Below the pieces are notes generated by a model. That model did not search any database. It had not been told where the DNA came from and saw only the letters and a list, made by a program, of their open reading frames with translations. The position numbers and the translations under genes were made by a program. This document shows positions 1 to 64,000 of a stretch of 64,000 bases of DNA, piece by piece. Each line of letters opens with the position of its first letter. Position 1 is the stretch's first letter. The stretch lies in contig JAJFTV010000088.1 of the NCBI GenBank assembly GCA_021372725.1, positions 1 through 64,000 of the forward strand. The letters run 5' to 3'. Source of the stretch: Chloroflexota bacterium. GTDB taxonomy: Bacteria > Chloroflexota > Anaerolineae > Anaerolineales > Anaerolineaceae.

Positions 1-1
1 C

Positions 2-112
2 AGGATGACATTGCGGGTGGATATGTGCATATCAGACGTCGGTCTTGTCTGCATGGATGGGATTCCGATTGCACCCATGCTCAAGTTCCTTCCCGATGGG
101 AGAGCACCTTGA
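2..112 (+). CDS. possible C-terminal end of a gene entering from the left edge
   Basis: One forward frame is open from the left edge to a TGA at 110-112 and would encode about 36 residues ending PMLKFLPDGRAP. The other two forward frames stop earlier (frame 3 almost at once) or read less like protein. I do not recognise the family and cannot tell a true gene end from chance. The next 90 bases before endonuclease III hold nothing I can name. Confidence 0.25.
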   Translation, partial: RMTLRVDMCISDVGLVCMDGIPIAPMLKFLPDGRAP

Positions 113-202
113 TGTGTTGGGACAACTCAACATGACAACGGGATGTGCACTTCCATAAATGACTAATGGATCAACGGGTTGTGTCAGGAAATGAGGAATA
201 CC

Positions 203-874
203 ATGCAGGATGATCATTTGAGGTTGAAGGCTCGTCATGTCCACGAAAAGCTTTATGAGTTTTTCGGAGAAACAGAATGGCGTACACCTCTTCCGCCCAT
301 CGATGAGTTGGTTTCAACCATTTTGTCCCAAAATACCAATGACCGGAATCGGGATGCGGCTTTTGCAGCATTAGTCCGGCGCTACCCTGTTTGGGAGGAT
401 GTGATCACTGCCGATACTGGTGAATTGATCCAAACCATCCGTACAGCAGGCCTGGCCAATCAAAAGGGACCGCGCATCCAGAATGTGTTGAAGGAGATCC
501 AACAGGAGCGCGGTTCACTCAACCTCGACTTTTTGGGTGATCTCCCGTTTGAAGATGCCCGCCGCTGGTTGATGCATTTCAAAGGTGTAGGTCCCAAAAC
601 GGCTGCCATCGTTCTGCAATTTTCGATGAACATTCCGGCTTTTCCGGTGGATACTCACATCTATCGGGTAACCACCCGCCTGGGATTAACACCCAAATCG
701 ATGACGGTGGAGCAGGCTCATGAACATCTGGAAGGACTGTTTGACCCTGAAAATTACAAGACAGATCATCTTAATGTGATCCGTCTGGGCAGAGAAATAT
801 GCCTGGCGCGCAAGCCGCGTTGTGGGCAATGCCCATTGCAGGAGATCTGCGATTACTATCAGAATTCCATTTGA
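203..874 (+). CDS. nth: endonuclease III (DNA glycosylase/AP lyase)
   Basis: Base-excision repair enzyme that removes oxidised pyrimidines and nicks at abasic sites. The helix-hairpin-helix GVGPKTAA carries the catalytic Lys, and VDTH supplies the catalytic Asp of the HhH-GPD fold. The C-terminus has the C-x6-C-x2-C-x5-C iron-sulfur loop (CLARKPRCGQCPLQEIC), so a 4Fe-4S cluster is expected. I chose the ATG at 203 because GAGGA (193-197) sits five bases upstream; in-frame starts at 179 and 191 lack spacing. This gives 223 residues, a normal length. The gene is convergent with metK, with a strong hairpin between them. Confidence 0.92.
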   Translation: MQDDHLRLKARHVHEKLYEFFGETEWRTPLPPIDELVSTILSQNTNDRNRDAAFAALVRRYPVWEDVITADTGELIQTIRTAGLANQKGPRIQNVLKEIQQERGSLNLDFLGDLPFEDARRWLMHFKGVGPKTAAIVLQFSMNIPAFPVDTHIYRVTTRLGLTPKSMTVEQAHEHLEGLFDPENYKTDHLNVIRLGREICLARKPRCGQCPLQEICDYYQNSI

Positions 875-920
875 AAATGGATCTTTTCCTCAAACGCTTC
901 CCTGAACAACCGACATTTCT

Positions 921-961
921 CCGGGGCTTTTTGAGCCGTTTTGCGGCTCAAAAAGCCCCGG
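921..961. terminator. perfect 18-bp hairpin between convergent nth and metK
   Basis: Arms 921-938 and 944-961 are exact reverse complements around a five-base loop. There is no clear T-run on either side, so it may act as a bidirectional terminator or mRNA 3' end rather than a textbook intrinsic terminator. Confidence 0.6.
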
Positions 962-970
962 AAAGTAGTT

Positions 971-1010
971 TCCCCGCCCAGCAGGGGCGGGGATAAAGGG
1001 GTGGGGTGTA
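971..1010. repeat. G-rich intergenic repeat, copy 1
   Basis: This copy contains the core GGGGCGGGGATAAAGGGG (984-1001), preceded by a short complementary C-rich arm (972-979) that can fold against it. Related copies lie at 14047-14099, 30273-30310 and 42608-42643, with a degenerate one near 32867-32913. All are intergenic. Confidence 0.65.
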
Positions 1011-1096
1011 GTAGACCCAAAACTTTGGAAACTTTTTCAACACTTCCAAAAGAATGAACGGCACTCTTGTGTCTTACTTTTTTACTTGGTGACAGC

Positions 1097-2311
1097 TTAA
1101 GCCAGACCGGCAGCCGCCCGAATGGCCTCAACCTTGTTTGTGTGTTCCCAGGTCAGATCCAGGTCATCGCGGCCAAAGTGGCCGTAGGCTGCGACTTGCT
1201 GGTAGATTGGACGGCGCAAATCAAGATCACGGATGATGGCACCGGGGCGCAGATCAAAGACTTTCTCGATGACCTCAGCGATTTTTTCATCGGGGATGGC
1301 GCCGGTTCCAAAGGTTTCCACATTAATGCTCAAGGGGCGTGCCACGCCAATTGCATAGGCTAACTGGATTTCGCACCGTTCGGCCAACCCGGCTGCGACA
1401 ATGTTCTTGGCAACCCAGCGGGCTGCGTATGTAGCCGAGCGATCCACTTTTGTAGGGTCCTTTCCGCTAAAAGAGCCGCCGCCGTGCCGCCCCATGCCGC
1501 CGTAGGTATCCACAATGATCTTACGGCCGGTTAAGCCCGAATCACCCATTGGCCCACCGATCACAAAACGCCCGGTCGGATTGGTGTAGATACGCATATC
1601 CTCGTCGACCAATTCGGGTGGGAGAACCGGCAGGATGACATGGTTGATCAGATCAGACCTGATTTGTTCCTGCGTCACTTTGGGATCATGCTGGGTACTG
1701 ATCAAAACAGTATGAATGCGCTTCGGTTTTCCATAACTGTATTCCACGGTAACCTGTGATTTCCCGTCCGGGCGCATCCAGCGCAGGGTGCCATCTTTTC
1801 GCAGTTCCGCCATGCGGCGGGTTAATTTATGCGCCAGGTAGATGGGCATGGGCATCAGGACCGGGGTTTCGTTGCAGGCAAACCCGAACATCATACCCTG
1901 GTCGCCGGCTCCGATGGCTTCAATCTCCGCGTCGGTCATTTCACCGGACTTGGCTTCCAGCGATTTGTTTACGCCCATGGCAATATCACCGCTTTGTTCA
2001 GAGATGGCCGACAGGACGGCGCATGTATAGCCGTCGAATCCCTTTTTACCCCGGTCATACCCGATATTGATAATAACTTGCCGGGCCAGCTCATCGAAAT
2101 TTACATAACCCTTGGTTGTAATTTCTCCGGCCAGTATCACATACCCGGTTTTGGTGGTAACCTCACAGGCAACCCGTGACATGGGATCCTGCTTAAGGCA
2201 GGCGTCCAGTACGGCATCACTGATCTGATCACACAATTTGTCCGGGTGCCCTTCAGTAACCGATTCGGAAGTGAAAAGGTACCTTGGCGATTTCATAAAC
2301 GTAGTTGTCAT
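1097..2311 (-). CDS. metK: S-adenosylmethionine synthase
   Basis: Makes S-adenosylmethionine from methionine and ATP in the cytosol. The N-terminal [19 protein letters not shown], the [12 protein letters not shown] loop and the [17 protein letters not shown] segment are family hallmarks. The start is set at 2311: GGAGG at 2320-2324 lies eight bases upstream, whereas an in-frame ATG at 2326 overlaps that ribosome site. The product is 404 residues. A SAM-I riboswitch, an intrinsic terminator and a good promoter lie directly upstream, so the gene should be switched off when its own product is abundant. Confidence 0.97.
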
Positions 2312-2331
2312 TGCAAAAGCCTCCATAAAAT

Positions 2332-2361
2332 AAATTGCCCCTTTTGGACGAGGGGCAATTT
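2332..2361 (-). terminator. riboswitch-controlled intrinsic terminator of metK
   Basis: A perfect 10-bp stem (arms 2332-2341 and 2352-2361, loop 2342-2351) is followed on the minus strand by ATTTTAT. It lies between the SAM aptamer and the metK ribosome site, where an S-box expression platform is expected. Confidence 0.8.
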
Positions 2362-2379
2362 AAATCGATCTGCTTCTGC

Positions 2380-2492
2380 CTCTCATCTTCCAGAACCGAT
2401 CTTTCTGATGGAATTGGCACCTTGCAGTTTCATCCCTGCTGCAGGTTGCCGAGGTTTCACGGGGCCATTCCCTCCACCTCTCTGGATAAGAG
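2380..2492 (-). ncRNA. SAM-I (S-box) riboswitch aptamer upstream of metK
   Basis: Read on the minus strand, the aptamer opens with CTCTTATCCAGAGAGG and closes with GATGAGAG, which pair as P1 over 8 bp with one G-U. In between are the invariant GGAGGGA, GGCCC, GAAACC, CGGCAACC and GGTGCCAATTCC blocks in S-box order. Binding of S-adenosylmethionine should favour the terminator at 2332-2361 and reduce metK transcription. The conserved core leaves little doubt about the class. Confidence 0.95.
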
Positions 2493-2522
2493 CGCCACAA
2501 GGGGCTAACTTGTTAAGTTGCG

Positions 2523-2551
2523 ATGATAACACAGGAGGATTTTCTAGTCAA
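2523..2551 (-). promoter_or_regulatory. sigma-70-type promoter of the metK riboswitch transcript
   Basis: The minus strand shows -35 TTGACT (2546-2551), a 17-base spacer and -10 TATCAT (2523-2528). Transcription would begin near 2516, shortly before the aptamer. Confidence 0.75.
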
Positions 2552-2591
2552 GCGAAATCTGTTAAGCGAATTAGTTTCGTCTTCGACCGCA

Positions 2592-2628
2592 CGAAGCATC
2601 CGCCCGTGAACCGGTGATTGATTGGCTT
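2592..2628. repeat. dispersed repeat shared with the 23.7-kb element
   Basis: This 37-base stretch matches the reverse complement of 23759-23795 at 35 of 37 positions (CGAAGCATCCGCCCGTGA...). It lies between the metK promoter and the 3' end of rnz and carries no gene. Confidence 0.7.
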
Positions 2629-2662
2629 GATATGGAAAAGGGGTTGATACCTTGTCTGGAGA

Positions 2663-3586
2663 TTATTCTTCAGGTTTTTTGACCTGTACCACATCAAAAT
2701 CGTGGGCAAGGGAGGTATTCGGAAAAACAGCGCGTGCTTCCTTCAAAATATCTTTATCACGATAACGGCGCGAGATATGGGTGAGGATCAATTGCCGTAC
2801 ATCGGCCTGCTTCGCCAACAGTGCGGCTTCATGGGCTGTGATATGTGAAAATTTGCGTGCCATTTCCACTTCGGTTTCAAGATAAGTCGCCTCGATGGCC
2901 AGCAAATCCGCTCCTTGTGCAAAGGGAAGCAGCCTTTCAATATTGCCGGTGTCTCCGACATAAACCAGACGCAAGCCCGCTTTGACCGCTCCCAAGACCA
3001 TGTCAGGTTCGATAAGCCTGCCATCCGGGAGCACTGCGTTCTTTCCCTCCACCAGGTTTCGCCGCCAGGGACCTGGGGGTATATTCAATGCCTCTGCCAA
3101 TTCCGGTATAAATGGCCGGCGCTCATCTTCCTGAAAGACATATCCATAAGAATCGCTGCCGCGATGGAAGACCGGAAATGCGCTGATCTTGAAATCACCC
3201 CCGGTAAAGATGACACCTTCCTGTATGGGATATAGATGGATTGCCATTTCCGGACGACCGCCTTTCAAAACGACATTGAAGAGCAGATCCCGGATCCGTT
3301 CAAGTGTATTTTCGCCACCGTAAATATTGATTTCCGGCAGGGTTTCCCACCTCGCCAGAGTGGAGATCAGCCCACCCAACCCTAAAATGTGATCGAGATG
3401 GCCATGAGTAATCAATATATTCGTCAGGTTTTTAAACCCTACCCCCGATTGAAGAATCTGACGCTGAGTTCCCTCTCCACAATCAAGCAGAAAACGATAT
3501 TCATCCCGCTTGACGATTTGCGCAGGAAGTCCCCGACGTACGGATGGGGCGGATGCAGAGGTTCCTAAAAAAATGATTTCAAACAA
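2663..3586 (-). CDS. rnz: ribonuclease Z (tRNA 3' processing endonuclease)
   Basis: Metallo-beta-lactamase-fold nuclease that cuts tRNA precursors after the discriminator base. FLGTSASAPS opens the first strand. ITHGHLDHILGL carries the HxHxDH zinc motif, DCGEGTQRQ is typical of tRNase Z, and downstream VYVGDTG, SHITAHEAA and ILTHIS supply the remaining ligands. Its 307 residues suit the short bacterial form. The start is a TTG at 3586 with no strong ribosome site, so translation may be weak or the start uncertain. It is divergent from msrB. Confidence 0.93.
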   Translation of the reverse strand: MFEIIFLGTSASAPSVRRGLPAQIVKRDEYRFLLDCGEGTQRQILQSGVGFKNLTNILITHGHLDHILGLGGLISTLARWETLPEINIYGGENTLERIRDLLFNVVLKGGRPEMAIHLYPIQEGVIFTGGDFKISAFPVFHRGSDSYGYVFQEDERRPFIPELAEALNIPPGPWRRNLVEGKNAVLPDGRLIEPDMVLGAVKAGLRLVYVGDTGNIERLLPFAQGADLLAIEATYLETEVEMARKFSHITAHEAALLAKQADVRQLILTHISRRYRDKDILKEARAVFPNTSLAHDFDVVQVKKPEE

Positions 3587-3715
3587 GGCTGATTGTTGGA
3601 CCTTTCAGTAAATAACAAACCGGTTTGGATCTGCTTTCTGCGTGGCCGGAAAGTAAAAAGAGAAAGCGGTTGAATTGTACCAGAATAATTCATTTGGGAT
3701 CAGTCGGGATTAAAT

Positions 3716-3754
3716 GATAAATGCCAGGGTGAGGGGGGCACCCAAGCATTTATC
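3716..3754. other. hairpin in the rnz-msrB divergent region
   Basis: Arms 3716-3724 (GATAAATGC) and 3746-3754 are perfect complements and enclose a second GGGTG/CACCC stem. A pyrimidine-rich stretch (TCTTCTATT) follows on the plus strand. It could be a leader attenuator for msrB; no known riboswitch class is recognised. The rest of this 329-base gap is AT-rich and featureless to me. Confidence 0.45.
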
Positions 3755-3915
3755 TCTTCTATTGTACTGGATGAAGATAAAAATTGCAATATGTCAGAAT
3801 GTTACAAAGGTAATGAAATTTTTATGCTTAAGTCACATGAGAGATTTTTAATTTTATGATTTTTGATACAGAATCGGATAGAATTAATCATGTTCGAAAG
3901 GCAGGGAAGATAAAA

Positions 3916-4323
3916 ATGAAAGAGAATGATAAAAAGTCGGATGAGGAATGGCGCAAGGTTTTGACACCTTTGCAATTTGAAGTAACCCGCAAGAAGGGAA
4001 CGGAACCCCCATTCAGCGGTGAATATAACAAATTCTATGAAGATGGCATTTACCGGTGTGTGGCTTGCGGCACGGAATTGTTCAGCTCGGAAACCAAATA
4101 CGATTCCCATTCAGGATGGCCCAGCTTTTGGGATGCCATTGAAAAGGGAAATCTGATATTGGCCGAAGATAACAGCCTGGGGATGGCTCGCACGGAGGTA
4201 CGCTGTGCCAAATGTGGTGCCCACCTGGGTCACTTGTTTGATGACGGACCCCAACCCACCGGCATGCGTTACTGTATCAATTCCGCGTCGTTGAATTTCG
4301 ACAGAAAGAAAGCCGGCAAATAA
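3916..4323 (+). CDS. msrB: peptide methionine-R-sulfoxide reductase
   Basis: Repairs oxidised methionine (R-sulfoxide) in proteins. Two CxxC pairs (CVAC and CAKC) bind structural zinc, HSGWPSFWDAI forms the substrate pocket, and RYCINSASL carries the catalytic cysteine (Cys, not selenocysteine). The ATG at 3916 is preferred to one at 3856 because GGCAGGGAAG precedes it and the shorter 135-residue product matches stand-alone MsrB. No MsrA gene is adjacent. Confidence 0.93.
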   Translation: MKENDKKSDEEWRKVLTPLQFEVTRKKGTEPPFSGEYNKFYEDGIYRCVACGTELFSSETKYDSHSGWPSFWDAIEKGNLILAEDNSLGMARTEVRCAKCGAHLGHLFDDGPQPTGMRYCINSASLNFDRKKAGK

Positions 4324-4334
4324 GTAGGACTTTC

Positions 4335-4370
4335 AATTAACGGCCGGTAAAAAGTCATCGGCCGTTAATT
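4335..4370. terminator. bidirectional hairpin between msrB and the membrane protein
   Basis: Arms 4335-4346 (AATTAACGGCCG) and 4359-4370 are exact 12-bp complements with a 12-base loop. The hairpin overlaps the last codons of the minus-strand gene and lies between two convergent 3' ends. Confidence 0.65.
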
Positions 4371-5888
4371 GTTCTGTCGTTTGAGTAATTTTCTTGCCCA
4401 TTTTCCCCATAAGCCGCTTGAAAGTACCACCGCGCTCAACCCAATGATCCAGATCACCATCTTTTCGAAGGATAATCTGCCCCACCACAGGTAATACCGG
4501 CTGAAATACCAGTTGGTAAAGAAGCCCAAAAAAATGGCTTCCACCAGGAGCCAGCGCGCCAGCCAGACATCGCGGTGGTCGATGGCCTGCAAAACTGCCC
4601 AGCCGGCCAGCAAAGCAAACCAGGGCAGGAAGGCAGTCCGGTAGCGCGGATTATCCCATGCATCGCCGCCTGCACGATAGGATGAAAGAAGCAACCATAA
4701 CACCAAAAAGGCACCTGTCCAGAGCCAGATCCATCTGTCACGTTTGGGGACGGCTTTCAGCGCGGAAAACAGCCCATAGATGAATACAGGCGCCAGGAGG
4801 TACCAACCGGCCGCGCGTGGTACCATGATCATGCGCCATAAGGGTATGGTGGGTTCTGCAATGGCGGCCGGCAGCACAGGCTGTGCCAGGCCATAGGCGA
4901 CAATGAACGGAACGCGGAACGATTCACCTGCTTCCTCGATGATTTTTTGTACCCATCCGGATGACTGCTCGGTCATGTAGATATCCAGGCTGGCAGATTC
5001 AACAAACCAGCCGAAGGAAAGCGCTGTGATGACTACCGCCCCCAAGATCATACTACCCCAAACAACCCACTTTGGCCCGCGGTACCTTGGCAGCAGCTCA
5101 TCGATGATGGCCCAAACAACCAGAAATGCTGCGATGGCGACAGCCAGGCGAGATGAAATCAGCAGCATACCGGCCAGGCTGGCCAGAAAGACCGGCAAAC
5201 GCACCTTCAGTTTGTCCCTGGAGAGGACAGCCCAAAAGGCAATGGCACTTAATCCCAACATGAACGGTTCACGCATCTGTGAGCTTCCGAAGAACACGGA
5301 GTCAGGGTACAAAATTACAATCCAGGCAGCCAGGTTGGCCAGACGTTTATTCCAACGGAGGGCGACACCTTTGATGAAAAACGGGATACCGATGGCGGTG
5401 GCAAAGGCTCCCAACAGGAGAACCAGGAAAGGCCGGTGCGCATCGGGGCTCAGATAACGATAGATTGCGGCGCTCAAAGACAGAAGCCCGCCATACTGGT
5501 CGACCTTGATTTCACTTGAAAAACTGGTCCACAACGGGGCGTCCGATTGAGCCAGATTCCAGGCAGCAATATCCCGCTCGTGCGAATCGCGGAACAGGTA
5601 ACCATGCCACTGAACTTCGGTTTTATAACCGTAGACAGGCAGCGCCTTGCTGACGCCGATACCGATCCCCAGCCTGAGCAGGAATGCCACTGCCATCATC
5701 CAGGCCAGCAGCTTTCCGCCATCGCCCCACTGCCAGGCTGTGAACATCAGGTACAGGCAGGGCAGCAGAATGATAAAAGCGGCCAACCATCCGATCCAGA
5801 AGCTGCCGGGGCTCAATAAAGATACGACAGCTCCAAGGATGAGGGCAATCAGGATTGATAAAATTAATCGTTGCAAGCGGTTCATCAA
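4365..5888 (-). CDS. polytopic membrane protein, GT39-like architecture
   Basis: This 507-residue protein has roughly a dozen hydrophobic segments. After the first two or three comes an extracytoplasmic loop with RDSHERDIAAW and DQYGGLLSLSAAIYRYL. Early-loop acidic residues plus repeated membrane spans recall dolichyl-phosphate-mannose-dependent (GT39/PMT-like) glycosyltransferases, but I see no diagnostic motif, so the function is inferred only from architecture. It stands alone, convergent with msrB. Starts at 5888 and the next codon are equally plausible. Confidence 0.7.
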   Translation of the reverse strand: MMNRLQRLILSILIALILGAVVSLLSPGSFWIGWLAAFIILLPCLYLMFTAWQWGDGGKLLAWMMAVAFLLRLGIGIGVSKALPVYGYKTEVQWHGYLFRDSHERDIAAWNLAQSDAPLWTSFSSEIKVDQYGGLLSLSAAIYRYLSPDAHRPFLVLLLGAFATAIGIPFFIKGVALRWNKRLANLAAWIVILYPDSVFFGSSQMREPFMLGLSAIAFWAVLSRDKLKVRLPVFLASLAGMLLISSRLAVAIAAFLVVWAIIDELLPRYRGPKWVVWGSMILGAVVITALSFGWFVESASLDIYMTEQSSGWVQKIIEEAGESFRVPFIVAYGLAQPVLPAAIAEPTIPLWRMIMVPRAAGWYLLAPVFIYGLFSALKAVPKRDRWIWLWTGAFLVLWLLLSSYRAGGDAWDNPRYRTAFLPWFALLAGWAVLQAIDHRDVWLARWLLVEAIFLGFFTNWYFSRYYLWWGRLSFEKMVIWIIGLSAVVLSSGLWGKWARKLLKRQNN

Positions 5889-6086
5889 TAGCTTTCAATC
5901 AATAAACGTTGATCCATTATTTTATCTTAATCCGGCCAAATGATGAGGATTGATCCCCGACAGGCGGGGTATCCGTAATGGGGAGGTTTTACACCCGGGG
6001 GCGGTATTTTAAATATACCCAAAACGAAGAGAAAGACGCCTATGTCATTCGTAACAACCGGAACGCAGGGGCGATTTGTTATCCGA

Positions 6087-6092
6087 TATAAT
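6087..6092 (+). promoter_or_regulatory. candidate -10 element for the YgbA-like gene
   Basis: TATAAT lies 40 bases before the preferred ATG at 6132. No convincing -35 hexamer is present at 17 bases, so an activator or another sigma factor may be needed, or this may be chance. Confidence 0.35.
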
Positions 6093-6131
6093 GGACGAAA
6101 TGTTTATTGGCCAGGTATCAAATCAACGATC

Positions 6132-6473
6132 ATGAAAATTGACGATCTTCCCCCGAGACTCCAGCGCGAGCATAAGACGTTTCTTGCCATGCAAATGATC
6201 TATTGCCGGGCCCACCATGGGTCAAAAGACGACTTGTGCCCAGATTGTGCTGAATTATCCGCCTACGCTTTTACCCGCCTGGAGAAATGCCCGTTTCAGG
6301 AACAGAAGCCGGTTTGCGCAAGGTGCCCCATCCACTGCTACCAAAAAGAAATGCAAAACCGGGTCAAGAAAATGATGGGTTATTCTGGCCCGCGCATGAT
6401 GTTTCGACATCCGGGGATGGCGTTTCTGCATCTGATGGATAGGTTTCGCAAGTTACCTTCCATCAAGCGGTAA
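6132..6473 (+). CDS. YgbA-like 'nitrous oxide-stimulated promoter' family protein
   Basis: This 113-residue cysteine-rich cytosolic protein has the family pattern: PRLQREHKTFLAMQMIYCRAH, then LCPDCAEL, LEKCPF, CARCPIHCYQ, and a basic tail with MMGYSGPRMMFRHP. The paired cysteines suggest iron-sulfur or zinc binding. In enterobacteria the homologue ygbA is in the NsrR nitric-oxide regulon, so a role in nitrosative stress is inferred. The ATG at 6132 gives the usual family length, while an in-frame ATG at 6042 would add 30 unconserved residues. No regulator is adjacent. Confidence 0.8.
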   Translation: MKIDDLPPRLQREHKTFLAMQMIYCRAHHGSKDDLCPDCAELSAYAFTRLEKCPFQEQKPVCARCPIHCYQKEMQNRVKKMMGYSGPRMMFRHPGMAFLHLMDRFRKLPSIKR

Positions 6474-6581
6474 ATCTATGTTTGTGTTTCAGATAAAGAC
6501 AACGCCGCTGATGCTGTATAAGCAGCATGGATTCACAGCCGCCTGACGATGTCTTCCTGGATTGAAATTACGGATAAAAAT

Positions 6582-6612
6582 CCCGCCCCGGCAAGGAATA
6601 TGCAGAGGCGGG
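6582..6612 (-). terminator. terminator of the AbgB-like operon
   Basis: On the minus strand, CCCGCC (6607-6612) pairs with GGCGGG (6582-6587), followed by ATTTTTATCC. It lies 25 bases past the last stop codon of the four-gene operon. Confidence 0.7.
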
Positions 6613-6636
6613 TAGTACTTTCACAAGGTCTTTATC

Positions 6637-8097
6637 TTATTCCGGGAAGCGCTCCGGGTTATGAAATTGGGGCGGCTGTACCGAAGCGGGCATGCTGCTT
6701 CGGTAGGGAACGCCCTCTGTGGCCTTCAAAAACTCCTTGCGGGCAGTTTGCAGGATGCTCTCGTCGCTGAACAGGTCAATGGCGGAAAGTGCCATGATTT
6801 TCGCAGCGTGCATCATCCCTTTATGCCCGATGGACATGGCCCCTGTGGCAACATTTGCCCAACTGTGCCCGGGAGCGCCGGTCGCATGACAGGCTGTATA
6901 AAGCATGCTCAACGGAGTCACCCGGCTTAGATCGCCAACATCGGTGGAACCTGTTCGTACCATCCCTTCATCCGTGGCGCAGATGTTCCCGCCAATCAAC
7001 GGCTGTCCTTTGGCATTCTTCAGGATTTGCAATACTTCTGCGGGCAGATGCTTGTTTTTCAATTCTTCATAATAATCATTGACATTTTCTGCTGGGAAAG
7101 CATCGTTGATGCTCTGCGCATAGGCGAATTCTTCTCCGGTGAACTGGATGGGCCCTATCACTTTCATATTTTCGTAGAGCAGGTCGGCCAGCGTATGGTT
7201 ATTGAGGATCGCTGCGGTGGAGTTATCGAAACACTCTTCCATGCGTGTTTCTGTCATCAACGCCGCCCCCTCGGCGATCTTGCGCACCCGGTTGGTGACA
7301 TCTTCCATGTCCTCCGGTTTGTAGGCGCGGATGTAATACCACACTTCGGCTTCTGCTGGAACAACATTGGGCAGGTCTCCGCCATGGGTGATGACATAAT
7401 GCAGCCGGACGTATTCGGGAACGTGCTCGCGCAGATAATTGACACCCACGTTCATCAGCTCCACAGCATCCAGCGCCGAGCGACCCAGGTGTGGAGAGCC
7501 GCCGGCATGGGCAGCTCGCCCATGGAAGCGAAACCGGAGGTGGTTGACCCCAACACAGGAGCCCTTGGTGGGTGAGTTCAAGGATCCCGGGTGAAAGTTG
7601 AAGGCTGCATCGAGGTCATCGAACACTCCGGCGCGGGCCATAAATGCTTTTGCCGCACCGCCTTCTTCGGCCGGGCAGCCGTAATAACGCACGGTGCCCT
7701 GCTTGTGGTTCGCTTCAAGCCAGGTTTTTGTCGCTTCTGTTGCCGCCAGGCAGCCTGTACCCAGTAGATTGTGACCGCAGCCGTGACCCGGAGCACCGGG
7801 CACCAGGGGTTCCTGGACAGGCTGGTTCTTTTGTGAAAGCCCTTTTAAGGCGTCATATTCACCGGCGAAACCGATGACTGGACTGCCTGAGCCCCATTCG
7901 GCACAGAAAGCGGTATTGATCCCGGCCAGATCCCAGGTGATCCTGAAGCCTTTTGATGCCAGGTAATCAGCCTGCAGTTTCGATGATTTGAATTCGTGCC
8001 AGGGAAGTTCGGCATATTCCCAGATGTGATCGGACATTTCAGTATAGTCGGGCTGGTGGTTTTCCAGCCAGGTGAGGATATCTTGTTTGCCTGTCAT
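6637..8097 (-). CDS. AbgB-like M20 amidohydrolase, fourth gene of the operon
   Basis: M20-family metallohydrolase of 486 residues resembling subunit B of p-aminobenzoyl-glutamate hydrolase. GHGCGHNLLGTG holds the Cys/His metal ligands, CPAEEGG the catalytic Glu pair, AHAGGSPHLGRSALDAVELM the dimerisation-domain signature, and STDVGD plus GHKGMMHAAKIMA the C-terminal ligands. Such enzymes cleave amide bonds of N-acyl amino acids or dipeptides, and the true substrate here is unknown. It is last of four paralogues, eight bases after the upstream stop. The segment around residues 310-370 differs most from the sister copies and may set specificity. Confidence 0.88.
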   Translation of the reverse strand: MTGKQDILTWLENHQPDYTEMSDHIWEYAELPWHEFKSSKLQADYLASKGFRITWDLAGINTAFCAEWGSGSPVIGFAGEYDALKGLSQKNQPVQEPLVPGAPGHGCGHNLLGTGCLAATEATKTWLEANHKQGTVRYYGCPAEEGGAAKAFMARAGVFDDLDAAFNFHPGSLNSPTKGSCVGVNHLRFRFHGRAAHAGGSPHLGRSALDAVELMNVGVNYLREHVPEYVRLHYVITHGGDLPNVVPAEAEVWYYIRAYKPEDMEDVTNRVRKIAEGAALMTETRMEECFDNSTAAILNNHTLADLLYENMKVIGPIQFTGEEFAYAQSINDAFPAENVNDYYEELKNKHLPAEVLQILKNAKGQPLIGGNICATDEGMVRTGSTDVGDLSRVTPLSMLYTACHATGAPGHSWANVATGAMSIGHKGMMHAAKIMALSAIDLFSDESILQTARKEFLKATEGVPYRSSMPASVQPPQFHNPERFPE

Positions 8098-8105
8098 GAT
8101 CCGAT

Positions 8106-9551
8106 TTATGACCTTTCCGGATTGGAATATTTGGGCGGCTGCACGGAATCCGGGATGGGATTTTTGTACGGTTTCCCATTCCTGGCAGCCATGAACTCTT
8201 TGCGTGCTTTTTGAATGTGAATGGGGTCGGTAAACAGGTCATAAGCGGTGGCGGCCATAATACGCGCAGCATGCATCATTCCCTTATGTCCCATCGAAGA
8301 ACCGACTGCTGCTGTATAACCCCAGTTATGCCCGGGTACCGCCACCGGGCCACACGATGTAAATACCACTGCCAGAGGGGTGATCAGGCTGACGTCGCCC
8401 ACATCGGTGGAACCGGTATCGACGCGATCCTGATCAAAGGCCGGGAAATTGACCCCCCACAGTGGTTTATCCTTGACTTCATCCAGGAGATGCTGATCTG
8501 TTGCATCCAGTTTGACGCTTTCCACTGCCCTGGTAAAGTATTCTTTGGGATATTGATCGCTCAATTGCCGGGCAAACTTCATCTCTGCATCGGTGAACTG
8601 GATGGGGCCGATGAGTTTCATATTCTCATACTGCAAATCCGCCAGGTAATGATTGCTAAGTACATAAGAACAGGCGCCCTGGAAAACCTCTTCCACGCGT
8701 GTCTCGGTCATCAGCGCAGCGCCTTCGGCAATTTTGCGGACCCGGGTAATCAGCTCTTCCATCTCTTCGGGTTTGTGTGCCCGCAGGAAATACCAAACTT
8801 CTGCTTCGGCCGGTACCACATTGGGCAGATCACCGCCGTGCGTGATGGTGTAATGCATCCTTACATATTTGGTAACGTGCTCACGCAAATAGTTGACACC
8901 CACATTCATCAATTCCACTGCATCCAGTGCCGAACGTCCCAGGTGCGGGGCGCCGCCGGCATGGGCGGTTCGTCCATGAAAACGGAATTTGATATCGGAT
9001 AATCCAACCATGCTGCCTTTGCTGACCGAATTCATGGAGCCGGGGTGAAAATTCAAGGCGGCATCCAGGTCATCAAATACCCCGTCACGAGCCATGAATG
9101 TTTTACCGGCCAGCACTTCTTCTGCCGGGCAACCGTAATACCGGACAGTACCATTCATCCCATTTTCTTCCAGCCAGTAACGGATGGCCACTGCCGCGGC
9201 CAGACCGGCGGTACCCAGTAAATTGTGCCCGCATCCATGCCCGGGTGCACCCTCTACGACCGGTTCAGGGGTGGTTTGTACTTTTTGTGAGAGAGACGCC
9301 AGGGCATCGAACTCACCGAGAAAGCCGATGATGGGTTTTCCTGTCCCCCATTCTGCGACAAAAGCTGTGTTGATCCCGCCGATATCCCATTTGACTTTAA
9401 ACCCGGCTTTTTGCAGATAATCCGCCTGGTATTTCGAAGACTTAAATTCCCGGTAAGCCGGTTCAGGGTTTTCCCAAATATAATCCGCCATCTTAATATA
9501 AGGTTCTTCATTTTGGTACAACCATTGAATAATATCTTCCTTTGTTTTCAT
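8106..9551 (-). CDS. AbgB-like M20 amidohydrolase, third gene of the operon
   Basis: Paralogue of 481 residues with all catalytic blocks: GHGCGHNLLGTAG, CPAEEVLAG, AHAGGAPHLGRSALDAVELM, TGSTDVGDVS and GHKGMMHAARIMA. Its variable region (QFTDAEMKFARQLSDQYPKE) is unlike the neighbours, which suggests a different acyl or amino-acid substrate rather than gene dosage. A cytosolic dizinc hydrolase is expected since there is no signal peptide. It is 14 bases downstream of the preceding gene, so it is co-transcribed. Confidence 0.88.
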   Translation of the reverse strand: MKTKEDIIQWLYQNEEPYIKMADYIWENPEPAYREFKSSKYQADYLQKAGFKVKWDIGGINTAFVAEWGTGKPIIGFLGEFDALASLSQKVQTTPEPVVEGAPGHGCGHNLLGTAGLAAAVAIRYWLEENGMNGTVRYYGCPAEEVLAGKTFMARDGVFDDLDAALNFHPGSMNSVSKGSMVGLSDIKFRFHGRTAHAGGAPHLGRSALDAVELMNVGVNYLREHVTKYVRMHYTITHGGDLPNVVPAEAEVWYFLRAHKPEEMEELITRVRKIAEGAALMTETRVEEVFQGACSYVLSNHYLADLQYENMKLIGPIQFTDAEMKFARQLSDQYPKEYFTRAVESVKLDATDQHLLDEVKDKPLWGVNFPAFDQDRVDTGSTDVGDVSLITPLAVVFTSCGPVAVPGHNWGYTAAVGSSMGHKGMMHAARIMAATAYDLFTDPIHIQKARKEFMAARNGKPYKNPIPDSVQPPKYSNPERS

Positions 9552-9565
9552 GTCAGTCCTTTCTA

Positions 9566-11017
9566 CTATTTATAAGGGTTTGGATAACGTGGCGGCTGCA
9601 CATACGCCGGTAATGGACTCCTGTATGGGTAGTCTTTGGTTGCTTTTTCGAACTCTGCCCGGGCTTTATGGAGATGTTCAGGATTTGTAAAGCAATCAAC
9701 CGCTGCCAATGCCATGATTTTGGCTGCATGCATCATCCCTTTGTGCCCGATGGATGATCCGCTGGCGGCAACTGTTCCCCAGCAGTGCCCGCTCAACGCA
9801 GTGGGGAAGCAGGCGGTATTTAACATACTGATGGGTGTAATCTGACTGACGTCGCCTACATCTGTAGATCCGGTTTCAATTTTTCCCTCATCCAGCGGTG
9901 GCAGGTTAATCGCAATCAGTGCCGCACCGTAGTTTTCCTCCAGAAATTTGGCTACCTCAGGAGGTGACTTGAATTCCCTGGCCATGGTATAAAAGGCTTC
10001 CAGATTTTCGGCCGGATAGCCGCTGTTGATTTTTTCAGCATAGGCGATTTCTTCGGCTGTAAACTCCATGGGGCCTACCAGTTTCATGGCTTCATACTGC
10101 AAGTCGGCCAGGGTATGGTTGCTCAACACGGCTGAACAGGCTGATCGGAAGTGCTCCTCCAGGCGCGTTTCGGTCATCATTGCTGCACCCTCGGCGATCT
10201 TTCTGACCCGGTTGGTAACTTCTTCCAGTTCCTGCGGTTTATGGGCGCGGATAAAATACCAGACTTCGGCTTCTGCCGGCACTACGTTGGGTAGATCGCC
10301 GCCGTGGGTGATGGCATAATGAATACGAACATTGCTGGTTACATGCTCGCGCAGGTAATTGACACCCACATTCATTAATTCCACCGCATCCAGGGCGGAG
10401 CGTCCCAAATGGGGGGATCCGCCTGCGTGGGCAGTGCGCCCAAAGAAGCGGAACTTGATATCATTCACGCCCACCGCACTCGATTTGCTGGCCATGTTGA
10501 TCGATCCTGGGTGATAGTTGAAAGCTGCATCCAGATCATTGAAGGCCCCTGCCCGAGCCATAAAAGTTTTCCCATAGGTGTTCTCTTCAGCCGGGCAGCC
10601 GTAATAACGGACCGTGCCCTGTGTACCCGTGTTCTCGAGCCAGCGCTTGACTGCCACAGTCGATGCCAGGACACCCGTTCCCAACAGATTGTGACCGCAG
10701 CCATGCCCCGGAGCGCCTTCCTGAATGGGTTCTTTGACTGGCAGCCGCTTCTGCGACAAGCCTTCCAATGCGTCATATTCACCCAGAAAACCGATGACCG
10801 GTTTTCCACTGCCCCACACTGCTGTAAAAGCGGTCTGCAAACCGCCAATTTCCCATTCGATCTTAAAGCCCTCCTTTTCAAGATAATCGGCTTGCAGTTT
10901 GGAAGATTTAAATTCGCGATGAGAAATTTCTGCATATTCCCAGATACGATCCGCCATATCGATAAAATCACTGCGATTTTGCTCGAGCCATTGGATGATC
11001 TCTTGTTTGGTTTGCAT
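9566..11017 (-). CDS. AbgB-like M20 amidohydrolase, second gene of the operon
   Basis: Paralogue of 483 residues. Intact blocks are GHGCGHNLLGTG, CPAEENTYG, AHAGGSPHLGRSALDAVELM, TGSTDVGDVS and SIGHKGMMHAAKIMA. Over the N-terminal third it looks closest to the 6637-8097 copy. No AbgA-like partner or AbgT-type transporter is in the window, so these enzymes probably act as homomers or with one another, fed by the peptide transporters nearby (inference). Confidence 0.88.
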   Translation of the reverse strand: MQTKQEIIQWLEQNRSDFIDMADRIWEYAEISHREFKSSKLQADYLEKEGFKIEWEIGGLQTAFTAVWGSGKPVIGFLGEYDALEGLSQKRLPVKEPIQEGAPGHGCGHNLLGTGVLASTVAVKRWLENTGTQGTVRYYGCPAEENTYGKTFMARAGAFNDLDAAFNYHPGSINMASKSSAVGVNDIKFRFFGRTAHAGGSPHLGRSALDAVELMNVGVNYLREHVTSNVRIHYAITHGGDLPNVVPAEAEVWYFIRAHKPQELEEVTNRVRKIAEGAAMMTETRLEEHFRSACSAVLSNHTLADLQYEAMKLVGPMEFTAEEIAYAEKINSGYPAENLEAFYTMAREFKSPPEVAKFLEENYGAALIAINLPPLDEGKIETGSTDVGDVSQITPISMLNTACFPTALSGHCWGTVAASGSSIGHKGMMHAAKIMALAAVDCFTNPEHLHKARAEFEKATKDYPYRSPLPAYVQPPRYPNPYK

Positions 11018-11025
11018 CTTTACCT

Positions 11026-12486
11026 CTAATTGATTAGTTTTGGTTTGTTTCTTTCGGGGTTTTCATATTGCCTGGGATTTACATAATCCGGAATTGGACA
11101 TTGATAGGGCTGCCTGTTGGTGGAGCGGATGAATTCGGCGCGGGCTTTCTGCAGGTGAACGGGATCCGAATAGCAATCAATGGCTGCCAAAGCCATGATC
11201 TTGGCCGCATGCAGCATTCCCTTATGCCCGATCGAGCTTCCTGAAGCGGCCACCGTAGCCCAGGAATGACCAGGGGCTGCCAGAGGCTCGCAAGTTGTAT
11301 CGAGCATCGAGAGTGGTGTAATCTGGCTGACATCTCCTACATCGGTTGAACCTGTGCCGATTTCACCTTCATCCATGGCCGGGTAATTCTCCGCTGCCAA
11401 AGATTTATCCTTGAGTGTCTCATAGGGTTGAGGATATTTGGGAAGGAAGTATTTTTGAAGAGATTCATCCAGATCTTTTTGCGAAAAATGCCCCCTGATT
11501 TTCCGTGCGAATTCATATTCTTCCGCTGTAAACCGGATCGGACCCACAACCTGCATGGCTTCGTATTGCAGATCGGCGAGGGTATGATTGCTCAATACGC
11601 TGGAGCAGCCGCCCTGAATGATCAATTCCAGGCGGGTTTCAGTCATCATGGCTGCCCCACGGGCGATCTTGAAAATCCGTTCAGACACCTCTTCGAGTTC
11701 TTCGGGTTTATGGGCACGGATAAAATACCACACTTCCGCTTTGGACGGAACGATATTGGGTAGATCGCCGCCATGAGTGATTGTATAGTGGATGCGGACT
11801 TTGTCGGTGACATGTTCACGCAGATAATTCACACCGATATTCATGAGTTCGACGGCGTCCAATGCGGAACGTCCCAGGTCGGGTTCTGAACCGGCGTGGG
11901 ACGATATGCCATGAAACCGAAAGATAACATCCTTCACCCCCACTGTGCTGCCCTTGGAGGCAGAATTTATGGATGACGGATGAAAATTGAAGGCGGCATC
12001 CAGATCATCGAATGCACCGGCACGAGCCATGAATACTTTTCCATCACCGTTTTCCTCACCTGGACAGCCGTAATAACGTACGGTACCGGTTGAACCGGTT
12101 GCCTTCAGCCATTCTTTCACAGCGGCTGCAGCAGCCAGGCCACCGACTCCAAGCAGATTGTGACCGCACCCCTGCCCGGGTTCTCCGGGAATGAGCGGGT
12201 CAGGGAACGGGTTCCGGCTTTGCGACAGGTTCGACAGTGCATCATACTCACCCAAAAAACCGATGACCGGTTTACCGCTGCCCCATTCGGCAACAAATGC
12301 AGTGTTCAGACCTCCTAAATCCCATTTAATGGTGAAATCTTTATATTCCAGATAATCGGCCTGAAGTTTTGATGCAAAAAACTCTTTCATGGAAATTTCG
12401 GGTTTTTCCCAAATCGCATCGGCCAGTGCAATGAATTGCTCCCGATTAAATTCGATCCAATTAATGACGTCTTGTTTGCTTTGCAT
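11026..12486 (-). CDS. AbgB-like M20 amidohydrolase, first gene of the operon
   Basis: Promoter-proximal paralogue of 486 residues and the most divergent of the four. The metal motif reads GQGCGHNLLG where the others have GHGCGHN, although the Cys and following His that bind metal in M20D enzymes remain. The dimerisation motif is SSHAGSEPDLGRSALDAVELM and the Glu pair is in CPGEENGDG. The enzyme should still be active, perhaps on a different substrate. A -35/-10 pair is visible 67-95 bases upstream. Confidence 0.87.
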   Translation of the reverse strand: MQSKQDVINWIEFNREQFIALADAIWEKPEISMKEFFASKLQADYLEYKDFTIKWDLGGLNTAFVAEWGSGKPVIGFLGEYDALSNLSQSRNPFPDPLIPGEPGQGCGHNLLGVGGLAAAAAVKEWLKATGSTGTVRYYGCPGEENGDGKVFMARAGAFDDLDAAFNFHPSSINSASKGSTVGVKDVIFRFHGISSHAGSEPDLGRSALDAVELMNIGVNYLREHVTDKVRIHYTITHGGDLPNIVPSKAEVWYFIRAHKPEELEEVSERIFKIARGAAMMTETRLELIIQGGCSSVLSNHTLADLQYEAMQVVGPIRFTAEEYEFARKIRGHFSQKDLDESLQKYFLPKYPQPYETLKDKSLAAENYPAMDEGEIGTGSTDVGDVSQITPLSMLDTTCEPLAAPGHSWATVAASGSSIGHKGMLHAAKIMALAAIDCYSDPVHLQKARAEFIRSTNRQPYQCPIPDYVNPRQYENPERNKPKLIN

Positions 12487-12850
12487 ACAGAATCTCTTTT
12501 GGATGGGTTGGAAGGATATGTATTTGAGCAGAAAACCGCCAGGACAAGAGCTATTTTACGACAGGTTATGGGTCGTGACAAGCTGATTGTTCTGGAGGTT
12601 GTTCCAGGGGATAAATCAGGTTTTAGCACAGCCCGACAATTTTCTTTGAGCTGTCCTCCTTTCGTTGGAGGGCAGCCAGGCGAATCCCGTCAGTCTCTGT
12701 CACTCTGATCGCAGCGAAGAGTCTGCCCGGTGGCCTGTCTGTAACGCCTCCCAGGTTTCTTTAACATTTACATCCTGTTATACTGATGGATTGTTGGATA
12801 TTCAGTAGATTGTTTTCAGATTTATCACTATACAATTCATGAGGCATTTG
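12487..12850. other. divergent intergenic region, AbgB operon / P1 peptidase
   Basis: 364 bases without a convincing gene. It holds the minus-strand promoter at 12553-12581. At 12697-12726 lies a dispersed-repeat-like stretch (CACTCTGATCGCAGCGAAGA) whose cousin is near 50660-50700. On the plus strand before the peptidase, TATACT near 12779 could be a -10, but its -35 (TTTCTT) is weak. Confidence 0.5.
12553..12581 (-). promoter_or_regulatory. promoter of the four-gene AbgB operon
   Basis: -35 TTGTCA (12576-12581), a 17-base spacer and -10 TAAAAT (12553-12558) are read on the minus strand. Transcription would start about 60 bases before the first start codon. Confidence 0.6.
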
Positions 12851-13939
12851 ATGGGACAAAAAAGATTACGCGATGTTCAACTGGCAGTGGGTGAGCTTTC
12901 AACCGGGGCCAATAACTCATTTACAGATGTACCGGGTGTGCAGGTCGGCCATGTAACACTCATATCCGGTCAAGGGCAACTGAATCCTGGTAAGGGGCCT
13001 GTGCGGACAGGCGTGACGGCCATTCTGCCGCACGAAGGCAACCTCTATCAGAATAAAGTGCGTGCGGCAGTCTGCACCCTCAATGGGCATACCAAAGCGG
13101 CAGGGCTTGAGCAGATACGGGAAATGGGTGTGATTGAAACGCCGATCGTATTAACCAACACGCTGAATGTCGGGCTTGCAGTGGATGCCCTTGTCGAATA
13201 TACCTTACGAGAAAATGACCCGCGGGAAATTTTCACCGTCAATCCGGTGGTGGGGGAAACCAACGATTATTATCTGAATGATATTTGGGGCAGACATGTC
13301 AAACAGGAGCATGTGCTGCAGGCCATCGCAAACGCCAATTGTGACCCGGTAGAGGAGGGAGCTGTGGGTGCGGGTGCCGGCACAACCTGTTTTGGATGGA
13401 AGGGGGGTATCGGTACTTCCAGCAGAAAACTGCCCGATGCCGTGGGCGGTTACTTTGTGGCTGCGCTTGTTCAATCCAATTTCGGTGAATCTCGCAATTT
13501 GACGGTTTGCGGCGTACCTGTGGGACGGACGATCCAGCCGCCATCGGATATCGCCCTTGACAAACCGCAGGGATCCATCATGATGGTGTTGGCAACCGAT
13601 GCGCCGCTTAATCAGCGCCAGTTGGAACGTGTTTGCCTAAGAGGAGGGATAGGATTGGGCCGCACAGGCAGCATCTACGGCAACACCAGTGGGGATGTCA
13701 TCATCGGTTTTACTACGGCCAATCCTGTTCTGTGGCGGCCAAAGAAGTTGGTAAATGCTTATGAATTTATGGAAGATGACAACCAGGCACTGGGTCTCTT
13801 GTTTCAAGCGGCCACAGACTGCATGGAAGAAGCGATCATCAATTCACTGTTTGCCGCCGAAACGGTGGAAGGGATTGATGGGCATATTCGCTACCATTTA
13901 CCGGTTGACCAGGTTGTGGAGCTGGTGAAAAAGCATTGA
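12851..13939 (+). CDS. P1 family (DmpA/BapA-type) aminopeptidase
   Basis: Ntn-like self-processing peptidase family that removes N-terminal residues, including D- or beta-amino acids in some members. FTDVPGVQVGHVTL is the classic N-terminal signature, GAVGAGAGTTCFGWKGGIG lines the active site, and KPQGSIMMVLATDAPL contains the Gly-Ser junction where the chain cuts itself, making Ser the nucleophile of the beta subunit. The ATG at 12851 has GAGG six bases upstream; an ATG at 12839 overlaps it. 362 residues, no signal peptide. Its position beside four amidohydrolases and peptide permeases suggests peptide or D-peptide scavenging. Confidence 0.88.
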   Translation: MGQKRLRDVQLAVGELSTGANNSFTDVPGVQVGHVTLISGQGQLNPGKGPVRTGVTAILPHEGNLYQNKVRAAVCTLNGHTKAAGLEQIREMGVIETPIVLTNTLNVGLAVDALVEYTLRENDPREIFTVNPVVGETNDYYLNDIWGRHVKQEHVLQAIANANCDPVEEGAVGAGAGTTCFGWKGGIGTSSRKLPDAVGGYFVAALVQSNFGESRNLTVCGVPVGRTIQPPSDIALDKPQGSIMMVLATDAPLNQRQLERVCLRGGIGLGRTGSIYGNTSGDVIIGFTTANPVLWRPKKLVNAYEFMEDDNQALGLLFQAATDCMEEAIINSLFAAETVEGIDGHIRYHLPVDQVVELVKKH

Positions 13940-13949
13940 TCTGAGTAGG

Positions 13950-13986
13950 AACGGCTGCCAGAAAGATTGGCAGCCGTTGTTATTTT
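13950..13986 (+). terminator. intrinsic terminator of the P1 peptidase gene
   Basis: An 11-bp perfect stem (13950-13960 with 13968-13978), a seven-base loop and GTTATTTT follow ten bases after the stop codon. Confidence 0.85.
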
Positions 13987-14046
13987 CCTGCCGATGAGAA
14001 ATTTTTGTTCCGAAATGGCCATAAATACTCATTTTCATACCTAACC

Positions 14047-14099
14047 CCCCGACCCCTGTATCCCCGCCCCAGCGAGGGGCGGGGATACAGGGGTCGGGG
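14047..14099. repeat. G-rich intergenic repeat, copy 2, perfect 24-bp hairpin
   Basis: Arms 14047-14070 and 14076-14099 are exact complements around AGCGA. The right arm shares the GGGGCGGGGATACAGGGG core with the other copies. It lies between convergent genes and may serve as a second terminator. Confidence 0.75.
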
Positions 14100-14135
14100 T
14101 GACAAAATGATTCTATGCCGTATCTTTTCAACACT

Positions 14136-14168
14136 CAAAAGTTTGAATTTGACTTTTGAGACAGCCCC
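14136..14168. repeat. short hairpin repeat CAAAAG...CTTTTGAGACAGCCCC
   Basis: CAAAAG (14136-14141) pairs with CTTTTG (14153-14158), followed by AGACAGCCCC. The same layout occurs at 23918-23950, and a related piece is near 48815-48840. Confidence 0.5.
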
Positions 14169-14180
14169 ATCAACATAAAA

Positions 14181-15110
14181 TCAACGTGTTTTTGGGTCCA
14201 GAGCGTCACGTAAACCGTCGCCAAAAAGATTGATACACAACACGACGATAAAGACCGCCATTCCTGGATAGACAGACATCCACCAGGCTGTACGGAGATA
14301 GCTCCGGCCGTAATTGAGCATGGCGCCCCACTCTGGAGATGGCGGTTGAGCTCCGAGGCCGATATAGCTCAAACCTGCCGTGGTCATAATCGCACTTCCC
14401 AGGCCGAGCGTGCCATACACCAGTATGGGTCCCATCATGTTGGGCATGATATAACGTGTCATGATGCGTATATCTTTGGCGCCGATCACGCGTGCGGAAT
14501 TGACATATTCCATATTTTTCACAGCCAGCACAGAACCGCGCACCAGGCGGGTGTAACCTGGAATGGAGGATAAACCGAGGGCAACTAAAACGGTTGTCAG
14601 GCTGGGCCCAAGCGCTGCGACAATACTCAGCAAAAGCAGAATGGTAGGGAAAGCCATAAATATTTCCACGATACGCTGAGTGAGTGTATCGACCCACCCA
14701 CCGATGTATCCGGTACTGATTCCCAATATCAATGCACCTGTCAGGGCAATGGTGATGCCCAGGAAACCGACCCGCAGTGATTCCCGGCCTCCCCAAACCA
14801 CACGGCTGAATATATCCCTTCCCAGGTCATCGGTTCCGAGGTAATGAGCGCTGCTTGGGGGCTTAAGCACGGCGTCATAATCGATGTCAGTGGGATTATG
14901 TGTTGCAATGAGCGGTGCAAGAGCAACTATCAGGATTATGATGATCACAACTGCCAGTCCAATGACGGAGAGTTTATTGGAGTAAAAGCGGAGCAGAGCC
15001 ATCTTCCAGGGGCTGAAACTTACCTTCTTCCTGCCGGGCGTAAGGTCTGCATACTGACTTTTCATTTTTGGATCGAGATCATTTTTGATTTCAGAGGTGT
15101 TATCCATCAT
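14181..15110 (-). CDS. ABC transporter permease, DppC/OppC type
   Basis: Inner-membrane subunit of a dipeptide/oligopeptide importer, 309 residues. It has a cytosolic N-terminal tail, one early membrane segment, then HYLGTDDLGRDIFSRVVWGG, which is diagnostic of DppC/OppC, and the EAA-like loop YVNSARVIGAKDIRI that docks the ATPase. It follows the DppB-type gene by 15 bases. No ATPase or binding-protein gene belongs to this pair, so it may share those of another system, perhaps the binding protein at 18070. Confidence 0.9.
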   Translation of the reverse strand: MMDNTSEIKNDLDPKMKSQYADLTPGRKKVSFSPWKMALLRFYSNKLSVIGLAVVIIIILIVALAPLIATHNPTDIDYDAVLKPPSSAHYLGTDDLGRDIFSRVVWGGRESLRVGFLGITIALTGALILGISTGYIGGWVDTLTQRIVEIFMAFPTILLLLSIVAALGPSLTTVLVALGLSSIPGYTRLVRGSVLAVKNMEYVNSARVIGAKDIRIMTRYIMPNMMGPILVYGTLGLGSAIMTTAGLSYIGLGAQPPSPEWGAMLNYGRSYLRTAWWMSVYPGMAVFIVVLCINLFGDGLRDALDPKTR

Positions 15111-15125
15111 ACTGCTCTCTTTTTC

Positions 15126-16049
15126 CTAATTCGCCAGACGGATGCGGGGATCTATGACACCATAAAGCAAATCAACCAGCAAGTTCATGAAGACATAGAA
15201 TGAGGCGATAAATAAAACCAATCCCTGCACCTGCGGGAAATCACGGGCAGAAATGGCGTTGATGGCAAACCGTCCCAAACCCGGGCGGGCAAAAACAGAT
15301 TCAATAAAAACTGTTCCACCAAGAAGCTCGGCAAACAGCAGCCCCAGATAGGTGATGACCGGGATCAATGCATTACGCAGGATATGCCGAAATTGAATCA
15401 CCTGTTCTTTCAATCCCTTACCCCGCGCAGTTCTGACGAAATCTTCTTCTTTTACTTCGAGCACCGAGCTGCGCGTCAGGCGGGCAAGTACCGCTGCGGG
15501 CGACAAACCCAGGGTGAAAGCCGGCAGAATCAGGTCTTTGAAGCCTGAGCCGCCGGTTACCGAAACCCATTTCAGATTGATCCCAAATATGATGATCAGG
15601 ATGATAGCCAGCCAAAAGGAGGGGATAGAAAGGCCAATCAAGGCGGATAACATGGCAGCACTGTCCAGAAACTTGCCTCTGAATTGAGCTGCAATCACAC
15701 CGGTCGGAATTCCTATGCAGGTTGCAAAGACGATAGCCGCCAATGCCAATTGAGCAGTACTGGGCAGACGGTCAAGAATTTCCTGCAGAACCGGTGTCTG
15801 ACCGCGGATGGAGCGTCCCAGATCGCCATGAGCAGCATTCCAGACGAAGCGGAGGTAGCGTTGGAAAAACGGATCATCCAGATGAAGTTCTGCTCTCAAA
15901 GACGCAATCTTCTCAGGTGTGGCACGCGTCCCGAGCATGATGACAACCGGATCCCCGGGTGTCACTTCTGCAATGGCAAACACCAGAAAGGACACACCCA
16001 GCAGAATGGGGATCAGCATAAGGATTCGACGAATGATGTACGAGACCAT
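15126..16049 (-). CDS. ABC transporter permease, DppB/OppB type
   Basis: Partner permease of 307 residues. The MVSYIIRRILMLIPILLGVS start, VTPGDPVVIMLG after the first span, and the EAA loop FVRTARGKGLKEQVI before HILRNALIPV are standard DppB features. The C-terminus ends DPRIRLAN. First gene of a two-gene operon with the DppC-type permease. A -10-like TATAAT is visible about 100 bases upstream. Confidence 0.9.
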   Translation of the reverse strand: MVSYIIRRILMLIPILLGVSFLVFAIAEVTPGDPVVIMLGTRATPEKIASLRAELHLDDPFFQRYLRFVWNAAHGDLGRSIRGQTPVLQEILDRLPSTAQLALAAIVFATCIGIPTGVIAAQFRGKFLDSAAMLSALIGLSIPSFWLAIILIIIFGINLKWVSVTGGSGFKDLILPAFTLGLSPAAVLARLTRSSVLEVKEEDFVRTARGKGLKEQVIQFRHILRNALIPVITYLGLLFAELLGGTVFIESVFARPGLGRFAINAISARDFPQVQGLVLFIASFYVFMNLLVDLLYGVIDPRIRLAN

Positions 16050-16346
16050 GAAGCAGTAACCTTTCTTGTAGGTAAATTTTGGTTATCTGTTACTGTTGAA
16101 TATGCTGTTTTATTTTGTTTGGCTGACCAATGCAAGCGTTTGAAATTATACTTTGGAATACCAAAAATATTTACTCGAATTACCTCCCCTTACCAATAAT
16201 AGGAATACTGATCGTAAAATTTTCAATACAGGTTTAAAAATCATGGGTCGGGGGCTCATTATATTATCGGTTTTCCGCCAGTATAGCGAAAACCTGTTCC
16301 CCGACCCACAATAGATTCTTGTATATTGGATAAAATCCGTTTTGGT
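16050..16346. other. intergenic region between the synthase and permease genes
   Basis: About 300 bases, AT-rich in the middle. It contains a minus-strand TATAAT (16145-16150) that could drive the permease pair, without a good -35, and the long hairpin at 16244-16308. Nothing else is seen. Confidence 0.4.
16244..16308 (-). terminator. hairpin after the alpha-oxoamine synthase gene
   Basis: TGGGTCGGGG (16244-16253) pairs exactly with CCCCGACCCA (16299-16308). The loop contains a second GGTTTT/AAAACC stem. It lies 39 bases past the stop of the minus-strand gene and probably ends its transcript, though no strong T-run follows. Confidence 0.55.
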
Positions 16347-17525
16347 CTATATCAAACCAAGCTGTTTGCCCACCTTTTCAAACGTATCCAGTACCTGTTC
16401 CAACTGTTTATCGGTCTGCGTAGCCATGTAACTGGTACGCAAGAGCTGCATGCCGGGAGGAACTGCCGGTGAGATAACCGGGTTGACAAAAACGCCGGCA
16501 TCAAATAACAGTTTCCAGAATTTAAATGTGAGCTCATCATCGCCGATGATAATTGGAATGATGGGGCTGACGGAATTGCCTATGTTGAAGCCCAATTCCT
16601 GATACCCTTTACGCATGAAATTACCGATCTGATTTACCCGCTCTATTCGTTCTGGCTCGTCCTGCATAACGTGTAAAGCAGCCAGTGCGGATGCTGTATT
16701 GGCTGGTGGAATACTGGCGCTGAAGATCAATGAACGGGCATGGTGTTTGATGTAGTCAATCACATCATATTCACCGGCGATGAACCCACCCAGTGATGCA
16801 AAGGATTTGCTAAAGGTCGACATGATCAAATCGACCTCGTCGGTCAGGCCAAATTGGACAGCCGTTCCACGACCGCCTCCCAGCACGCCCATTCCGTGCG
16901 CATCATCCACCATCAAACGGGCCTCATGTTTTTTGCAAATGGGTATCAGCAGATCCAGAGGAGCCAGGTCTCCACCCATGCTGAATAACCCGTCAACTAC
17001 AACGAGTTTTCCGGCATCTTCCGGCAAACTTTGCAAGACTTTTTCCAGGTGTCCCATGTCGTTGTGGATGAAGCGATCAATTTTCGCCGAGCTCAACATT
17101 GCCCCATCCACTATACTGGCATGGTCATCTTTATCCAAAATGACATAATCGCCGCGCCCTGCAACGGAACTGAGTGTACCCAGGTTCACCTGCATTCCGG
17201 TTGAAAAGATCAAAGCGGATTCCTTTCCAACCCATTGTGCAAGCTCACCTTCCAACTGGTGGTGCAGCTCCAGCGTACCGTTTAAAAAGCGCGAACCGGT
17301 GCAGCTTGTTCCAAAACGTTTGATTGCTTCTACTGCTGCCTCGCGCACCTTGGGATGGGTGGTCAATCCAAGGTAATTATTCGAACCGCACATAATGAGG
17401 CGATGATCTTTGAACATCACCTCTGTGCCTTCGTTCTCGGATAACGGGATGAAGTAAGGGTACACACCCCGGGCTACCGCGTCCTTTGCAGTATCATATT
17501 GATAGCATTTCTTAAATATATCCAT
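16347..17525 (-). CDS. alpha-oxoamine synthase, serine palmitoyltransferase-like
   Basis: PLP enzyme joining an amino acid to an acyl thioester with loss of CO2. NNYLGLTTHPKV, DDHASIVDGA, DDAHGMGVLG and STFSKSFASLGG (internal-aldimine Lys) are all present in 392 residues. The block TSCTGSRFLNGTLELHHQLE resembles bacterial serine palmitoyltransferases more than KBL (which has VRFICGT) or BioF, so a sphingoid-base or related product is possible. Glycine C-acetyltransferase remains an alternative. It is a single-gene unit divergent from the peptide-binding lipoprotein, and no ketosphinganine reductase is nearby. Confidence 0.82.
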   Translation of the reverse strand: MDIFKKCYQYDTAKDAVARGVYPYFIPLSENEGTEVMFKDHRLIMCGSNNYLGLTTHPKVREAAVEAIKRFGTSCTGSRFLNGTLELHHQLEGELAQWVGKESALIFSTGMQVNLGTLSSVAGRGDYVILDKDDHASIVDGAMLSSAKIDRFIHNDMGHLEKVLQSLPEDAGKLVVVDGLFSMGGDLAPLDLLIPICKKHEARLMVDDAHGMGVLGGGRGTAVQFGLTDEVDLIMSTFSKSFASLGGFIAGEYDVIDYIKHHARSLIFSASIPPANTASALAALHVMQDEPERIERVNQIGNFMRKGYQELGFNIGNSVSPIIPIIIGDDELTFKFWKLLFDAGVFVNPVISPAVPPGMQLLRTSYMATQTDKQLEQVLDTFEKVGKQLGLI

Positions 17526-18069
17526 ATTACTTCCTCTGTGGGCAAAATTTTTCTGTTTTACGCTACCTGTGGCTCACCGGGGGCAAATTGAAACCGGAGA
17601 TTGGAAAATATCAACCCCGTTATTTGCTGATTGCCGGTGTTTAATTTTACCTTAATTATCATCGAAATGATAAATGATCTGTCTGGCAATGTATATAAAA
17701 ATAATGAACAGATGGATTATTCATCGCCCATCATGACACAATGCCAATCCCGCCCTTTCCGCCTTTCCAATTGATATAAAATAGTGTATTATAAGGGACA
17801 GTTTCTTCCTGTTAATAATACGCATACGCTAGGTATTCCAAATATTTGAATTATCGATCCAACCAAGAAGTGGTTTTGACCGTTTTGACATAGATAGGTT
17901 AATTACGAATTACTTACAGGAGGTGGCCACTCTATTGATATCTTCATGAAATAGCGGAATGGAATCAGCTTACCCGTTTGGCAAGCCTGAACATCCCATC
18001 ATTTACTCTACATGTATCTTAAGCCTGCCAGACAAATAGATTTGTTCAAAATATAATTTGGAGGATGAA
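17526..18069. other. divergent intergenic region before the peptide-binding lipoprotein
   Basis: 544 bases, AT-rich. For the plus-strand gene, TTGACC (17876-17881) with a 17-base spacer and TTAATT (17899-17904) is a candidate promoter. An overlapping TTGACA (17885-17890) pairs less well with AATTAC. An AGGAGGT near 17918 is followed by no usable reading frame. No riboswitch class is recognised, so the long leader is unexplained. Confidence 0.4.
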
Positions 18070-19755
18070 ATGAAATATTTGAAAGTATTCTTTGCCTTAT
18101 TGGCGGTCATGATCCTTGCATTGTCCGCCTGTACACCACAAGCTACAGAAACTGTTACAGAAGAACCCGCTGCAGAAGAACCGGCCGCGGAAGCGACGGT
18201 TGCTGAAGAGCCAACCGCGGAAGAAGCCCCCACAGAAGAAGTGCCGGCTGAAGAAGCTGCAGAGACGAAAACACTTGTTGTGGCTATGAACATGGATGAT
18301 CTTATGACCCTCGATTTAGCCATCGTAGGTGAAACAACCAACCAGTTCGTCACCAAACAAACCTACCAGACCCTGGTAGAGTACAGTGTGGACGACTTCC
18401 TTACCCCCCTGCCGAATGTGGCCGAGTCTTGGGAATTATCCGAGGATTTGACGGAATACACTTTCCACCTGAAAGCCGGGCAGATTTTTGCTTCTGGAAA
18501 CCCTGTAACTGCCACTGATGTGTGTTTCTCCTTTATGCGTGGGAAGAACATGGCCAGCGGTTTTTATGAAGATATTGCGAGCTGCGAAGTTGTGGATGAG
18601 TTGACCGCAAAAGTAACACTTGGTCTTTCATCAGCCAGTTTCATGGCTGACTGTGCCAATCCTGCTTTGGGTATTCAGGATAGCGTTCTGGTCAAAGAAC
18701 ATGGCGGTACGGATGCAGAAGATGCTGCCACTACCGACACCGCCAAGGAATTCCTTGATCAGAATTCAGCCGGCAGCGGCCCATACATTATGACCAGTTG
18801 GGCTACTCTTTCTGAAATTGTGCTGGTGAGGAACCCCAATTATCAGGGTGATGCCCCCTATTACGACCAGATCCTGATCAAGCACGTATCGGACCCCACA
18901 GTTGCTCTGCAGATGTTGCAAACCGGTGATGCCGACATGGTGCCTTACCTGGATTATGACCTGGTTGAGATGGCACAGGCTGATCCAACCCTGCAGACCT
19001 TCATCAACCAGAGTCTGGATATCAACTACCTAGCCATGACCTCCAACTGCGCCACAGAAATTGGTCCCGAGACTTCCGCACTTCTTTGCAAGCCTGAAAT
19101 CCGCAAAGCAGTCATCGCTGCCATTGATTATGACGGTGTGATTCAGGCCATCCTGCGTGGTTACGGTGTACGTCCGCCATCCATGTTCCCCATTGGTATC
19201 CCCGGTGTGGATGCCAGCGAAACTGAAGGACGGGATGTTGAAAAAGCCAAGCAACTGCTGACAGAAGCTGGCTATCCGGACGGTATCACCATTGGCTTGT
19301 ACTACGGAACCAATGCTCAACGTGACACCATCGCTGCCAAGATTCAGTCTGACCTGGCCGAAGCTGGGATCACGGTCAATCTGAACCCAATGGAGCAAAC
19401 CGTATATCTGACCGAGATGCGTGCCCAGAAACTGCCCTTCTGCTTTGGCGGTTGGACACCTGATTATATTGATCCTATCATGTGGATCAGCGGGTTCGCC
19501 CATATCGACTCAGGTATTGGTAAACGGATGTGGTATGACAATCCTGAAGCGGCTGCTCTGGGTGATCAGATCGTAGGGACTGCCGATGCAGCCACCCGTA
19601 TTGACTTGATCAACCAGTTGGAAGCAGTCTGGTTGGAAGACGCAGCCTTCACCGTTCTCTATCAGACACAATCCATCACTGCAATTCGTGCCGATATCCA
19701 GGGTTTCTCGTATCACCCTGCCTATATGGCAAAATTGTACGAACTGTACGAATAG
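18070..19755 (+). CDS. peptide-binding lipoprotein of an ABC importer (SBP family 5)
   Basis: Extracytoplasmic solute-binding protein for the DppBC-type permeases that follow. The ATG at 18070 has GGAGG (18060-18064) at five bases. The N-terminus is a lipoprotein signal ending LSAC, then a Glu/Ala/Pro-rich linker of about 45 residues typical of surface-tethered lipoproteins. The body has the family-5 pattern: VAESWELSEDLTEYTFHLKAG, then SGPYIMTSW, VRNPNYQGDAPYYDQI and PDGITIGLYYG. 561 residues. A short hairpin after the stop may raise its expression relative to the permeases. Confidence 0.93.
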   Translation: MKYLKVFFALLAVMILALSACTPQATETVTEEPAAEEPAAEATVAEEPTAEEAPTEEVPAEEAAETKTLVVAMNMDDLMTLDLAIVGETTNQFVTKQTYQTLVEYSVDDFLTPLPNVAESWELSEDLTEYTFHLKAGQIFASGNPVTATDVCFSFMRGKNMASGFYEDIASCEVVDELTAKVTLGLSSASFMADCANPALGIQDSVLVKEHGGTDAEDAATTDTAKEFLDQNSAGSGPYIMTSWATLSEIVLVRNPNYQGDAPYYDQILIKHVSDPTVALQMLQTGDADMVPYLDYDLVEMAQADPTLQTFINQSLDINYLAMTSNCATEIGPETSALLCKPEIRKAVIAAIDYDGVIQAILRGYGVRPPSMFPIGIPGVDASETEGRDVEKAKQLLTEAGYPDGITIGLYYGTNAQRDTIAAKIQSDLAEAGITVNLNPMEQTVYLTEMRAQKLPFCFGGWTPDYIDPIMWISGFAHIDSGIGKRMWYDNPEAAALGDQIVGTADAATRIDLINQLEAVWLEDAAFTVLYQTQSITAIRADIQGFSYHPAYMAKLYELYE

Positions 19756-19776
19756 CTCATCTGTATCTGAATCAAA

Positions 19777-19804
19777 AGGGGTGGGCAACATTATGTCCAC
19801 CCCT
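19777..19804 (+). terminator. attenuating hairpin between binding protein and permeases
   Basis: AGGGGTGG (19777-19784) pairs with CCACCCCT (19797-19804), followed by CCTGTTATGTT. The T-run is weak, consistent with partial read-through into the permease genes. Confidence 0.5.
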
Positions 19805-19846
19805 CCTGTTATGTTCGGATTATTCGTTGTTATCTAGGAGATCAGG

Positions 19847-20866
19847 ATGGGCCTAATTTCACACATCATAAGGCGCTTGCTGTTGATCATCCCTATGGTT
19901 ATTGGTGTTACCTTATTGCTCTTTATTGTTACGCACATTGTTCCATCCGACCCGCTGGCAGCTATCCTTCCTGAGAAATCATTGGAGTCGCCAGAGATTG
20001 TGGCTGTAACAACAGCAAAATGGGGATTGGACAAGCCGCTGCACATACAGTATTTGGTGTATCTCAACAATTTGCTTCATGGCGATATGGGGACCTCGTT
20101 CAAGACAAAAAACGCAGTGACCCTGGATCTTGCCACTTTTCTCCCAGCTACTATTGAGTTGTCCATAGCTTCTTTCATCTTTGCTATCGCAGTTGGTTTA
20201 CCGTTGGGAATCATTTCAGCTTTAAAGTCTGGTTCATTTGTCGATCAAATCACGCGTATTTTTTCGCTGCTGGGGGCGTCCATGCCTCCGTTTTGGTCAG
20301 GTTTGATTGTTTTATTCCTTTTTTACTATAAAATCCCGATTTTTCCTGGTCCGGGGAGAATCGACGCGCGCTTGTCGGCTCCACCAACCATTACCGGTTT
20401 ATTCCTGACAGATAGTTTACTTGCGGGTGATTGGACTGCATTTTGGAGTTCTTTGAGCCATCTGATTTTACCGGCAATGATCCTGGGCTGGTTTGAATTG
20501 GCACTTATCGCTCGTATCACGCGTTCATCCTTACTTGAGATCATGTCTCAGGATTATATTCGTACCGCCCGGTCAAAAGGTTTGAAAGAACGCACCGTCA
20601 TCATCCGGCACGGATTGCGTAATGCTCTGATCCCCCTGGTCACGATTCTGGGCCTGGCATTTGCAGGTTTGATGAGTGGCGCCATCACGACTGAAACGAT
20701 TTTTGCATGGCCTGGAATTGGCCGCTACGCTGTACTGGCGGCAACCAATCTGGATTTTCCGGCGATTATGGGTGTTACGCTGGTGATCGCTCTCCTTTAC
20801 ATGTTAATAAACTTGCTTGTCGATATCACCTACGCGGTAATTGATCCGCGCATCCGGGAGACGTAA
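19847..20866 (+). CDS. ABC transporter permease, DppB type (second system)
   Basis: 339-residue inner-membrane permease. MGLISHIIRRLLLIIPMVIG starts the first span and THIVPSDPLAAILPE follows it. The EAA loop YIRTARSKGLKERTV precedes HGLRNALIPLV, and the end DPRIRET matches the family. TAGGAGATCAGG supplies the ribosome site. It lies between the binding protein and the DppC-type gene, so the three form one importer lacking ATPase genes in the window. Confidence 0.92.
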   Translation: MGLISHIIRRLLLIIPMVIGVTLLLFIVTHIVPSDPLAAILPEKSLESPEIVAVTTAKWGLDKPLHIQYLVYLNNLLHGDMGTSFKTKNAVTLDLATFLPATIELSIASFIFAIAVGLPLGIISALKSGSFVDQITRIFSLLGASMPPFWSGLIVLFLFYYKIPIFPGPGRIDARLSAPPTITGLFLTDSLLAGDWTAFWSSLSHLILPAMILGWFELALIARITRSSLLEIMSQDYIRTARSKGLKERTVIIRHGLRNALIPLVTILGLAFAGLMSGAITTETIFAWPGIGRYAVLAATNLDFPAIMGVTLVIALLYMLINLLVDITYAVIDPRIRET

Positions 20867-20868
20867 TC

Positions 20869-21789
20869 ATGGCAGATAAAGAAGTTATGATAGAGAGTGA
20901 AGCCGTGCCTGCGAATGGAAAACCGGTTTCATTTATTATTAAAACGCCAAAGCATGATGATCCAGGGACTCGCCGCCTTCGTTCGCTAAGACAGAACCCT
21001 ATGACCATGATCGGCTTTTTCATCATCCTTTTCTGGACGGTGGTTGCACTGGGTGCAAATATCATCGCTCCTTACGATCCTCTTGGTCAGGATGTCTCCA
21101 ACAGATTGATGCCGCCCTCAGCAGAACATCTTTTCGGCACAGATGATCTGGGAAGGGATGTGTTCAGCAGAGTGGTGTATGGATCGCGTATCTCGTTCCC
21201 GATTGGCCTGGTGGTCATCGCATTTGCCACTATTGCGGGTTCACTGGTCGGACTTTTTGCCGGTTATCTGGGCGGCATTTTTGACCTTCTTATCATGCGC
21301 GTAGCTGACCTGGTGCTGTCCTTTCCTTCCATTGTACTGGCCCTGGCGATTGCTTCTGTGTTGGGCCCAAGCCTGATGAATGCAGTGATTGCCATGATTC
21401 TTGTCTGGTGGCCTGCTTTTGCCCGATTGATGCGTGGACAGGTGCTGAGTGTCAAGAATAATGAGTATGTGACCGCATCGGTTGTCGTTGGCGCGCCAAG
21501 AGGGCGAATATTATTCCGTCATATCCTGCCCAATTGTTTCGCGCCGGTTTTGGTAAAAGCCACATTGGATGCGGGAAGTGTCATTTTGACGATTGCCGCC
21601 TTAAGTTTCATCGGCCTGGGAGCAGTGCCTCCGACACCTGAATGGGGTGCCATGATTTCGCTCGGGCGTTATAAATTCTACAATTGGTGGATGACCACTG
21701 GCCCAGGTTTGGCAATTCTGACCGTTGTGTTGGGTTTCAACTTTTTCGGTGATGGCGTGAGGGATGCATTTGATCCGCACATGATCTAG
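20869..21789 (+). CDS. ABC transporter permease, DppC type (second system)
   Basis: 306-residue partner permease, two bases after the previous stop. It has a long cytosolic N-terminus, then HLFGTDDLGRDVFSRVVYGS and the EAA loop YVTASVVVGAPRGRILFRH before ILPNCFAPVLV. It ends FGDGVRDAFDPHMI, as in the first system. No DppD/DppF gene follows; ATP hydrolysis subunits must be encoded elsewhere. Confidence 0.92.
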   Translation: MADKEVMIESEAVPANGKPVSFIIKTPKHDDPGTRRLRSLRQNPMTMIGFFIILFWTVVALGANIIAPYDPLGQDVSNRLMPPSAEHLFGTDDLGRDVFSRVVYGSRISFPIGLVVIAFATIAGSLVGLFAGYLGGIFDLLIMRVADLVLSFPSIVLALAIASVLGPSLMNAVIAMILVWWPAFARLMRGQVLSVKNNEYVTASVVVGAPRGRILFRHILPNCFAPVLVKATLDAGSVILTIAALSFIGLGAVPPTPEWGAMISLGRYKFYNWWMTTGPGLAILTVVLGFNFFGDGVRDAFDPHMI

Positions 21790-21843
21790 TATCCCGTCAA
21801 ACATGATTCAATGATTTCGTTTTTAAGTAACGGAATACTTTAA

Positions 21844-21901
21844 GCTCTGTCAAAGTAAAAAAAGTGCCGGTTGCAAATGTCGGATTGAATTTTGACAGAG
21901 C
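21844..21901 (+). terminator. 11-bp inverted repeat after the second permease operon
   Basis: GCTCTGTCAAA (21844-21854) and TTTGACAGAGC (21891-21901) are exact complements with a 36-base loop. This may be a terminator or mRNA-stabilising end. The rest of the 225-base gap before the cyclase gene is unremarkable. Confidence 0.4.
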
Positions 21902-22014
21902 ACTGATCGAATGAATTGATGACAGCCCGATGGTCTACCCGAAAGGATTTGTTAAGGTTGATTGAAATCTGCCCATCAGCAGTTATAATTTATTCGATGA
22001 TCAGACTGTAAGTC

Positions 22015-23613
22015 ATGAAAAAAAGTAAAAAAATTTACTATATATTGGCCACATGCATCGTATTTGGCCTGTTTTTCTTGCTGTTGTTGGTTCCAAATAA
22101 GACATCGGGACTGATACTGGATAAAGGCCAGGTTATTACGCCTGATGGGCAAAACCAGGAGGTTGGTTTTCCGTTCCTGCTGCCTCTTGGCTCAGAAAAC
22201 CGGGTAACCTTTCAATTCCATTTTTCGGATACTGACGGCGATACTCTTGTAATCCGTCGTCCGTCGGGTAATGCCCTTGCAGTATTTCTCAACGGAGAGC
22301 AAATATACAAGCTGGGTGATATGGAAAATCCTACATCCAATATCTGGAACAGCATCCTGGTTGTTCCCCTGTTGGATGATCTAAAGTCAGACAATTTCCT
22401 TGAAATCAAATTATCCGGCAGTTCCCATGATGTAGGGTTATCGATACCGCCATATATCGAAGACTATCGAACTGCAAGCAACAGGGCGGGCCTGGGCAAG
22501 TTTTTGTACCATGATCTGCTCAATATTTCCATTGGAGCAGCGTTAATCACGGGGTTGATCCTGATCGTATCGTCGATTTCACGGGAGCCAAAATACCGGG
22601 GTGAATTCTTTTTAGGTTTAGCGTGCATCCTGGCAGCCTTCTACTGCCTTGATTATACGTTGCGCCTGACAAGCGGCTCTTTGGCGATGTTCCTTTGGTT
22701 GAAAAAGGCGATGATGGTGGCGGGTTATCTCGCTGCATTATGCTTCCTGATCGGTATGGAACTGTATTTGACTCGCCGGCTTGGAATCAGCAAGGTGATG
22801 ATCTATGTAACGCTCGCGAGTGTGCTGCTCATCATTGCGGCCGGGAACATGGTTGTACTGGCAAAGATGTTGAACTATCTGAATGTGGTATTGCTGATCA
22901 ATATGGCAGGAACGGTGATCGTGATCGTACAACGCCAGAATCAAAAACTTTGGATGATCATTCCGGCAGTTTTACTTACTCTATCCATGATTCAAATGGT
23001 CATGTTGACTGCTCTCAATCTTTCTTACCCATTTGTAATGCAGTATGTCATTCTGGTCAGTGCGGTAGCATTTGGTGTGAGCATGATCAATGCATACAAC
23101 CAGTTGTATCGTGAAAACAATGAACTGGAACAGAAAGCCAACCGGGATCCGCTGACGGGTGTGTATAACCGAAACATCCTGTATAAAATTTCTCCTCGCC
23201 CGCAGGATGTATTGGTCATCATGGATATAGACAATCTGAAATTATTTAATGACCATTTTGGTCACCCGGAAGGGGACCGTCTGTTGAAATCGTTAATGGA
23301 AACCGTGTGTTCCAACCTGCGACAGACCGATCTGGTGATCCGCTATGGCGGGGACGAGTTTATCCTGATCCTTCGCGACTCCACCGTTGAGATTACGGAA
23401 CGAGTTATGCAGCGCATCAAAAACCAGTTTTCCCAAAAGAAATTTGTGGACTGGGTGAGTTTTTCCTATGGAATTGAGGAGGTTGGCGAAACATTTTCTG
23501 ATACACTCGTCCGCGCCGATGAGACCCTGTATTCCATGAAAAAGGAAAGCAAAGGGGACTCAACCCCGTTCGATGACAATATGACGATAGGAGACGATAA
23601 ATCTCAAATCTGA
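22015..23613 (+). CDS. membrane-bound diguanylate cyclase (7TM sensor + GGDEF)
   Basis: Makes cyclic di-GMP from GTP. 532 residues: one N-terminal span, an extracytoplasmic domain of about 150 residues resembling 7TMR-DISM sensor modules, about seven hydrophobic segments (roughly 170-365), a short coiled linker with NNELEQKANRDPLTGVYNR, and a GGDEF domain with the intact signature IRYGGDEFIL. RQTD, five residues before GGDEF, is an RxxD inhibitory site, so feedback control by product is expected. No EAL domain. It stands alone, and its ligand is unknown. Confidence 0.9.
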   Translation: MKKSKKIYYILATCIVFGLFFLLLLVPNKTSGLILDKGQVITPDGQNQEVGFPFLLPLGSENRVTFQFHFSDTDGDTLVIRRPSGNALAVFLNGEQIYKLGDMENPTSNIWNSILVVPLLDDLKSDNFLEIKLSGSSHDVGLSIPPYIEDYRTASNRAGLGKFLYHDLLNISIGAALITGLILIVSSISREPKYRGEFFLGLACILAAFYCLDYTLRLTSGSLAMFLWLKKAMMVAGYLAALCFLIGMELYLTRRLGISKVMIYVTLASVLLIIAAGNMVVLAKMLNYLNVVLLINMAGTVIVIVQRQNQKLWMIIPAVLLTLSMIQMVMLTALNLSYPFVMQYVILVSAVAFGVSMINAYNQLYRENNELEQKANRDPLTGVYNRNILYKISPRPQDVLVIMDIDNLKLFNDHFGHPEGDRLLKSLMETVCSNLRQTDLVIRYGGDEFILILRDSTVEITERVMQRIKNQFSQKKFVDWVSFSYGIEEVGETFSDTLVRADETLYSMKKESKGDSTPFDDNMTIGDDKSQI

Positions 23614-23617
23614 ACAC

Positions 23618-23880
23618 AAATGTGAGGGACTGATTTGAAAGTCTGATGGGATAGAATTATCAGAAGTCCTCTTACAGGAAAAACGAATGGGAAAATCCCA
23701 ACCAGAATTGTCATTCCGAATGAAATGAGGAATCCGCCCAAGGGCACATTTCCACATTAAGCCAATTAATCACCGGCTCACGGGCGGATGCTTCGCTATC
23801 GCTTCAGCATGACAACGAGAAAGGTGTTTCGACTATTGGCTTACTTGAAAGTCTGACTTTCAAATCAGTCCCTCACATTT
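23618..23880. mobile_element. 263-bp non-coding element with perfect 26-bp inverted ends (MITE-like)
   Basis: Arm 23618-23643 and arm 23855-23880 are exact reverse complements (AAATGTGAGGGACTGATTTG...). No reading frame fills the interior, which carries pieces found elsewhere: 23626-23715 resembles 28296-28386, and 23759-23795 matches 2592-2628 reversed. This is what a miniature inverted-repeat element, or a nested set of them, would look like. No clear target-site duplication was identified and no matching transposase is in the window. Confidence 0.6.
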
Positions 23881-23917
23881 CATCCCTGGTGGTGACCGCA
23901 AGTTATGATGTCTGACC

Positions 23918-23950
23918 CAAAAGTAAATAATTTTCTTTTGAGACAACCCC
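23918..23950. repeat. short hairpin repeat CAAAAG...CTTTTGAGACAACCCC
   Basis: CAAAAG (23918-23923) pairs with CTTTTG (23935-23940) and is followed by AGACAACCCC, the same plan as 14136-14168. It lies 3' of the methionine aminopeptidase gene. Confidence 0.5.
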
Positions 23951-23989
23951 TATTTATCCTCGAAACCCCCAAATATTTTGCGCGATAAA

Positions 23990-24757
23990 TCAATCCAGAG
24001 CGGTCAGAACTTCTATCCGGTCTTCTCTGACTGCCAGCATGTGTTCAAACTGCGCCGACAACGCTCCATCTGCCGTGACGGCCGTCCAACCATCCGCTTT
24101 CAACTGGATGTGATCAGTGCCGGCGTTGAGCATGGGTTCGATGGTGAAGACCAGGCCGGCTCTCAACTCCAGGCCGGTACCGGCGTTGCCATAATGAGGG
24201 ACGAAAGGCGATTCATGGGGATCCTTGCCAATGCCATGCCCACCGAATTCTTTTACGATGCCATAAGAATTTGCTTCAGCCAATTGTTGAATCACCGCGC
24301 CAATATCACCCATCCGACCACCTGGTTTTATCGTACGGATGGCTTCATCCAGGCTCAAGCGGGTGACATCGATCAGTTTTTGGGCTTCCGGCGAGATATC
24401 GCCAACACCCCAGGTACGGCAGGTGTCACCGCACCAGCCATTCAACCGCAGGCCGATATCCACACATACAATGTCGCCGTTTTGTAAAATGCGCTGGTCC
24501 GGGAACCCATGGCAAACCTCATCATTCACAGAGGTGCAAATTACACCCGGAAAAGGTGGCTGATCGGGCAATTGGCGGTAATTTAAATAAGTAGGCTGTG
24601 CCCCGGCTGCCTTGATCATGCGGGCCGCCTGGCGATCCAGTTCTTTTAACTTGATACCTGGCTGGATCAATTTACCCAAACGCTCAAGGATTTCTGCTGC
24701 CAGTTTACCAGCCGGGCGGATGGCATCCATTTCCGCGGCTGTCTTTAAAATGATCAA
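23990..24757 (-). CDS. map: methionine aminopeptidase, type I
   Basis: Removes the initiator methionine from nascent proteins. 255 residues of the pita-bread fold. The metal ligands are seen in order: VDIGLRLNGWCGDTCRT (two Asp), GGHGIGKDPHESP (His), FTIEPML (Glu) and the late FEHMLAV (Glu). SVNDEVCHGFP is the usual substrate-pocket strand. It is last in a run of minus-strand genes, 41 bases after the D-aminoacylase, rather than beside secY/adk as in many bacteria, so it may be a second copy. Confidence 0.93.
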   Translation of the reverse strand: MIILKTAAEMDAIRPAGKLAAEILERLGKLIQPGIKLKELDRQAARMIKAAGAQPTYLNYRQLPDQPPFPGVICTSVNDEVCHGFPDQRILQNGDIVCVDIGLRLNGWCGDTCRTWGVGDISPEAQKLIDVTRLSLDEAIRTIKPGGRMGDIGAVIQQLAEANSYGIVKEFGGHGIGKDPHESPFVPHYGNAGTGLELRAGLVFTIEPMLNAGTDHIQLKADGWTAVTADGALSAQFEHMLAVREDRIEVLTALD

Positions 24758-24798
24758 AATAACCTCGATCGAATTGTAAAATTGGGGGATGGTTTCCC

Positions 24799-26400
24799 TT
24801 ACTCAGCATACCGCAGGACTTTTCCTGCCCGCGTTCCCAGAACCCGCCCCTGCTCAACCGCCGGAACACCGTTGACCAGAACGTGGGCAATGCCGACCGG
24901 TGGTGTGGTGGGGTTTTCATAGGTAGCCTGATCCAGGATCTGATCAGGGTCGAAAAGGACAAGGTCTGCATCAAAACCTTCTTTTAACAAACCTTTACCT
25001 TCCAGCCGGAAAGTTGCTGCCGGCAGGGATGTCATTTTGCGAACGGCCTCCTCCAGTTTCAAGACGTGCTGTTCACGGCTGTAATGTCCCAAAATACGGG
25101 GAGCCGTTCCACTCATGCGGGGATGGATGCGCGAGCCCAGTGATGGCAAACCATCCGAACCCATCATCACAAAATCGGTCTGCATGATGCGCCGAATATC
25201 ACCATCATCCATGCTGAAGGTCACCATGGTCACCTGGAGCTTTTCTTCAGCAACCAGGTCAAAAACAAGATCGAGGGGATCCACCTGGAGACTGGATGCC
25301 AGGTACTCCAGCGTTTTCCCTTCATAATTTGGGTGATTGGGTGAGCTGGCAATCTGGATACGGTCAAAAGAATTTTCTGCCATCATGCCACTCGAATTGC
25401 CAGCATCCTCCAGCCGGGCGCGCAGTTCTCTTCGGAAAGCCGGTTCCTGTAAATGGATGGAAAGGCTGTCCAGACCTCCGGCAAGAACGTCCGGCGGAAG
25501 GAGTGCGAACAAGCCTGTGCTTCCGGCATTGTATGGATACTGATCGGCGGTGATTTCCAGGCCACGTTCGCGTGCATTTTTAATCAACGCAATAGCTTCC
25601 GAGCTTTTCCCCCAATTACTTTTTCCGGCTGCCTTTAAATGCGAGATTTCCACCCGTACCCCACTGGTTTCGGCAACCTGAATGGCTTCCTGAATCGACT
25701 CAAGCAAAGTCTCGCCTTCATTTCTCATGTGCGTTGTGTAGATGCCGCCGTAGCTGGCGGCGATGGATGCCAGCTCAATCAACTCAGGCGTTTGGGCATA
25801 ACTGCCTGGAGCGTAGACCAGACCAGTCGAAAAACCGAACGCCCCGCTTTCCATAGCCTCGGCCACCAGGCTTTTCATGTGCGCCATTTCATCTTTTGTA
25901 GGAGGGCGCATGTCATGCTGCATGGCTCCAATCCGGACGGTCACATTACCCACCAAAGCGCCAACATTCAGGCCGGGTCTGTTGTCTTCCAGCATATCCA
26001 AAAATTCGCCAAATGAAACACGATCTCCAAAAAGATCCACAGCCGGGCCTCCACCCAGCAGACCATCAAAGCTTTTTAGAACATCCCTGCCATTTTGAAC
26101 CAGTGGCGCCGGTGAAAAGCCGCAGTTGCCGGTGATCACCGTAGTGATGCCCTGGAGGATTTTTTCATCGGCATTGGGTTTACGCAACAGATACAGATCG
26201 TCGTGCGTGTGAACGTCGATGAATCCGGGTGCCGCGACCAGGCCGCTGCCGTCGATTACGTAATCGCTTTGATCGGCAGGGATTCCTGGCATGATCGCTG
26301 TAAATTTTCCATCACGGATGCCGATGTCGGCTTTTTGGGCAGGAGATCCGCTACCATCGAGTATCCGGGCGTTCTTGATCAATATATCAAATGGGGTCAT
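24799..26400 (-). CDS. N-acyl-D-amino-acid deacylase (D-aminoacylase)
   Basis: Amidohydrolase-superfamily enzyme freeing D-amino acids from N-acyl or N-terminal derivatives. 533 residues. GFIDVHTHDDL gives the first metal His pair, GNCGFSPAP the Cys ligand typical of D-aminoacylases, THMRNEGE and EISHLKAAG the further His ligands, and MGSDGLPS the catalytic Asp. HPRMSGTAPRILGHYSRE is a family signature. It begins two bases after the stop of the racemase gene, so the two are coupled. Together with racemase and aminotransferase it suggests use of D-amino-acid derivatives. Confidence 0.9.
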   Translation of the reverse strand: MTPFDILIKNARILDGSGSPAQKADIGIRDGKFTAIMPGIPADQSDYVIDGSGLVAAPGFIDVHTHDDLYLLRKPNADEKILQGITTVITGNCGFSPAPLVQNGRDVLKSFDGLLGGGPAVDLFGDRVSFGEFLDMLEDNRPGLNVGALVGNVTVRIGAMQHDMRPPTKDEMAHMKSLVAEAMESGAFGFSTGLVYAPGSYAQTPELIELASIAASYGGIYTTHMRNEGETLLESIQEAIQVAETSGVRVEISHLKAAGKSNWGKSSEAIALIKNARERGLEITADQYPYNAGSTGLFALLPPDVLAGGLDSLSIHLQEPAFRRELRARLEDAGNSSGMMAENSFDRIQIASSPNHPNYEGKTLEYLASSLQVDPLDLVFDLVAEEKLQVTMVTFSMDDGDIRRIMQTDFVMMGSDGLPSLGSRIHPRMSGTAPRILGHYSREQHVLKLEEAVRKMTSLPAATFRLEGKGLLKEGFDADLVLFDPDQILDQATYENPTTPPVGIAHVLVNGVPAVEQGRVLGTRAGKVLRYAE

Positions 26401-26401
26401 G

Positions 26402-27097
26402 TTATTTTCCTATGGCATAATTGAGGGCAGCCTCAGCGTGCAGCAAGGTGGTGTCGAACAAAGGCAGGTCTGTGTCAGTTGGTTTGATCAGCAGGGGGAT
26501 CTCGGTGCAACCTAGGATCACACCGCGGGCTCCGCGTGTGCTCAATTTATCCATGATCCGCAGATAGCCTTTACGCGATTCGGGAAGGATTTTCCCATTT
26601 ACCAGCTCGTCATAAATGACCTGGTTTATATACAGTTGATCATCCTGGTCGGGAGTGATGACTTGAATTCCCCGCGCTTCAAGAGTATTATGATAAAAAC
26701 GATTCCCCATGGTGAAAGCAGTTCCCAGCAATCCGACATTTTGAATGCCTTTCGCCTGGATGGCATCTGCCACGACATCCGGGAGACTTAATATCGGGAT
26801 ATCAATTTGAGCCCGGATTTCATCCACAACTATGTGCATGGTATTGGTAGCGATGATAATGAAATCAGCGCCGGCATCTTGCAGTTTGCGGGCTGCTTCC
26901 CCCAACCCTCGGGCGACTAAATCCCAGCGGCCGGCCTTTGGCCAGTCGACATAAGGCTGGAAGGTGACGCTGTAAAGGATGATTTCAGGATAACCGTGAT
27001 CGCCAAATCGCTGCGTATAGGTGTGAGTGATGTATTGATAATATTCAATTGTAGATTCCGGGCTCATCCCACCCAGAATGCCAATTTTTTTATACAT
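26402..27097 (-). CDS. aspartate/glutamate racemase family, YgeA-like
   Basis: Cofactor-independent racemase fold of 231 residues. GILGGMSPESTIEYY is the family start. The first catalytic position lies in IATNTMH, with Thr where classic aspartate racemases have Cys, and the second is Cys in LGCTEIPLL. The Thr/Cys pair is that of E. coli YgeA/L-DER, which racemises several amino acids, so the substrate may be broad. It is tightly coupled to the downstream D-aminoacylase and 30 bases after the aminotransferase. Confidence 0.88.
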   Translation of the reverse strand: MYKKIGILGGMSPESTIEYYQYITHTYTQRFGDHGYPEIILYSVTFQPYVDWPKAGRWDLVARGLGEAARKLQDAGADFIIIATNTMHIVVDEIRAQIDIPILSLPDVVADAIQAKGIQNVGLLGTAFTMGNRFYHNTLEARGIQVITPDQDDQLYINQVIYDELVNGKILPESRKGYLRIMDKLSTRGARGVILGCTEIPLLIKPTDTDLPLFDTTLLHAEAALNYAIGK

Positions 27098-27127
27098 GAA
27101 ATAGTCCTTTTTATGACAACCCGATCA

Positions 27128-28216
27128 TTAGTTTTCGAGTACGCTCTTAATGACATCCAGCGCACTTTGCACTAACTTCAGATTTGCCTGGGTGCCCATG
27201 TGACCCAGCCGGAATACCTTTCCAGCCAACAAGCCATAATTTCCACCTGCAACCAACCCTCGCTGTCTGAATTTGATATCCAGCTCGCTCCATGTGATAT
27301 GGTCAGGCACTCTGACCGCCGTGACGGTGGGGGATGGCACAGCAGAAGCGGCCGGGAACAACTCCAACCCGGCTTCCAGCAGCCCTTCACGGCAGGCCTG
27401 GGCAGCTTCAGCATGGCGTTGATAACTGTGTTCCAAACCCTCATTGAGCAGCAGCTCCAACGCCTTGTTCAAGGCTGCCATACCATGCCAATAGGGGGTG
27501 TATGGAAAGTAGAAATCACGTTGGGCATGCAGGAAAGGCAGCAGGGCATCATAACCCTGGTAGCCAACTTCCTGAGTGATTTCCCAGGCCCGGTCGCTGA
27601 CAGCCAGAAATGACATGCCTGCAGGCGCTGAAATTACTTTTTGTGCGCCGCCCAGACATAGATCGATACCCCACTCATCTGTGAGCACCGGCGTTCCACC
27701 CAGACCCGCGACGGTATCGACATACAAGAGGGGCACATTGTATTTTCTTTTGATCTCTCCTAACTTTTCCAGCGGATTCAGTGTTCCGGACGGGGTTTCG
27801 CAATGCACCGCGGTGATCATTTTGGGATGAAACGCGGCAACAGCCTCATCCACTCTATGCCAATCATGAATTGTTTCATCATAACCAAATCCGACGGTTT
27901 GGACTTCGGCTCCCAGACTGGCGGCCATGTCACCGACGCCAAAGCCAAACAGGCCTGTCCCAATGGTTAACACACGATCGCCTGCCTTAAGACAGCTCTT
28001 CAATGCTCCCCATAGTACAATCATACCTTCACCAGTCATGATCACCACTTTGTTGCGGGTGGCGAAAACCTGCTGCAGTTGTGCTTCGGTACGGTTATAT
28101 AAATCCAGAAACTCGGGTTCCATATCCGAGCAACCATAATCATACATATATGCTTTCAGCACCTCTTCCGGTACATGAACCGGTCCAGGCACCATGGGGA
28201 TGGGATAGGACTTCAT
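27128..28216 (-). CDS. class-V aminotransferase (alanine-glyoxylate / serine-pyruvate type)
   Basis: PLP enzyme of 362 residues. MVPGPVHVPEEVL is the family opening, MTGEGMIVLWGAL binds the cofactor phosphate, AVHCETPSGTLNPL and YVDTVAGLGG line the ring, and GGAQKVISAPAG carries the Schiff-base Lys. A C-terminal LGHMGTQANL is typical. Related enzymes act on alanine, serine or 2-aminoethyl compounds with glyoxylate or pyruvate; the exact pair cannot be read. First gene of the aminotransferase-racemase-D-aminoacylase-map run, with a dyad 27 bases upstream. Confidence 0.87.
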   Translation of the reverse strand: MKSYPIPMVPGPVHVPEEVLKAYMYDYGCSDMEPEFLDLYNRTEAQLQQVFATRNKVVIMTGEGMIVLWGALKSCLKAGDRVLTIGTGLFGFGVGDMAASLGAEVQTVGFGYDETIHDWHRVDEAVAAFHPKMITAVHCETPSGTLNPLEKLGEIKRKYNVPLLYVDTVAGLGGTPVLTDEWGIDLCLGGAQKVISAPAGMSFLAVSDRAWEITQEVGYQGYDALLPFLHAQRDFYFPYTPYWHGMAALNKALELLLNEGLEHSYQRHAEAAQACREGLLEAGLELFPAASAVPSPTVTAVRVPDHITWSELDIKFRQRGLVAGGNYGLLAGKVFRLGHMGTQANLKLVQSALDVIKSVLEN

Positions 28217-28243
28217 AAGAATTGGGCTCCAGTTTGGTTTACA

Positions 28244-28260
28244 GGTGAAAATGTTTCACC
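28244..28260. promoter_or_regulatory. 17-bp dyad, possible operator of the aminotransferase operon
   Basis: GGTGAAA-ATG-TTTCACC is a perfect inverted repeat with a three-base centre, 27 bases before the start codon. The placement suits a repressor site. No cognate regulator gene is adjacent. Confidence 0.45.
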
Positions 28261-28295
28261 CATGCAACAATTATATGCCAACTTTACGCCAATCT

Positions 28296-28386
28296 GGGAC
28301 TGACTTGAAAGTCTACATGGACAGAAAAATCAGTAACTCTCTTACATCATTACCAGGGTGGAGAAAATCCCAGCCGAAATTGTCAT
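28296..28386. repeat. degenerate partial copy of the 23.6-kb element
   Basis: Shares GGGACTGAYTTGAAAGTCT and GAGAAAATCCCAGCCGAAAT-like blocks, in the same order and spacing, with 23626-23715. Only the left part is present, and the 26-bp right end is missing. Confidence 0.6.
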
Positions 28387-28484
28387 GGTGAGTTACCCCT
28401 CTGCGCGGGAACGTTCTTCTATATTCTTTAATGGCGTCAGAGAAATTGAAAATTTCTGCTAGTATTTGACAATATGCCAGCAGG

Positions 28485-30035
28485 TTATTCGGTCACAAAA
28501 TCCTGGATCGTATCATACAGCGAGTGAAGTTTTTTATACATTTTCAGATATACGCTTTGATAAAGCTGATTGTATTTCTCGTGATAGACAGGATTGGGCT
28601 CAAAGGTTTCGCCGGTGCGTGTCATCTGTTGAATGGCAGTCGTAAAATCGGGGTGGATACCTATCCCGACTGCTGCATCGATGGCAGCTCCCAGGCCCGA
28701 GGTTTCAAAAGTGTGCGGTCGGCAGGTGGGAAGGCCAAAAATATCCGCCGTGATCTGCATGGCGGAGCGGCTTTGGCTGCCTCCACCCGAGACGCGCAGT
28801 TCCTGAATAGGTATACCGCTGCGTTTGACGCTGCGATCGGCGCCTTCTCTTAATCCATAAACAAGCCCTTCCAGAATGGCACGGTAGAAATGGGCTCGCG
28901 TGTGTACATCACTAAAACCGATTACTGCTCCGCGGGCTTCCGGCCCCGGGAAACGAAGCCCGGGAGACCAGTATGGTTGAAGAACCAGACCCTCGGAACC
29001 CGGTGGTACGGTATCGACCAGGTCATCAAAGAGATCTTCTGGAACCAGGCCGAGTTCTGCAGCAGCTATTTCCTCCTTCAGGCCGAACTCCCGTTTAAAC
29101 CAGGTGACCATCCAGAAGCCGCGGTAGATCTGGACTTCGAGCGTATATTGGTCAGGAATTGCAGACGGATAAGGCGGGATGAGCGGCACCACTTCCATAT
29201 AGCGTTTGTGAGTGGTATTGATGGTCGCCGTGGTGCCATAGCTCAGGCTGGCAATATGTGGATCCAGACAGCCGGAACCGATCACTTCACAGGCTTTATC
29301 GGCGGCAGCGGCAATCAACGGCAGGCCGGCGGGAATGCCTGTCGCTTCGGATGCCTGGCGGGAGATCTCACCCAGCATCGATGACGGCTTAACCAGTTCA
29401 GGCAGCTTCTCTTTTGGGAGGGGGATGACCTGCCATTTCCAGTCGTGCTTTTTTGACCAGGTCAGCGATTTGTAATCAAAGGGCATGTATCCCACCTGGC
29501 AGGCGACGGAATCAACGAACTTGCCGGTCAGGTGATAGGTGAGGTAACCGGAAAGCATCAGATATTTATACTGGTTTTCCCATATTTCCGGCTGGTAGGT
29601 TCTTATCCAGGAAGCTTCTGCTTCAGCCTGCAAATACGCAGCAGTATTCGTTGCACCCGCCAGGCGGAAAAGCAGCCCCCATAGCCCGCCGATAGGTTTG
29701 AGCCCTTTGGTGCGGCGCTGATCGAGCCAGGAGATGGCCGGGCGAAGTGCGTTGCCGTTTTGATCCACAGAAATGACTGTGGACCGCTGGGTGGTTAATG
29801 CCACGGCAGCAATACTGTTTTTTTCAACGCCGGGCATCTGCCATAATAACTGGCAAGCCTGACAGAGCGCATTCCAAAAAACAAGCGGGTCCTGTTCTGC
29901 AAGACCCGGAGCTGTGGAGTAGTAAGGTTCAATTATTACCTGGCTTTTGGCAATCAGGGAACCCAAGGGATCAAAAAGTAAGGCGCGTACGCTTTGAGTG
30001 CCATTATCAATAGCGAGCAGGTTTTCGGGCGGCAT
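28485..30035 (-). CDS. FGGY-family carbohydrate kinase
   Basis: ATP-dependent sugar or polyol kinase with the actin-like fold. [17 protein letters not shown] is the first phosphate loop, [11 protein letters not shown] follows, and the second domain has [27 protein letters not shown] and [20 protein letters not shown], a clear FGGY signature. The start at 30035 has GGAG about six bases upstream and gives 516 residues. Xylulose, glycerol or a related polyol are candidates; specificity cannot be read. Monocistronic, with direct repeats in its upstream region. Confidence 0.87.
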
Positions 30036-30082
30036 GAACAACTCCAAACAATTGGAATTCGACAAGGTGAGGGTTATTTTCA

Positions 30083-30165
30083 ACTAGTGTACCATATCCT
30101 TGTTGTCACTAGTGTGAAATATCACCAATGTTGATTATGTGTTTAGTTAACTAGCGATGATAAAT
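30083..30165. promoter_or_regulatory. ACTAGTGT direct repeats upstream of the FGGY kinase
   Basis: ACTAGTGTACCATAT (30083-30097) and ACTAGTGTGAAATAT (30108-30122) agree at 12 of 15 positions and start 25 bases apart. A weaker ACTAGCGATGATAAAT is at 30150-30165. The ACTAGT core is itself palindromic. They lie 48-130 bases before the kinase start and may be regulator sites. Confidence 0.35.
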
Positions 30166-30272
30166 TGATAAAAAACCAGGATAGAAGACTATAAACTTTT
30201 CCAAACTCTATTTGGACAGGATCAAATGCAGTTTGCGGGTGTTGAATTATTTCAAATAACCTTGAAAAGGTA

Positions 30273-30310
30273 CGCCCAGAGAGGGGCGGGGATGAAGGGG
30301 GGTGGGCGTA
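30273..30310. repeat. G-rich intergenic repeat, copy 3
   Basis: Carries GAGGGGCGGGGATGAAGGGG, matching copies 1 and 4 closely. It sits in the 400-base divergent gap between the kinase and ftsK, so it is not confined to gene ends. Confidence 0.6.
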
Positions 30311-30391
30311 GTGGGCGTGAAACGGGCAAAGACCTCGTTTTTGCCATAATAGGCACTCAATTTGCATCCCTAAAGTAAGCTGTCCGATTCA

Positions 30392-30400
30392 TGCTATAAT
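30392..30400 (+). promoter_or_regulatory. extended -10 promoter of ftsK
   Basis: TGCTATAAT is a TGn-extended -10 about 38-47 bases before the start codon. No good -35 is present, as is usual for extended -10 promoters. Confidence 0.55.
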
Positions 30401-30437
30401 TCGGACAAACATTCTATTCATCAATCTTTCAAGGGAT

Positions 30438-32834
30438 GTGACACAAGTGCCCAAGCCAACTACCCGCCGGACAAAAAGCAGATCCGTCAGCAGCAATTCA
30501 TCTCGCAGATCACAAACCCGTCAAAAACCTGCCAGCCGCCAAAAGACATATCAGCCTGCAAAAGGAAGCAGACGCACAAAATCAATACCTCGCCAGGATA
30601 ACCTGACGCGGGAACAAAGGCTCGATATCACCGGCGCATTGCTTGCCATAGCAGGATTTATCAGCTTTCTCACACTCTTCAGCAAGGAAGCAACACTGGC
30701 CGTCTGGTGGTCAGGGATATTGTTCAAGATTTTTGGATGGGGCGCATATTATTTCAGTCTGGCATTCATTTTTCTGGGTTTATGGCTGCTTCTCAGCCGG
30801 AGTGAAAAAGTTCCTGCCCTGACGGTTGAGAGACTGACAGGGATATTTCTGCTTCTCTTGAATCTTCTTTCGTGGATCAGCCTCGTTGTTGTAAAGATTC
30901 CATCACAATCAGTGTTGAATTCCGGGGGTGTACTGGGTGTCTTCATCCGCCAGCTTTTGGTCAACAGTTTGGGCATGGCAGCTACGATTGTCGTGCTGAT
31001 TGCCTGGCTGCTGATCGGCATCACCTTTACGTTTGATCTCTCGCCTGTCGATCTTTATAACGGTACGATGCCATTCCTGAAGAAAGTCCGCCTCAAAGTG
31101 AAGGAAATCATTCAAAATTGGAAGCAGGAAGCCCAAGAGGATGAAGCAGAATATAAAATGATCCCGCCGGATTCCCCGGTTAAGCTGCCGGAAAGTTTCC
31201 AGCCGATCCAGGGCCTTTCACAAACAAAAACCTCTCCTGCTGATGCCAAATCCAGGACTGTCGAAAGATTATCACCAGAAAAAACGAAAGAAGTAAAACC
31301 TTTAGAGGCCCAGCAAATAGGGGTTCCCACTGTCGTTCACAGCCGTCCGGCTGCAATATGGAAACTCCCTAATATCAAGGATATTCTTGATCCTGCCACC
31401 CCAGCAGCACTGCAAGAAAGTGCAGATATGGAGATTGCCCGATTGCTTGAAGACACCCTGACCTCTTTCGGTGCACCGGGACATGTGGTGGATATCAAGC
31501 ATGGACCGACCGTCACCCAGTACGGTATCGAGCCTGATTTTCTGGAAACCCGTCAGGGGCGAACCAGGGTGCGCGTTTCCAAAATCTCATCCCTCGCCGA
31601 TGATCTGGCGCTGGCGTTGGCGGCTCCCAGCATCCGCATCCAGGCACCTGTACCGGGGAAAAGCTATGTCGGCATCGAGGTTCCCAACCGGGAAACCAGT
31701 CGGGTAACCTTGATGGAAGTAATCGAGAGTACACAATTCAAACGAATCCAGTCCAGGCTGCGCTTCGCGCTGGGCAAGGATGTATCCGGAAAACCGTACA
31801 CCGTCGATCTGGTTCGCATGCCGCATTTGCTGATCGCCGGTACAACCGGTTCCGGTAAATCCGTTTGTGTCAACAGTATCCTGTCCAGTTTGCTGCTGTA
31901 TAACAGCCCAGCCGAATTACGCCTGGTTCTGATAGATCCAAAACGGGTGGAACTGACCGGCTATAACGGCATTCCACATTTGCTGGATAAAGTGGTCACC
32001 GAAGCAGAAATGGTCATCAATGCCTTGCAATGGATGACGCAGCAAATGGACAGTCGCTATCACAAATTCAGCAAGGCTGGCGTACGAAATATCGAAGAGT
32101 TCAATGTTCGCTTCCCCGATCAGAGTCTACCTTACCTGGTGGTCGTCATCGATGAGCTGGCCGACTTGATGATGCTGGCTCCGGACGAGACCGAGCGTGC
32201 CATCACGCGCCTGGCGCAACTTGCAAGAGCCACCGGCATTCACCTGATACTGGCTACACAGCGCCCTTCCACCGATGTGGTGACTGGTTTGATTAAAGCC
32301 AACTTTCCGGCCCGCATTGCCTTTGCAGTGGCTTCAGGTGTGGACAGCCGCGTCATCCTTGACCAGCCCGGAGCCGAACGGCTGCTCGGGCGCGGCGACA
32401 TGCTTTTCCAGGCTCCTGACGCGGCAGCGCCGGTTCGTCTGCAAGGCGTATACGTTTCCGATGGCGAAACCCGTCGTTTGGTGGATTACTGGCGGACAGC
32501 CGCCGCCGGACAGCCCGCGGCAGCATCCGGTGAACCGGAACCAATCACCGATGACCTTCCACATGGTGTACCCCTTCAACAAACTTCGCTGTGGGAAGAA
32601 CCAACAGAAGAGGGTGATCCGGTTTATGATGAAGCGGTTGACCTGGTACGACGGGAAGGGCGTGCCTCCGTGACCATGCTCCAGCGCCGGATGAGAATTG
32701 GATACACGCGGGCTGCCCGCTTGATCGACAGAATGGAAGAAAAAGGCATCATTAGCGGCAGACTGCCCAACACACAAACCCGTGAGGTTCTTGATTACGG
32801 CCCGACCGCTCCGCCGGAAGACGATGGAATCTAG
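30438..32834 (+). CDS. ftsK: DNA translocase FtsK/SpoIIIE
   Basis: Septal DNA pump that moves chromosome ends to daughter cells. 798 residues: a basic Ser/Thr/Arg-rich N-terminus (about 1-55), four membrane spans (about 60-205), a variable linker, then the alpha/beta motor with IAGTTGSGKSVCVNS (Walker A) and VVIDELADLMM (Walker B), ATQRPSTDVVTGLIK, and a C-terminal gamma winged helix (VDLVRREGRASVTMLQRRM) that reads KOPS-like DNA. The start is GTG at 30438 or 30447; AAGGG at 30431 is close to the first and 11 bases from the second. Monocistronic. Confidence 0.95.
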   Translation: MTQVPKPTTRRTKSRSVSSNSSRRSQTRQKPASRQKTYQPAKGSRRTKSIPRQDNLTREQRLDITGALLAIAGFISFLTLFSKEATLAVWWSGILFKIFGWGAYYFSLAFIFLGLWLLLSRSEKVPALTVERLTGIFLLLLNLLSWISLVVVKIPSQSVLNSGGVLGVFIRQLLVNSLGMAATIVVLIAWLLIGITFTFDLSPVDLYNGTMPFLKKVRLKVKEIIQNWKQEAQEDEAEYKMIPPDSPVKLPESFQPIQGLSQTKTSPADAKSRTVERLSPEKTKEVKPLEAQQIGVPTVVHSRPAAIWKLPNIKDILDPATPAALQESADMEIARLLEDTLTSFGAPGHVVDIKHGPTVTQYGIEPDFLETRQGRTRVRVSKISSLADDLALALAAPSIRIQAPVPGKSYVGIEVPNRETSRVTLMEVIESTQFKRIQSRLRFALGKDVSGKPYTVDLVRMPHLLIAGTTGSGKSVCVNSILSSLLLYNSPAELRLVLIDPKRVELTGYNGIPHLLDKVVTEAEMVINALQWMTQQMDSRYHKFSKAGVRNIEEFNVRFPDQSLPYLVVVIDELADLMMLAPDETERAITRLAQLARATGIHLILATQRPSTDVVTGLIKANFPARIAFAVASGVDSRVILDQPGAERLLGRGDMLFQAPDAAAPVRLQGVYVSDGETRRLVDYWRTAAAGQPAAASGEPEPITDDLPHGVPLQQTSLWEEPTEEGDPVYDEAVDLVRREGRASVTMLQRRMRIGYTRAARLIDRMEEKGIISGRLPNTQTREVLDYGPTAPPEDDGI

Positions 32835-32857
32835 CGGTTTTGTCAAACACAAAACCG
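32835..32857 (+). terminator. terminator directly after ftsK
   Basis: CGGTTTTGT (32835-32843) pairs with ACAAAACCG (32849-32857), with a five-base loop followed by TTATTTGG. It overlaps the stop codon region. Confidence 0.65.
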
Positions 32858-32918
32858 TTATTTGGTCTTGCCTTCCCGCCCCTTTTTCCTTGCCCCTCGC
32901 TGGGATGGGGATTTTTCC

Positions 32919-32965
32919 TTTTTTGTGAATGATTGAACCACACTGTGGCTCTCATTCACAAAAAA
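32919..32965. terminator. bidirectional terminator between ftsK and the helicase loader
   Basis: TTTTTTGTGAATGA (32919-32932) and its exact complement (32952-32965) flank a smaller CCACA/TGTGG stem. The arms supply T-runs on both strands, ideal for two converging transcripts. Confidence 0.75.
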
Positions 32966-33037
32966 TATTTTCTCCCTTCCGGGCTTGGAAGGGGGACGGC
33001 TGGGATGGCAAAGCGATGAATGGATGGATCGCCTGTA

Positions 33038-34396
33038 TCAAGACAGGCGCGTTTTGCCTGTTTTTCGCCCTTTGGTTTGTGTTTCCGGGCTGCGATAAGA
33101 TGGCGCCAGGATGGCGTAAGTTTTACACAGGCGAGTGTCGGTCATCCGGCTGCGGATACGGGCATCCATTTCCTGCAAACTGGAGGATGTGGTGATAACG
33201 GTGGGCAGCTTGGCTGCATAACGGTAGTTGATAATCTGATAGAGCTTTTCGCGTGCCCAGGGTGTGGCGCTCTCGGTCCCCAGGTCATCCAGGATCAACA
33301 AGCCTGTCGAAAGAACTTGGTTAAAGAGAAAATCATAGGAGGTTGGGCTGTTGGGACCAAATGTAGCTCGCAGGTGATCCAGCAGTTCGGGCACCACCAC
33401 AAACATGGGGCTTTCACCCAGGCTCATGCGGTAATTGCCGATGGCCGCGGCAAGGTGTGTTTTTCCACAGCCGTACGTTCCCGTCAAGATTAACCAACCG
33501 GAGGGGTTCTCGGAAAACTGGTGGGCAGCCTGAAATGCTTTTTCCAGGCTCACTTTTTCATCTTCGGGCAGTTTTTCTGTTTCACGCATTCTGAAATTGC
33601 CGAAGGTGCAGTCACTATGTAAATGGAGCGTGGAAAGCTGGGATTGGTTATCGTGCATGGGGTTTCTGTAATCAGGCGCGCTGATGGTTACCTTCAACAC
33701 CAGTTCACTATCTTGCAGGCGGGAGCTGATCCGCTCTTCGATGCGCTGCATATCCAGGTTGGTGGTGATCACCGTTGGGAGCCTGTTCAAATAGCGATGA
33801 TTGATGATCTGAAATATCTTTTCGCGCACCCAGGGGGTGGCATTCTCTGTACCCAGGTCATCCAGAACCAGCAAGGGAATGTTTCTGATTTCATCAAACC
33901 GTTCTTCAAAAGACAGGTCACCACCGTTGAAAGAATTGCGCAGCCAATCCAGCAGATCCGGGACGGTGAGGAACATGGACTCAATTCCACTTTGCACAGC
34001 CTGGTGCGTGATGGCTGCCGCCAGATGAGTTTTGCCCGTACCAAAACTGCCTGTCAGCAGCAGCCAGCCGTTGAATTCCCTGGCAAACTGGAGCGCCTGA
34101 GAATAGGCATTTTGCAGTGAACGTACCTGCTCGCTTCCCAGTCCCACCCGCCCCTGGGCCTTGAATGTCTCGAATGTCATGTGCTGGAAGGCTTCGAGGT
34201 TGCTCATGCGGTACAGGCGGTCAAATTTGGCTTGCACTGCCTCTTTCATGCGGCACTGGCAGATGACCACTTTGCCAAAATTGGGGTCGGTAATGGGCAG
34301 TTCCTGGCGTACAAATCCCACGCCGTGGCAAATCGGGCAATTCGGATCCCCCGGCATTTCAGTGGACAGTGGTTGATCAATGCTCGATGATGTCAC
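33038..34396 (-). CDS. DnaI/DnaC-like helicase loader with two AAA+ domains
   Basis: Predicted loader of DnaB onto DNA. It starts at GTG 34396, with AAGGAG six bases upstream and a 20-base overlap with the DnaD-like gene. 452 residues: an N-terminal zinc-finger-like segment (Cys20, Cys23, Cys46, Cys48), a first AAA+ domain with GSFGTGKTH (Lys122), LLVLDDLGTE and TVITTN, and a second with GTYGCGKTH (Lys312), LLILDDLGTE and TVITTS. Each ends with a SRL/SRM arginine-finger region. Ordinary DnaI/DnaC has one AAA+ domain, so this is an internal duplication with both ATP sites apparently intact. IstB-type transposition helper is less likely given the dnaB operon. Confidence 0.88.
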   Translation of the reverse strand: MTSSSIDQPLSTEMPGDPNCPICHGVGFVRQELPITDPNFGKVVICQCRMKEAVQAKFDRLYRMSNLEAFQHMTFETFKAQGRVGLGSEQVRSLQNAYSQALQFAREFNGWLLLTGSFGTGKTHLAAAITHQAVQSGIESMFLTVPDLLDWLRNSFNGGDLSFEERFDEIRNIPLLVLDDLGTENATPWVREKIFQIINHRYLNRLPTVITTNLDMQRIEERISSRLQDSELVLKVTISAPDYRNPMHDNQSQLSTLHLHSDCTFGNFRMRETEKLPEDEKVSLEKAFQAAHQFSENPSGWLILTGTYGCGKTHLAAAIGNYRMSLGESPMFVVVPELLDHLRATFGPNSPTSYDFLFNQVLSTGLLILDDLGTESATPWAREKLYQIINYRYAAKLPTVITTSSSLQEMDARIRSRMTDTRLCKTYAILAPSYRSPETQTKGRKTGKTRLS

Positions 34397-35057
34397 CGTA
34401 GTCTCCTTCGATGTACTTTTGCCGATTCTCTTGAGGGTTTCGTCGATCTTTTTCAACTCGGCCTTCCTTTTGCCATGATTTGAGTATGGCATCTATATAA
34501 CGCCAGTTTCGTATGTTCTTTTCCACGGCGATACGGATTGCATCTTCAATCCATTCTGTTGGATAGGTTTCTTCAGCCTCTTGCAGTGTATCGCTGATGA
34601 GCGGGGTGAGCGGGCCTATATTTTCCTCGTAAAGGCGAAACAGGTTGGGGCGTTCGTTCTGAAGTTCAAAGACAGGCCGTATACCTTCAGGGGTAGCCCA
34701 TTTACCCTGGCGCATGGCCTGGCAGGCAGCCCTGCCACGCGGTGTATTGAGAAAATAGTAAGTCGTTTCCTGAAATTGTGCACTTGTCAGAACCTGATGC
34801 TGCACCGCCCGCTCAATAGCTTCATGCAACAGATGCCCGGGCTCGGGTTGAAAATTGCCGGCCAAAACTTCGTCAGCGGTTAAATCCGCCAGTGTGATGT
34901 ACTGCATATCACGCTGCTGTTGATGGATAAACCAGAAGGCGTACAGAATGGTCTTTAACTCTCCCAGATCATCCACCTCAGGGAGGGCTTTGGTAAAGAA
35001 TGTCTCCGGTAGGGGGGTGAGTTTTTCTCTACTCGATCGGAACCCGTCAAACGCCAT
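34377..35057 (-). CDS. DnaD-like replication initiation protein
   Basis: 226 residues with a winged-helix-like N-terminal region and a C-terminal DnaD/DnaB2 module: FRLYEENIGPLTPLISDTL, then AIRIAVEKNIRNWRYIDAIL and KSWQKEGR. In Firmicutes this family bridges DnaA, DNA and the helicase loader during primosome assembly. GGAGGAG precedes the start. It sits between dnaB and the loader gene, which supports a primosome role. The tail is charged and overlaps the start of the next gene by 20 bases. Confidence 0.85.
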   Translation of the reverse strand: MAFDGFRSSREKLTPLPETFFTKALPEVDDLGELKTILYAFWFIHQQQRDMQYITLADLTADEVLAGNFQPEPGHLLHEAIERAVQHQVLTSAQFQETTYYFLNTPRGRAACQAMRQGKWATPEGIRPVFELQNERPNLFRLYEENIGPLTPLISDTLQEAEETYPTEWIEDAIRIAVEKNIRNWRYIDAILKSWQKEGRVEKDRRNPQENRQKYIEGDYGDIIEH

Positions 35058-35071
35058 GGATTTAACTCCTC

Positions 35072-36439
35072 CTACCGCATCGATTCAACCGTGGCAGCAT
35101 CCACAAAACGGGCCAGGTTTTTAAGGAAGACCATCTGGATGCCTGAATGTGTTGGGCCGTTACGGTGTTTTGCAACGATAATCTCGGCCAGATTTTGACC
35201 GGGTCCCTCATCCAGCATATCCGGCCGGTGGATGAACATTACCACGTCAGCGTCCTGCTCAAGACTGCCGGATTCACGCAGATCGGAGAGGATTGGCCGC
35301 TTGTCTGCACGCTGTTCAACCGCCCGGGAAAGCTGGGCTGCCGCCAGCACCGGCACCTTTAAATCGCGGGCCAAAACTTTCAAATTACGCGAAATGTTGG
35401 AAACCTCCTGGACACGGTTATCAACTCGGCGGTCTCCGGTCATAAGCTGAAGATAATCGACGATGATCAGGTCGAGTTTGTGTTCCTGGTCCAGCCTTCT
35501 GCATTTGGTTTGCAACTGCAATGGGGTGATGGCAGCCGTATCATCCAGATAAATATGGGTATCAGAAAGTGATTCGATGGCAGCAGTAAACAGCCCCCAT
35601 TCGTGATCCTGCAATTTGCCGGTTCTCAAGCGCTGTGTATCGATGGATGTTTCCTGGGCAATCAGACGGGTGGCAAGCTGTTCATTCGACATTTCAAGCG
35701 AAAAGAAGGCGACATGTTTTTTATGGGTTTGGGCGGCATATTTGGCAGCAGAAAGCAGAAAACCTGTCTTACCGGAACCTGGTCTGCCGGCCACAATCAA
35801 CAGATCTGATTTTTGCATCCCCCCCAGCAGGCGGTCAAGGTCTCGCAGCCCGGTCGGTACACCCATTACGTCATCTCCCATTCGGGAAAGGCTCCCGATA
35901 TGGTCGTATAACGCATTCATCACATCTTTGATGAATTCCACATCATGCCGGGTATGTTTTTGGCTGATACCAAAAATATGTTTTTCGGCCTCTTCCAGAA
36001 CAGTGTTGATATCCTGTTCGCGGTTAAAAGCCAGTTTGGCAATATCGTTGGCTGCCGAAAGCATACGCCGGCGAATTGAGTATTCTTCAACAATCCGCCC
36101 GTATTCAACAGCGTTCATTGATGTGGGTGTCTGGTTCAGCAGAGCGGTAAGGTAGGAACTGCCGCCCATTTCGGCGAGCTGATTGCGCTGCTGTAACTCT
36201 TCTATTACTGTAAGATAATCAATTCGGGCCCGGCGTTCCTGAAGCCGTTGAAATGCCTGCCAGACCCAGCGGTTCCGGACGATAAAAAAATCATCCGGTT
36301 CGAGAAATTCGGCCAGGTCATAGTACATTTCCGGATTGATCAGTACAGCGCCTAAAACAGCTTCTTCTGCATTCCGGTTGTAAGGCTGAGTCTCAACATC
36401 CTCGGTGACCGGTGCATTTTCAGGGGGAGAATCACTCAT
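35072..36439 (-). CDS. dnaB: replicative DNA helicase
   Basis: Hexameric 5'-3' helicase at the replication fork. NRNAEEAVLGAVLINPEMYY starts the N-terminal domain. The RecA-like motor has IVAGRPGSGKTGFLLSAAKY (Walker A), LDLIIVDYLQLM (Walker B), and LSDLRESGSLEQDADVVMF near the end. The ATG at 36439 with AGGG seven bases upstream gives 455 residues, a normal length; no intein is present. It heads the dnaB-DnaD-loader part of the operon. Confidence 0.96.
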   Translation of the reverse strand: MSDSPPENAPVTEDVETQPYNRNAEEAVLGAVLINPEMYYDLAEFLEPDDFFIVRNRWVWQAFQRLQERRARIDYLTVIEELQQRNQLAEMGGSSYLTALLNQTPTSMNAVEYGRIVEEYSIRRRMLSAANDIAKLAFNREQDINTVLEEAEKHIFGISQKHTRHDVEFIKDVMNALYDHIGSLSRMGDDVMGVPTGLRDLDRLLGGMQKSDLLIVAGRPGSGKTGFLLSAAKYAAQTHKKHVAFFSLEMSNEQLATRLIAQETSIDTQRLRTGKLQDHEWGLFTAAIESLSDTHIYLDDTAAITPLQLQTKCRRLDQEHKLDLIIVDYLQLMTGDRRVDNRVQEVSNISRNLKVLARDLKVPVLAAAQLSRAVEQRADKRPILSDLRESGSLEQDADVVMFIHRPDMLDEGPGQNLAEIIVAKHRNGPTHSGIQMVFLKNLARFVDAATVESMR

Positions 36440-36531
36440 GGTACATCCCTGTAACGGAGATTGGTTTGAATTGAGCCCCAATGTCTGGAAGGCTGTGGGG
36501 GATTATTTTATAACCGGTGTTGTTCATTGGT

Positions 36532-37110
36532 CTAAAGCAGCGGGGGTTCTTCATCCGGTTCGCTGTCATCTTCCGGTTTGTCGGTATCTTCTGTATCGAG
36601 ATTTTGAAGGTAGTCTTCGAAAATAGACAGACGGTCTTCAGAGGTTTTGTCTTCTGTGGCGGAGCTTGTTTCCCTGATTTCAGGGTCATTTTGGATATCC
36701 TTTTCCGGGACAATGCCTGCAATGTCAAGAATTTCTCCGGTCACCAAAATGGGTACATGCAAACGTACTGCCAATGCCAGGGCATCCGAAGGGCGCGAAT
36801 CCACATTAATAATATTTCCGTTTGCTTCCAAAACCAGGTTCCCATAATAAACATCGTCCTGTAAATCAATCACTTCCACCCGCAGCAGACGCGCGTCAAG
36901 GCTTTTCATCAAGTTTCGTAAAAGGTCATGAGTTTGAGGGCGGGCTAATTCAATTTCCTGCAGCGAAATCGTGATGGCTTCTGCTTCATAAGGGCCGATC
37001 CAAATTGGAAGGTATCTCTCATGGTTCACCTCCCTTAAAATGATGATGCGCTGCTGGTTTGTCAGGCTCACCCGTACACTATCAATGACTACTTCGACCA
37101 TTTTCGACAT
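36532..37110 (-). CDS. bifunctional nuclease family protein (BFN/DUF151)
   Basis: 192 residues. MVEVVIDSVRVSLTNQQRII, LPIWIGPYEAEAI, RPQTHDLLRNLM and VDSRPSDALALAVRL are the conserved blocks of the family, whose plant members cut DNA and RNA. The bacterial role is unsettled. A UvrB/UvrC (UVR) motif is absent; instead there is a very acidic tail of about 60 residues. The ATG at 37110 has GAGG six bases upstream, overlapping an earlier in-frame ATG at 37122. It is first in the operon with dnaB. Confidence 0.87.
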   Translation of the reverse strand: MSKMVEVVIDSVRVSLTNQQRIIILREVNHERYLPIWIGPYEAEAITISLQEIELARPQTHDLLRNLMKSLDARLLRVEVIDLQDDVYYGNLVLEANGNIINVDSRPSDALALAVRLHVPILVTGEILDIAGIVPEKDIQNDPEIRETSSATEDKTSEDRLSIFEDYLQNLDTEDTDKPEDDSEPDEEPPLL

Positions 37111-37136
37111 TAATAACCTCATTACACACTGATACG

Positions 37137-37142
37137 ATTATA
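37137..37142 (-). promoter_or_regulatory. candidate -10 of the bifunctional nuclease-dnaB operon
   Basis: TATAAT on the minus strand, 27 bases before the start codon at 37110. No strong -35 at the expected distance. Confidence 0.4.
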
Positions 37143-37307
37143 CTGTAATAATTTTAGCATGCCATGTGGCAGGATGCAACTTTACACCCAGCCAGCCTTG
37201 CGGCCATCCGGTTGGATTAAATTATAATCATTTACAGGATCGATGAATGTGACATTCCGGGGTACGAACTTTGCGGTTTTCAGAGATAAATAATGTTTGT
37301 CGTGTGT

Positions 37308-37327
37308 AATATTAACGCAATATTAAG
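37308..37327. promoter_or_regulatory. 11-bp direct repeat pair upstream of the regulator promoter
   Basis: AATATTAAC and AATATTAAG start 11 bases apart (37308 and 37319), about 20 bases before the -35 at 37348. One-turn spacing is typical of OmpR/PhoB-family binding sites. Confidence 0.5.
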
Positions 37328-37347
37328 GTAAATTTATGCTCTTGTGA

Positions 37348-37375
37348 TTGGCAAATATAGACTGTTTGGTATAAT
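37348..37375 (+). promoter_or_regulatory. promoter of the orphan response regulator
   Basis: -35 TTGGCA (37348-37353), a 16-base spacer and -10 TATAAT (37370-37375). The leader to the start codon would be about 165 bases and carries the TTAA array at 37456-37496. Confidence 0.65.
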
Positions 37376-37455
37376 GGAAAAATCATACTGGATAAAATAA
37401 CAAGATCGAAAAATGTTTTCCTCGATTCTCGAAAACTGACTGGACGAATTTGATT

Positions 37456-37496
37456 GGTTAATGTTATATTAACAATAGTTAAATTGCTTATTAACG
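37456..37496. promoter_or_regulatory. four helically phased TTAA repeats before the regulator gene
   Basis: TTAA occurs at 37458, 37469, 37479 and 37491, close to an 11-base period, within GTTAAT, ATTAAC, GTTAAA and ATTAAC contexts. This lies 51-91 bases before the start codon and could be an autoregulatory site for the OmpR-type protein encoded next. Confidence 0.45.
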
Positions 37497-37546
37497 TTCC
37501 CGGCCAATTTCCGGTTTGAATTGGGGGAGAAAGGTATTAACCCGGC

Positions 37547-38218
37547 GTGGCAGCATCTGAGCCAAGAATTTTACTCATCGAAGGGAAACGTACAGATCAT
37601 CCCACCTTCTTTACCAGCTTGACTGGAAAGGGGTATATGGTTGATCTGGCCGTGAGCGGGAATAAAGGCTTATCTGCCATCGCTGAGCAAAAACCGGACA
37701 TCGTCATTGTGAATGCCGCATCCATGCGCACCAGCGGCCGCAGGATTTGTAAATCCATTCATGATTTTGATAAACATCTTTCAATAATTCTGATCATTGA
37801 AGCAGGCCAGGATTCATGCAAAGCGATTGATGCTGAAGTGATTCTTGTACGGCCTTTTACATTGCAGAAGCTCATCAACCGGATCAAACTGTTGGCGCCC
37901 CCTGAGAGAAATAACATGATGATTGCCGGCCCCATTCAATTTGATCCGGATAATAATTGGGTACGATGCCATGACCGGCAGACCAGTTTGACACCACGTC
38001 TTACCGAGTTGCTTCGTATGCTGATGGAACACCCTGGTGAAATAATCGAACGGTCAGAGTTGTTCAAACGTGTATGGGAAACCACTTATATGGGAGACAC
38101 CCGTACCATGGATGTTCATATCAGTTGGCTGCGACAGGCGCTTGAGGAAGATCCCCGCCACCCTCGCTATATCAAAACAATACGAGGTGTGGGATATCGT
38201 TTTGAAGCAAATTCCTGA
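37547..38218 (+). CDS. OmpR-family regulator with degenerate receiver
   Basis: 223 residues: a receiver-like domain (1-115) and an intact winged-helix domain with SLTPRLTELLRMLMEHPGE, RTMDVHISWLRQALEEDP and IKTIRGVGYRFE. The receiver lacks its chemistry. The phospho-acceptor Asp is Asn56 (IVIVNAAS), the acidic pair is reduced to Glu12, and the switch Lys is Arg102 (VRPF). It probably regulates without phosphorylation. No histidine kinase is adjacent. GTG start at 37547; the purine-rich site GGGGGAGAAAGG is about 12 bases away, so the start is not certain. Confidence 0.85.
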   Translation: MAASEPRILLIEGKRTDHPTFFTSLTGKGYMVDLAVSGNKGLSAIAEQKPDIVIVNAASMRTSGRRICKSIHDFDKHLSIILIIEAGQDSCKAIDAEVILVRPFTLQKLINRIKLLAPPERNNMMIAGPIQFDPDNNWVRCHDRQTSLTPRLTELLRMLMEHPGEIIERSELFKRVWETTYMGDTRTMDVHISWLRQALEEDPRHPRYIKTIRGVGYRFEANS

Positions 38219-38235
38219 TTTTTACAACCAGTTCG

Positions 38236-38841
38236 TCAATCAATTTCCTGCCGGCCGGCCAATGCGCGCAGCAAGGTGTTTTGATCCGCGTATTCCAGGT
38301 CGCCACCAACCGGCAACCCACGCGCCAGGCGTGTGATACGTATGTTGGGCCCCAGTTGCTGCTTGATGTACAAGGCCGTGGCATCCCCTTCCATGCTGGG
38401 GTTGGTGGCGATGATGACCTCGCGGATATTCTCGTTCATCACCCGCTGGATTAATGGGCGGATATTGATGTCATCCGGCCCTATCCCTTCGATTGGTGAA
38501 AGAACCCCGTGCAGCACGTGATAACGGCCTGAGAACCCGCCCGTTCGTTCAATCGCCAATACATCCAGAGGCTCTTCCACAACACAGATACTGCCTGTAT
38601 TCCGCTCCGGAATGGAGCAGATTTCGCACGTCTCGCGATCAGACAGGGTGATGTTGTAACATATTTTGCACAAGCCGGTTGCACTTTTGATGGAAATCAA
38701 TGAATTGGCAAGTTGAGTGCATAGATCATCCTGTGCGCTGAGCAGGTAAAAAGCCAGGCGCGAAGCACTCTTTGGGCCGATGCCGGGCAGCCGCTCCAGT
38801 GCGGTAATGAGATTTTGTACCGGTTCAGGGAGATGTGCCAT
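38236..38841 (-). CDS. recR: recombination mediator RecR
   Basis: 201 residues of the RecFOR gap-repair clamp. N-terminal helix-hairpin-helix around LERLPGIGPKSASRLAFYLL, then a four-Cys zinc site (CKIC and CEIC), then a Toprim domain with ICVVEEPLDVLAIERTGGF, and a Walker-B-like end RLARGLPVGGDLEYAD. Last gene of the dnaX-ybaB-recR unit, the usual bacterial order, with 14 bases between it and ybaB. Confidence 0.96.
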   Translation of the reverse strand: MAHLPEPVQNLITALERLPGIGPKSASRLAFYLLSAQDDLCTQLANSLISIKSATGLCKICYNITLSDRETCEICSIPERNTGSICVVEEPLDVLAIERTGGFSGRYHVLHGVLSPIEGIGPDDINIRPLIQRVMNENIREVIIATNPSMEGDATALYIKQQLGPNIRITRLARGLPVGGDLEYADQNTLLRALAGRQEID

Positions 38842-38855
38842 CTTACCTCAGAATA

Positions 38856-39191
38856 CTAGAACGGCAAACCTGACAGGCCGCCAGCCAGAGGACCGAGACG
38901 CTCGGATTGCAAATTGCGTGATTGATCCAGGGCAGTGTTTACGCCCGAGACGATCAAATCTTGCAGCATTTCAACATCCACATCTTTCAGCAGTTCCGGA
39001 TCGATGGTGACACTGACGCAGTGCTGATCTCCGGTCATGACAATTTTGATGGCGCCTCCGCCTACGGATGTGGTGACGGTCTCTTCGGCCAGTTGATTCT
39101 GTACTTCTTCCATCTGGGCCTGAACACGCTGAAATTGCTGCATCATATTGGGCTGGCCGCCGATTCCTCTCGGTTTGTTTCTCTTTGCCAT
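38856..39191 (-). CDS. YbaB/EbfC nucleoid-associated protein
   Basis: 111 residues. QFQRVQAQMEEVQNQLAEET is the dimerising coiled coil, VTTSVGGGAIKIVMTGDQ the central sheet, and VDVEMLQDLIVSGVNTALDQ the C-terminal helix. Family members bind DNA as a tweezers-like dimer. It lies between dnaX and recR, the standard context. Confidence 0.93.
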   Translation of the reverse strand: MAKRNKPRGIGGQPNMMQQFQRVQAQMEEVQNQLAEETVTTSVGGGAIKIVMTGDQHCVSVTIDPELLKDVDVEMLQDLIVSGVNTALDQSRNLQSERLGPLAGGLSGLPF

Positions 39192-39237
39192 TCGGGTTCT
39201 CCTGTAATCCTCTCGATATTTTAATAACCGCTATTCT

Positions 39238-40935
39238 CTAATCCTGCTGGATAATCTGCCCGCCCAGACCCAAGGCAGCATTGACCATGCCATCTTCGTT
39301 CTGCAAGGTATCCTTTGAACCTGCCGGACTATTTTTCAGTGTTATGCAGGTGACCGATACTTCTTCCCCCACCAGTCTGGAGATGACAGGTTCGATGATG
39401 GCAAGATTCTCTTTCGTTTCCACTTTTGATTTGACAAACTCTGACGTGGCAAGCTGAATTACGTTTTCCTTGACAGCAAACGGCCGGCAGGAATTCAACA
39501 ATCCTTCTGTTTGTGGATTGGCCTGCCTGACCTGTTTTTTAATCTCGTTCCAATTATCACGCAGTTTTCTGAAAACAGCTTTCTCGTCCTGGGCTGCCCC
39601 GGCAGATTTTTCAGTTGTAACAGACTGTGAGAGTTGATCCGCAGGGGAGGCGATTGCTTGCGCCCCTGGTTTTGTTTCTGCTGAAGCCGTGGATTGTCGT
39701 TCCTTTTTTATAGACGGTACTTTTGCGCTGCCATCAGCAGGAACAACCGGCTGAGAGTGGTGGGAGGGGGTTGATTCTGTTTCTTGTACAGCAGCGGTTC
39801 GAGTAACAACAACAGGTTGTTCGACCGGTTGTGCACAGGAAACGGCGGCTTTTGGAGCCGGGCTGATGCAGGTTTCAGCAAATGCCAGCTCCAGGGACAG
39901 GCTGGGCTGCCAATTTCCACGCACATCCGCAGCCGTGCTGTTAAATCGCTGCAGGCAGAACAGCAGATGCTCCTTCTCGAACTGACCGGCGTGAGTTTCA
40001 ATCTTTTCACGGATGTCAGCGGGCAGATCCTCACCGAGCGGATCCCCCATCTTTACCAGCAGGACGTTTCGCAGATACTCGACGATCTGGCGGGAATATT
40101 GACGTGGATCGATACCACTATCGAGGGCTGTGTGGATGTGTTCCAGCCCTTTCGCCGTCTGCATCATTAAAATATCGTCAACCACCTGGATTACCGACTG
40201 GTTTGTCGCAGTACCCAGGATATTATGTGCATATTCGAGAGTGACATTCTCACCGGATGAAGCCAATTGATCGAGCAGAGAGATCGCGTCCCGCATGGCT
40301 CCCGTGGATTGTCTGGCAACCAGCGTCAGGACATTTTTGTCGATTTTCAGGTTTTCACCTGCTACAATTTTTTCCAGTTCTTCAACGATGTTGTTGATGG
40401 ATATCCGCCGGAATTCATGCCGCTGGCAGCGCGAAAGAACGGTGGCCGGTATTTTGTGGATTTCGGTGGTCGCCAGCACGAAAATGGCATGTGAAGGGGG
40501 TTCTTCCAGCGTTTTGAGCAGGGCATTAAATGCTGACATCGAAAGCATGTGCACTTCATCAATGATATAGACTTTGTATTGGCCCATGCTGGGTGAGAAT
40601 CTAATTTTGTCGCGCAGATCACGTATATCATCCACGCTGGTGTTGGATGCCGCATCGATCTCAATCAAATCCAGAAACCGGCTTTCATTGATTGCATTGC
40701 AGATCTCGCAATGATTGCACGGCCTGTTGGACGGCTGGGGATCAGTACAATTGACTGCTTTGGCCAACAAGCGGGCGGTGCTGGTTTTTCCGGTGCCACG
40801 CGGGCCGGCAAACAGATAGGCATGTACCAACCGGCCGGATTGGATGGCGTTTTGCAGGGTTTGTGTGACATGCGTTTGCCCAACCACGTCCTGCCACGTT
40901 TGCGGTCTCCACTTGCGGTACAATGCCTGGCTCAT
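39238..40935 (-). CDS. dnaX: DNA polymerase III subunits tau/gamma
   Basis: Clamp-loader ATPase of 565 residues. ALYRKWRPQTWQDVVGQ is the standard start, FAGPRGTGKTSTARLLAKA the Walker A, a Cys cluster (CNHCEIC) the zinc module, IDEVHMLSMSAFNALLKTLE the Walker B, and domain III follows. The C-terminal third is Ser/Ala/Thr/Gln-rich, then a folded end with LRDNWNEIKKQV. The ATG at 40935 shares ATGA with the stop of the DUF1992 gene, so the two are translationally coupled; an ATG at 40959 would add eight unconserved residues. An in-frame A AAA AAG lies at codons 409-411. Confidence 0.95.
   Translation of the reverse strand: MSQALYRKWRPQTWQDVVGQTHVTQTLQNAIQSGRLVHAYLFAGPRGTGKTSTARLLAKAVNCTDPQPSNRPCNHCEICNAINESRFLDLIEIDAASNTSVDDIRDLRDKIRFSPSMGQYKVYIIDEVHMLSMSAFNALLKTLEEPPSHAIFVLATTEIHKIPATVLSRCQRHEFRRISINNIVEELEKIVAGENLKIDKNVLTLVARQSTGAMRDAISLLDQLASSGENVTLEYAHNILGTATNQSVIQVVDDILMMQTAKGLEHIHTALDSGIDPRQYSRQIVEYLRNVLLVKMGDPLGEDLPADIREKIETHAGQFEKEHLLFCLQRFNSTAADVRGNWQPSLSLELAFAETCISPAPKAAVSCAQPVEQPVVVTRTAAVQETESTPSHHSQPVVPADGSAKVPSIKKERQSTASAETKPGAQAIASPADQLSQSVTTEKSAGAAQDEKAVFRKLRDNWNEIKKQVRQANPQTEGLLNSCRPFAVKENVIQLATSEFVKSKVETKENLAIIEPVISRLVGEEVSVTCITLKNSPAGSKDTLQNEDGMVNAALGLGGQIIQQD
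39703..39709 (-). other. in-frame A AAA AAG slippery heptamer in dnaX
   Basis: On the coding strand the codons are ATA AAA AAG, so the heptamer is phased for -1 slippage exactly as in E. coli dnaX. A -1 shift meets TGA at 39611-39613 after 30 codons and would give a gamma-like product of about 441 residues. A GC-rich inverted repeat begins about 35 bases downstream, further than usual; no Shine-Dalgarno-like stimulator is seen upstream. Confidence 0.45.
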
Positions 40936-41378
40936 GTTTTTCCTGTTTCTGATGTACATCCGGGAAATTCATTTCTCAATAATTCGAGTTCCCGGTCTGC
41001 ATCGATAAAAGATACCTGCAGGGCCTCTACAGGTACACTTCTATTGTAATCGATAATTTTTTGATTCAATCCGGCAAGCGTATCCATCAAGGTTGTCGGA
41101 AGCTCCCCGAATTGCGAAGACGATGGATTTTCGGTAAACCACTCCCGCAGAGAGTGCCTGAACATTGTGATCCCCTTCCGCGCTTCGATACCTTTCTCAA
41201 TCCAGGGCAGGGTAAATCCGTTATTTTGCAGCAGATCAAACGTCAGTTTCTTGTCTTCGGGTGCCAATAAATTGTCATCCCATCGGATGGGTTTTCCCGC
41301 CCCGGGTAAATTCTCGAAATCCCCATGCTGCAAGGCAGCCTGTATTTTTTGTTCAGAAATTTGATGCAGGATATTCAT
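40932..41378 (-). CDS. DUF1992 (DnaJ-C28-like) domain protein
   Basis: 148 residues. ISEQKIQAALQHGDFENLPG followed by GKPI is the signature of DUF1992, and FDLLQNNGFTLPWIEKGIEA follows. The molecular role is unknown; in eukaryotes the domain occurs in DNAJC28. The ATG at 41378 has AGGA at a suitable distance, ten bases after the lamin-tail stop. An upstream ATG at 41426 would overlap that gene. Its TGA overlaps the dnaX start by four bases. Confidence 0.87.
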   Translation of the reverse strand: MNILHQISEQKIQAALQHGDFENLPGAGKPIRWDDNLLAPEDKKLTFDLLQNNGFTLPWIEKGIEARKGITMFRHSLREWFTENPSSSQFGELPTTLMDTLAGLNQKIIDYNRSVPVEALQVSFIDADRELELLRNEFPGCTSETGKT

Positions 41379-41388
41379 TTTGATCCTG

Positions 41389-41922
41389 TCAGGGGATGCT
41401 GAAGACGGCGCGCAAATTCCCCTCATAATCTTCGAGCGTTATTTTTCCACCAGATTCCAGGGCTGCGGTATTGAGATTCCAGTAAAGTTTATTGACGGTG
41501 TCATGACCGGGTCGTGTATAGATCTGAACACGGGCATTCGGGTTAAGAACGAGTGATTTAAAGGTGTAACTGTCACCCCCGCTTGTGGTAAGTGTCCAGC
41601 CATCCAGCCAGATTTCTTCCTCTTGACTGATGTTTTGCAGAACAATTTCTTCATTCTCCACATCTCCGGCGCCAAATACGTTGATAATTTCGATCACCTG
41701 AGTATCGAGAGAGGGCAGTGGGGCCAGGAGAACGGGTGTAACCATCTCGGTCGGCCGTGTGCTGTTTTGCAGTAAAGCCTGTACTGCCGCGTCATCTGGC
41801 AATTTTTGGGCCTGCACACGGTTCCACAGCCAGAGGACGGCCAGTGTGGTGAGCGCCGATAGCAGGATATTAAGAATGAGATACGGAAATGGGGAAACCC
41901 GTCTTCGCCGTCGATTTTCCAT
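41389..41922 (-). CDS. membrane-anchored lamin-tail (LTD) domain protein
   Basis: 177 residues: an Arg-rich cytosolic start, one membrane anchor (about 12-35), a short linker and an extracytoplasmic LTD-like beta domain with IEIINVFGAGDVENEEIVLQ, WLDGWTLTTSGGDSYTFKSL and YWNLNTAALESGGKITLED. LTDs are Ig-like folds of unclear bacterial function, often on surface or envelope proteins. It heads the DUF1992-dnaX-ybaB-recR operon, though a link to DNA replication is not evident. Confidence 0.8.
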   Translation of the reverse strand: MENRRRRRVSPFPYLILNILLSALTTLAVLWLWNRVQAQKLPDDAAVQALLQNSTRPTEMVTPVLLAPLPSLDTQVIEIINVFGAGDVENEEIVLQNISQEEEIWLDGWTLTTSGGDSYTFKSLVLNPNARVQIYTRPGHDTVNKLYWNLNTAALESGGKITLEDYEGNLRAVFSIP

Positions 41923-41981
41923 CCAATGATCTCCATCTGGCCAGATTTTATGGTTAAATCATAGCATAATTTTATTGTAAA

Positions 41982-42119
41982 ATGTTTGTTGTGCAGATAT
42001 TTCAGGAGGAGAACAAGACGCGAAAGAACCGTGGTGTAAAACGGGTGGTTCCAATTACGGCACAACAATCCGAAACCCTGCCGGAAGTAATGGTATTCAC
42101 GTTTAAAGGCAGAAAATAA
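41982..42119 (+). CDS. small basic protein, 45 residues, unknown
   Basis: Reads MFVVQIFQEENKTRKNRG and continues through VVPITAQQSETLPEV to a basic FTFKGRK end. Its TAA is followed immediately by the ATG of the NYN-domain gene, suggesting coupling. AGGAGG (42003-42008) lies inside the frame, so a shorter non-AUG start is conceivable. I do not recognise the family, and it could be a non-coding leader. Confidence 0.4.
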   Translation: MFVVQIFQEENKTRKNRGVKRVVPITAQQSETLPEVMVFTFKGRK

Positions 42120-42605
42120 ATGCTTTTGATTGACGGACATAACCTGATCGGGAAAATCCCCGGTATCCGTCTGAGTGATGCTGATGACGAAATGCAGCTT
42201 GTGGATCTGTTGCAGATTTACGGCCGGGTAAAACAGCGCGATGTAACAGTCTATTTTGACGGGGCTGCACCCGGTTTTGCACGCAAACAGCGGTCAGGCA
42301 GAGTGACTGCTATCTATGTAGTGCGCGGCATTCCGGCCGATGATGTGATCATGGAAAGGCTGATCAAGGCAGGTCACCAGGCTCGTAATATGGTGGTGGT
42401 CACGTCCGACAGGCGTATACAGGCTCAGGCCAGATCCGTACAGGCCCAGGTGATTTCGTCGGAAGCATTTGCGGAGGAGCTATGGGAAGTTCAACGATCC
42501 GCCATGGATCACCCCTCGGCCGATCAGCCTGCCATGAGCAGCTCTGAGCTTGACGAATGGCTGAGATTATTTAGCGAAACACCAAAAGTCAAGAAAAAGA
42601 AATAA
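42120..42605 (+). CDS. NYN-domain (YacP-like) ribonuclease
   Basis: 161 residues of PIN-like fold. LLIDGHNLIGKIP carries the first catalytic Asp, VTVYFDGAAPGFARKQR the second acidic region, IPADDVIMERLI the Asp pair, and VVVTSDRRIQAQARS the last. YacP/Rae1-type proteins cut RNA, some on the ribosome. The product ends in a Lys-rich tail. It follows a small reading frame without a gap and is convergent with kbl. Confidence 0.83.
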   Translation: MLLIDGHNLIGKIPGIRLSDADDEMQLVDLLQIYGRVKQRDVTVYFDGAAPGFARKQRSGRVTAIYVVRGIPADDVIMERLIKAGHQARNMVVVTSDRRIQAQARSVQAQVISSEAFAEELWEVQRSAMDHPSADQPAMSSSELDEWLRLFSETPKVKKKK

Positions 42606-42607
42606 TT

Positions 42608-42643
42608 CCCCGCTCCTTGAGGGGCGGGGATAAAGGGGCGGGA
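42608..42643. repeat. G-rich intergenic repeat, copy 4
   Basis: CCCCGCTCC pairs with GAGGGGCGGGG around TTGA (one G-T pair), followed by ATAAAGGGGCGGG. It is nearly the same as copy 1 and lies between convergent genes, so it could also end transcripts. Confidence 0.6.
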
Positions 42644-42646
42644 TGA

Positions 42647-43894
42647 CTATAACCCGTACATCTCGATGATTTCGTCTTTCGTCTTGCCAAGAATGTTATG
42701 TTTCTTGCCGACCTTGACGAATGCGTCCAGTGCTTTTTCGAGGTGATGGCGTTCATGCCCGGCCGATAACTGGGTGCGGATACGCGCCTGGCCTTTTGCC
42801 ACTACGGGGAAGAAGAACCCGGTTGCATACACTCCTTCATCGTACAGGTCACGCGAGAAATCCTGGGCCAGCTTGGCATTGAAGAGCATGACCGGCACAA
42901 TGGGTGTGTCGCCTTCCTTGAGGATAAAGCCGGCTTCGGAGAGGGCATTTCGCCAGAATTTGGCGTTGACCTCCAGCTTGTCACGCAGGTCGGTGCTTTG
43001 GTTGAGGATTTCGAAGGCTTTCAGTACTCCGGCAATGATGACCGGCGCCATGGCATTGGAGAAAAGATAAGGGCGGGCACGCTGCCGGCACATCTCAACC
43101 AGTTCACTGCGTCCCGATACGCAGCCTCCGGATGCTCCACCCAGCGCCTTGCCAAATGTGGTGGTGATGACATCGATCTTTCCCATCACGCCGCACTTTT
43201 CAGGTGTGCCGCGTCCGGTTTTCCCAATAAAACCGGTGGCATGTGAATCATCCACGAACACCATGGCATCGTATGCTTCGGCAAGTTTGACAATCTCATC
43301 CAGTTTGGCGGCATCGCCATCCATCGAGTACACGCCGTCATTGATAATGATGCGCATACGTTTGTCTTGATACTGCTGAAGCTTTTTCTCCAGGTGATCC
43401 ATGTCACTGTGTTTGTAGGTGTCATGTTCGGCGCTGCACAGACGCATGCCGTCGATGATGGAGGCATGTACCAGCCGGTCCGAGATCATGACGTCATCAG
43501 CGGTCAAAATGGCTTCAAAAACACCGGCATTGGCATCCATACAGGAGGCAAACAGGATGGTGTCTTCAGTGCCCAAAAATTTGGTGACAACCTGTTCCAG
43601 CTCACGGTGAATATCCTGTGTACCGCAAATAAAGCGCACCGATGACATGCCATACCCGCGCGTGTCCAGCCCTTCATGTGCAGCCTTGATAACCTCAGGG
43701 TGGCTGGAAAGGCCAAGGTAGTTGTTGGCGCAAATGTTTATAACCTTTTGGATTTTGGCACCGGAGGGAAATTCCACATCGATGTCAGCCGCCTGGGGTG
43801 AGTGGATGAAGCGTTCCTGTTTGAATATCCCTGCATCCCGAATACCGTTCAACTCATTTTGATAAGTCCCACGCACACGATCATTAAAACTCAT
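42647..43894 (-). CDS. kbl: glycine C-acetyltransferase (2-amino-3-ketobutyrate CoA ligase)
   Basis: PLP alpha-oxoamine synthase of 415 residues. ANNYLGLSSHPEV, GYGMSSVRFICGTQDIHREL (the KBL hallmark), DRLVHASIIDGMRL, VFVDDSHATGFIG and TTTFGKALGGASGG with the Schiff-base Lys. It normally joins acetyl-CoA and glycine, or runs in reverse with threonine dehydrogenase. No tdh is near; instead it ends an operon with a carrier protein, an acyl-activating enzyme and AcpS. The ATG at 43894 has AGGAG six to seven bases upstream; an ATG at 43936 lacks one. Confidence 0.9.
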   Translation of the reverse strand: MSFNDRVRGTYQNELNGIRDAGIFKQERFIHSPQAADIDVEFPSGAKIQKVINICANNYLGLSSHPEVIKAAHEGLDTRGYGMSSVRFICGTQDIHRELEQVVTKFLGTEDTILFASCMDANAGVFEAILTADDVMISDRLVHASIIDGMRLCSAEHDTYKHSDMDHLEKKLQQYQDKRMRIIINDGVYSMDGDAAKLDEIVKLAEAYDAMVFVDDSHATGFIGKTGRGTPEKCGVMGKIDVITTTFGKALGGASGGCVSGRSELVEMCRQRARPYLFSNAMAPVIIAGVLKAFEILNQSTDLRDKLEVNAKFWRNALSEAGFILKEGDTPIVPVMLFNAKLAQDFSRDLYDEGVYATGFFFPVVAKGQARIRTQLSAGHERHHLEKALDAFVKVGKKHNILGKTKDEIIEMYGL

Positions 43895-43995
43895 AGTAAT
43901 CTCCTGTTTTTTGTTGGCAATGCTTGATTTAGTCAAGCTCGAAGAACAACGTTCGATGTTGTCGTCAGGTGTTCTTCGCCCATATTTTCGGACGT

Positions 43996-44241
43996 TTATT
44001 TACCGGTAAACCGTTTTACCAGTTCGCAAATTTTGTTGACGGTGTCAAATGCTTCAGGGCTGGCATCTTCATCGGGGATGGAGATTTTGTATTTCACTTC
44101 CAGAAAACGCTTCAGCGATACCATGGAAAACGAGTCTACCAAACCGCCTGAAATGAGCGGCGTATCGTAGGTGACTTCATCACCCTCGTCGGCATACTCA
44201 TCGATCACATATTCCAGAATTACATCTTTCATATCATCCAT
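43996..44241 (-). CDS. dedicated acyl carrier protein
   Basis: 81-residue acidic helical protein. GLVDSFSMVSLKRFLE contains the Asp-Ser (Ser37) where phosphopantetheine attaches. The DSFSMVSL motif differs from the DSLDTVEL of fatty-acid ACP, so this is probably a specialised carrier, closer to DltC/PCP-like proteins. AAGGAGA precedes the start. It lies between the AMP-forming ligase and kbl; with AcpS in the same operon it should be activated in situ and loaded by the ligase (inference). Confidence 0.87.
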   Translation of the reverse strand: MDDMKDVILEYVIDEYADEGDEVTYDTPLISGGLVDSFSMVSLKRFLEVKYKISIPDEDASPEAFDTVNKICELVKRFTGK

Positions 44242-44339
44242 TGTGTTTCTCCTTGGGGTTTATTTGGGTATGATTACTGCGGTCGAAAATCGCATGAAAT
44301 ATTTTGATGATACTTCTTTTGACAGGTTTCACTTTTATT

Positions 44340-46040
44340 TTAATCACTTTCGAGGGTTGAGGTATCACCGATTTCCTCACCCCACTCTTTGGCATGCAGC
44401 AGCCGGCGCATGATCTTACCGCTGCGTGTTTTTGGCAGATTCTCGACGTATTCGATTTCCTGCGGCATGGCCAGCGGGGAAAGCCGCTTGCGGATAAAGT
44501 TCATGATATCCAGTTCCAGCTCAGCGCTGGGCTCATAATCTGGTTTCAAGGCGACAAAGGCTTTAACCACCTCCATATTGATTTCATCGGGTTTGGCGAC
44601 CACCGCCGATTCGGCCACGGCGTAATGTTCCAGCAGGGCCGATTCCACCTCAAAGGGGCTGACCAGGTGGCCGCCGGTGTTGATCACATCATCATCGCGG
44701 CCGACAAACCAAAAATAGCCATCTGCATCCAGGCGTGCCCGGTCACCCGGCAGATACCAGCCATTGCGGAACTTGTTCCGGTAGGTGGCCTCATTGTTCC
44801 AGTAGGTGCGCATCATGGCCGGCCAGCCTGGGCGGAATGCAATCAGGCCAATCACCCCCGGTTCGGTGATGGGTTCATAAGTTTGCGTATTGAGCACCAC
44901 ACCGGTGATCCCCGGAAAGGGTTTTCCCATCGAGCCGGGTTTGATCTTCATGCCGGGGTAGTTGGAGATCATGATCGAGCCTGTCTCGGTCTGCCAGTAT
45001 GAATCATGGAAAGGCAGCCCGTAAACCCGTTCCGACCAAACCACCGCTTCGGGGTTGAGAGGTTCTCCCACACTCACCAGGTGCCGCAGCGATGACAGGT
45101 CAAAGCGCCTGACAGGTTCCTCACCTGCTTTCATCAGGGAGCGAATGGCAGTGGGCGCAGAATACCAAACCGTCACCTTGTAGCGCTCGATGAAGCTGTA
45201 CCAGGCTTCAGCGGAGAAACCGGAATCGAGCACGCATTGGGTCACCCCCAGCGCCCACGGTGCGATGATCCCGTAGGAGGTGCCGGTCACCCAGCCGGGA
45301 TCGGCCGTGCACCAGTAGATGTCGTTTTCCTGCAGATCCAGCACCCATTTGGCGGTCAGATACTGGGAGATAAGCGAATAGTGAACGTGCTTCACCCCTT
45401 TGGGTTGTCCGGTGGTGCCGGATGTGTAATGAATGATGGAAGGGGTTTCGGCCAACGTGGGGAAAATTTCCAGCGTTTCCACTTTTTCGTCTTCCATGAA
45501 AAAGGCCGTCTCCTTTTCCTTCAGCTCACGCTTCCCGTCGTGATCGACAATGATGATGTATTGCAGCTCGGGCAAGCGGTCAAGGATTTTGCGAACCTTG
45601 GAAACGTGCTTGCGCTGGGTGATGATGGCACGCGTACCGGCGTTTTCCAGCCGCACCCACAGTGAGTCTTCCCCAAAGGCCGAGAACAACGGCTGGGCGA
45701 TGGCACCGATCTTCAGGATTCCCAACAGGCCGATGTACAACTCGGGTACCCGATCCATAAACAGGCAGACCCGTTCGCCGTCATGGATCCCTAAACTGCG
45801 CAGATAAGCTCCAACCGTGTTACTGTACAGACGGACATCGTTATAGCTGTATTGTTTTTTTTCACCCTGGGCATTTTCCCATAACAGGGCTGTTTTACCG
45901 GCTTTGCCCATTGCACAAATTCGATCTGAGCAGTACCAGCCGATATTGATGACGTCGCCGGGGGTGTAACCCAGCTCAGTTTCAACTGTCGACCAACTGA
46001 AATTTTTCACCTTTTCTTCGTACGACCCGATATTTGACAT
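44340..46040 (-). CDS. acetyl-CoA-synthetase-like AMP-forming ligase
   Basis: ANL-superfamily enzyme of 566 residues. YTSGTTGQPKGVKH binds ATP, SYWQTETGS is motif A5, GDRARLDADGYFWFVGRDDD the hinge, and LPKTRSGKIMRR carries the adenylation Lys. The Trp just before QTETG, which restricts acetyl-CoA synthetases to acetate or propionate, is kept, so a short acyl group is likely. It is shorter than the long Acs (about 650 residues) and resembles Bacillus AcsA. In this operon the acceptor could be CoA or the carrier protein. AAGGAG precedes the ATG. Confidence 0.86.
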   Translation of the reverse strand: MSNIGSYEEKVKNFSWSTVETELGYTPGDVINIGWYCSDRICAMGKAGKTALLWENAQGEKKQYSYNDVRLYSNTVGAYLRSLGIHDGERVCLFMDRVPELYIGLLGILKIGAIAQPLFSAFGEDSLWVRLENAGTRAIITQRKHVSKVRKILDRLPELQYIIIVDHDGKRELKEKETAFFMEDEKVETLEIFPTLAETPSIIHYTSGTTGQPKGVKHVHYSLISQYLTAKWVLDLQENDIYWCTADPGWVTGTSYGIIAPWALGVTQCVLDSGFSAEAWYSFIERYKVTVWYSAPTAIRSLMKAGEEPVRRFDLSSLRHLVSVGEPLNPEAVVWSERVYGLPFHDSYWQTETGSIMISNYPGMKIKPGSMGKPFPGITGVVLNTQTYEPITEPGVIGLIAFRPGWPAMMRTYWNNEATYRNKFRNGWYLPGDRARLDADGYFWFVGRDDDVINTGGHLVSPFEVESALLEHYAVAESAVVAKPDEINMEVVKAFVALKPDYEPSAELELDIMNFIRKRLSPLAMPQEIEYVENLPKTRSGKIMRRLLHAKEWGEEIGDTSTLESD

Positions 46041-46055
46041 GGATTAATTTCTCCT

Positions 46056-46436
46056 TTATGCCTGCTTTTCAAGAATGACAATTGCGAGTGCGATTTCCTT
46101 GATATGTGAAAGCGATATGGAGATATGGGAGATGTTTTGGCTCTGGGTGCGGTCTTTTGCCTTTCCATATAATTGAATGAAGGGCTTTCCCTGGTCGTCA
46201 TTCAGGATTTCTATTTCGCAGAAACTCAATCCATCCCGCAGGCCGGTGCCCAACGCTTTGAGAAAAGCTTCCTTGGCTGCAAAGCGGGCTGCGTAGTGTT
46301 CAGCTTTTCGACCGTGATTCTCACAATAGTCCATTTCGGACGGGGTGAATATTTTTTGCAGATACTCACTGCCGCGCGCAGCCAGTGCATCCAGACGTTC
46401 GACTTCGATCAGATCGGTTCCAATACCGAAAATCAT
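46056..46436 (-). CDS. acpS: holo-[acyl-carrier-protein] synthase
   Basis: Transfers 4'-phosphopantetheine from CoA to carrier proteins. IFGIGTDLIEVERL holds the Asp that binds Mg, and ARFAAKEAFLKALGTG the Glu and Lys, the standard AcpS pair of motifs. HISISLSHIKEIALAIVIL is the last strand. The start at 46436 gives 126 residues, the family length; an ATG at 46472 adds an unconserved leader. It lies 15 bases upstream of the ligase gene, which is unusual for a housekeeping acpS and ties it to this carrier protein. Confidence 0.93.
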   Translation of the reverse strand: MIFGIGTDLIEVERLDALAARGSEYLQKIFTPSEMDYCENHGRKAEHYAARFAAKEAFLKALGTGLRDGLSFCEIEILNDDQGKPFIQLYGKAKDRTQSQNISHISISLSHIKEIALAIVILEKQA

Positions 46437-46528
46437 TGTGGTTTCACTTTCCCGTTTTGAGTAAAAGACCAAGGCTGATGCCAGATATTTTGCGGATTTC
46501 GGCCGGTTTGGCCGGAGGGATGCGCGTA

Positions 46529-47188
46529 TTAGAGAGCATTGATGATCCTTTCCTTTGCGTTCTGGGTATGCTCAAAGGTGAGGTGCTCGGAATCGGGCAC
46601 ATTTTTCTGTTCCAGCGCAGCCAATATGGAACGGTGCTCGGTGACCGAAACGCGGGTGTTGCCGCCGTTCTTCCAGGCCAGGTAAATGAAGCGGCTGGTC
46701 AGCCGGTGCAGACGAATAACTGTGTCGATGATATAACGGTTGCGGCTGGCCTCGGCAATCCCTTCGTGAAAATCAAAGTCACATTTCAGAAAGTCAAGAA
46801 TATCATCGTTTGACAGGGCGGCTTCGGAGCGGTTAAGGATCAACTCAAGTTTCCGGATTTCCGTCGCGGTGATGCGGCTGGCTGCCAGACGTGAGGCGAT
46901 CCCTTCCAGGTGTGAGACCGCCTCGATCAACTGGACATAATCGGGCAGGCTCAACTGGGCGATGGAAACCCCATGCCGCGGAACGGCAATCACCAGGTAT
47001 TCCTCCGCCAGCCTTTGCAGCGCTTCACGCAGGGGGGTGCGCCCGCAGCCCAGGCGCTGGATCAACTCGGCTTCACTGATTTTTGCTCCGGGGGCAAGTT
47101 CGAGCGTGATGATCATGTCGCGCAGCGTTTGCTCGATTTTGTCACTGGCACGCAGGTTGTTGATTTCAGGGTTTTCGGCGGGGGTCAT
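46529..47188 (-). CDS. GntR-family regulator, FCD (FadR-like) subgroup
   Basis: 219 residues. Winged helix with ISEAELIQRLGCGRTPLREAL (recognition region), then an all-helical FCD effector domain with HLEGIASRLAA, CDFDFHEGIAEASRN and VTEHRSILAALE, whose Asp and His residues usually hold a metal that binds a carboxylate ligand. It lies upstream of acpS-ligase-ACP-kbl on the same strand and just downstream of an MFS transporter. A perfect palindrome before the start suggests autorepression. Confidence 0.9.
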   Translation of the reverse strand: MTPAENPEINNLRASDKIEQTLRDMIITLELAPGAKISEAELIQRLGCGRTPLREALQRLAEEYLVIAVPRHGVSIAQLSLPDYVQLIEAVSHLEGIASRLAASRITATEIRKLELILNRSEAALSNDDILDFLKCDFDFHEGIAEASRNRYIIDTVIRLHRLTSRFIYLAWKNGGNTRVSVTEHRSILAALEQKNVPDSEHLTFEHTQNAKERIINAL

Positions 47189-47218
47189 ATTTTTATATCG
47201 TTATATTCTGAAATGATA

Positions 47219-47230
47219 ATTGTATACAAT
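47219..47230. promoter_or_regulatory. palindromic GntR/FCD operator ATTGTATACAAT
   Basis: A perfect 12-bp palindrome 31 bases upstream of the GntR start, inside an AT-rich stretch. It fits the TnGTnnnACnA pattern known for FCD regulators. Confidence 0.7.
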
Positions 47231-47299
47231 ACATATATTATTAATATATATTATACGCCAGGCAAGGTAAATGTCAAGGGTTAAGGGCACTTCACTTTC

Positions 47300-48673
47300 T
47301 TACCCCCAGCGGAGAAGGGCCAAACCGGCCAACAGACGTCCAAAGCCAAAGATGACGATGGCTGCCGTCAGTCCAATATGACCGGCAATCAACGGCCCAA
47401 AAATGGAGCCGGCCAAAATCGCGGCGTTCAGGGCAATGTTGTACCAGGCCAGGTGGCCGGCCAGATCAGTATTGGGGATTTGCTCCAGCAGATAATTGAC
47501 CAGGCAGGTGTTGATGGCTCCCCAGCCAATGCCTCCCACCGCCGAAACAAGGATGAACAAGGTGGGTGTCTGGCAGAGAGGCAGAAATACCGGATAGATT
47601 GTAGCGAGGCTTATTCCGATGGCAGTCAGTTTTTGATTGGAAAAACGACGCGACAGTGCACCGATCTGTGTGGTACCCAGCAGCGTGACCAACGAGGAAA
47701 AACTGCTGCCCAGGCTGATCGTTTGGTCTGTGAGATGCAGCACATTGACCTGGTAGATGGGGAATAACGGTATCGCCAGATACAACGCGAACCAGAACAT
47801 AAACAGAATCAGCAGCACAAGCGCATACTTGCCTTTCAGGGCCTTGAAACTGGGCCTTTGAGGCTGACTGGCCTGGTGCATCTTTTTATGGATTTCCAGT
47901 CGCACGTGTGCCGAAGGACTCTTCACCTTGATCTCTTCCAACTGTAATTTCTGATGATTAGCCTGCACCCCGGTATGGGGTCTGATGAGGAAGAGATGCA
48001 GGCAGCTCAACATGGCTCCCACAAAACCGATGAAAAAGACAATCTGGTAATTGATGGGAAAAGTCAGGCGGGTAAGAATCTGCCCGGAAAGGGCCAGTGA
48101 GAGAATGGTGAAGAGGGACAAAAGCATGTTGCGGCGGCTTACCACATGCGCCCGCCATTCGACCGGCACAGTTTCGGCTATCAGGGCGTTCATTCCCACC
48201 GCCAGGCCGGTACCAGGGATGCTGAGCAGGAAGGTGCCGACGATCAGGACCCAAATCAACGGCGTACTGGAGATAAAAAACGGTAATATTGCGAGCCCCA
48301 GGTAGAAAATTCGCTGTGCCACCGCTGATAGAAATACTACTCGTGCGGTGGGTAATTTCTGCATGTAAACGCTGGCCGGAATGGAGAAGATCAGGTTTGC
48401 GATGGCGGGTGCCGCCCCGATAAATCCGATCTGCTGGGTATTGGCTCCGCTGCGTGTGGCAAAGATCGACAAAAAGGACAGGATGGTGCCGTTGAGCACA
48501 GCATACCAGGCAATTTCAAAGTAAAGATTTTTGAAATTGGAGCGGTGTTCAGGCGGGACGATTATTTTTGGGCGATGTGTGCCAAATGTAGGGCTGAAAT
48601 TATTGCGGAATTGCCGAAATGCATCTCCTGGTGATTTTTTGCGAACGGTCTGCTTTTTATCTGGCGTAGACAT
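47300..48673 (-). CDS. MFS transporter, unknown substrate
   Basis: 457 residues: a basic cytosolic N-terminus of about 50 residues, then about 12 hydrophobic segments with a charged central loop (about 230-280, KMHQASQPQRPSFKALKG). The first half has AVGMNALIAETVPVEWRAHV, with the acidic/Arg pattern of loop 2-3-like regions. No specificity motif is recognised. It precedes the GntR gene on the same strand, separated by the operator, and may export or import a compound linked to the carrier-protein operon (inference). Confidence 0.82.
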   Translation of the reverse strand: MSTPDKKQTVRKKSPGDAFRQFRNNFSPTFGTHRPKIIVPPEHRSNFKNLYFEIAWYAVLNGTILSFLSIFATRSGANTQQIGFIGAAPAIANLIFSIPASVYMQKLPTARVVFLSAVAQRIFYLGLAILPFFISSTPLIWVLIVGTFLLSIPGTGLAVGMNALIAETVPVEWRAHVVSRRNMLLSLFTILSLALSGQILTRLTFPINYQIVFFIGFVGAMLSCLHLFLIRPHTGVQANHQKLQLEEIKVKSPSAHVRLEIHKKMHQASQPQRPSFKALKGKYALVLLILFMFWFALYLAIPLFPIYQVNVLHLTDQTISLGSSFSSLVTLLGTTQIGALSRRFSNQKLTAIGISLATIYPVFLPLCQTPTLFILVSAVGGIGWGAINTCLVNYLLEQIPNTDLAGHLAWYNIALNAAILAGSIFGPLIAGHIGLTAAIVIFGFGRLLAGLALLRWG

Positions 48674-48971
48674 TAAATATTATCCCAGCGTCCAATTATA
48701 CCTGTTGAAATTCAACAAAAATCGCGAGTGTTGAAAAAATTTCCAAAGTGTTGGATCCGCTACGCGGGGGATGTTGACAAGAACAGATCGTTCGATGGGA
48801 ATATAAAAAGGAGCTGTCTACTTTTGATACAGCCCCACAAAGGTGCGGGGTGGCAATGTGATTCTATACTGCACTATTTTTACCGCCATCCTCGTAAACT
48901 GGAATTTGACGGAAGGATACGTAATTGAGTGTGAAAATGGTTGTGTTTCTGGTCGATTGGTTCCGGGTTTT
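48674..48971. other. intergenic region with repeat fragments
   Basis: About 300 bases between two minus-strand genes. It contains a GGAGCTGTCTACTTTTGATA piece followed by ACAGCCCCACA (48810-48840), and GGGGTGGCAATGTGATTCTAT, both related to the 14.1-kb repeats. No gene or clear terminator is seen. Confidence 0.4.
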
Positions 48972-49898
48972 TCAGCGGGATTTTCGCCGGAAATAGTATG
49001 CGATGATACCGGTCGAGACTGCCAACCCCAGAAAGATCATGGCAATAGATGCAGGGAATCCATTGGTGGGTGACTGGGCCTGGGTGGTGACAGGGAATGT
49101 CATTTCACTGCCTTCTTCGGGTGGGCGGACACCCAAAATGGGGCTGGATTCCTGACCATCGACCTCCAAAGCCTCCGGCTCCGCCAGCGCGGATTCTTCC
49201 ACTGCGGTGCTGTTTTTACTGGCAGCTTCACCACTATCGGTCGCAGACACCCCGGAATCGGGTGAAGTGACAGGCTGGGATTCCAGGATACCCGTCGCAG
49301 GTGCAGCTTCAGTGATTGTGTCTGCCGCAGGTGCACCCTCTGCCAGTGGGGCTTCTTTCTGATCCGGTGCAGCATAAGCCATGGCAGGAGCATTGTAGTA
49401 AGGCATGCTGGTGCTTTCCGGTCCGCCGCCGCCCTTTCCTTCTGCCGCTGCCATGGGGGGTGGGCCGCCCCAGTAGATGATTTCGGGGTTGCCGGTTTGG
49501 GTGGCATCCAATTCTGAACTCATCGCCATTTCTGATGCGGGCTGGTCAGACTGGATTACGCTTTTATTGCTCAGGGCACCCGGAAGAAATTGTACAAGCA
49601 GCAATACGATTGCGATCATTGCTGATATTGCCGAAGCATAACTGAATATAGGCAGCCAGGCGCTTTTCTTTTGGTTTTTAACCATATCGGGAGTTAAGGC
49701 AAAGCTGTGCGGAACTTTGCGGAGGGGAAGTGAACGAAGCATAGACCGGGTGACCTTCAGTTGGTTCAGCTCATCACGCAGTTGTGGGTCCTCCTGCAAA
49801 CGCTGTTCCAGCATGGCTTTCTCCCGGTCTGTCATCTCTCCATCAATATATGCAGAGAGATTCGACCAGTCTCTTGATCGTTCTTTCACTTCCATCAT
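48972..49898 (-). CDS. membrane anti-sigma factor partner of the ECF sigma
   Basis: 308 residues. The cytosolic N-terminus (SAYIDGEMTDREKAMLEQRL) resembles anti-sigma helices but lacks the His/Cys zinc motif of ZAS proteins. A membrane span (about 83-105), a long Ala/Pro/Glu/Ser-rich outer region, and a second C-terminal span ending in RRKSR follow. Its ATG overlaps the sigma stop (ATGA), a standard sigma/anti-sigma arrangement. What signal the low-complexity outer part senses is unknown. Confidence 0.8.
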   Translation of the reverse strand: MMEVKERSRDWSNLSAYIDGEMTDREKAMLEQRLQEDPQLRDELNQLKVTRSMLRSLPLRKVPHSFALTPDMVKNQKKSAWLPIFSYASAISAMIAIVLLLVQFLPGALSNKSVIQSDQPASEMAMSSELDATQTGNPEIIYWGGPPPMAAAEGKGGGGPESTSMPYYNAPAMAYAAPDQKEAPLAEGAPAADTITEAAPATGILESQPVTSPDSGVSATDSGEAASKNSTAVEESALAEPEALEVDGQESSPILGVRPPEEGSEMTFPVTTQAQSPTNGFPASIAMIFLGLAVSTGIIAYYFRRKSR

Positions 49899-50503
49899 TC
49901 TGCCTCGTCTTCTAGACGGAATTTTTCAGGTAAAAGTTCCCGATATTCTCTTAAACAACCCTGTAATCGCAAACGGGCACGCGCCAACCGTGATTTTACC
50001 GTACCCAGCGGACGGTTTATTGCGCGTGAGACATCCATGTAATCCAATCCTTCCACATCGACCATCACGACAATCATCCGAAATTCATCCGGCAGATCAT
50101 TCAGACAATGCTGGATGGCGGTTTCAAGCTCGGCGGTTACAATCGTTTCCTCAGGCGATGGATTGTCATCGGCAAGCCAGTTCGGTGACTCGATCTCCTC
50201 ATCGTCTTCCTGACTGACCGGTTCAAGTGAAACACGAGGCTGCCTTTTTTGTCGGCGAAGTTCATCGTAACACTGGTTGGTAACAATTCGCAGCAGCCAG
50301 GCTTTGAACGACCCCCCCCTGAACCCCTTGATGTTGTTGTACGCAGCAATCATGGCAAGCTGGGTTGCGTCTTCAGCGGAATCCGGATCTGAAAGGATCC
50401 GGTAGGCAAGGTTATATGCCAATTCCTGATGGATTAAAACCAGGCGGTTAAATGCGTTGAGATCCCCCCCTCTTGCTGCAATTGCCAGCTCTAATTCATC
50501 CAT
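49895..50503 (-). CDS. ECF sigma factor
   Basis: 202 residues. Region 2: FNRLVLIHQELAYNLAYRIL and DATQLAMIAAYNNIKGFRGG, then FKAWLLRIVTNQCYDELRRQ. An acidic linker follows, and region 4 is LPDEFRMIVVMVDVEGLDYM with GTVKSRLARARLRLQ as the -35 reading helix. First gene of a two-gene unit with its anti-sigma. A TATAAT lies 51 bases upstream on the minus strand without a good -35. Confidence 0.93.
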   Translation of the reverse strand: MDELELAIAARGGDLNAFNRLVLIHQELAYNLAYRILSDPDSAEDATQLAMIAAYNNIKGFRGGSFKAWLLRIVTNQCYDELRRQKRQPRVSLEPVSQEDDEEIESPNWLADDNPSPEETIVTAELETAIQHCLNDLPDEFRMIVVMVDVEGLDYMDVSRAINRPLGTVKSRLARARLRLQGCLREYRELLPEKFRLEDEAE

Positions 50504-50868
50504 GTGGATAAGTATCCCCTTTTTATTTCTGTCATGATTATGTATCCGCTAACATTATAATACGTGCATGACAAGTTCTCATAACGAGGGTTGGATCTGT
50601 AAGCACAAGGTGGGCGTGGTGTTTCGGATGAGATCATCCTGTCGTAACTATCCTCATCGTCCACGCTGAACGCAGTGAAGTGTCCGCCCAAGAGTCTGCG
50701 CCACAATTAACTCGATTTGGAAACACTATACGGGCGTATCGGTGCAGATAAAGAATGATGCGAAGACGGGCCCTTGGGCGGATGTCTCACTTCGTTCGAC
50801 ATGACAACGTAAGGAGCATTACGCTTTTTTATCCGGATGAAATGAAGAATTCACACAAGGGCACATTT
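50504..50868. other. intergenic region with dispersed repeat pieces
   Basis: 365 bases. It contains a minus-strand -10 for the sigma gene (TATAAT at 50554-50559). It also carries repeat fragments: GGGCGGATGTCTCACTTCG followed by TTCGACATGACAACG (50773-50807) and CAAGGGCACATTT (50858-50870), relatives of the interior of the 23.6-kb element, and CGCAGTGAAG-containing sequence like 12.7 kb. Confidence 0.5.
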
Positions 50869-53010
50869 TTATTCGTCAGGCTGCCCAAACTGATCGATGA
50901 TCTGTTGATACCGGGCAGCATCCACCGGATTGAGGGCAATGATCGTCTTCAATACGATCACCGCCGCTTCATTTTTTCCTTTTTTCATCAATTGTTCTGC
51001 GATCATGTTGAGCTGCTCGATGGTTTGAGCCTTATTTCCATGCTTGTGATACCAGTCTGCCAGTTGCTTGCGGATCTCCAATACCTCGGGAAGTTCTTCT
51101 GACAGGGATTTCAGGTATGGTTCAATCTGATCAGCTTTTTGATTTTCAATGAGAAAATGGAGGAAGCCATTCATTTTTTGTTTGGCAATGTCCCGGTTTC
51201 CCAGCCTGTAATTCAGAGCTGCCACACGCACATTGGCGGTGAGATTCACAGGATCGAGACTGAGGATTTGCTCATAAGTCTGGCAGGCTTTCTGGAATTG
51301 AAGATCCTGCATATAAAGATCGGCCTTCTGGTGAAACAGTTCAATGGACAATACCCTATTGGATGGTGAGGTCAGTGTCAGGCGGATTGCATCGGTCAGG
51401 TTCCCATGCGCCTTCTCAGGCTCGGCAAGCTGGTAATGGATTTCGGCCAGTTTACGGAGATGAACAACCGCCTGATCAATTCTTGATTGTTTTTTCAACA
51501 GCTCAATCAATCTGGTTCTGGTGGGTATATCCAAGGGGGTAAGCAGAACGGCCTGCTCGAGCGCCTGAACGGCTTGATCGGTTTGACCGCGTAATGCATA
51601 CAATTTGGCGGCAAGTTTGAACTTTTGAACCGCTTCCCCGGTATGCCCCTGTTTGCCCAGGTTTTCGCCGAGCAGTAATTGGGCGGGCAGCAGAGCGGGC
51701 CCATCCTCGATCATATAGAAAATTTCTTCCATGGCGCTGTGCGAATGATCATTCCCCTCCAGCTCTTTCACCTCTGCGAAACGCTGCACCAATGGGCTTC
51801 CGCCGGCAGCCAGAAGTTCCGCCAACAGCGTGTCATCTTTGTGCTGTGGCATGGCGATTTGTGAATGCAGCACTGCGAGGTGATCAAGCCAATCGGGGCG
51901 GTTGATTTCCTGTTCAATTGTCTCACACAGATTTTTCTGGAAGGTGGAGTCTGTCTCCCGGCAATAGGATTGGATCAAGGGTGTATATGCTCCTGGCTGC
52001 TTGTTCTGGTGGTCCGGGGAGGGGGTCGAGCTATCCGCCACCGCCAGCGCCTGCAAATAGGCGGCGGCTGCTTGCGGATAATTTGCCTGCGCGTAGTAAA
52101 TTTTGCCGATTAATAAGAAGGAAGCCAGAGCGTAATCAGGATATGCCCGTGTCTGTTTCAGGTGTGACAGAGCCTGGGCGGGTTCGCTCTCGGAAAGGAG
52201 AGTACCGAGCAAAAAGAGGATGGCAGGATTATTGATCCCGGCTTGCAGCAAAGCCAGCAGCTCTATTTCGCCCCAATCATTCATTCCCCGTGCAAGAAAG
52301 TCTGCCGCCCGATTCAAATGATTCAGCAAGTTGAGACATTCAGGATCCTCCGATAGATCCCTGAAACTTGTTTTGGGGCTGCCGGTTTCGGTTTCTGGAA
52401 CGGTCTGTTTTGTCTTCGAGGAGGATGCAAGCTCGAAAAACAGGGCAGCCAGGCCGGCCAGGGCCGTTTCGTGTGCCTGTTCCAACGGATCCTGTGATTT
52501 TTTCGCCGCTTGTGACGGTTCGGGCAGGGTTTGCGCAGGCTGCTCATCCACCAGTTTTGACAATTCAGAAAGATCCAGGTCACTGCTGTGGCGGATTGAT
52601 GTCAATTTGTGGCGGGCATCGGCATGGTCAGGATTTTGCTTAAGAATGTGCTGCAGGCAGCCGGCTGCCCGGAGGCTGTTTTCCTTTTTCAGGAAGAGTT
52701 CGGCAGAATTCTCATAAAACTGAATACTCTCCGCAACTTTTCCCTGTTGTTCGTAGATTAAGCCAATTTTTTCTATTGGAAAAGGATCATCCGGAGAAAG
52801 CCGAGCTGCGATCTCATAATAATGCCGGGAATTTTCCAGATCACCCATTTCAAGGAGGGAATGAGCCAGAAAAAAGGCTGCCCTGGGATGATCGGGGTTG
52901 TTCTCATAAGCCTGCCGGTAGAAGCCGGCTGCTTCTTCCCACGCCCCACTCCACGCCGCGGCATGTCCTTGCTGGAGGATATTCGGGGCGTTTGGATAAT
53001 TATTCGACAT
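50869..53010 (-). CDS. tetratricopeptide-repeat protein
   Basis: 713 residues, no signal peptide or membrane span. Many TPR units of about 34 residues: near the N-terminus (AWSGAWEEAAGFYRQAYENN, AAFFLAHSLLEMGDLENSRH) and again from about residue 440 to the end (AVQKFKLAAKLYALRGQTDQ, ACQTYEQILSLDPVNLTANV). The middle has an acidic, less ordered stretch. It is likely a cytosolic scaffold; partners unknown. It follows polA by 20 bases and is probably co-transcribed with it. Confidence 0.85.
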   Translation of the reverse strand: MSNNYPNAPNILQQGHAAAWSGAWEEAAGFYRQAYENNPDHPRAAFFLAHSLLEMGDLENSRHYYEIAARLSPDDPFPIEKIGLIYEQQGKVAESIQFYENSAELFLKKENSLRAAGCLQHILKQNPDHADARHKLTSIRHSSDLDLSELSKLVDEQPAQTLPEPSQAAKKSQDPLEQAHETALAGLAALFFELASSSKTKQTVPETETGSPKTSFRDLSEDPECLNLLNHLNRAADFLARGMNDWGEIELLALLQAGINNPAILFLLGTLLSESEPAQALSHLKQTRAYPDYALASFLLIGKIYYAQANYPQAAAAYLQALAVADSSTPSPDHQNKQPGAYTPLIQSYCRETDSTFQKNLCETIEQEINRPDWLDHLAVLHSQIAMPQHKDDTLLAELLAAGGSPLVQRFAEVKELEGNDHSHSAMEEIFYMIEDGPALLPAQLLLGENLGKQGHTGEAVQKFKLAAKLYALRGQTDQAVQALEQAVLLTPLDIPTRTRLIELLKKQSRIDQAVVHLRKLAEIHYQLAEPEKAHGNLTDAIRLTLTSPSNRVLSIELFHQKADLYMQDLQFQKACQTYEQILSLDPVNLTANVRVAALNYRLGNRDIAKQKMNGFLHFLIENQKADQIEPYLKSLSEELPEVLEIRKQLADWYHKHGNKAQTIEQLNMIAEQLMKKGKNEAAVIVLKTIIALNPVDAARYQQIIDQFGQPDE

Positions 53011-53030
53011 GATTACCCGAAATTACCGGT

Positions 53031-55835
53031 TTAGGCCGGGTCGATAACATGCATCACACCCCAGTTTTTGCCCGAACGGGCTTCAGTGGTAAGCGGGATG
53101 GCAAGCTGGTAAGCGGTTTCCATGGTTTTTTGTACGATGCGGGCGGTTTCGGGGAGTTCATCCTGACTGCATTCGAGGATCAGTTCGTCGTGCACCTGAA
53201 GGAGCAGCCTGGAATGCAGGCCCGCTTTTTGCAGTTCTGCGGGAAGATGCAGCATGGCGAGTTTGATGATGTCCGCAGCAGTCCCCTGGATGGGGGCATT
53301 GATGGCTTCACGTTCTTCACGGCGTCGCAAATTGAAATTGGCCTGTGAGCGAAGGTTGGGGAAATACCGCCTTCTGCCGAGCAGTGTTTCGACAAACCCC
53401 TGTTCTGCAGCAATCTGCCGCATTCCATCCAGATACTTTTTTACACCCGGAAATTCCTGGAAATATGCCTTGACAAAATCTTCCGACTCGGCCAGGGTCA
53501 AACCGGTTGAATTGCTCAATCCAAAGGCGCTCATCCCGTAAATCAGTCCAAAATTGATTGCCTTGGCATGCCGCCGCTGCTCTTTGGTCACCTCATTCAA
53601 CGGGATGGCATAGATGGCCGCCGCGGTGGTGGCGTGGATATCCTGATTTTTGCGGAATGCAGCCAGCATGGTTTCATCCCCTGACATGTGCGCCACGATT
53701 CGCAGCTCGATTTGTGAATAATCGACCGAAAGCAGAACCGAATCACCTTCAGCGATGAACCCGTGCCGCACCTGCTGCCCGATTTCTGTCCGGATGGGAA
53801 TGTTTTGCAAATTGGGATTGGACGATGCCAGCCGGCCGGTGACCGATCCGGTTTGATTGAAGGAGGTATGCACCCGGTTGGTATACGGGTTCACCTGGAG
53901 AGGAAGTGAATCGACATAGGTGGATTTGATCTTGGCCAGTTCACGGTATTCCAGCAGCCAGTCCACCACAGGATGTTTGCCGCTTAATTCATCCAGTACG
54001 GCAGCCGAGGTGGAGTAATGACCGCTGCTGGTCTTGTTCCGCTGGCCGGGTGTTTGCAAGCCCAGTGTTTCAAACAGGACTTTGGATAATTGTTGCGTTG
54101 AATTCAGATTGAATTTGTACCCGACCGATTCATATACCTGTTTTTCAATTTCGATCAGCCGCACAGAAAGTTCGGAAGACATTTTTTGGTAAAAAGGAAC
54201 ATCCAGGCTGATGCCTGCCATTTCCATATCCATCAGGATGGGCACCAGCGGCATTTCCAGTTCGGAAAACAATTTGTCTGCGTTCCGTTCTTTCATGCGG
54301 CGTTCAAGTTGCGGCATCAACAGCAGGGGAACCTGCGCATCCGCAGCGGCATACGGCGCAGCCTGCTCGACCGGCACGTCAGCCATGCTCAACTGTGCTT
54401 TACCTTTCCCGATCAGCTCTTCGATGTGCGTCATTTCCAGGCCGAGATACTGCACCGCCATATCCTTCAGGCCCAGGTGGTGTGACGCTGGGTCGACCAG
54501 CCATTCGGCGATCATCGTGTCGAAGGAGTAATGATGTAAAGGAAGCCCGTGCCTGGAAAGCACAAGTGCGTCATATTTCATGTTGTGACCGGCGAAAGTC
54601 TTTTTGGAGTCGTTGAATATGGGCTTCAGGGATTCAACCACCTGTTTCCGGTTTAACTGGCTTGCACCGGTTTTATGCCCGACCGGTATATAAAACCCTT
54701 CATGAGGATCCACAGCTACGGAAATGCCCACCAGGTCAGCCAGCATGGGGTCGGTGGATGTGGTTTCGGTATCAAAACTGATGGTGGGTGCACTGGAAAG
54801 TTTTTGAACCAGCGCTTCGAGTTTGTCAGGCTGATCCACGATGGTGAAATCCATGATCGATTTTGGTTCCACGCCGATCTGCCGGATCTCTTCACCGAAC
54901 AGGGAGGGCTGCGGACTGGCCGGGGTGAATTTTGGCTGCTGATTCTTTTCGGTCAGGGTATGCAGACGCTTCAGAAGCGAGTTGAATTCGAGCTCTTTGA
55001 AGATTTTTTCCACCGCCGGAATATCCATATCATCGGTGCGTGCATCCTCCAGGTTCAGGCTTACCTTGACGCCGGTTTGAATTTGGGCCAACTGCCGGCT
55101 CAAATTTGCGTTCTCCCGCCCGGCTTCCAAAAGATTTTTTACCCGTTTGGGCAGGTCTTCCAGGTGGGCATAAATTTCTTCCAGATCATTGTATTTTTCA
55201 AACAGGGATACAGCGGTTTTCTGCCCGATCCCCGAAACACCCGGAATATTGTCCGAGGTATCACCGACCAGGGCTTTGTAATCAACTACCTGCTCCGGGC
55301 GAACACCCAGGTAAGCCTTGACATCTTTGGCAGTGTAATCCTGCGAGTCGGCAAGCGATTTCCCTGGCAGGCTGACAATGACCCGGTCATTGACCAGTTG
55401 AAGCAAATCGCGGTCGCCGGTGATGATTTTCACGCCAAAACCCTGCTGCACTGCATAAACGGCGATGCTGCCCAGCACGTCATCCGCTTCGTAACCTTCC
55501 ACTTCCAGGCGCGGAAATTTAAAGGCGTCAATCAACTGCTTGATCCAGGGTATTTGAGTGCGCAGATCATCCGGCATTTTTGCCCGGGTGGCTTTGTAAT
55601 CACCAAACAGCTCGTTTCGGAATGTTTTTCCGGTATCAAAGGTCACTGCAAGGTATTCAGGGTGTTCCTGCTCCAGAAGACGGAGCAGCGAACTTGTAAA
55701 ACCAAAGGTTCCGGCAGTAGGAATACCGCTGCTGGTGGTAAAACCTGTCCCGCTGCCGGCTGTGAGTGCAAAATAGGTTCGATAAGCCAGTGCATGGCCG
55801 TCGATTAAATACAATATCGGAGGCATATTATCCAT
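53031..55835 (-). CDS. polA: DNA polymerase I
   Basis: 934 residues with all three activities. 5'-3' exonuclease: YLIDGHALAYRTYFAL and VEGYEADDVLGSIA. 3'-5' proofreading: SFDTETTSTDP (Exo I), AGHNMKYDALVL (Exo II) and YAAADAQVPLLL (Exo III), so editing residues are kept, unlike in Taq. Polymerase: SVDYSQIELRIVAHM (motif A), KAINFGLIYGMSAFGLS (motif B, Phe at the dNTP-selecting position) and LLQVHDELILE (motif C). Starts at 55835 and 55826 are both possible around GGAGA. Part of an operon with the acidic protein upstream and the TPR protein downstream. Confidence 0.96.
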   Translation of the reverse strand: MDNMPPILYLIDGHALAYRTYFALTAGSGTGFTTSSGIPTAGTFGFTSSLLRLLEQEHPEYLAVTFDTGKTFRNELFGDYKATRAKMPDDLRTQIPWIKQLIDAFKFPRLEVEGYEADDVLGSIAVYAVQQGFGVKIITGDRDLLQLVNDRVIVSLPGKSLADSQDYTAKDVKAYLGVRPEQVVDYKALVGDTSDNIPGVSGIGQKTAVSLFEKYNDLEEIYAHLEDLPKRVKNLLEAGRENANLSRQLAQIQTGVKVSLNLEDARTDDMDIPAVEKIFKELEFNSLLKRLHTLTEKNQQPKFTPASPQPSLFGEEIRQIGVEPKSIMDFTIVDQPDKLEALVQKLSSAPTISFDTETTSTDPMLADLVGISVAVDPHEGFYIPVGHKTGASQLNRKQVVESLKPIFNDSKKTFAGHNMKYDALVLSRHGLPLHHYSFDTMIAEWLVDPASHHLGLKDMAVQYLGLEMTHIEELIGKGKAQLSMADVPVEQAAPYAAADAQVPLLLMPQLERRMKERNADKLFSELEMPLVPILMDMEMAGISLDVPFYQKMSSELSVRLIEIEKQVYESVGYKFNLNSTQQLSKVLFETLGLQTPGQRNKTSSGHYSTSAAVLDELSGKHPVVDWLLEYRELAKIKSTYVDSLPLQVNPYTNRVHTSFNQTGSVTGRLASSNPNLQNIPIRTEIGQQVRHGFIAEGDSVLLSVDYSQIELRIVAHMSGDETMLAAFRKNQDIHATTAAAIYAIPLNEVTKEQRRHAKAINFGLIYGMSAFGLSNSTGLTLAESEDFVKAYFQEFPGVKKYLDGMRQIAAEQGFVETLLGRRRYFPNLRSQANFNLRRREEREAINAPIQGTAADIIKLAMLHLPAELQKAGLHSRLLLQVHDELILECSQDELPETARIVQKTMETAYQLAIPLTTEARSGKNWGVMHVIDPA

Positions 55836-55887
55836 TCTCCATTAATGCCAGGTATTATTGTTCATACGCCAATAATGCCAGGGTTTA

Positions 55888-58692
55888 TCAGCCATTCCCC
55901 GTCGACAATGGTTTGCGGTTTTTTTGAATGAAGTCGTCCAGAAATTCGGCAGGCGGCGGGTTACTGCCTGCAACGACAAGGTATCCCTTTGCCCAGAAAT
56001 TACCGTCCTGACTGAGGTTCTTCAGATCAGGAAATTCTTCAAAGATGCGCAAGGAAATCTGCTGGCGGATTTTTCGGACAATGGATCCCTGGGATGTTCC
56101 TGCCGGTACACGCACGGTCCATTGCAGGTAAGTAGGCTGAACCAAAATGTTTTCGAACTGCCAGCCAAAAACCCGTGCCAGACGCGGCAGCCATTCACGG
56201 ATTTTTTCCGCGATAGGATTTGTCAGGCTGTACTCGCCAAGCTCCGGCACAAGGATGCAGGTATACATGGGTTGGTCAAAACCCAGATTAACCGGATCCA
56301 GGCTTGAATCGGCCAGCATATCAACCAAACCATCCCCTGGTTGATCGGCTGTAATCCATGACTGGGGTGTAGGGGTGGCTTCCAATGTATCTGCATTTTC
56401 TGCTTCCGTTTCCCAGGGAAACAGATCATCGTTGAGGATGGCGTCCAGACTTTCAGATTCGACCGCCCTGGAGGCTGCCTCGCTGACAGATGGAAGCACC
56501 TTTTCTGATGCTGTGCCGTCATCCGCGTCGATTAATGCATTGGAGATGATCTTGCGCAGATCCATTTCGGTTTGTAGCGTATCCGGTTGTTCATCTTCAT
56601 TAAGTGAAGTGCGTGAAGATAATTCTTCATCACTTGCCTGACTGTCGGCATCCAGCCGGGGAGCTACCCCAGGTTGCGCTTCAGGTTCAGCCGGTGGAGG
56701 AACCTGAACAGCCGTCGCAAGACGTTCCTGCATGGCGATGATCATTTGATTGTAATCTTCGTCGATATCGACTGGTTTTAATGATTCTGCCGGCGGTAGA
56801 ACACCAGACTCCTCATCCTTCTCAATTTCAATGTCTACCTCCGGGTGGGAATCTGCTTCCTTTGGAAGGACTTCGTTTTCAGGGAAGGCAGCCGGTTCTT
56901 CTTCCATTGTTTCTCCGGCCTCCAGAGGTTCTGCTGACAGCGGGAGATTGGTTTCAGGGGTGTCAGGTGTTTCATCCATGGGAATGAATTCATCGATCTT
57001 ATCCAGCGATTCCAATGGTTCGATGGCCTCTCCAGACCGGTTAAAGTAATCTTCAAAGAATGCGCTGGCATCCTGATCCTGATCGATGGTATCCAACGCA
57101 TTATCCTGTGACAACTCTTTTAGAAAATCCGAGCTTTCATCCAAAAAAATAATGTCTTCCCTCTCTGTTTCCTGAAGATTTGTTGGCGGTTGATCCATTT
57201 GCTGATCGGATAACTGCTGACCGTCGGGAGCGGGGATTTGGTCTACGGCCTGGATCTCTTCAAGACTGGTGGCCGGTGGGATACCCTCAACGAGAGTCTC
57301 GGGCGGTGCAATGGACTCTTCCTCAATGCTTTCCGCCATTGTTTCATCTTCAACCTGCAATGGAACGGTATATCTCCATTGCTTCGATTTATTCGCCGGT
57401 TTCTGGTTTTTTAACCTCTTCCGTTTGTAAGCCATTACATCCGTATAATCCGGTTTCCAACCAGAATACTGCTCTCTGAACCGGTCGGTGAATTCCGGAC
57501 TTGTCATGGCGGGTTCGGTTTTTGTTATTCCCGAAAAAGATGGTTTCGAAATATTGACACTTGCAAGCGATGAAAGCTCCTCCTCTGTCAGATGGAACAA
57601 CTTTCCAAAGGCTGGTTTGCTGATTTTCATCCGGCCATAACCCGCTTTGGGTATCGTGACAGTCTCATGGGCCGTTTCTTCATCCGATGCAGATTTATAT
57701 CCCTCCATGCTTGTTTCCTCCTGGGTAACCGGTTGAGGTTTTTCCAATTCATCCGTTCCGCTGTCACCGGTTGAATCAAGTAGTTTGTCGTTTACATCTT
57801 CCTGGATCTCACGATTCTCAAAAACCCACCCGTCCGTTTCTGTAAATAAATCAAACTGGTTCCCGGCATCGACCGGTTGGCCTATCAAATCATTGACCAT
57901 TACCTGCGGTGCCTCCCCTGCATCCAACACACCCCTTTCCTGGATTGGGACAGGGATAGGTTCTTCCTCCACTTCATCCGTTTCAGGGAAGGTGACCTGT
58001 TCTTCATCAATCGACAATTGGGCAGATGCCGCGCGGGTCTGGTTGCGGATCTCGCTCAAGGGATGCCGGGAGTAGTTAATGGTGCATAAAACCAGTGAAC
58101 CGGATATGGTGCTGACATAGAGCAGGAATTTTTCCTGTTTTGGCCCAAGCCTTACATAACGTGCCATATCCATGGCGTTCCCGCCCTTTTGGGCCTCACC
58201 GACAGCTCTTTCAATCTCTCTTAGGTCGGCTTTTGATAATTCACCTCTCCGCTTCCAGGCCCGGCTGTCTTTCAGAATCAGGATCGCATGATAATCTCCC
58301 TGCAACAGGTGATCAGACAGCCAGTCGTCGATGGTACTCTGATCCTCTTTTGTAGAAGAAGCAGCAGATGAATCGATCAATGATGCTTCAAGCTCTGGTT
58401 CATCAGGCTCAGTTGAATCTGCAATTTCTGATTCAGACAGTTCCGGGCTTTCGGTATCCATCCTGGGTTCGGTGCTGTCGGAAACCTCGGATGGAAATTC
58501 TTCTAACTGGTCTGATGTTTCCATCTGATTAGGTGCAGTTTGATCATCCGTATCTTCGGGCATTTCGCTCAAAGCCGGGATCACAGGCGACTCGTCATCG
58601 TCTGAAATCCCGGACAGGAATTCCTTAAATTGCTCATCCGATTTTTTGTCATCGTCATTCGAGGGAGGGAATTGGTTAAATTCTTCGTTCAT
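55888..58692 (-). CDS. acidic protein with roadblock-like and Y1-transposase-like domains
   Basis: 934 residues, very rich in Glu/Asp/Ser/Pro and probably mostly disordered. Two parts look folded. Residues about 121-228 (DYHAILILKDSRAWKRRGEL, FLLYVSTISGSLVLCTI) resemble a roadblock/LC7 fold. Residues about 807-926 align by eye with IS200/IS605 TnpA: VRVPAGTSQGSIVRKIRQQI, FEEFPDLKNL, GNFWAKGYLVVAGSN and FLDDFIQKNR. The HUH metal histidines are Tyr855 and Gln857, and the catalytic Tyr is Phe921, so it cannot act as a transposase. It is first in an operon with polA. Function unknown; DNA or RNA hairpin binding is a guess. Confidence 0.72.
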   Translation of the reverse strand: MNEEFNQFPPSNDDDKKSDEQFKEFLSGISDDDESPVIPALSEMPEDTDDQTAPNQMETSDQLEEFPSEVSDSTEPRMDTESPELSESEIADSTEPDEPELEASLIDSSAASSTKEDQSTIDDWLSDHLLQGDYHAILILKDSRAWKRRGELSKADLREIERAVGEAQKGGNAMDMARYVRLGPKQEKFLLYVSTISGSLVLCTINYSRHPLSEIRNQTRAASAQLSIDEEQVTFPETDEVEEEPIPVPIQERGVLDAGEAPQVMVNDLIGQPVDAGNQFDLFTETDGWVFENREIQEDVNDKLLDSTGDSGTDELEKPQPVTQEETSMEGYKSASDEETAHETVTIPKAGYGRMKISKPAFGKLFHLTEEELSSLASVNISKPSFSGITKTEPAMTSPEFTDRFREQYSGWKPDYTDVMAYKRKRLKNQKPANKSKQWRYTVPLQVEDETMAESIEEESIAPPETLVEGIPPATSLEEIQAVDQIPAPDGQQLSDQQMDQPPTNLQETEREDIIFLDESSDFLKELSQDNALDTIDQDQDASAFFEDYFNRSGEAIEPLESLDKIDEFIPMDETPDTPETNLPLSAEPLEAGETMEEEPAAFPENEVLPKEADSHPEVDIEIEKDEESGVLPPAESLKPVDIDEDYNQMIIAMQERLATAVQVPPPAEPEAQPGVAPRLDADSQASDEELSSRTSLNEDEQPDTLQTEMDLRKIISNALIDADDGTASEKVLPSVSEAASRAVESESLDAILNDDLFPWETEAENADTLEATPTPQSWITADQPGDGLVDMLADSSLDPVNLGFDQPMYTCILVPELGEYSLTNPIAEKIREWLPRLARVFGWQFENILVQPTYLQWTVRVPAGTSQGSIVRKIRQQISLRIFEEFPDLKNLSQDGNFWAKGYLVVAGSNPPPAEFLDDFIQKNRKPLSTGNG

Positions 58693-59035
58693 CTTGAAGG
58701 TCTCTCTATGAATAATTTGCGCCGATGGTTATATGGATACCGTTTCAGAAACACGGAAAATCATTGCTGGAACAGTATCTATCTCAATTATCAGGTACAA
58801 ATATGAATATTGAGTATGCCCTCTCTTTTTCATATTTGTTGAAATCGATTTTCTGTACCAATAAAAGTGTATCATGGTGCTGATTCATAAGCAATAGCCA
58901 TAACAGGTAGGAGTATTCTGAAAACAATTCGCTGTGACACAGTCTGCTGTTACACAGTCCGTTGTTCCATGGTCTGCTTCTCAAATGGTTCCAAATATGG
59001 CATAATGAGACATTCTTTTGTAGCCAGAGGTGACT
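58693..59035. other. divergent intergenic region, acidic protein / wecC
   Basis: 343 bases. Just before wecC, three 15-base units follow one another: ACACAGTCTGCTGTT (58937), ACACAGTCCGTTGTT (58952) and the weaker CCATGGTCTGCTTCT (58967). CATAAT near 59001 could be a -10. No gene is supported on either strand. Confidence 0.4.
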
Positions 59036-60325
59036 GTGGGATTCAACAAGCTTTGTATATTGGGATTGGGATATATCGGCCTGCCGACCGCCAGTACATT
59101 TGCCACTCACGGTATCCAGGTTATCGGGGTCGATACCAATCCGAAGATCATCGAAGGGCTGCGCAATGAAGAAATTCACATCCATGAGCCCGGATTAAGA
59201 ACGTTAGTCCAGGCTGCAATTCATTCCGGCAATTTACTTGTTCGTTCAACACCGGAACAGGCTGATGCGTTTATCATCGCGGTTCCAACCCCTTTCTATC
59301 CGGACAATAAAAAAGCAGATATGCGCTATGTTACAGCCGCGACTGAATCCATCGTACCTCATCTCAGGCCCGGCAACCTGGTGATTCTTGAATCCACATC
59401 ACCACCCCGAACAACGATTGACCTGATTGCACCCATTCTGGAACGATCAGGCTTAAAAGCCGGTACTGATTTTTATCTGGCCTACAGCCCGGAAAGGGTG
59501 TTGCCGGGTCGGATATTGCAGGAATTAATTGAGAATGCAAGGGTGATTGGCGGGATAGACCGAATATCAGCGGAAAAAGGTCGTGATCTTTACCGGATAT
59601 TTGTGCGTGGTGACATCATTCTTTCGGAGGCCACAACGGCCGAGATGGTAAAGCTGATGGAAAATACCACCCGCGACATTAACATTGCCATTGCCAATGA
59701 ATTCAGCAGGCTGGCTGACCGGGTGGGAATTGATGTGTGGGAAGCCATCGAGATTGCCAACCGCCACCCTCGTATCAACATCCTCAAGCCAGGCCCGGGT
59801 GTGGGCGGGCATTGCATCTCGGTGGATCCATGGTTCCTTGTAGAGGCAGCACCGGATTTGGCTTCATTAATTTCCACAGCCAGACACGTAAATGATGGCC
59901 AGCCGCATTTTGTGGTGGAGCTGGTCAGACGGGCGCTGGATGGCGAGCTGAAAGGTAAACGTATTGCAGCGTTGGGATTGGCCTTCAAGCCGGATGTGGA
60001 TGATTTTCGGGAAAGCCCGGCCGTTGAGGTGGTCAAGCTTCTTGTGGAAGCCGGAGTGGAAGTGAAAGGGTATGATCCCTATCTGAACGGTTTGCAAATT
60101 CCGGGTGTCCCATTATATACAGAGCTTGCCCCGGCCGTGAAAGATGCCGATCTGCTTCTGGTATTGGTAGCACACAAAGAATTGTGCAATCTTGAGATCG
60201 ACCGGCTTCAAGAGATGACCCCGGCCAGGAAAATTTTGGATACTGTCAATATATCTGGCAACAAAAATTTTGAACAATCCGGTTTTGTTTTGTACAAATT
60301 GGGTGTCAACCGCCGTACTCAATAA
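59036..60325 (+). CDS. wecC: UDP-N-acetyl-D-mannosaminuronate dehydrogenase
   Basis: NAD-dependent oxidation of UDP-ManNAc to the uronic acid, for surface glycans. 429 residues: Rossmann start CILGLGYIGLPTAS, EVxK-like middle TTAEMVKLMENTTRDINIAI, catalytic Cys in GPGVGGHCISVDPWF, and GLAFKPDVDDFRESPAVEV in the C-terminal domain. I chose GTG 59036 because AGAGG lies five bases upstream; a GTG at 59030 overlaps it. The next gene makes its substrate. A UDP-glucose-type dehydrogenase is the alternative. Confidence 0.9.
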   Translation: MGFNKLCILGLGYIGLPTASTFATHGIQVIGVDTNPKIIEGLRNEEIHIHEPGLRTLVQAAIHSGNLLVRSTPEQADAFIIAVPTPFYPDNKKADMRYVTAATESIVPHLRPGNLVILESTSPPRTTIDLIAPILERSGLKAGTDFYLAYSPERVLPGRILQELIENARVIGGIDRISAEKGRDLYRIFVRGDIILSEATTAEMVKLMENTTRDINIAIANEFSRLADRVGIDVWEAIEIANRHPRINILKPGPGVGGHCISVDPWFLVEAAPDLASLISTARHVNDGQPHFVVELVRRALDGELKGKRIAALGLAFKPDVDDFRESPAVEVVKLLVEAGVEVKGYDPYLNGLQIPGVPLYTELAPAVKDADLLLVLVAHKELCNLEIDRLQEMTPARKILDTVNISGNKNFEQSGFVLYKLGVNRRTQ

Positions 60326-60430
60326 AACATTATCCTGTGACGAACCTGTTTGATAGGATCGAAGCAATATAAGCGACGCATATTTGCTGAACACCATGGC
60401 GGGGTATACTAATATCTGAGGAACGATTCT

Positions 60431-61582
60431 TTGCGAATACTATCCATATTTGGCACACGGCCTGAAGCAGTAAAAATGGCCCCGGTCGTCAAGCTGCTTG
60501 AGCGGACTCAGGGCATTGATTCGCTGGTCTGCGTTACGGCACAGCATCGTGAAATGCTGGATCAGGTGCTTCACCTCTTTCAGATTCACCCTGATTATGA
60601 CTTGAACCTGATGCGGAACAACCAGAGTCTGGCAGGGTTGACGGCAGAAATTTTTACCAAACTGGATCCCCTTTTGGCCGAGACTGCTCCTGACTGGATT
60701 TTAGTCCAGGGGGATACAACCACGGTCATGGCGGCCGCTTTACTGGCTTACTATCGCCGGATCAAGGTGGGGCATATCGAGGCCGGCCTGCGAACCGGCG
60801 ATAAATGGCAACCTTTTCCGGAGGAGATCAACCGGCGGGTGGCGGGAACCGTTGCCGATCTGCATTTTGCGCCCACAACCGTCAATCGGGATAATTTGCT
60901 CCGCGAAGGCGTGGAAGATTGGCGGATTCACGTTACAGGAAACACGATTGTGGACGCGCTCTATGAAATCATGCGCCATACTCCCCCGGAGAGCATTCAA
61001 AAATTGCTGGCCGATTTGCGGATTGGCAAAGGATCCAAGAAACTGGTGCTGGTTACCGCTCACCGGCGGGAAAATTTTGGTCAGCCATTGGAAGAAATCT
61101 GTGCTGCTCTCCGCCAGCTTGCAATGGAAAATGATGAAATTGAGCTGGTCTATCCGGTTCACTTGAACCCCAATGTTCAGGAACCTGTCCACCGCCTGTT
61201 GGGTGGTGTAAAAAATATCCACCTGCTGGAACCGCAGGATTATCTTCCCATGGTATTTTTGATGCGCAATGCAAGTTTGATCCTGACCGATTCGGGGGGT
61301 GTTCAGGAAGAAGCGACCGCATTGGGTGTACCTGCCCTGGTGCTGCGGGAAGTAACCGAAAGGCCTGAAGGGATCCAGGCGGGTATCCTGAAGCTGGTGG
61401 GTACAGATCGGAAGCGAATCGTTGAGGAAGCCAGCCTGCTGCTCAAGTCGCCGGCAGTACAAACGGCCGGCGTTGGAAGAGTTAATCCCTATGGAGATGG
61501 CTGCGCCGCAGAACGGATTGTGAATATTCTGTTGCAGCAAAATGATCCCAAAACGGAGGGTGGCCTATCCCACACCCAATAA
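60431..61582 (+). CDS. wecB: UDP-N-acetylglucosamine 2-epimerase (non-hydrolysing)
   Basis: Interconverts UDP-GlcNAc and UDP-ManNAc. 383 residues of GT-B fold. FGTRPEAVKMAPVVKLL, VQGDTTTVMAAALLAYY, VGHIEAGLRTGDKWQPFPEE, VTAHRRENFGQPLEEIC, and LTDSGGVQEEATALGVPALV are the family blocks, including the catalytic Asp, Glu and His sites. Starts with TTG at 60431; GAGGA lies about nine bases before. It follows wecC by 105 bases and supplies its substrate. Confidence 0.95.
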   Translation: MRILSIFGTRPEAVKMAPVVKLLERTQGIDSLVCVTAQHREMLDQVLHLFQIHPDYDLNLMRNNQSLAGLTAEIFTKLDPLLAETAPDWILVQGDTTTVMAAALLAYYRRIKVGHIEAGLRTGDKWQPFPEEINRRVAGTVADLHFAPTTVNRDNLLREGVEDWRIHVTGNTIVDALYEIMRHTPPESIQKLLADLRIGKGSKKLVLVTAHRRENFGQPLEEICAALRQLAMENDEIELVYPVHLNPNVQEPVHRLLGGVKNIHLLEPQDYLPMVFLMRNASLILTDSGGVQEEATALGVPALVLREVTERPEGIQAGILKLVGTDRKRIVEEASLLLKSPAVQTAGVGRVNPYGDGCAAERIVNILLQQNDPKTEGGLSHTQ

Positions 61583-61614
61583 TTGACCGTAAAGGTATCT
61601 GTATTCTCCCCGTA

Positions 61615-62610
61615 ATGAATGGGATTGGAGGTCCGGTTTCCTTCCGTTATCGTCTGGAAAAAGGATTGATTGAACGTGGCTACAAGACGGTGTCTTCGCC
61701 TTTGACAGCGGATTGCAGCGCGGTTCTTGTGATCGGTGGTACAAGCCGGCTGGATATACTCTGGCGGGCCCGCCAACGCGGTGTGCGGATCGTGCAACGC
61801 TTGAATGGGATGAACTGGATGCATCACAAGACACGGGTTGGCTGGAAATATGCCCTGCGCTGTGAGTACAACAATCGATTACTGGCCTACATCCGGCGCT
61901 CCCTGGCTGACCGGATTGTCTACCAAAGTGAGTTTGCCAAGAGCTGGTGGCAGACAGTGTATAAAACCACCCAATCTCCCAGCCAGATTATTTACAATGG
62001 CGTCGATCTGGAGCAGTACTCTCCCATCGGCGCAGGCAGTCCTCCGGACGATCATATCCGGCTGCTTCTGGTTGAGGCGCATGTGGGGGGCGGTTATGAA
62101 CGAGGATTGGAAAACGCCATCCATCTGACAAGAGCCCTGGCTCTTTCAGGATATGACAATGTGGAGCTGGCAGTCGTTGGGGATGTACCGGAAACCTTAA
62201 AGACCAGGTGGAATAATAATGGAGGAACTTCGATTAACTGGATGGGCGTACTTCCCCGTGACCGAATACCAGAAATTGACCGCTCTGCGCATTTGCTGTT
62301 TTCATCTGATCTGAATGCAGCCTGCCCCAACTCGGTTATTGAGGCGCTCGCGTGCGGTTTGCCGGTAACCGGCTATGCGACAGGTTCTCTGCCGGAGCTT
62401 GTGCAGGGAGATGCCGGCAGGGTGGCTCCCTACGGAAGCAATTACTGGAATCTGGAACCGCCCGTTGTTGACGGGCTTGTACAGGCTGTACAGGAAATTC
62501 TGGGTGACCTCCCTCACTTTCGTGAAGCTGCCCGCCGCAAGGCAGAGGAAAATTTCTCAGCGGATAAAATGGTCGATGCATATTTGCGTGAATTGACAGG
62601 TGAAGATTAA
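61615..62610 (+). CDS. GT4-family glycosyltransferase
   Basis: At least 331 residues of GT-B fold. VQRLNGMNWMHHKTR in the N-domain, IYNGVDLEQYSP at the hinge, and the donor site NAACPNSVIEALACGLPVTG followed by YATGSLPELVQGDAGRVAPY. Acceptor unknown, probably a surface polysaccharide with the ManNAc(A) made by the preceding genes. The ATG at 61615 cuts into the first beta strand. In-frame codons upstream read IDRKGICILPV back to the wecB stop, with GGAGGG at 61555-61560, so translation may start at a non-AUG codon near 61567-61582. Confidence 0.85.
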   Translation: MNGIGGPVSFRYRLEKGLIERGYKTVSSPLTADCSAVLVIGGTSRLDILWRARQRGVRIVQRLNGMNWMHHKTRVGWKYALRCEYNNRLLAYIRRSLADRIVYQSEFAKSWWQTVYKTTQSPSQIIYNGVDLEQYSPIGAGSPPDDHIRLLLVEAHVGGGYERGLENAIHLTRALALSGYDNVELAVVGDVPETLKTRWNNNGGTSINWMGVLPRDRIPEIDRSAHLLFSSDLNAACPNSVIEALACGLPVTGYATGSLPELVQGDAGRVAPYGSNYWNLEPPVVDGLVQAVQEILGDLPHFREAARRKAEENFSADKMVDAYLRELTGED

Positions 62611-62658
62611 CGCGCTACCATGCACCAGTTAATTTGCACAATGGGAAGCGGAAAATAT

Positions 62659-63186
62659 TCAGCTTTCGGGATCGAATGAGGTCAAGATTGCTTCTTTTCC
62701 GCGTTGAATTTCCCATGGGTAAATAATATACGCGTCGGTGATGGCCGCATAATAATCCGGGCGCACCGATCCAAACAAACTGCGGTGGGGGTTAAAATGC
62801 AGCACGCAGGTATAGGGTTTCGCTGAGGCTGCCGCCAGCCGATTTTTCACCGCTGTGATGGTTCTTCCCGAACCCCATACATCATCCACGATCAGGATGT
62901 TTTGCGCCATCACTTTTTCAGCGGCAGGAAACTGGATGAATTTGGGCCATGCCAGCAAACGACTTTCCTTGTTTCTTTTTTCTTCAGTCTCGATCTCGGC
63001 CGGGAAATCGACGGAAGCTGTATAGATGGAATGGGTGTGCAAGTATTCTGCAAGCAGGCCGGCCGGTACAATGCCTCCGCGGGTGATCATGACGATCGCA
63101 TCAAAATCAATCTCAAATTGGGGAATGAGGTGATCAATTAGGTTATCAACATCAAGCCAGGTAAGCAGTTCTTGCCGAGTATGCAT
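62659..63186 (-). CDS. purine-type phosphoribosyltransferase
   Basis: 175 residues. ILIVDDVWGSGRTITAVKNR is the PRPP-binding loop. IVMITRGGIVPAGLLAEYL is the N-terminal loop seen in xanthine/hypoxanthine phosphoribosyltransferases, and IIYPWE near the end matches the purine hood. Base specificity cannot be read. The ATG at 63186 is preferred to one at 63225 because a TATAAT (63214-63219) lies between them, so the upstream codons would precede transcription. Confidence 0.85.
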   Translation of the reverse strand: MHTRQELLTWLDVDNLIDHLIPQFEIDFDAIVMITRGGIVPAGLLAEYLHTHSIYTASVDFPAEIETEEKRNKESRLLAWPKFIQFPAAEKVMAQNILIVDDVWGSGRTITAVKNRLAAASAKPYTCVLHFNPHRSLFGSVRPDYYAAITDAYIIYPWEIQRGKEAILTSFDPES

Positions 63187-63213
63187 CTTGTTCTCACTAT
63201 ATGGAGTGTTTAA

Positions 63214-63219
63214 ATTATA
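63214..63219 (-). promoter_or_regulatory. -10 element of the phosphoribosyltransferase gene
   Basis: TATAAT on the minus strand, 27 bases before the preferred ATG. The -35 region is weak. Confidence 0.45.
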
Positions 63220-63291
63220 CATCACGCGGTGAGGTAAAATTCTCCTGTGGAATATCTCAATCTTTTAGTTCTTTGGTATTCAAGAGGGTGA

Positions 63292-64000
63292 ATGATGCAA
63301 AAGTTGACCATCGGGCAGGTTGCCAAACAGGTGAGCATGCATACCTCGGCAATCCGTTTTTATGAAGAAAAGGGGCTGCTCACGCCTGCCCTAAGAAATG
63401 AATCCGGGTATCGCCAGTACGATGCCAGGGTTGTGGAAGAGCTGCGTTTGATCCAGCGGGCACAGCAACTGGGATTTTCTCTTTCCGATATTCATACTTT
63501 GCTGCAGGGATGGCGTGAAGGGAATCTGGATCAGCAGTCGTTCATCGACACGGCGGAGGCCCGCTATCTGGTTCTGGAGCGCGAGATAACCGGATTGCTT
63601 GCCTTACAGCATGAACTCGGGCTGTTTTTACAGGATATATATGAAACCAGCCCCAAGACAGCTCCAGCGACGTTGTTAACAGAACTAATCGATCACATTT
63701 GTCTCAATCCACTCAACAGATCTGACCGGAAAGCGTTCGACCGCCTGTTGGAGAGGGTCGGCTGTCATTTGACATCCAAAAGCGCACGTGAATTGATGCA
63801 CAACCTTCGTCACGAACATATCCATGTCTGGAACGAAGGAGATGCCTATACCATCCTGGTTGTCAGTCAGGATCCAAAAATTGGCGAGATTTTACAGCAA
63901 TTTACGCAGATTGCTTCAGATTGTCAGGTAGATCAACATAACCACATGGTTTCCCGTCTCGCGCATGACAGCTCAGGTTATCTGCTTTCAATTCAGGGAG
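63292..64000 (+). CDS. MerR-family regulator, cut by the right edge
   Basis: The frame starts with two ATG codons (63292, 63295); AGAGGG lies six bases before the second. The N-terminal MerR domain is clear: LTIGQVAKQVSMHTSAIRFY, EEKGLLTPALRNESGYRQYD, then LRLIQRAQQLGFSLSDIHTL. After a coiled linker comes an effector region with HNLRHEHIHVWNEGDAYTIL and DQHNHMVSRLAHDSSGYLLS, which resembles a cupin-type sensor (an HxH pattern) rather than a short metal-sensing tail. At least 236 residues are present and the end lies outside the window. Confidence 0.85.
   Translation, partial: MMQKLTIGQVAKQVSMHTSAIRFYEEKGLLTPALRNESGYRQYDARVVEELRLIQRAQQLGFSLSDIHTLLQGWREGNLDQQSFIDTAEARYLVLEREITGLLALQHELGLFLQDIYETSPKTAPATLLTELIDHICLNPLNRSDRKAFDRLLERVGCHLTSKSARELMHNLRHEHIHVWNEGDAYTILVVSQDPKIGEILQQFTQIASDCQVDQHNHMVSRLAHDSSGYLLSIQG

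Follow-up and report, generated by a model that had tools for sequence, protein, structure and literature searches.

The TnpA transposases of IS200/IS605 elements such as IS608 and ISDra2 (Pfam PF01797) work at the replication fork and on lagging-strand ssDNA (PMC6006769). Chromosomal, domesticated Y1 proteins with extra domains are known as TnpAREP/RAYT, and five of their subclasses have REP sequences on either side (PMC6006769). The 2018 census of Y1 proteins retained only those with both HUH and Tyr motifs (PMC6006769), and because both had to be intact, a class of dead Y1 proteins would have been filtered out. TldR is comparable by analogy only, as a regulator that arose from an enzyme related to IS200/IS605 through loss of catalysis. 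TldR proteins are nuclease-dead relatives of TnpB, and this descent and an unrelated protein fold set them apart from the family described here, as does their action as RNA-guided transcription factors (PMC13418256). For the N-terminal part of that family, the closest systems are those built on the roadblock/LC7 protein MglB; in Myxococcus, RomR connects the MglA/MglB module with a response regulator (PMC3441718).

The window analysed here is a stretch of 64,000 nucleotides from a Chloroflexota bacterium of the Anaerolineaceae, and the gene of interest (Table 1) encodes a protein with what we call a dead TnpA domain at its C-terminus. It resembles IS200/IS605 TnpA in fold, domain length, secondary-structure order and the conserved Trp900, but it has lost the HUH His residues, the nucleophilic Tyr and the basic patch, is fused to long N-terminal modules, lies beside polA, and appears to be immobile. 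Whereas TnpAREP/RAYT members of the census keep HUH and Tyr, the dead-TnpA family has lost catalysis, and the surroundings of the gene showed no REP-like array. The MglB-type roadblock fold is common to this family and the MglA/MglB systems; here it is joined to a receiver (REC) domain, with TnpA as the C-terminal module. No fusion of REC or roadblock to a Y1 domain was found in the literature searched, to which subscription papers may add.

Table 1 Features of the dead-TnpA gene and its downstream neighbours in the window.
Feature	Position	Strand	Basis or remark
Whole dead-TnpA gene, 934 aa	55888..58692	(-)	ORF; acidic N-terminus, roadblock, acidic linker, dead TnpA domain
Residues 1-110, acidic N-terminus, 33% Asp+Glu	58363..58692	(-)	Composition; position of REC in relatives
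Residues 111-232, roadblock/LC7 (MglB-like) domain	57997..58362	(-)	Family profile, homologue model, Foldseek
Residues 233-806, unusually long acidic linker	56275..57996	(-)	Composition
Residues 807-934, Y1 (IS200/IS605 TnpA) domain without HUH and Tyr	55891..56274	(-)	Pfam, phmmer, AlphaFold2/Foldseek, family profile
HUH position, Tyr855-Leu856-Gln857	56122..56130	(-)	Alignment; codons read from sequence
Nucleophilic Tyr position, Phe921	55930..55932	(-)	Alignment; codon read from sequence
Junction between gene and polA, 52 bp	55836..55887	(-)	Hairpin conserved in family f12 is absent
polA, DNA polymerase I, conserved downstream neighbour	53031..55835	(-)	Pfam; linkage in 124/142
TPR-repeat protein gene	50869..53010	(-)	After polA; kept in many relatives too

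Identity of the C-terminal domain

The Pfam model Y1_Tnp (PF01797, curated cut-off 23 bits) matches residues 809-923 of the whole protein with E=1.2e-8 and 35.6 bits, and the last 150 aa with E=4.9e-10 and 40 bits. The NCBIfam IS200 transposase model also matches, under its equivalog cut-off, as expected for a divergent member. Using the single window sequence, phmmer finds the PDB TnpA chains 2ec2 and 2f4f at E ~1e-4, and the ISDra2 structure aligns too; a profile of the family searched against the PDB matches 2ec2 at E=2.6e-20. An AlphaFold2 model of the domain, made with 59 homologues as input (pLDDT 87), has the strand and helix order of TnpA, beta-alpha-beta-beta-alpha-beta-alpha, and all 30 Foldseek matches with E<0.001 are structures of IS200/IS605 TnpA or REP-associated transposases. 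The identity of residues 807-934 as a Y1 domain whose catalytic residues have been lost is confirmed by these data. In the phmmer alignment, the DHIH of TnpA that contains the HUH motif corresponds to TYLQ in the window protein, and the catalytic Tyr to Phe. At the metal-ligand position four residues after the Tyr, the window has Asn925 and most relatives have Thr; class 2 TnpA has Asn here (PMC6006769).

An earlier note, made from the sequence of the window, had read a TnpA layout in these residues and proposed profile and structure comparisons, both of which agree with it. Alignment and codons likewise uphold its reading of Tyr855 and Gln857 in place of the two HUH His residues and Phe921 in place of the nucleophile. 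The surroundings that it described are also as stated: the long acidic region before the domain is a linker of 574 aa with 24% Asp+Glu and a net charge of -99, the N-terminal roadblock-like domain is real, and polA starts 52 bp downstream. Its claim that all catalytic residues are lost holds for the window protein but, as regards the Tyr, not for the family as a whole.

An Anaerolineales family beside polA

Of 101 genomes searched, the window's own included, 64 have a match to the domain. There is nearly always one match per genome, mostly C-terminal in a longer protein of about 310-1130 aa, and no second Y1 domain was found in the window's genome. Across 400 Chloroflexota genomes, those stop-free matches in frames of >300 aa that are among the matches listed come from the same order, while most other Y1 matches sit in short frames about as long as an ordinary TnpA. 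Because the diversity of the 59-row alignment was too great for scanning named genomes, 16 closer rows served as query there; the scan gave 159 related stretches, of which 80 were kept, with titles naming nearly always Anaerolineae, Anaerolineales, Anaerolinea or Chloroflexi. Due to this choice of query, the named-genome set is skewed to close relatives with FWA[PKT]GYL. The dead-TnpA family was not found outside Anaerolineales in these searches.

Among 142 sampled Anaerolineales proteins, H-x-H is absent from 141, and the sole survivor has Phe at the Tyr site, so that no protein keeps both. The Tyr site itself is Tyr in 74 of the proteins and Phe in 63. By comparison, nearly all of 22 insertion-sequence-type TnpA copies from Chloroflexota, taken as a control, have H-V/I-H, Tyr and the Gln four residues after it at the same columns. 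In a tree, a branch with 100/100 support splits all 22 active-type copies from all family members, and this single branch is consistent with one capture. For close pairs, dN/dS is 0.016-0.064 (about 0.02-0.06), and the family is under strong purifying selection. As the cutting residues are lost and selection is strong, a selfish enzyme appears to have turned into a host protein. In genomes labelled f12 we also see free-standing dead TnpA paralogues of about 145-220 aa (L040, L264-L269) that lack REC and roadblock; they form one derived clade within the polA-linked family, a secondary duplication.

In 55/62 and 69/80 cases, together 124/142, polA follows the gene on the same strand at a distance of no more than 700 bp. 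For 14 relatives without a good match, inspection of the region upstream of polA gave no recognisable homologue in 12; L229 has a short N-terminal match only, and in L220 the contig ends too near to tell. This linkage could reflect conserved gene order only. In f12, a conserved ORF of about 196-213 aa lies upstream of the dead-TnpA gene (L150:4204-4794, L164:4127-4720, L180:4106-4747), with no Pfam match for the L150 copy that was searched. Overall, the survey of relatives for catalytic loss and polA linkage that the earlier note had called for supports the co-option that it suggested: the family is confined in these searches to one order, usually has one copy per genome, is held by purifying selection and polA synteny, and joins the active-type copies through a single branch.

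Fused modules and domain surface

The usual order in relatives is REC, MglB-like roadblock, a Pro/Glu-rich linker with short motifs, and dead TnpA, and 117 of the 134 relatives with a recognisable N-terminus start in the REC part. This REC has a Pfam match in 98/119 rows, matches PDB response regulators at E=1.6e-16, and was modelled in a homologue. Conservation is 99% for its acceptor Asp and 81% for its Lys, and the acidic pair is mostly lost, which marks it as an atypical receiver. The window's protein gives no REC match, the sole one in the window being at 37547-38218, and no separate REC gene lies upstream of the gene; the protein has lost this module. For the roadblock domain the Pfam Robl_LC7 match is weak, but a PDB search with the family profile finds MglB at E=1.6e-7, and the homologue model has the fold alpha-beta-beta-alpha-beta-beta-beta-alpha, with RagA/C as best Foldseek match. 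No stand-alone MglA/Rag-type GTPase partner was recognised in the window's genome, where three matches to the Arf model sit in larger frames of 306-601 aa.

Two motifs recur in linkers that are otherwise poorly alignable. L..hP[SPA]P[DNE]P occurs in 52/130 proteins against 0.1 in shuffles, and [DE]T[RQ]P, which we take to resemble Thr-phosphorylation/FHA-type motifs, in 63/130 against 3.5, with kinship of the sequences uncontrolled in both comparisons. Neither motif is present in the window's protein, and this, with the lack of REC and the very long acidic linker, makes it a divergent member of the family. A beta-clamp binding motif was also sought in the linkers, and is unenriched (1/133 against 4.3 in shuffles). 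Judged from its sequence context, the dead TnpA domain is a domesticated transposase that presumably serves as the C-terminal module of a regulator or scaffold.

The domain has kept its fold, but with a rebuilt face. Basic positions of active-type TnpA have been lost in the family at 818-821 (the KYRRK region), 884, 902 and 920, retained at R817 (Glu in the window), R873, R876 and R926, and gained at 845, 852, 882, 889 and 928; the window copy is without several of the gained residues (Q845, Q852, D889, P928). Newly and strongly conserved are W834, W858, F899-W-A-P-G-Y-L (FWAPGYL) and R926-x-x-Q-G (RxxQG). The median net charge of the domain is +6.5 for active-type copies and +3 for the family, with +2 in the window. 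As the KYRRK patch is lost and other basic residues are gained, unchanged hairpin binding is doubtful, and the domain may still bind nucleic acid in some form. This weakens the hairpin binder that the earlier note had offered as an example of a new function. The gained positions suggest that the family domain may bind nucleic acid; the lost patch, the lower charge and the gained residues missing from the window copy count against it.

Possible roles and the junction with polA

Our best guess, held with middling confidence, is that the protein is a structure-specific nucleic-acid-binding or fork-associated dimeric adaptor or regulator tied to polA. After one capture of a TnpA domain and mostly vertical descent, the dead domain would still form TnpA-like dimers, as roadblock domains dimerise too, and the dimer would be a structure-specific nucleic-acid or fork-associated module with an altered surface, tuned by REC, roadblock and the flexible linker. 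Given the lagging-strand ssDNA on which TnpA enzymes naturally act, and polA as the fixed neighbour, the likely output would be regulation of polA expression or of gap or lagging-strand processing that depends on Pol I. The lost basic positions, the lower charge, the lack of beta-clamp motif enrichment and the chance that the polA linkage is mere gene order speak against this proposal. A bolder form of it would define a new class of regulator, and we regard it as rather doubtful: a REC-roadblock protein would read nucleic acid through a dead HUH transposase dimer as its output and so link some cellular signal to lagging-strand repair or DNA polymerase I. In this family a transposase fold that has shed its chemistry is put to use again and persists in many families of one order, which makes for a clean case open to testing; it may also supply a new regulator of a core replication and repair gene in the poorly studied Chloroflexota.

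The main rival keeps the dead TnpA domain off nucleic acid altogether: within a signalling scaffold it would serve only for dimerisation or protein interaction, and partners would bind the linker motifs and the roadblock domain. Loss of the KYRRK patch with a fall in net charge, the frequency of the linker motifs far above shuffles, and the new conserved Trp, FWAPGYL and RxxQG residues all agree with such a scaffold, but the stable polA linkage and the retained and gained basic positions do not, and we consider it plausible while short of probable. A mobile element that is or lately was active, or a pseudogene in decay, would account for the TnpA homology, but either is highly improbable given that HUH and Tyr are gone, that the only Y1 match in the genome is the C-terminal domain of a long protein beside polA, and that relatives have long intact frames under strong selection in a conserved position.

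A second rival is an autoregulator acting at the gene-polA junction, where the polA promoter would overlap a palindrome or hairpin to which the TnpA dimer binds. This is suggested by f12, where the junction holds a hairpin CGCAGAG-TATAAT-n-CTCTGCG with the -10 box in its loop, T-runs after it, and paired changes in the arms such as GCGGAG/CTCCGC. Among 57 named-locus junctions that reach 30 bp or more, 26 have the hairpin arms (22 of these with TATAAT), against 0/129 regions upstream of the dead-TnpA gene. Since the TATAAT string was used to collect the aligned junction sequences, part of its conservation there stems from that choice. Of the f12 genomes searched, 6/8 contain the exact form, each a single time; it is found in 0/4 others, and a looser arm pattern gives a few further matches per genome. 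An autoregulator is nonetheless unlikely, as the window and most other families have the protein but not the hairpin, and as GC-rich arms with a T-run would equally fit an intrinsic terminator, or a promoter, without TnpA. The f12 hairpin may combine a promoter with an enclosing operator or terminator. That it is a REP-like multi-copy element seems unlikely, since the exact junction form is found at most once per genome among those searched. One f12 junction with the TATAAT-loop hairpin between the dead-TnpA gene and polA is at L150:6526. The corresponding junction of the window carries two near-identical direct copies, CCTGGCATTAWTGG.
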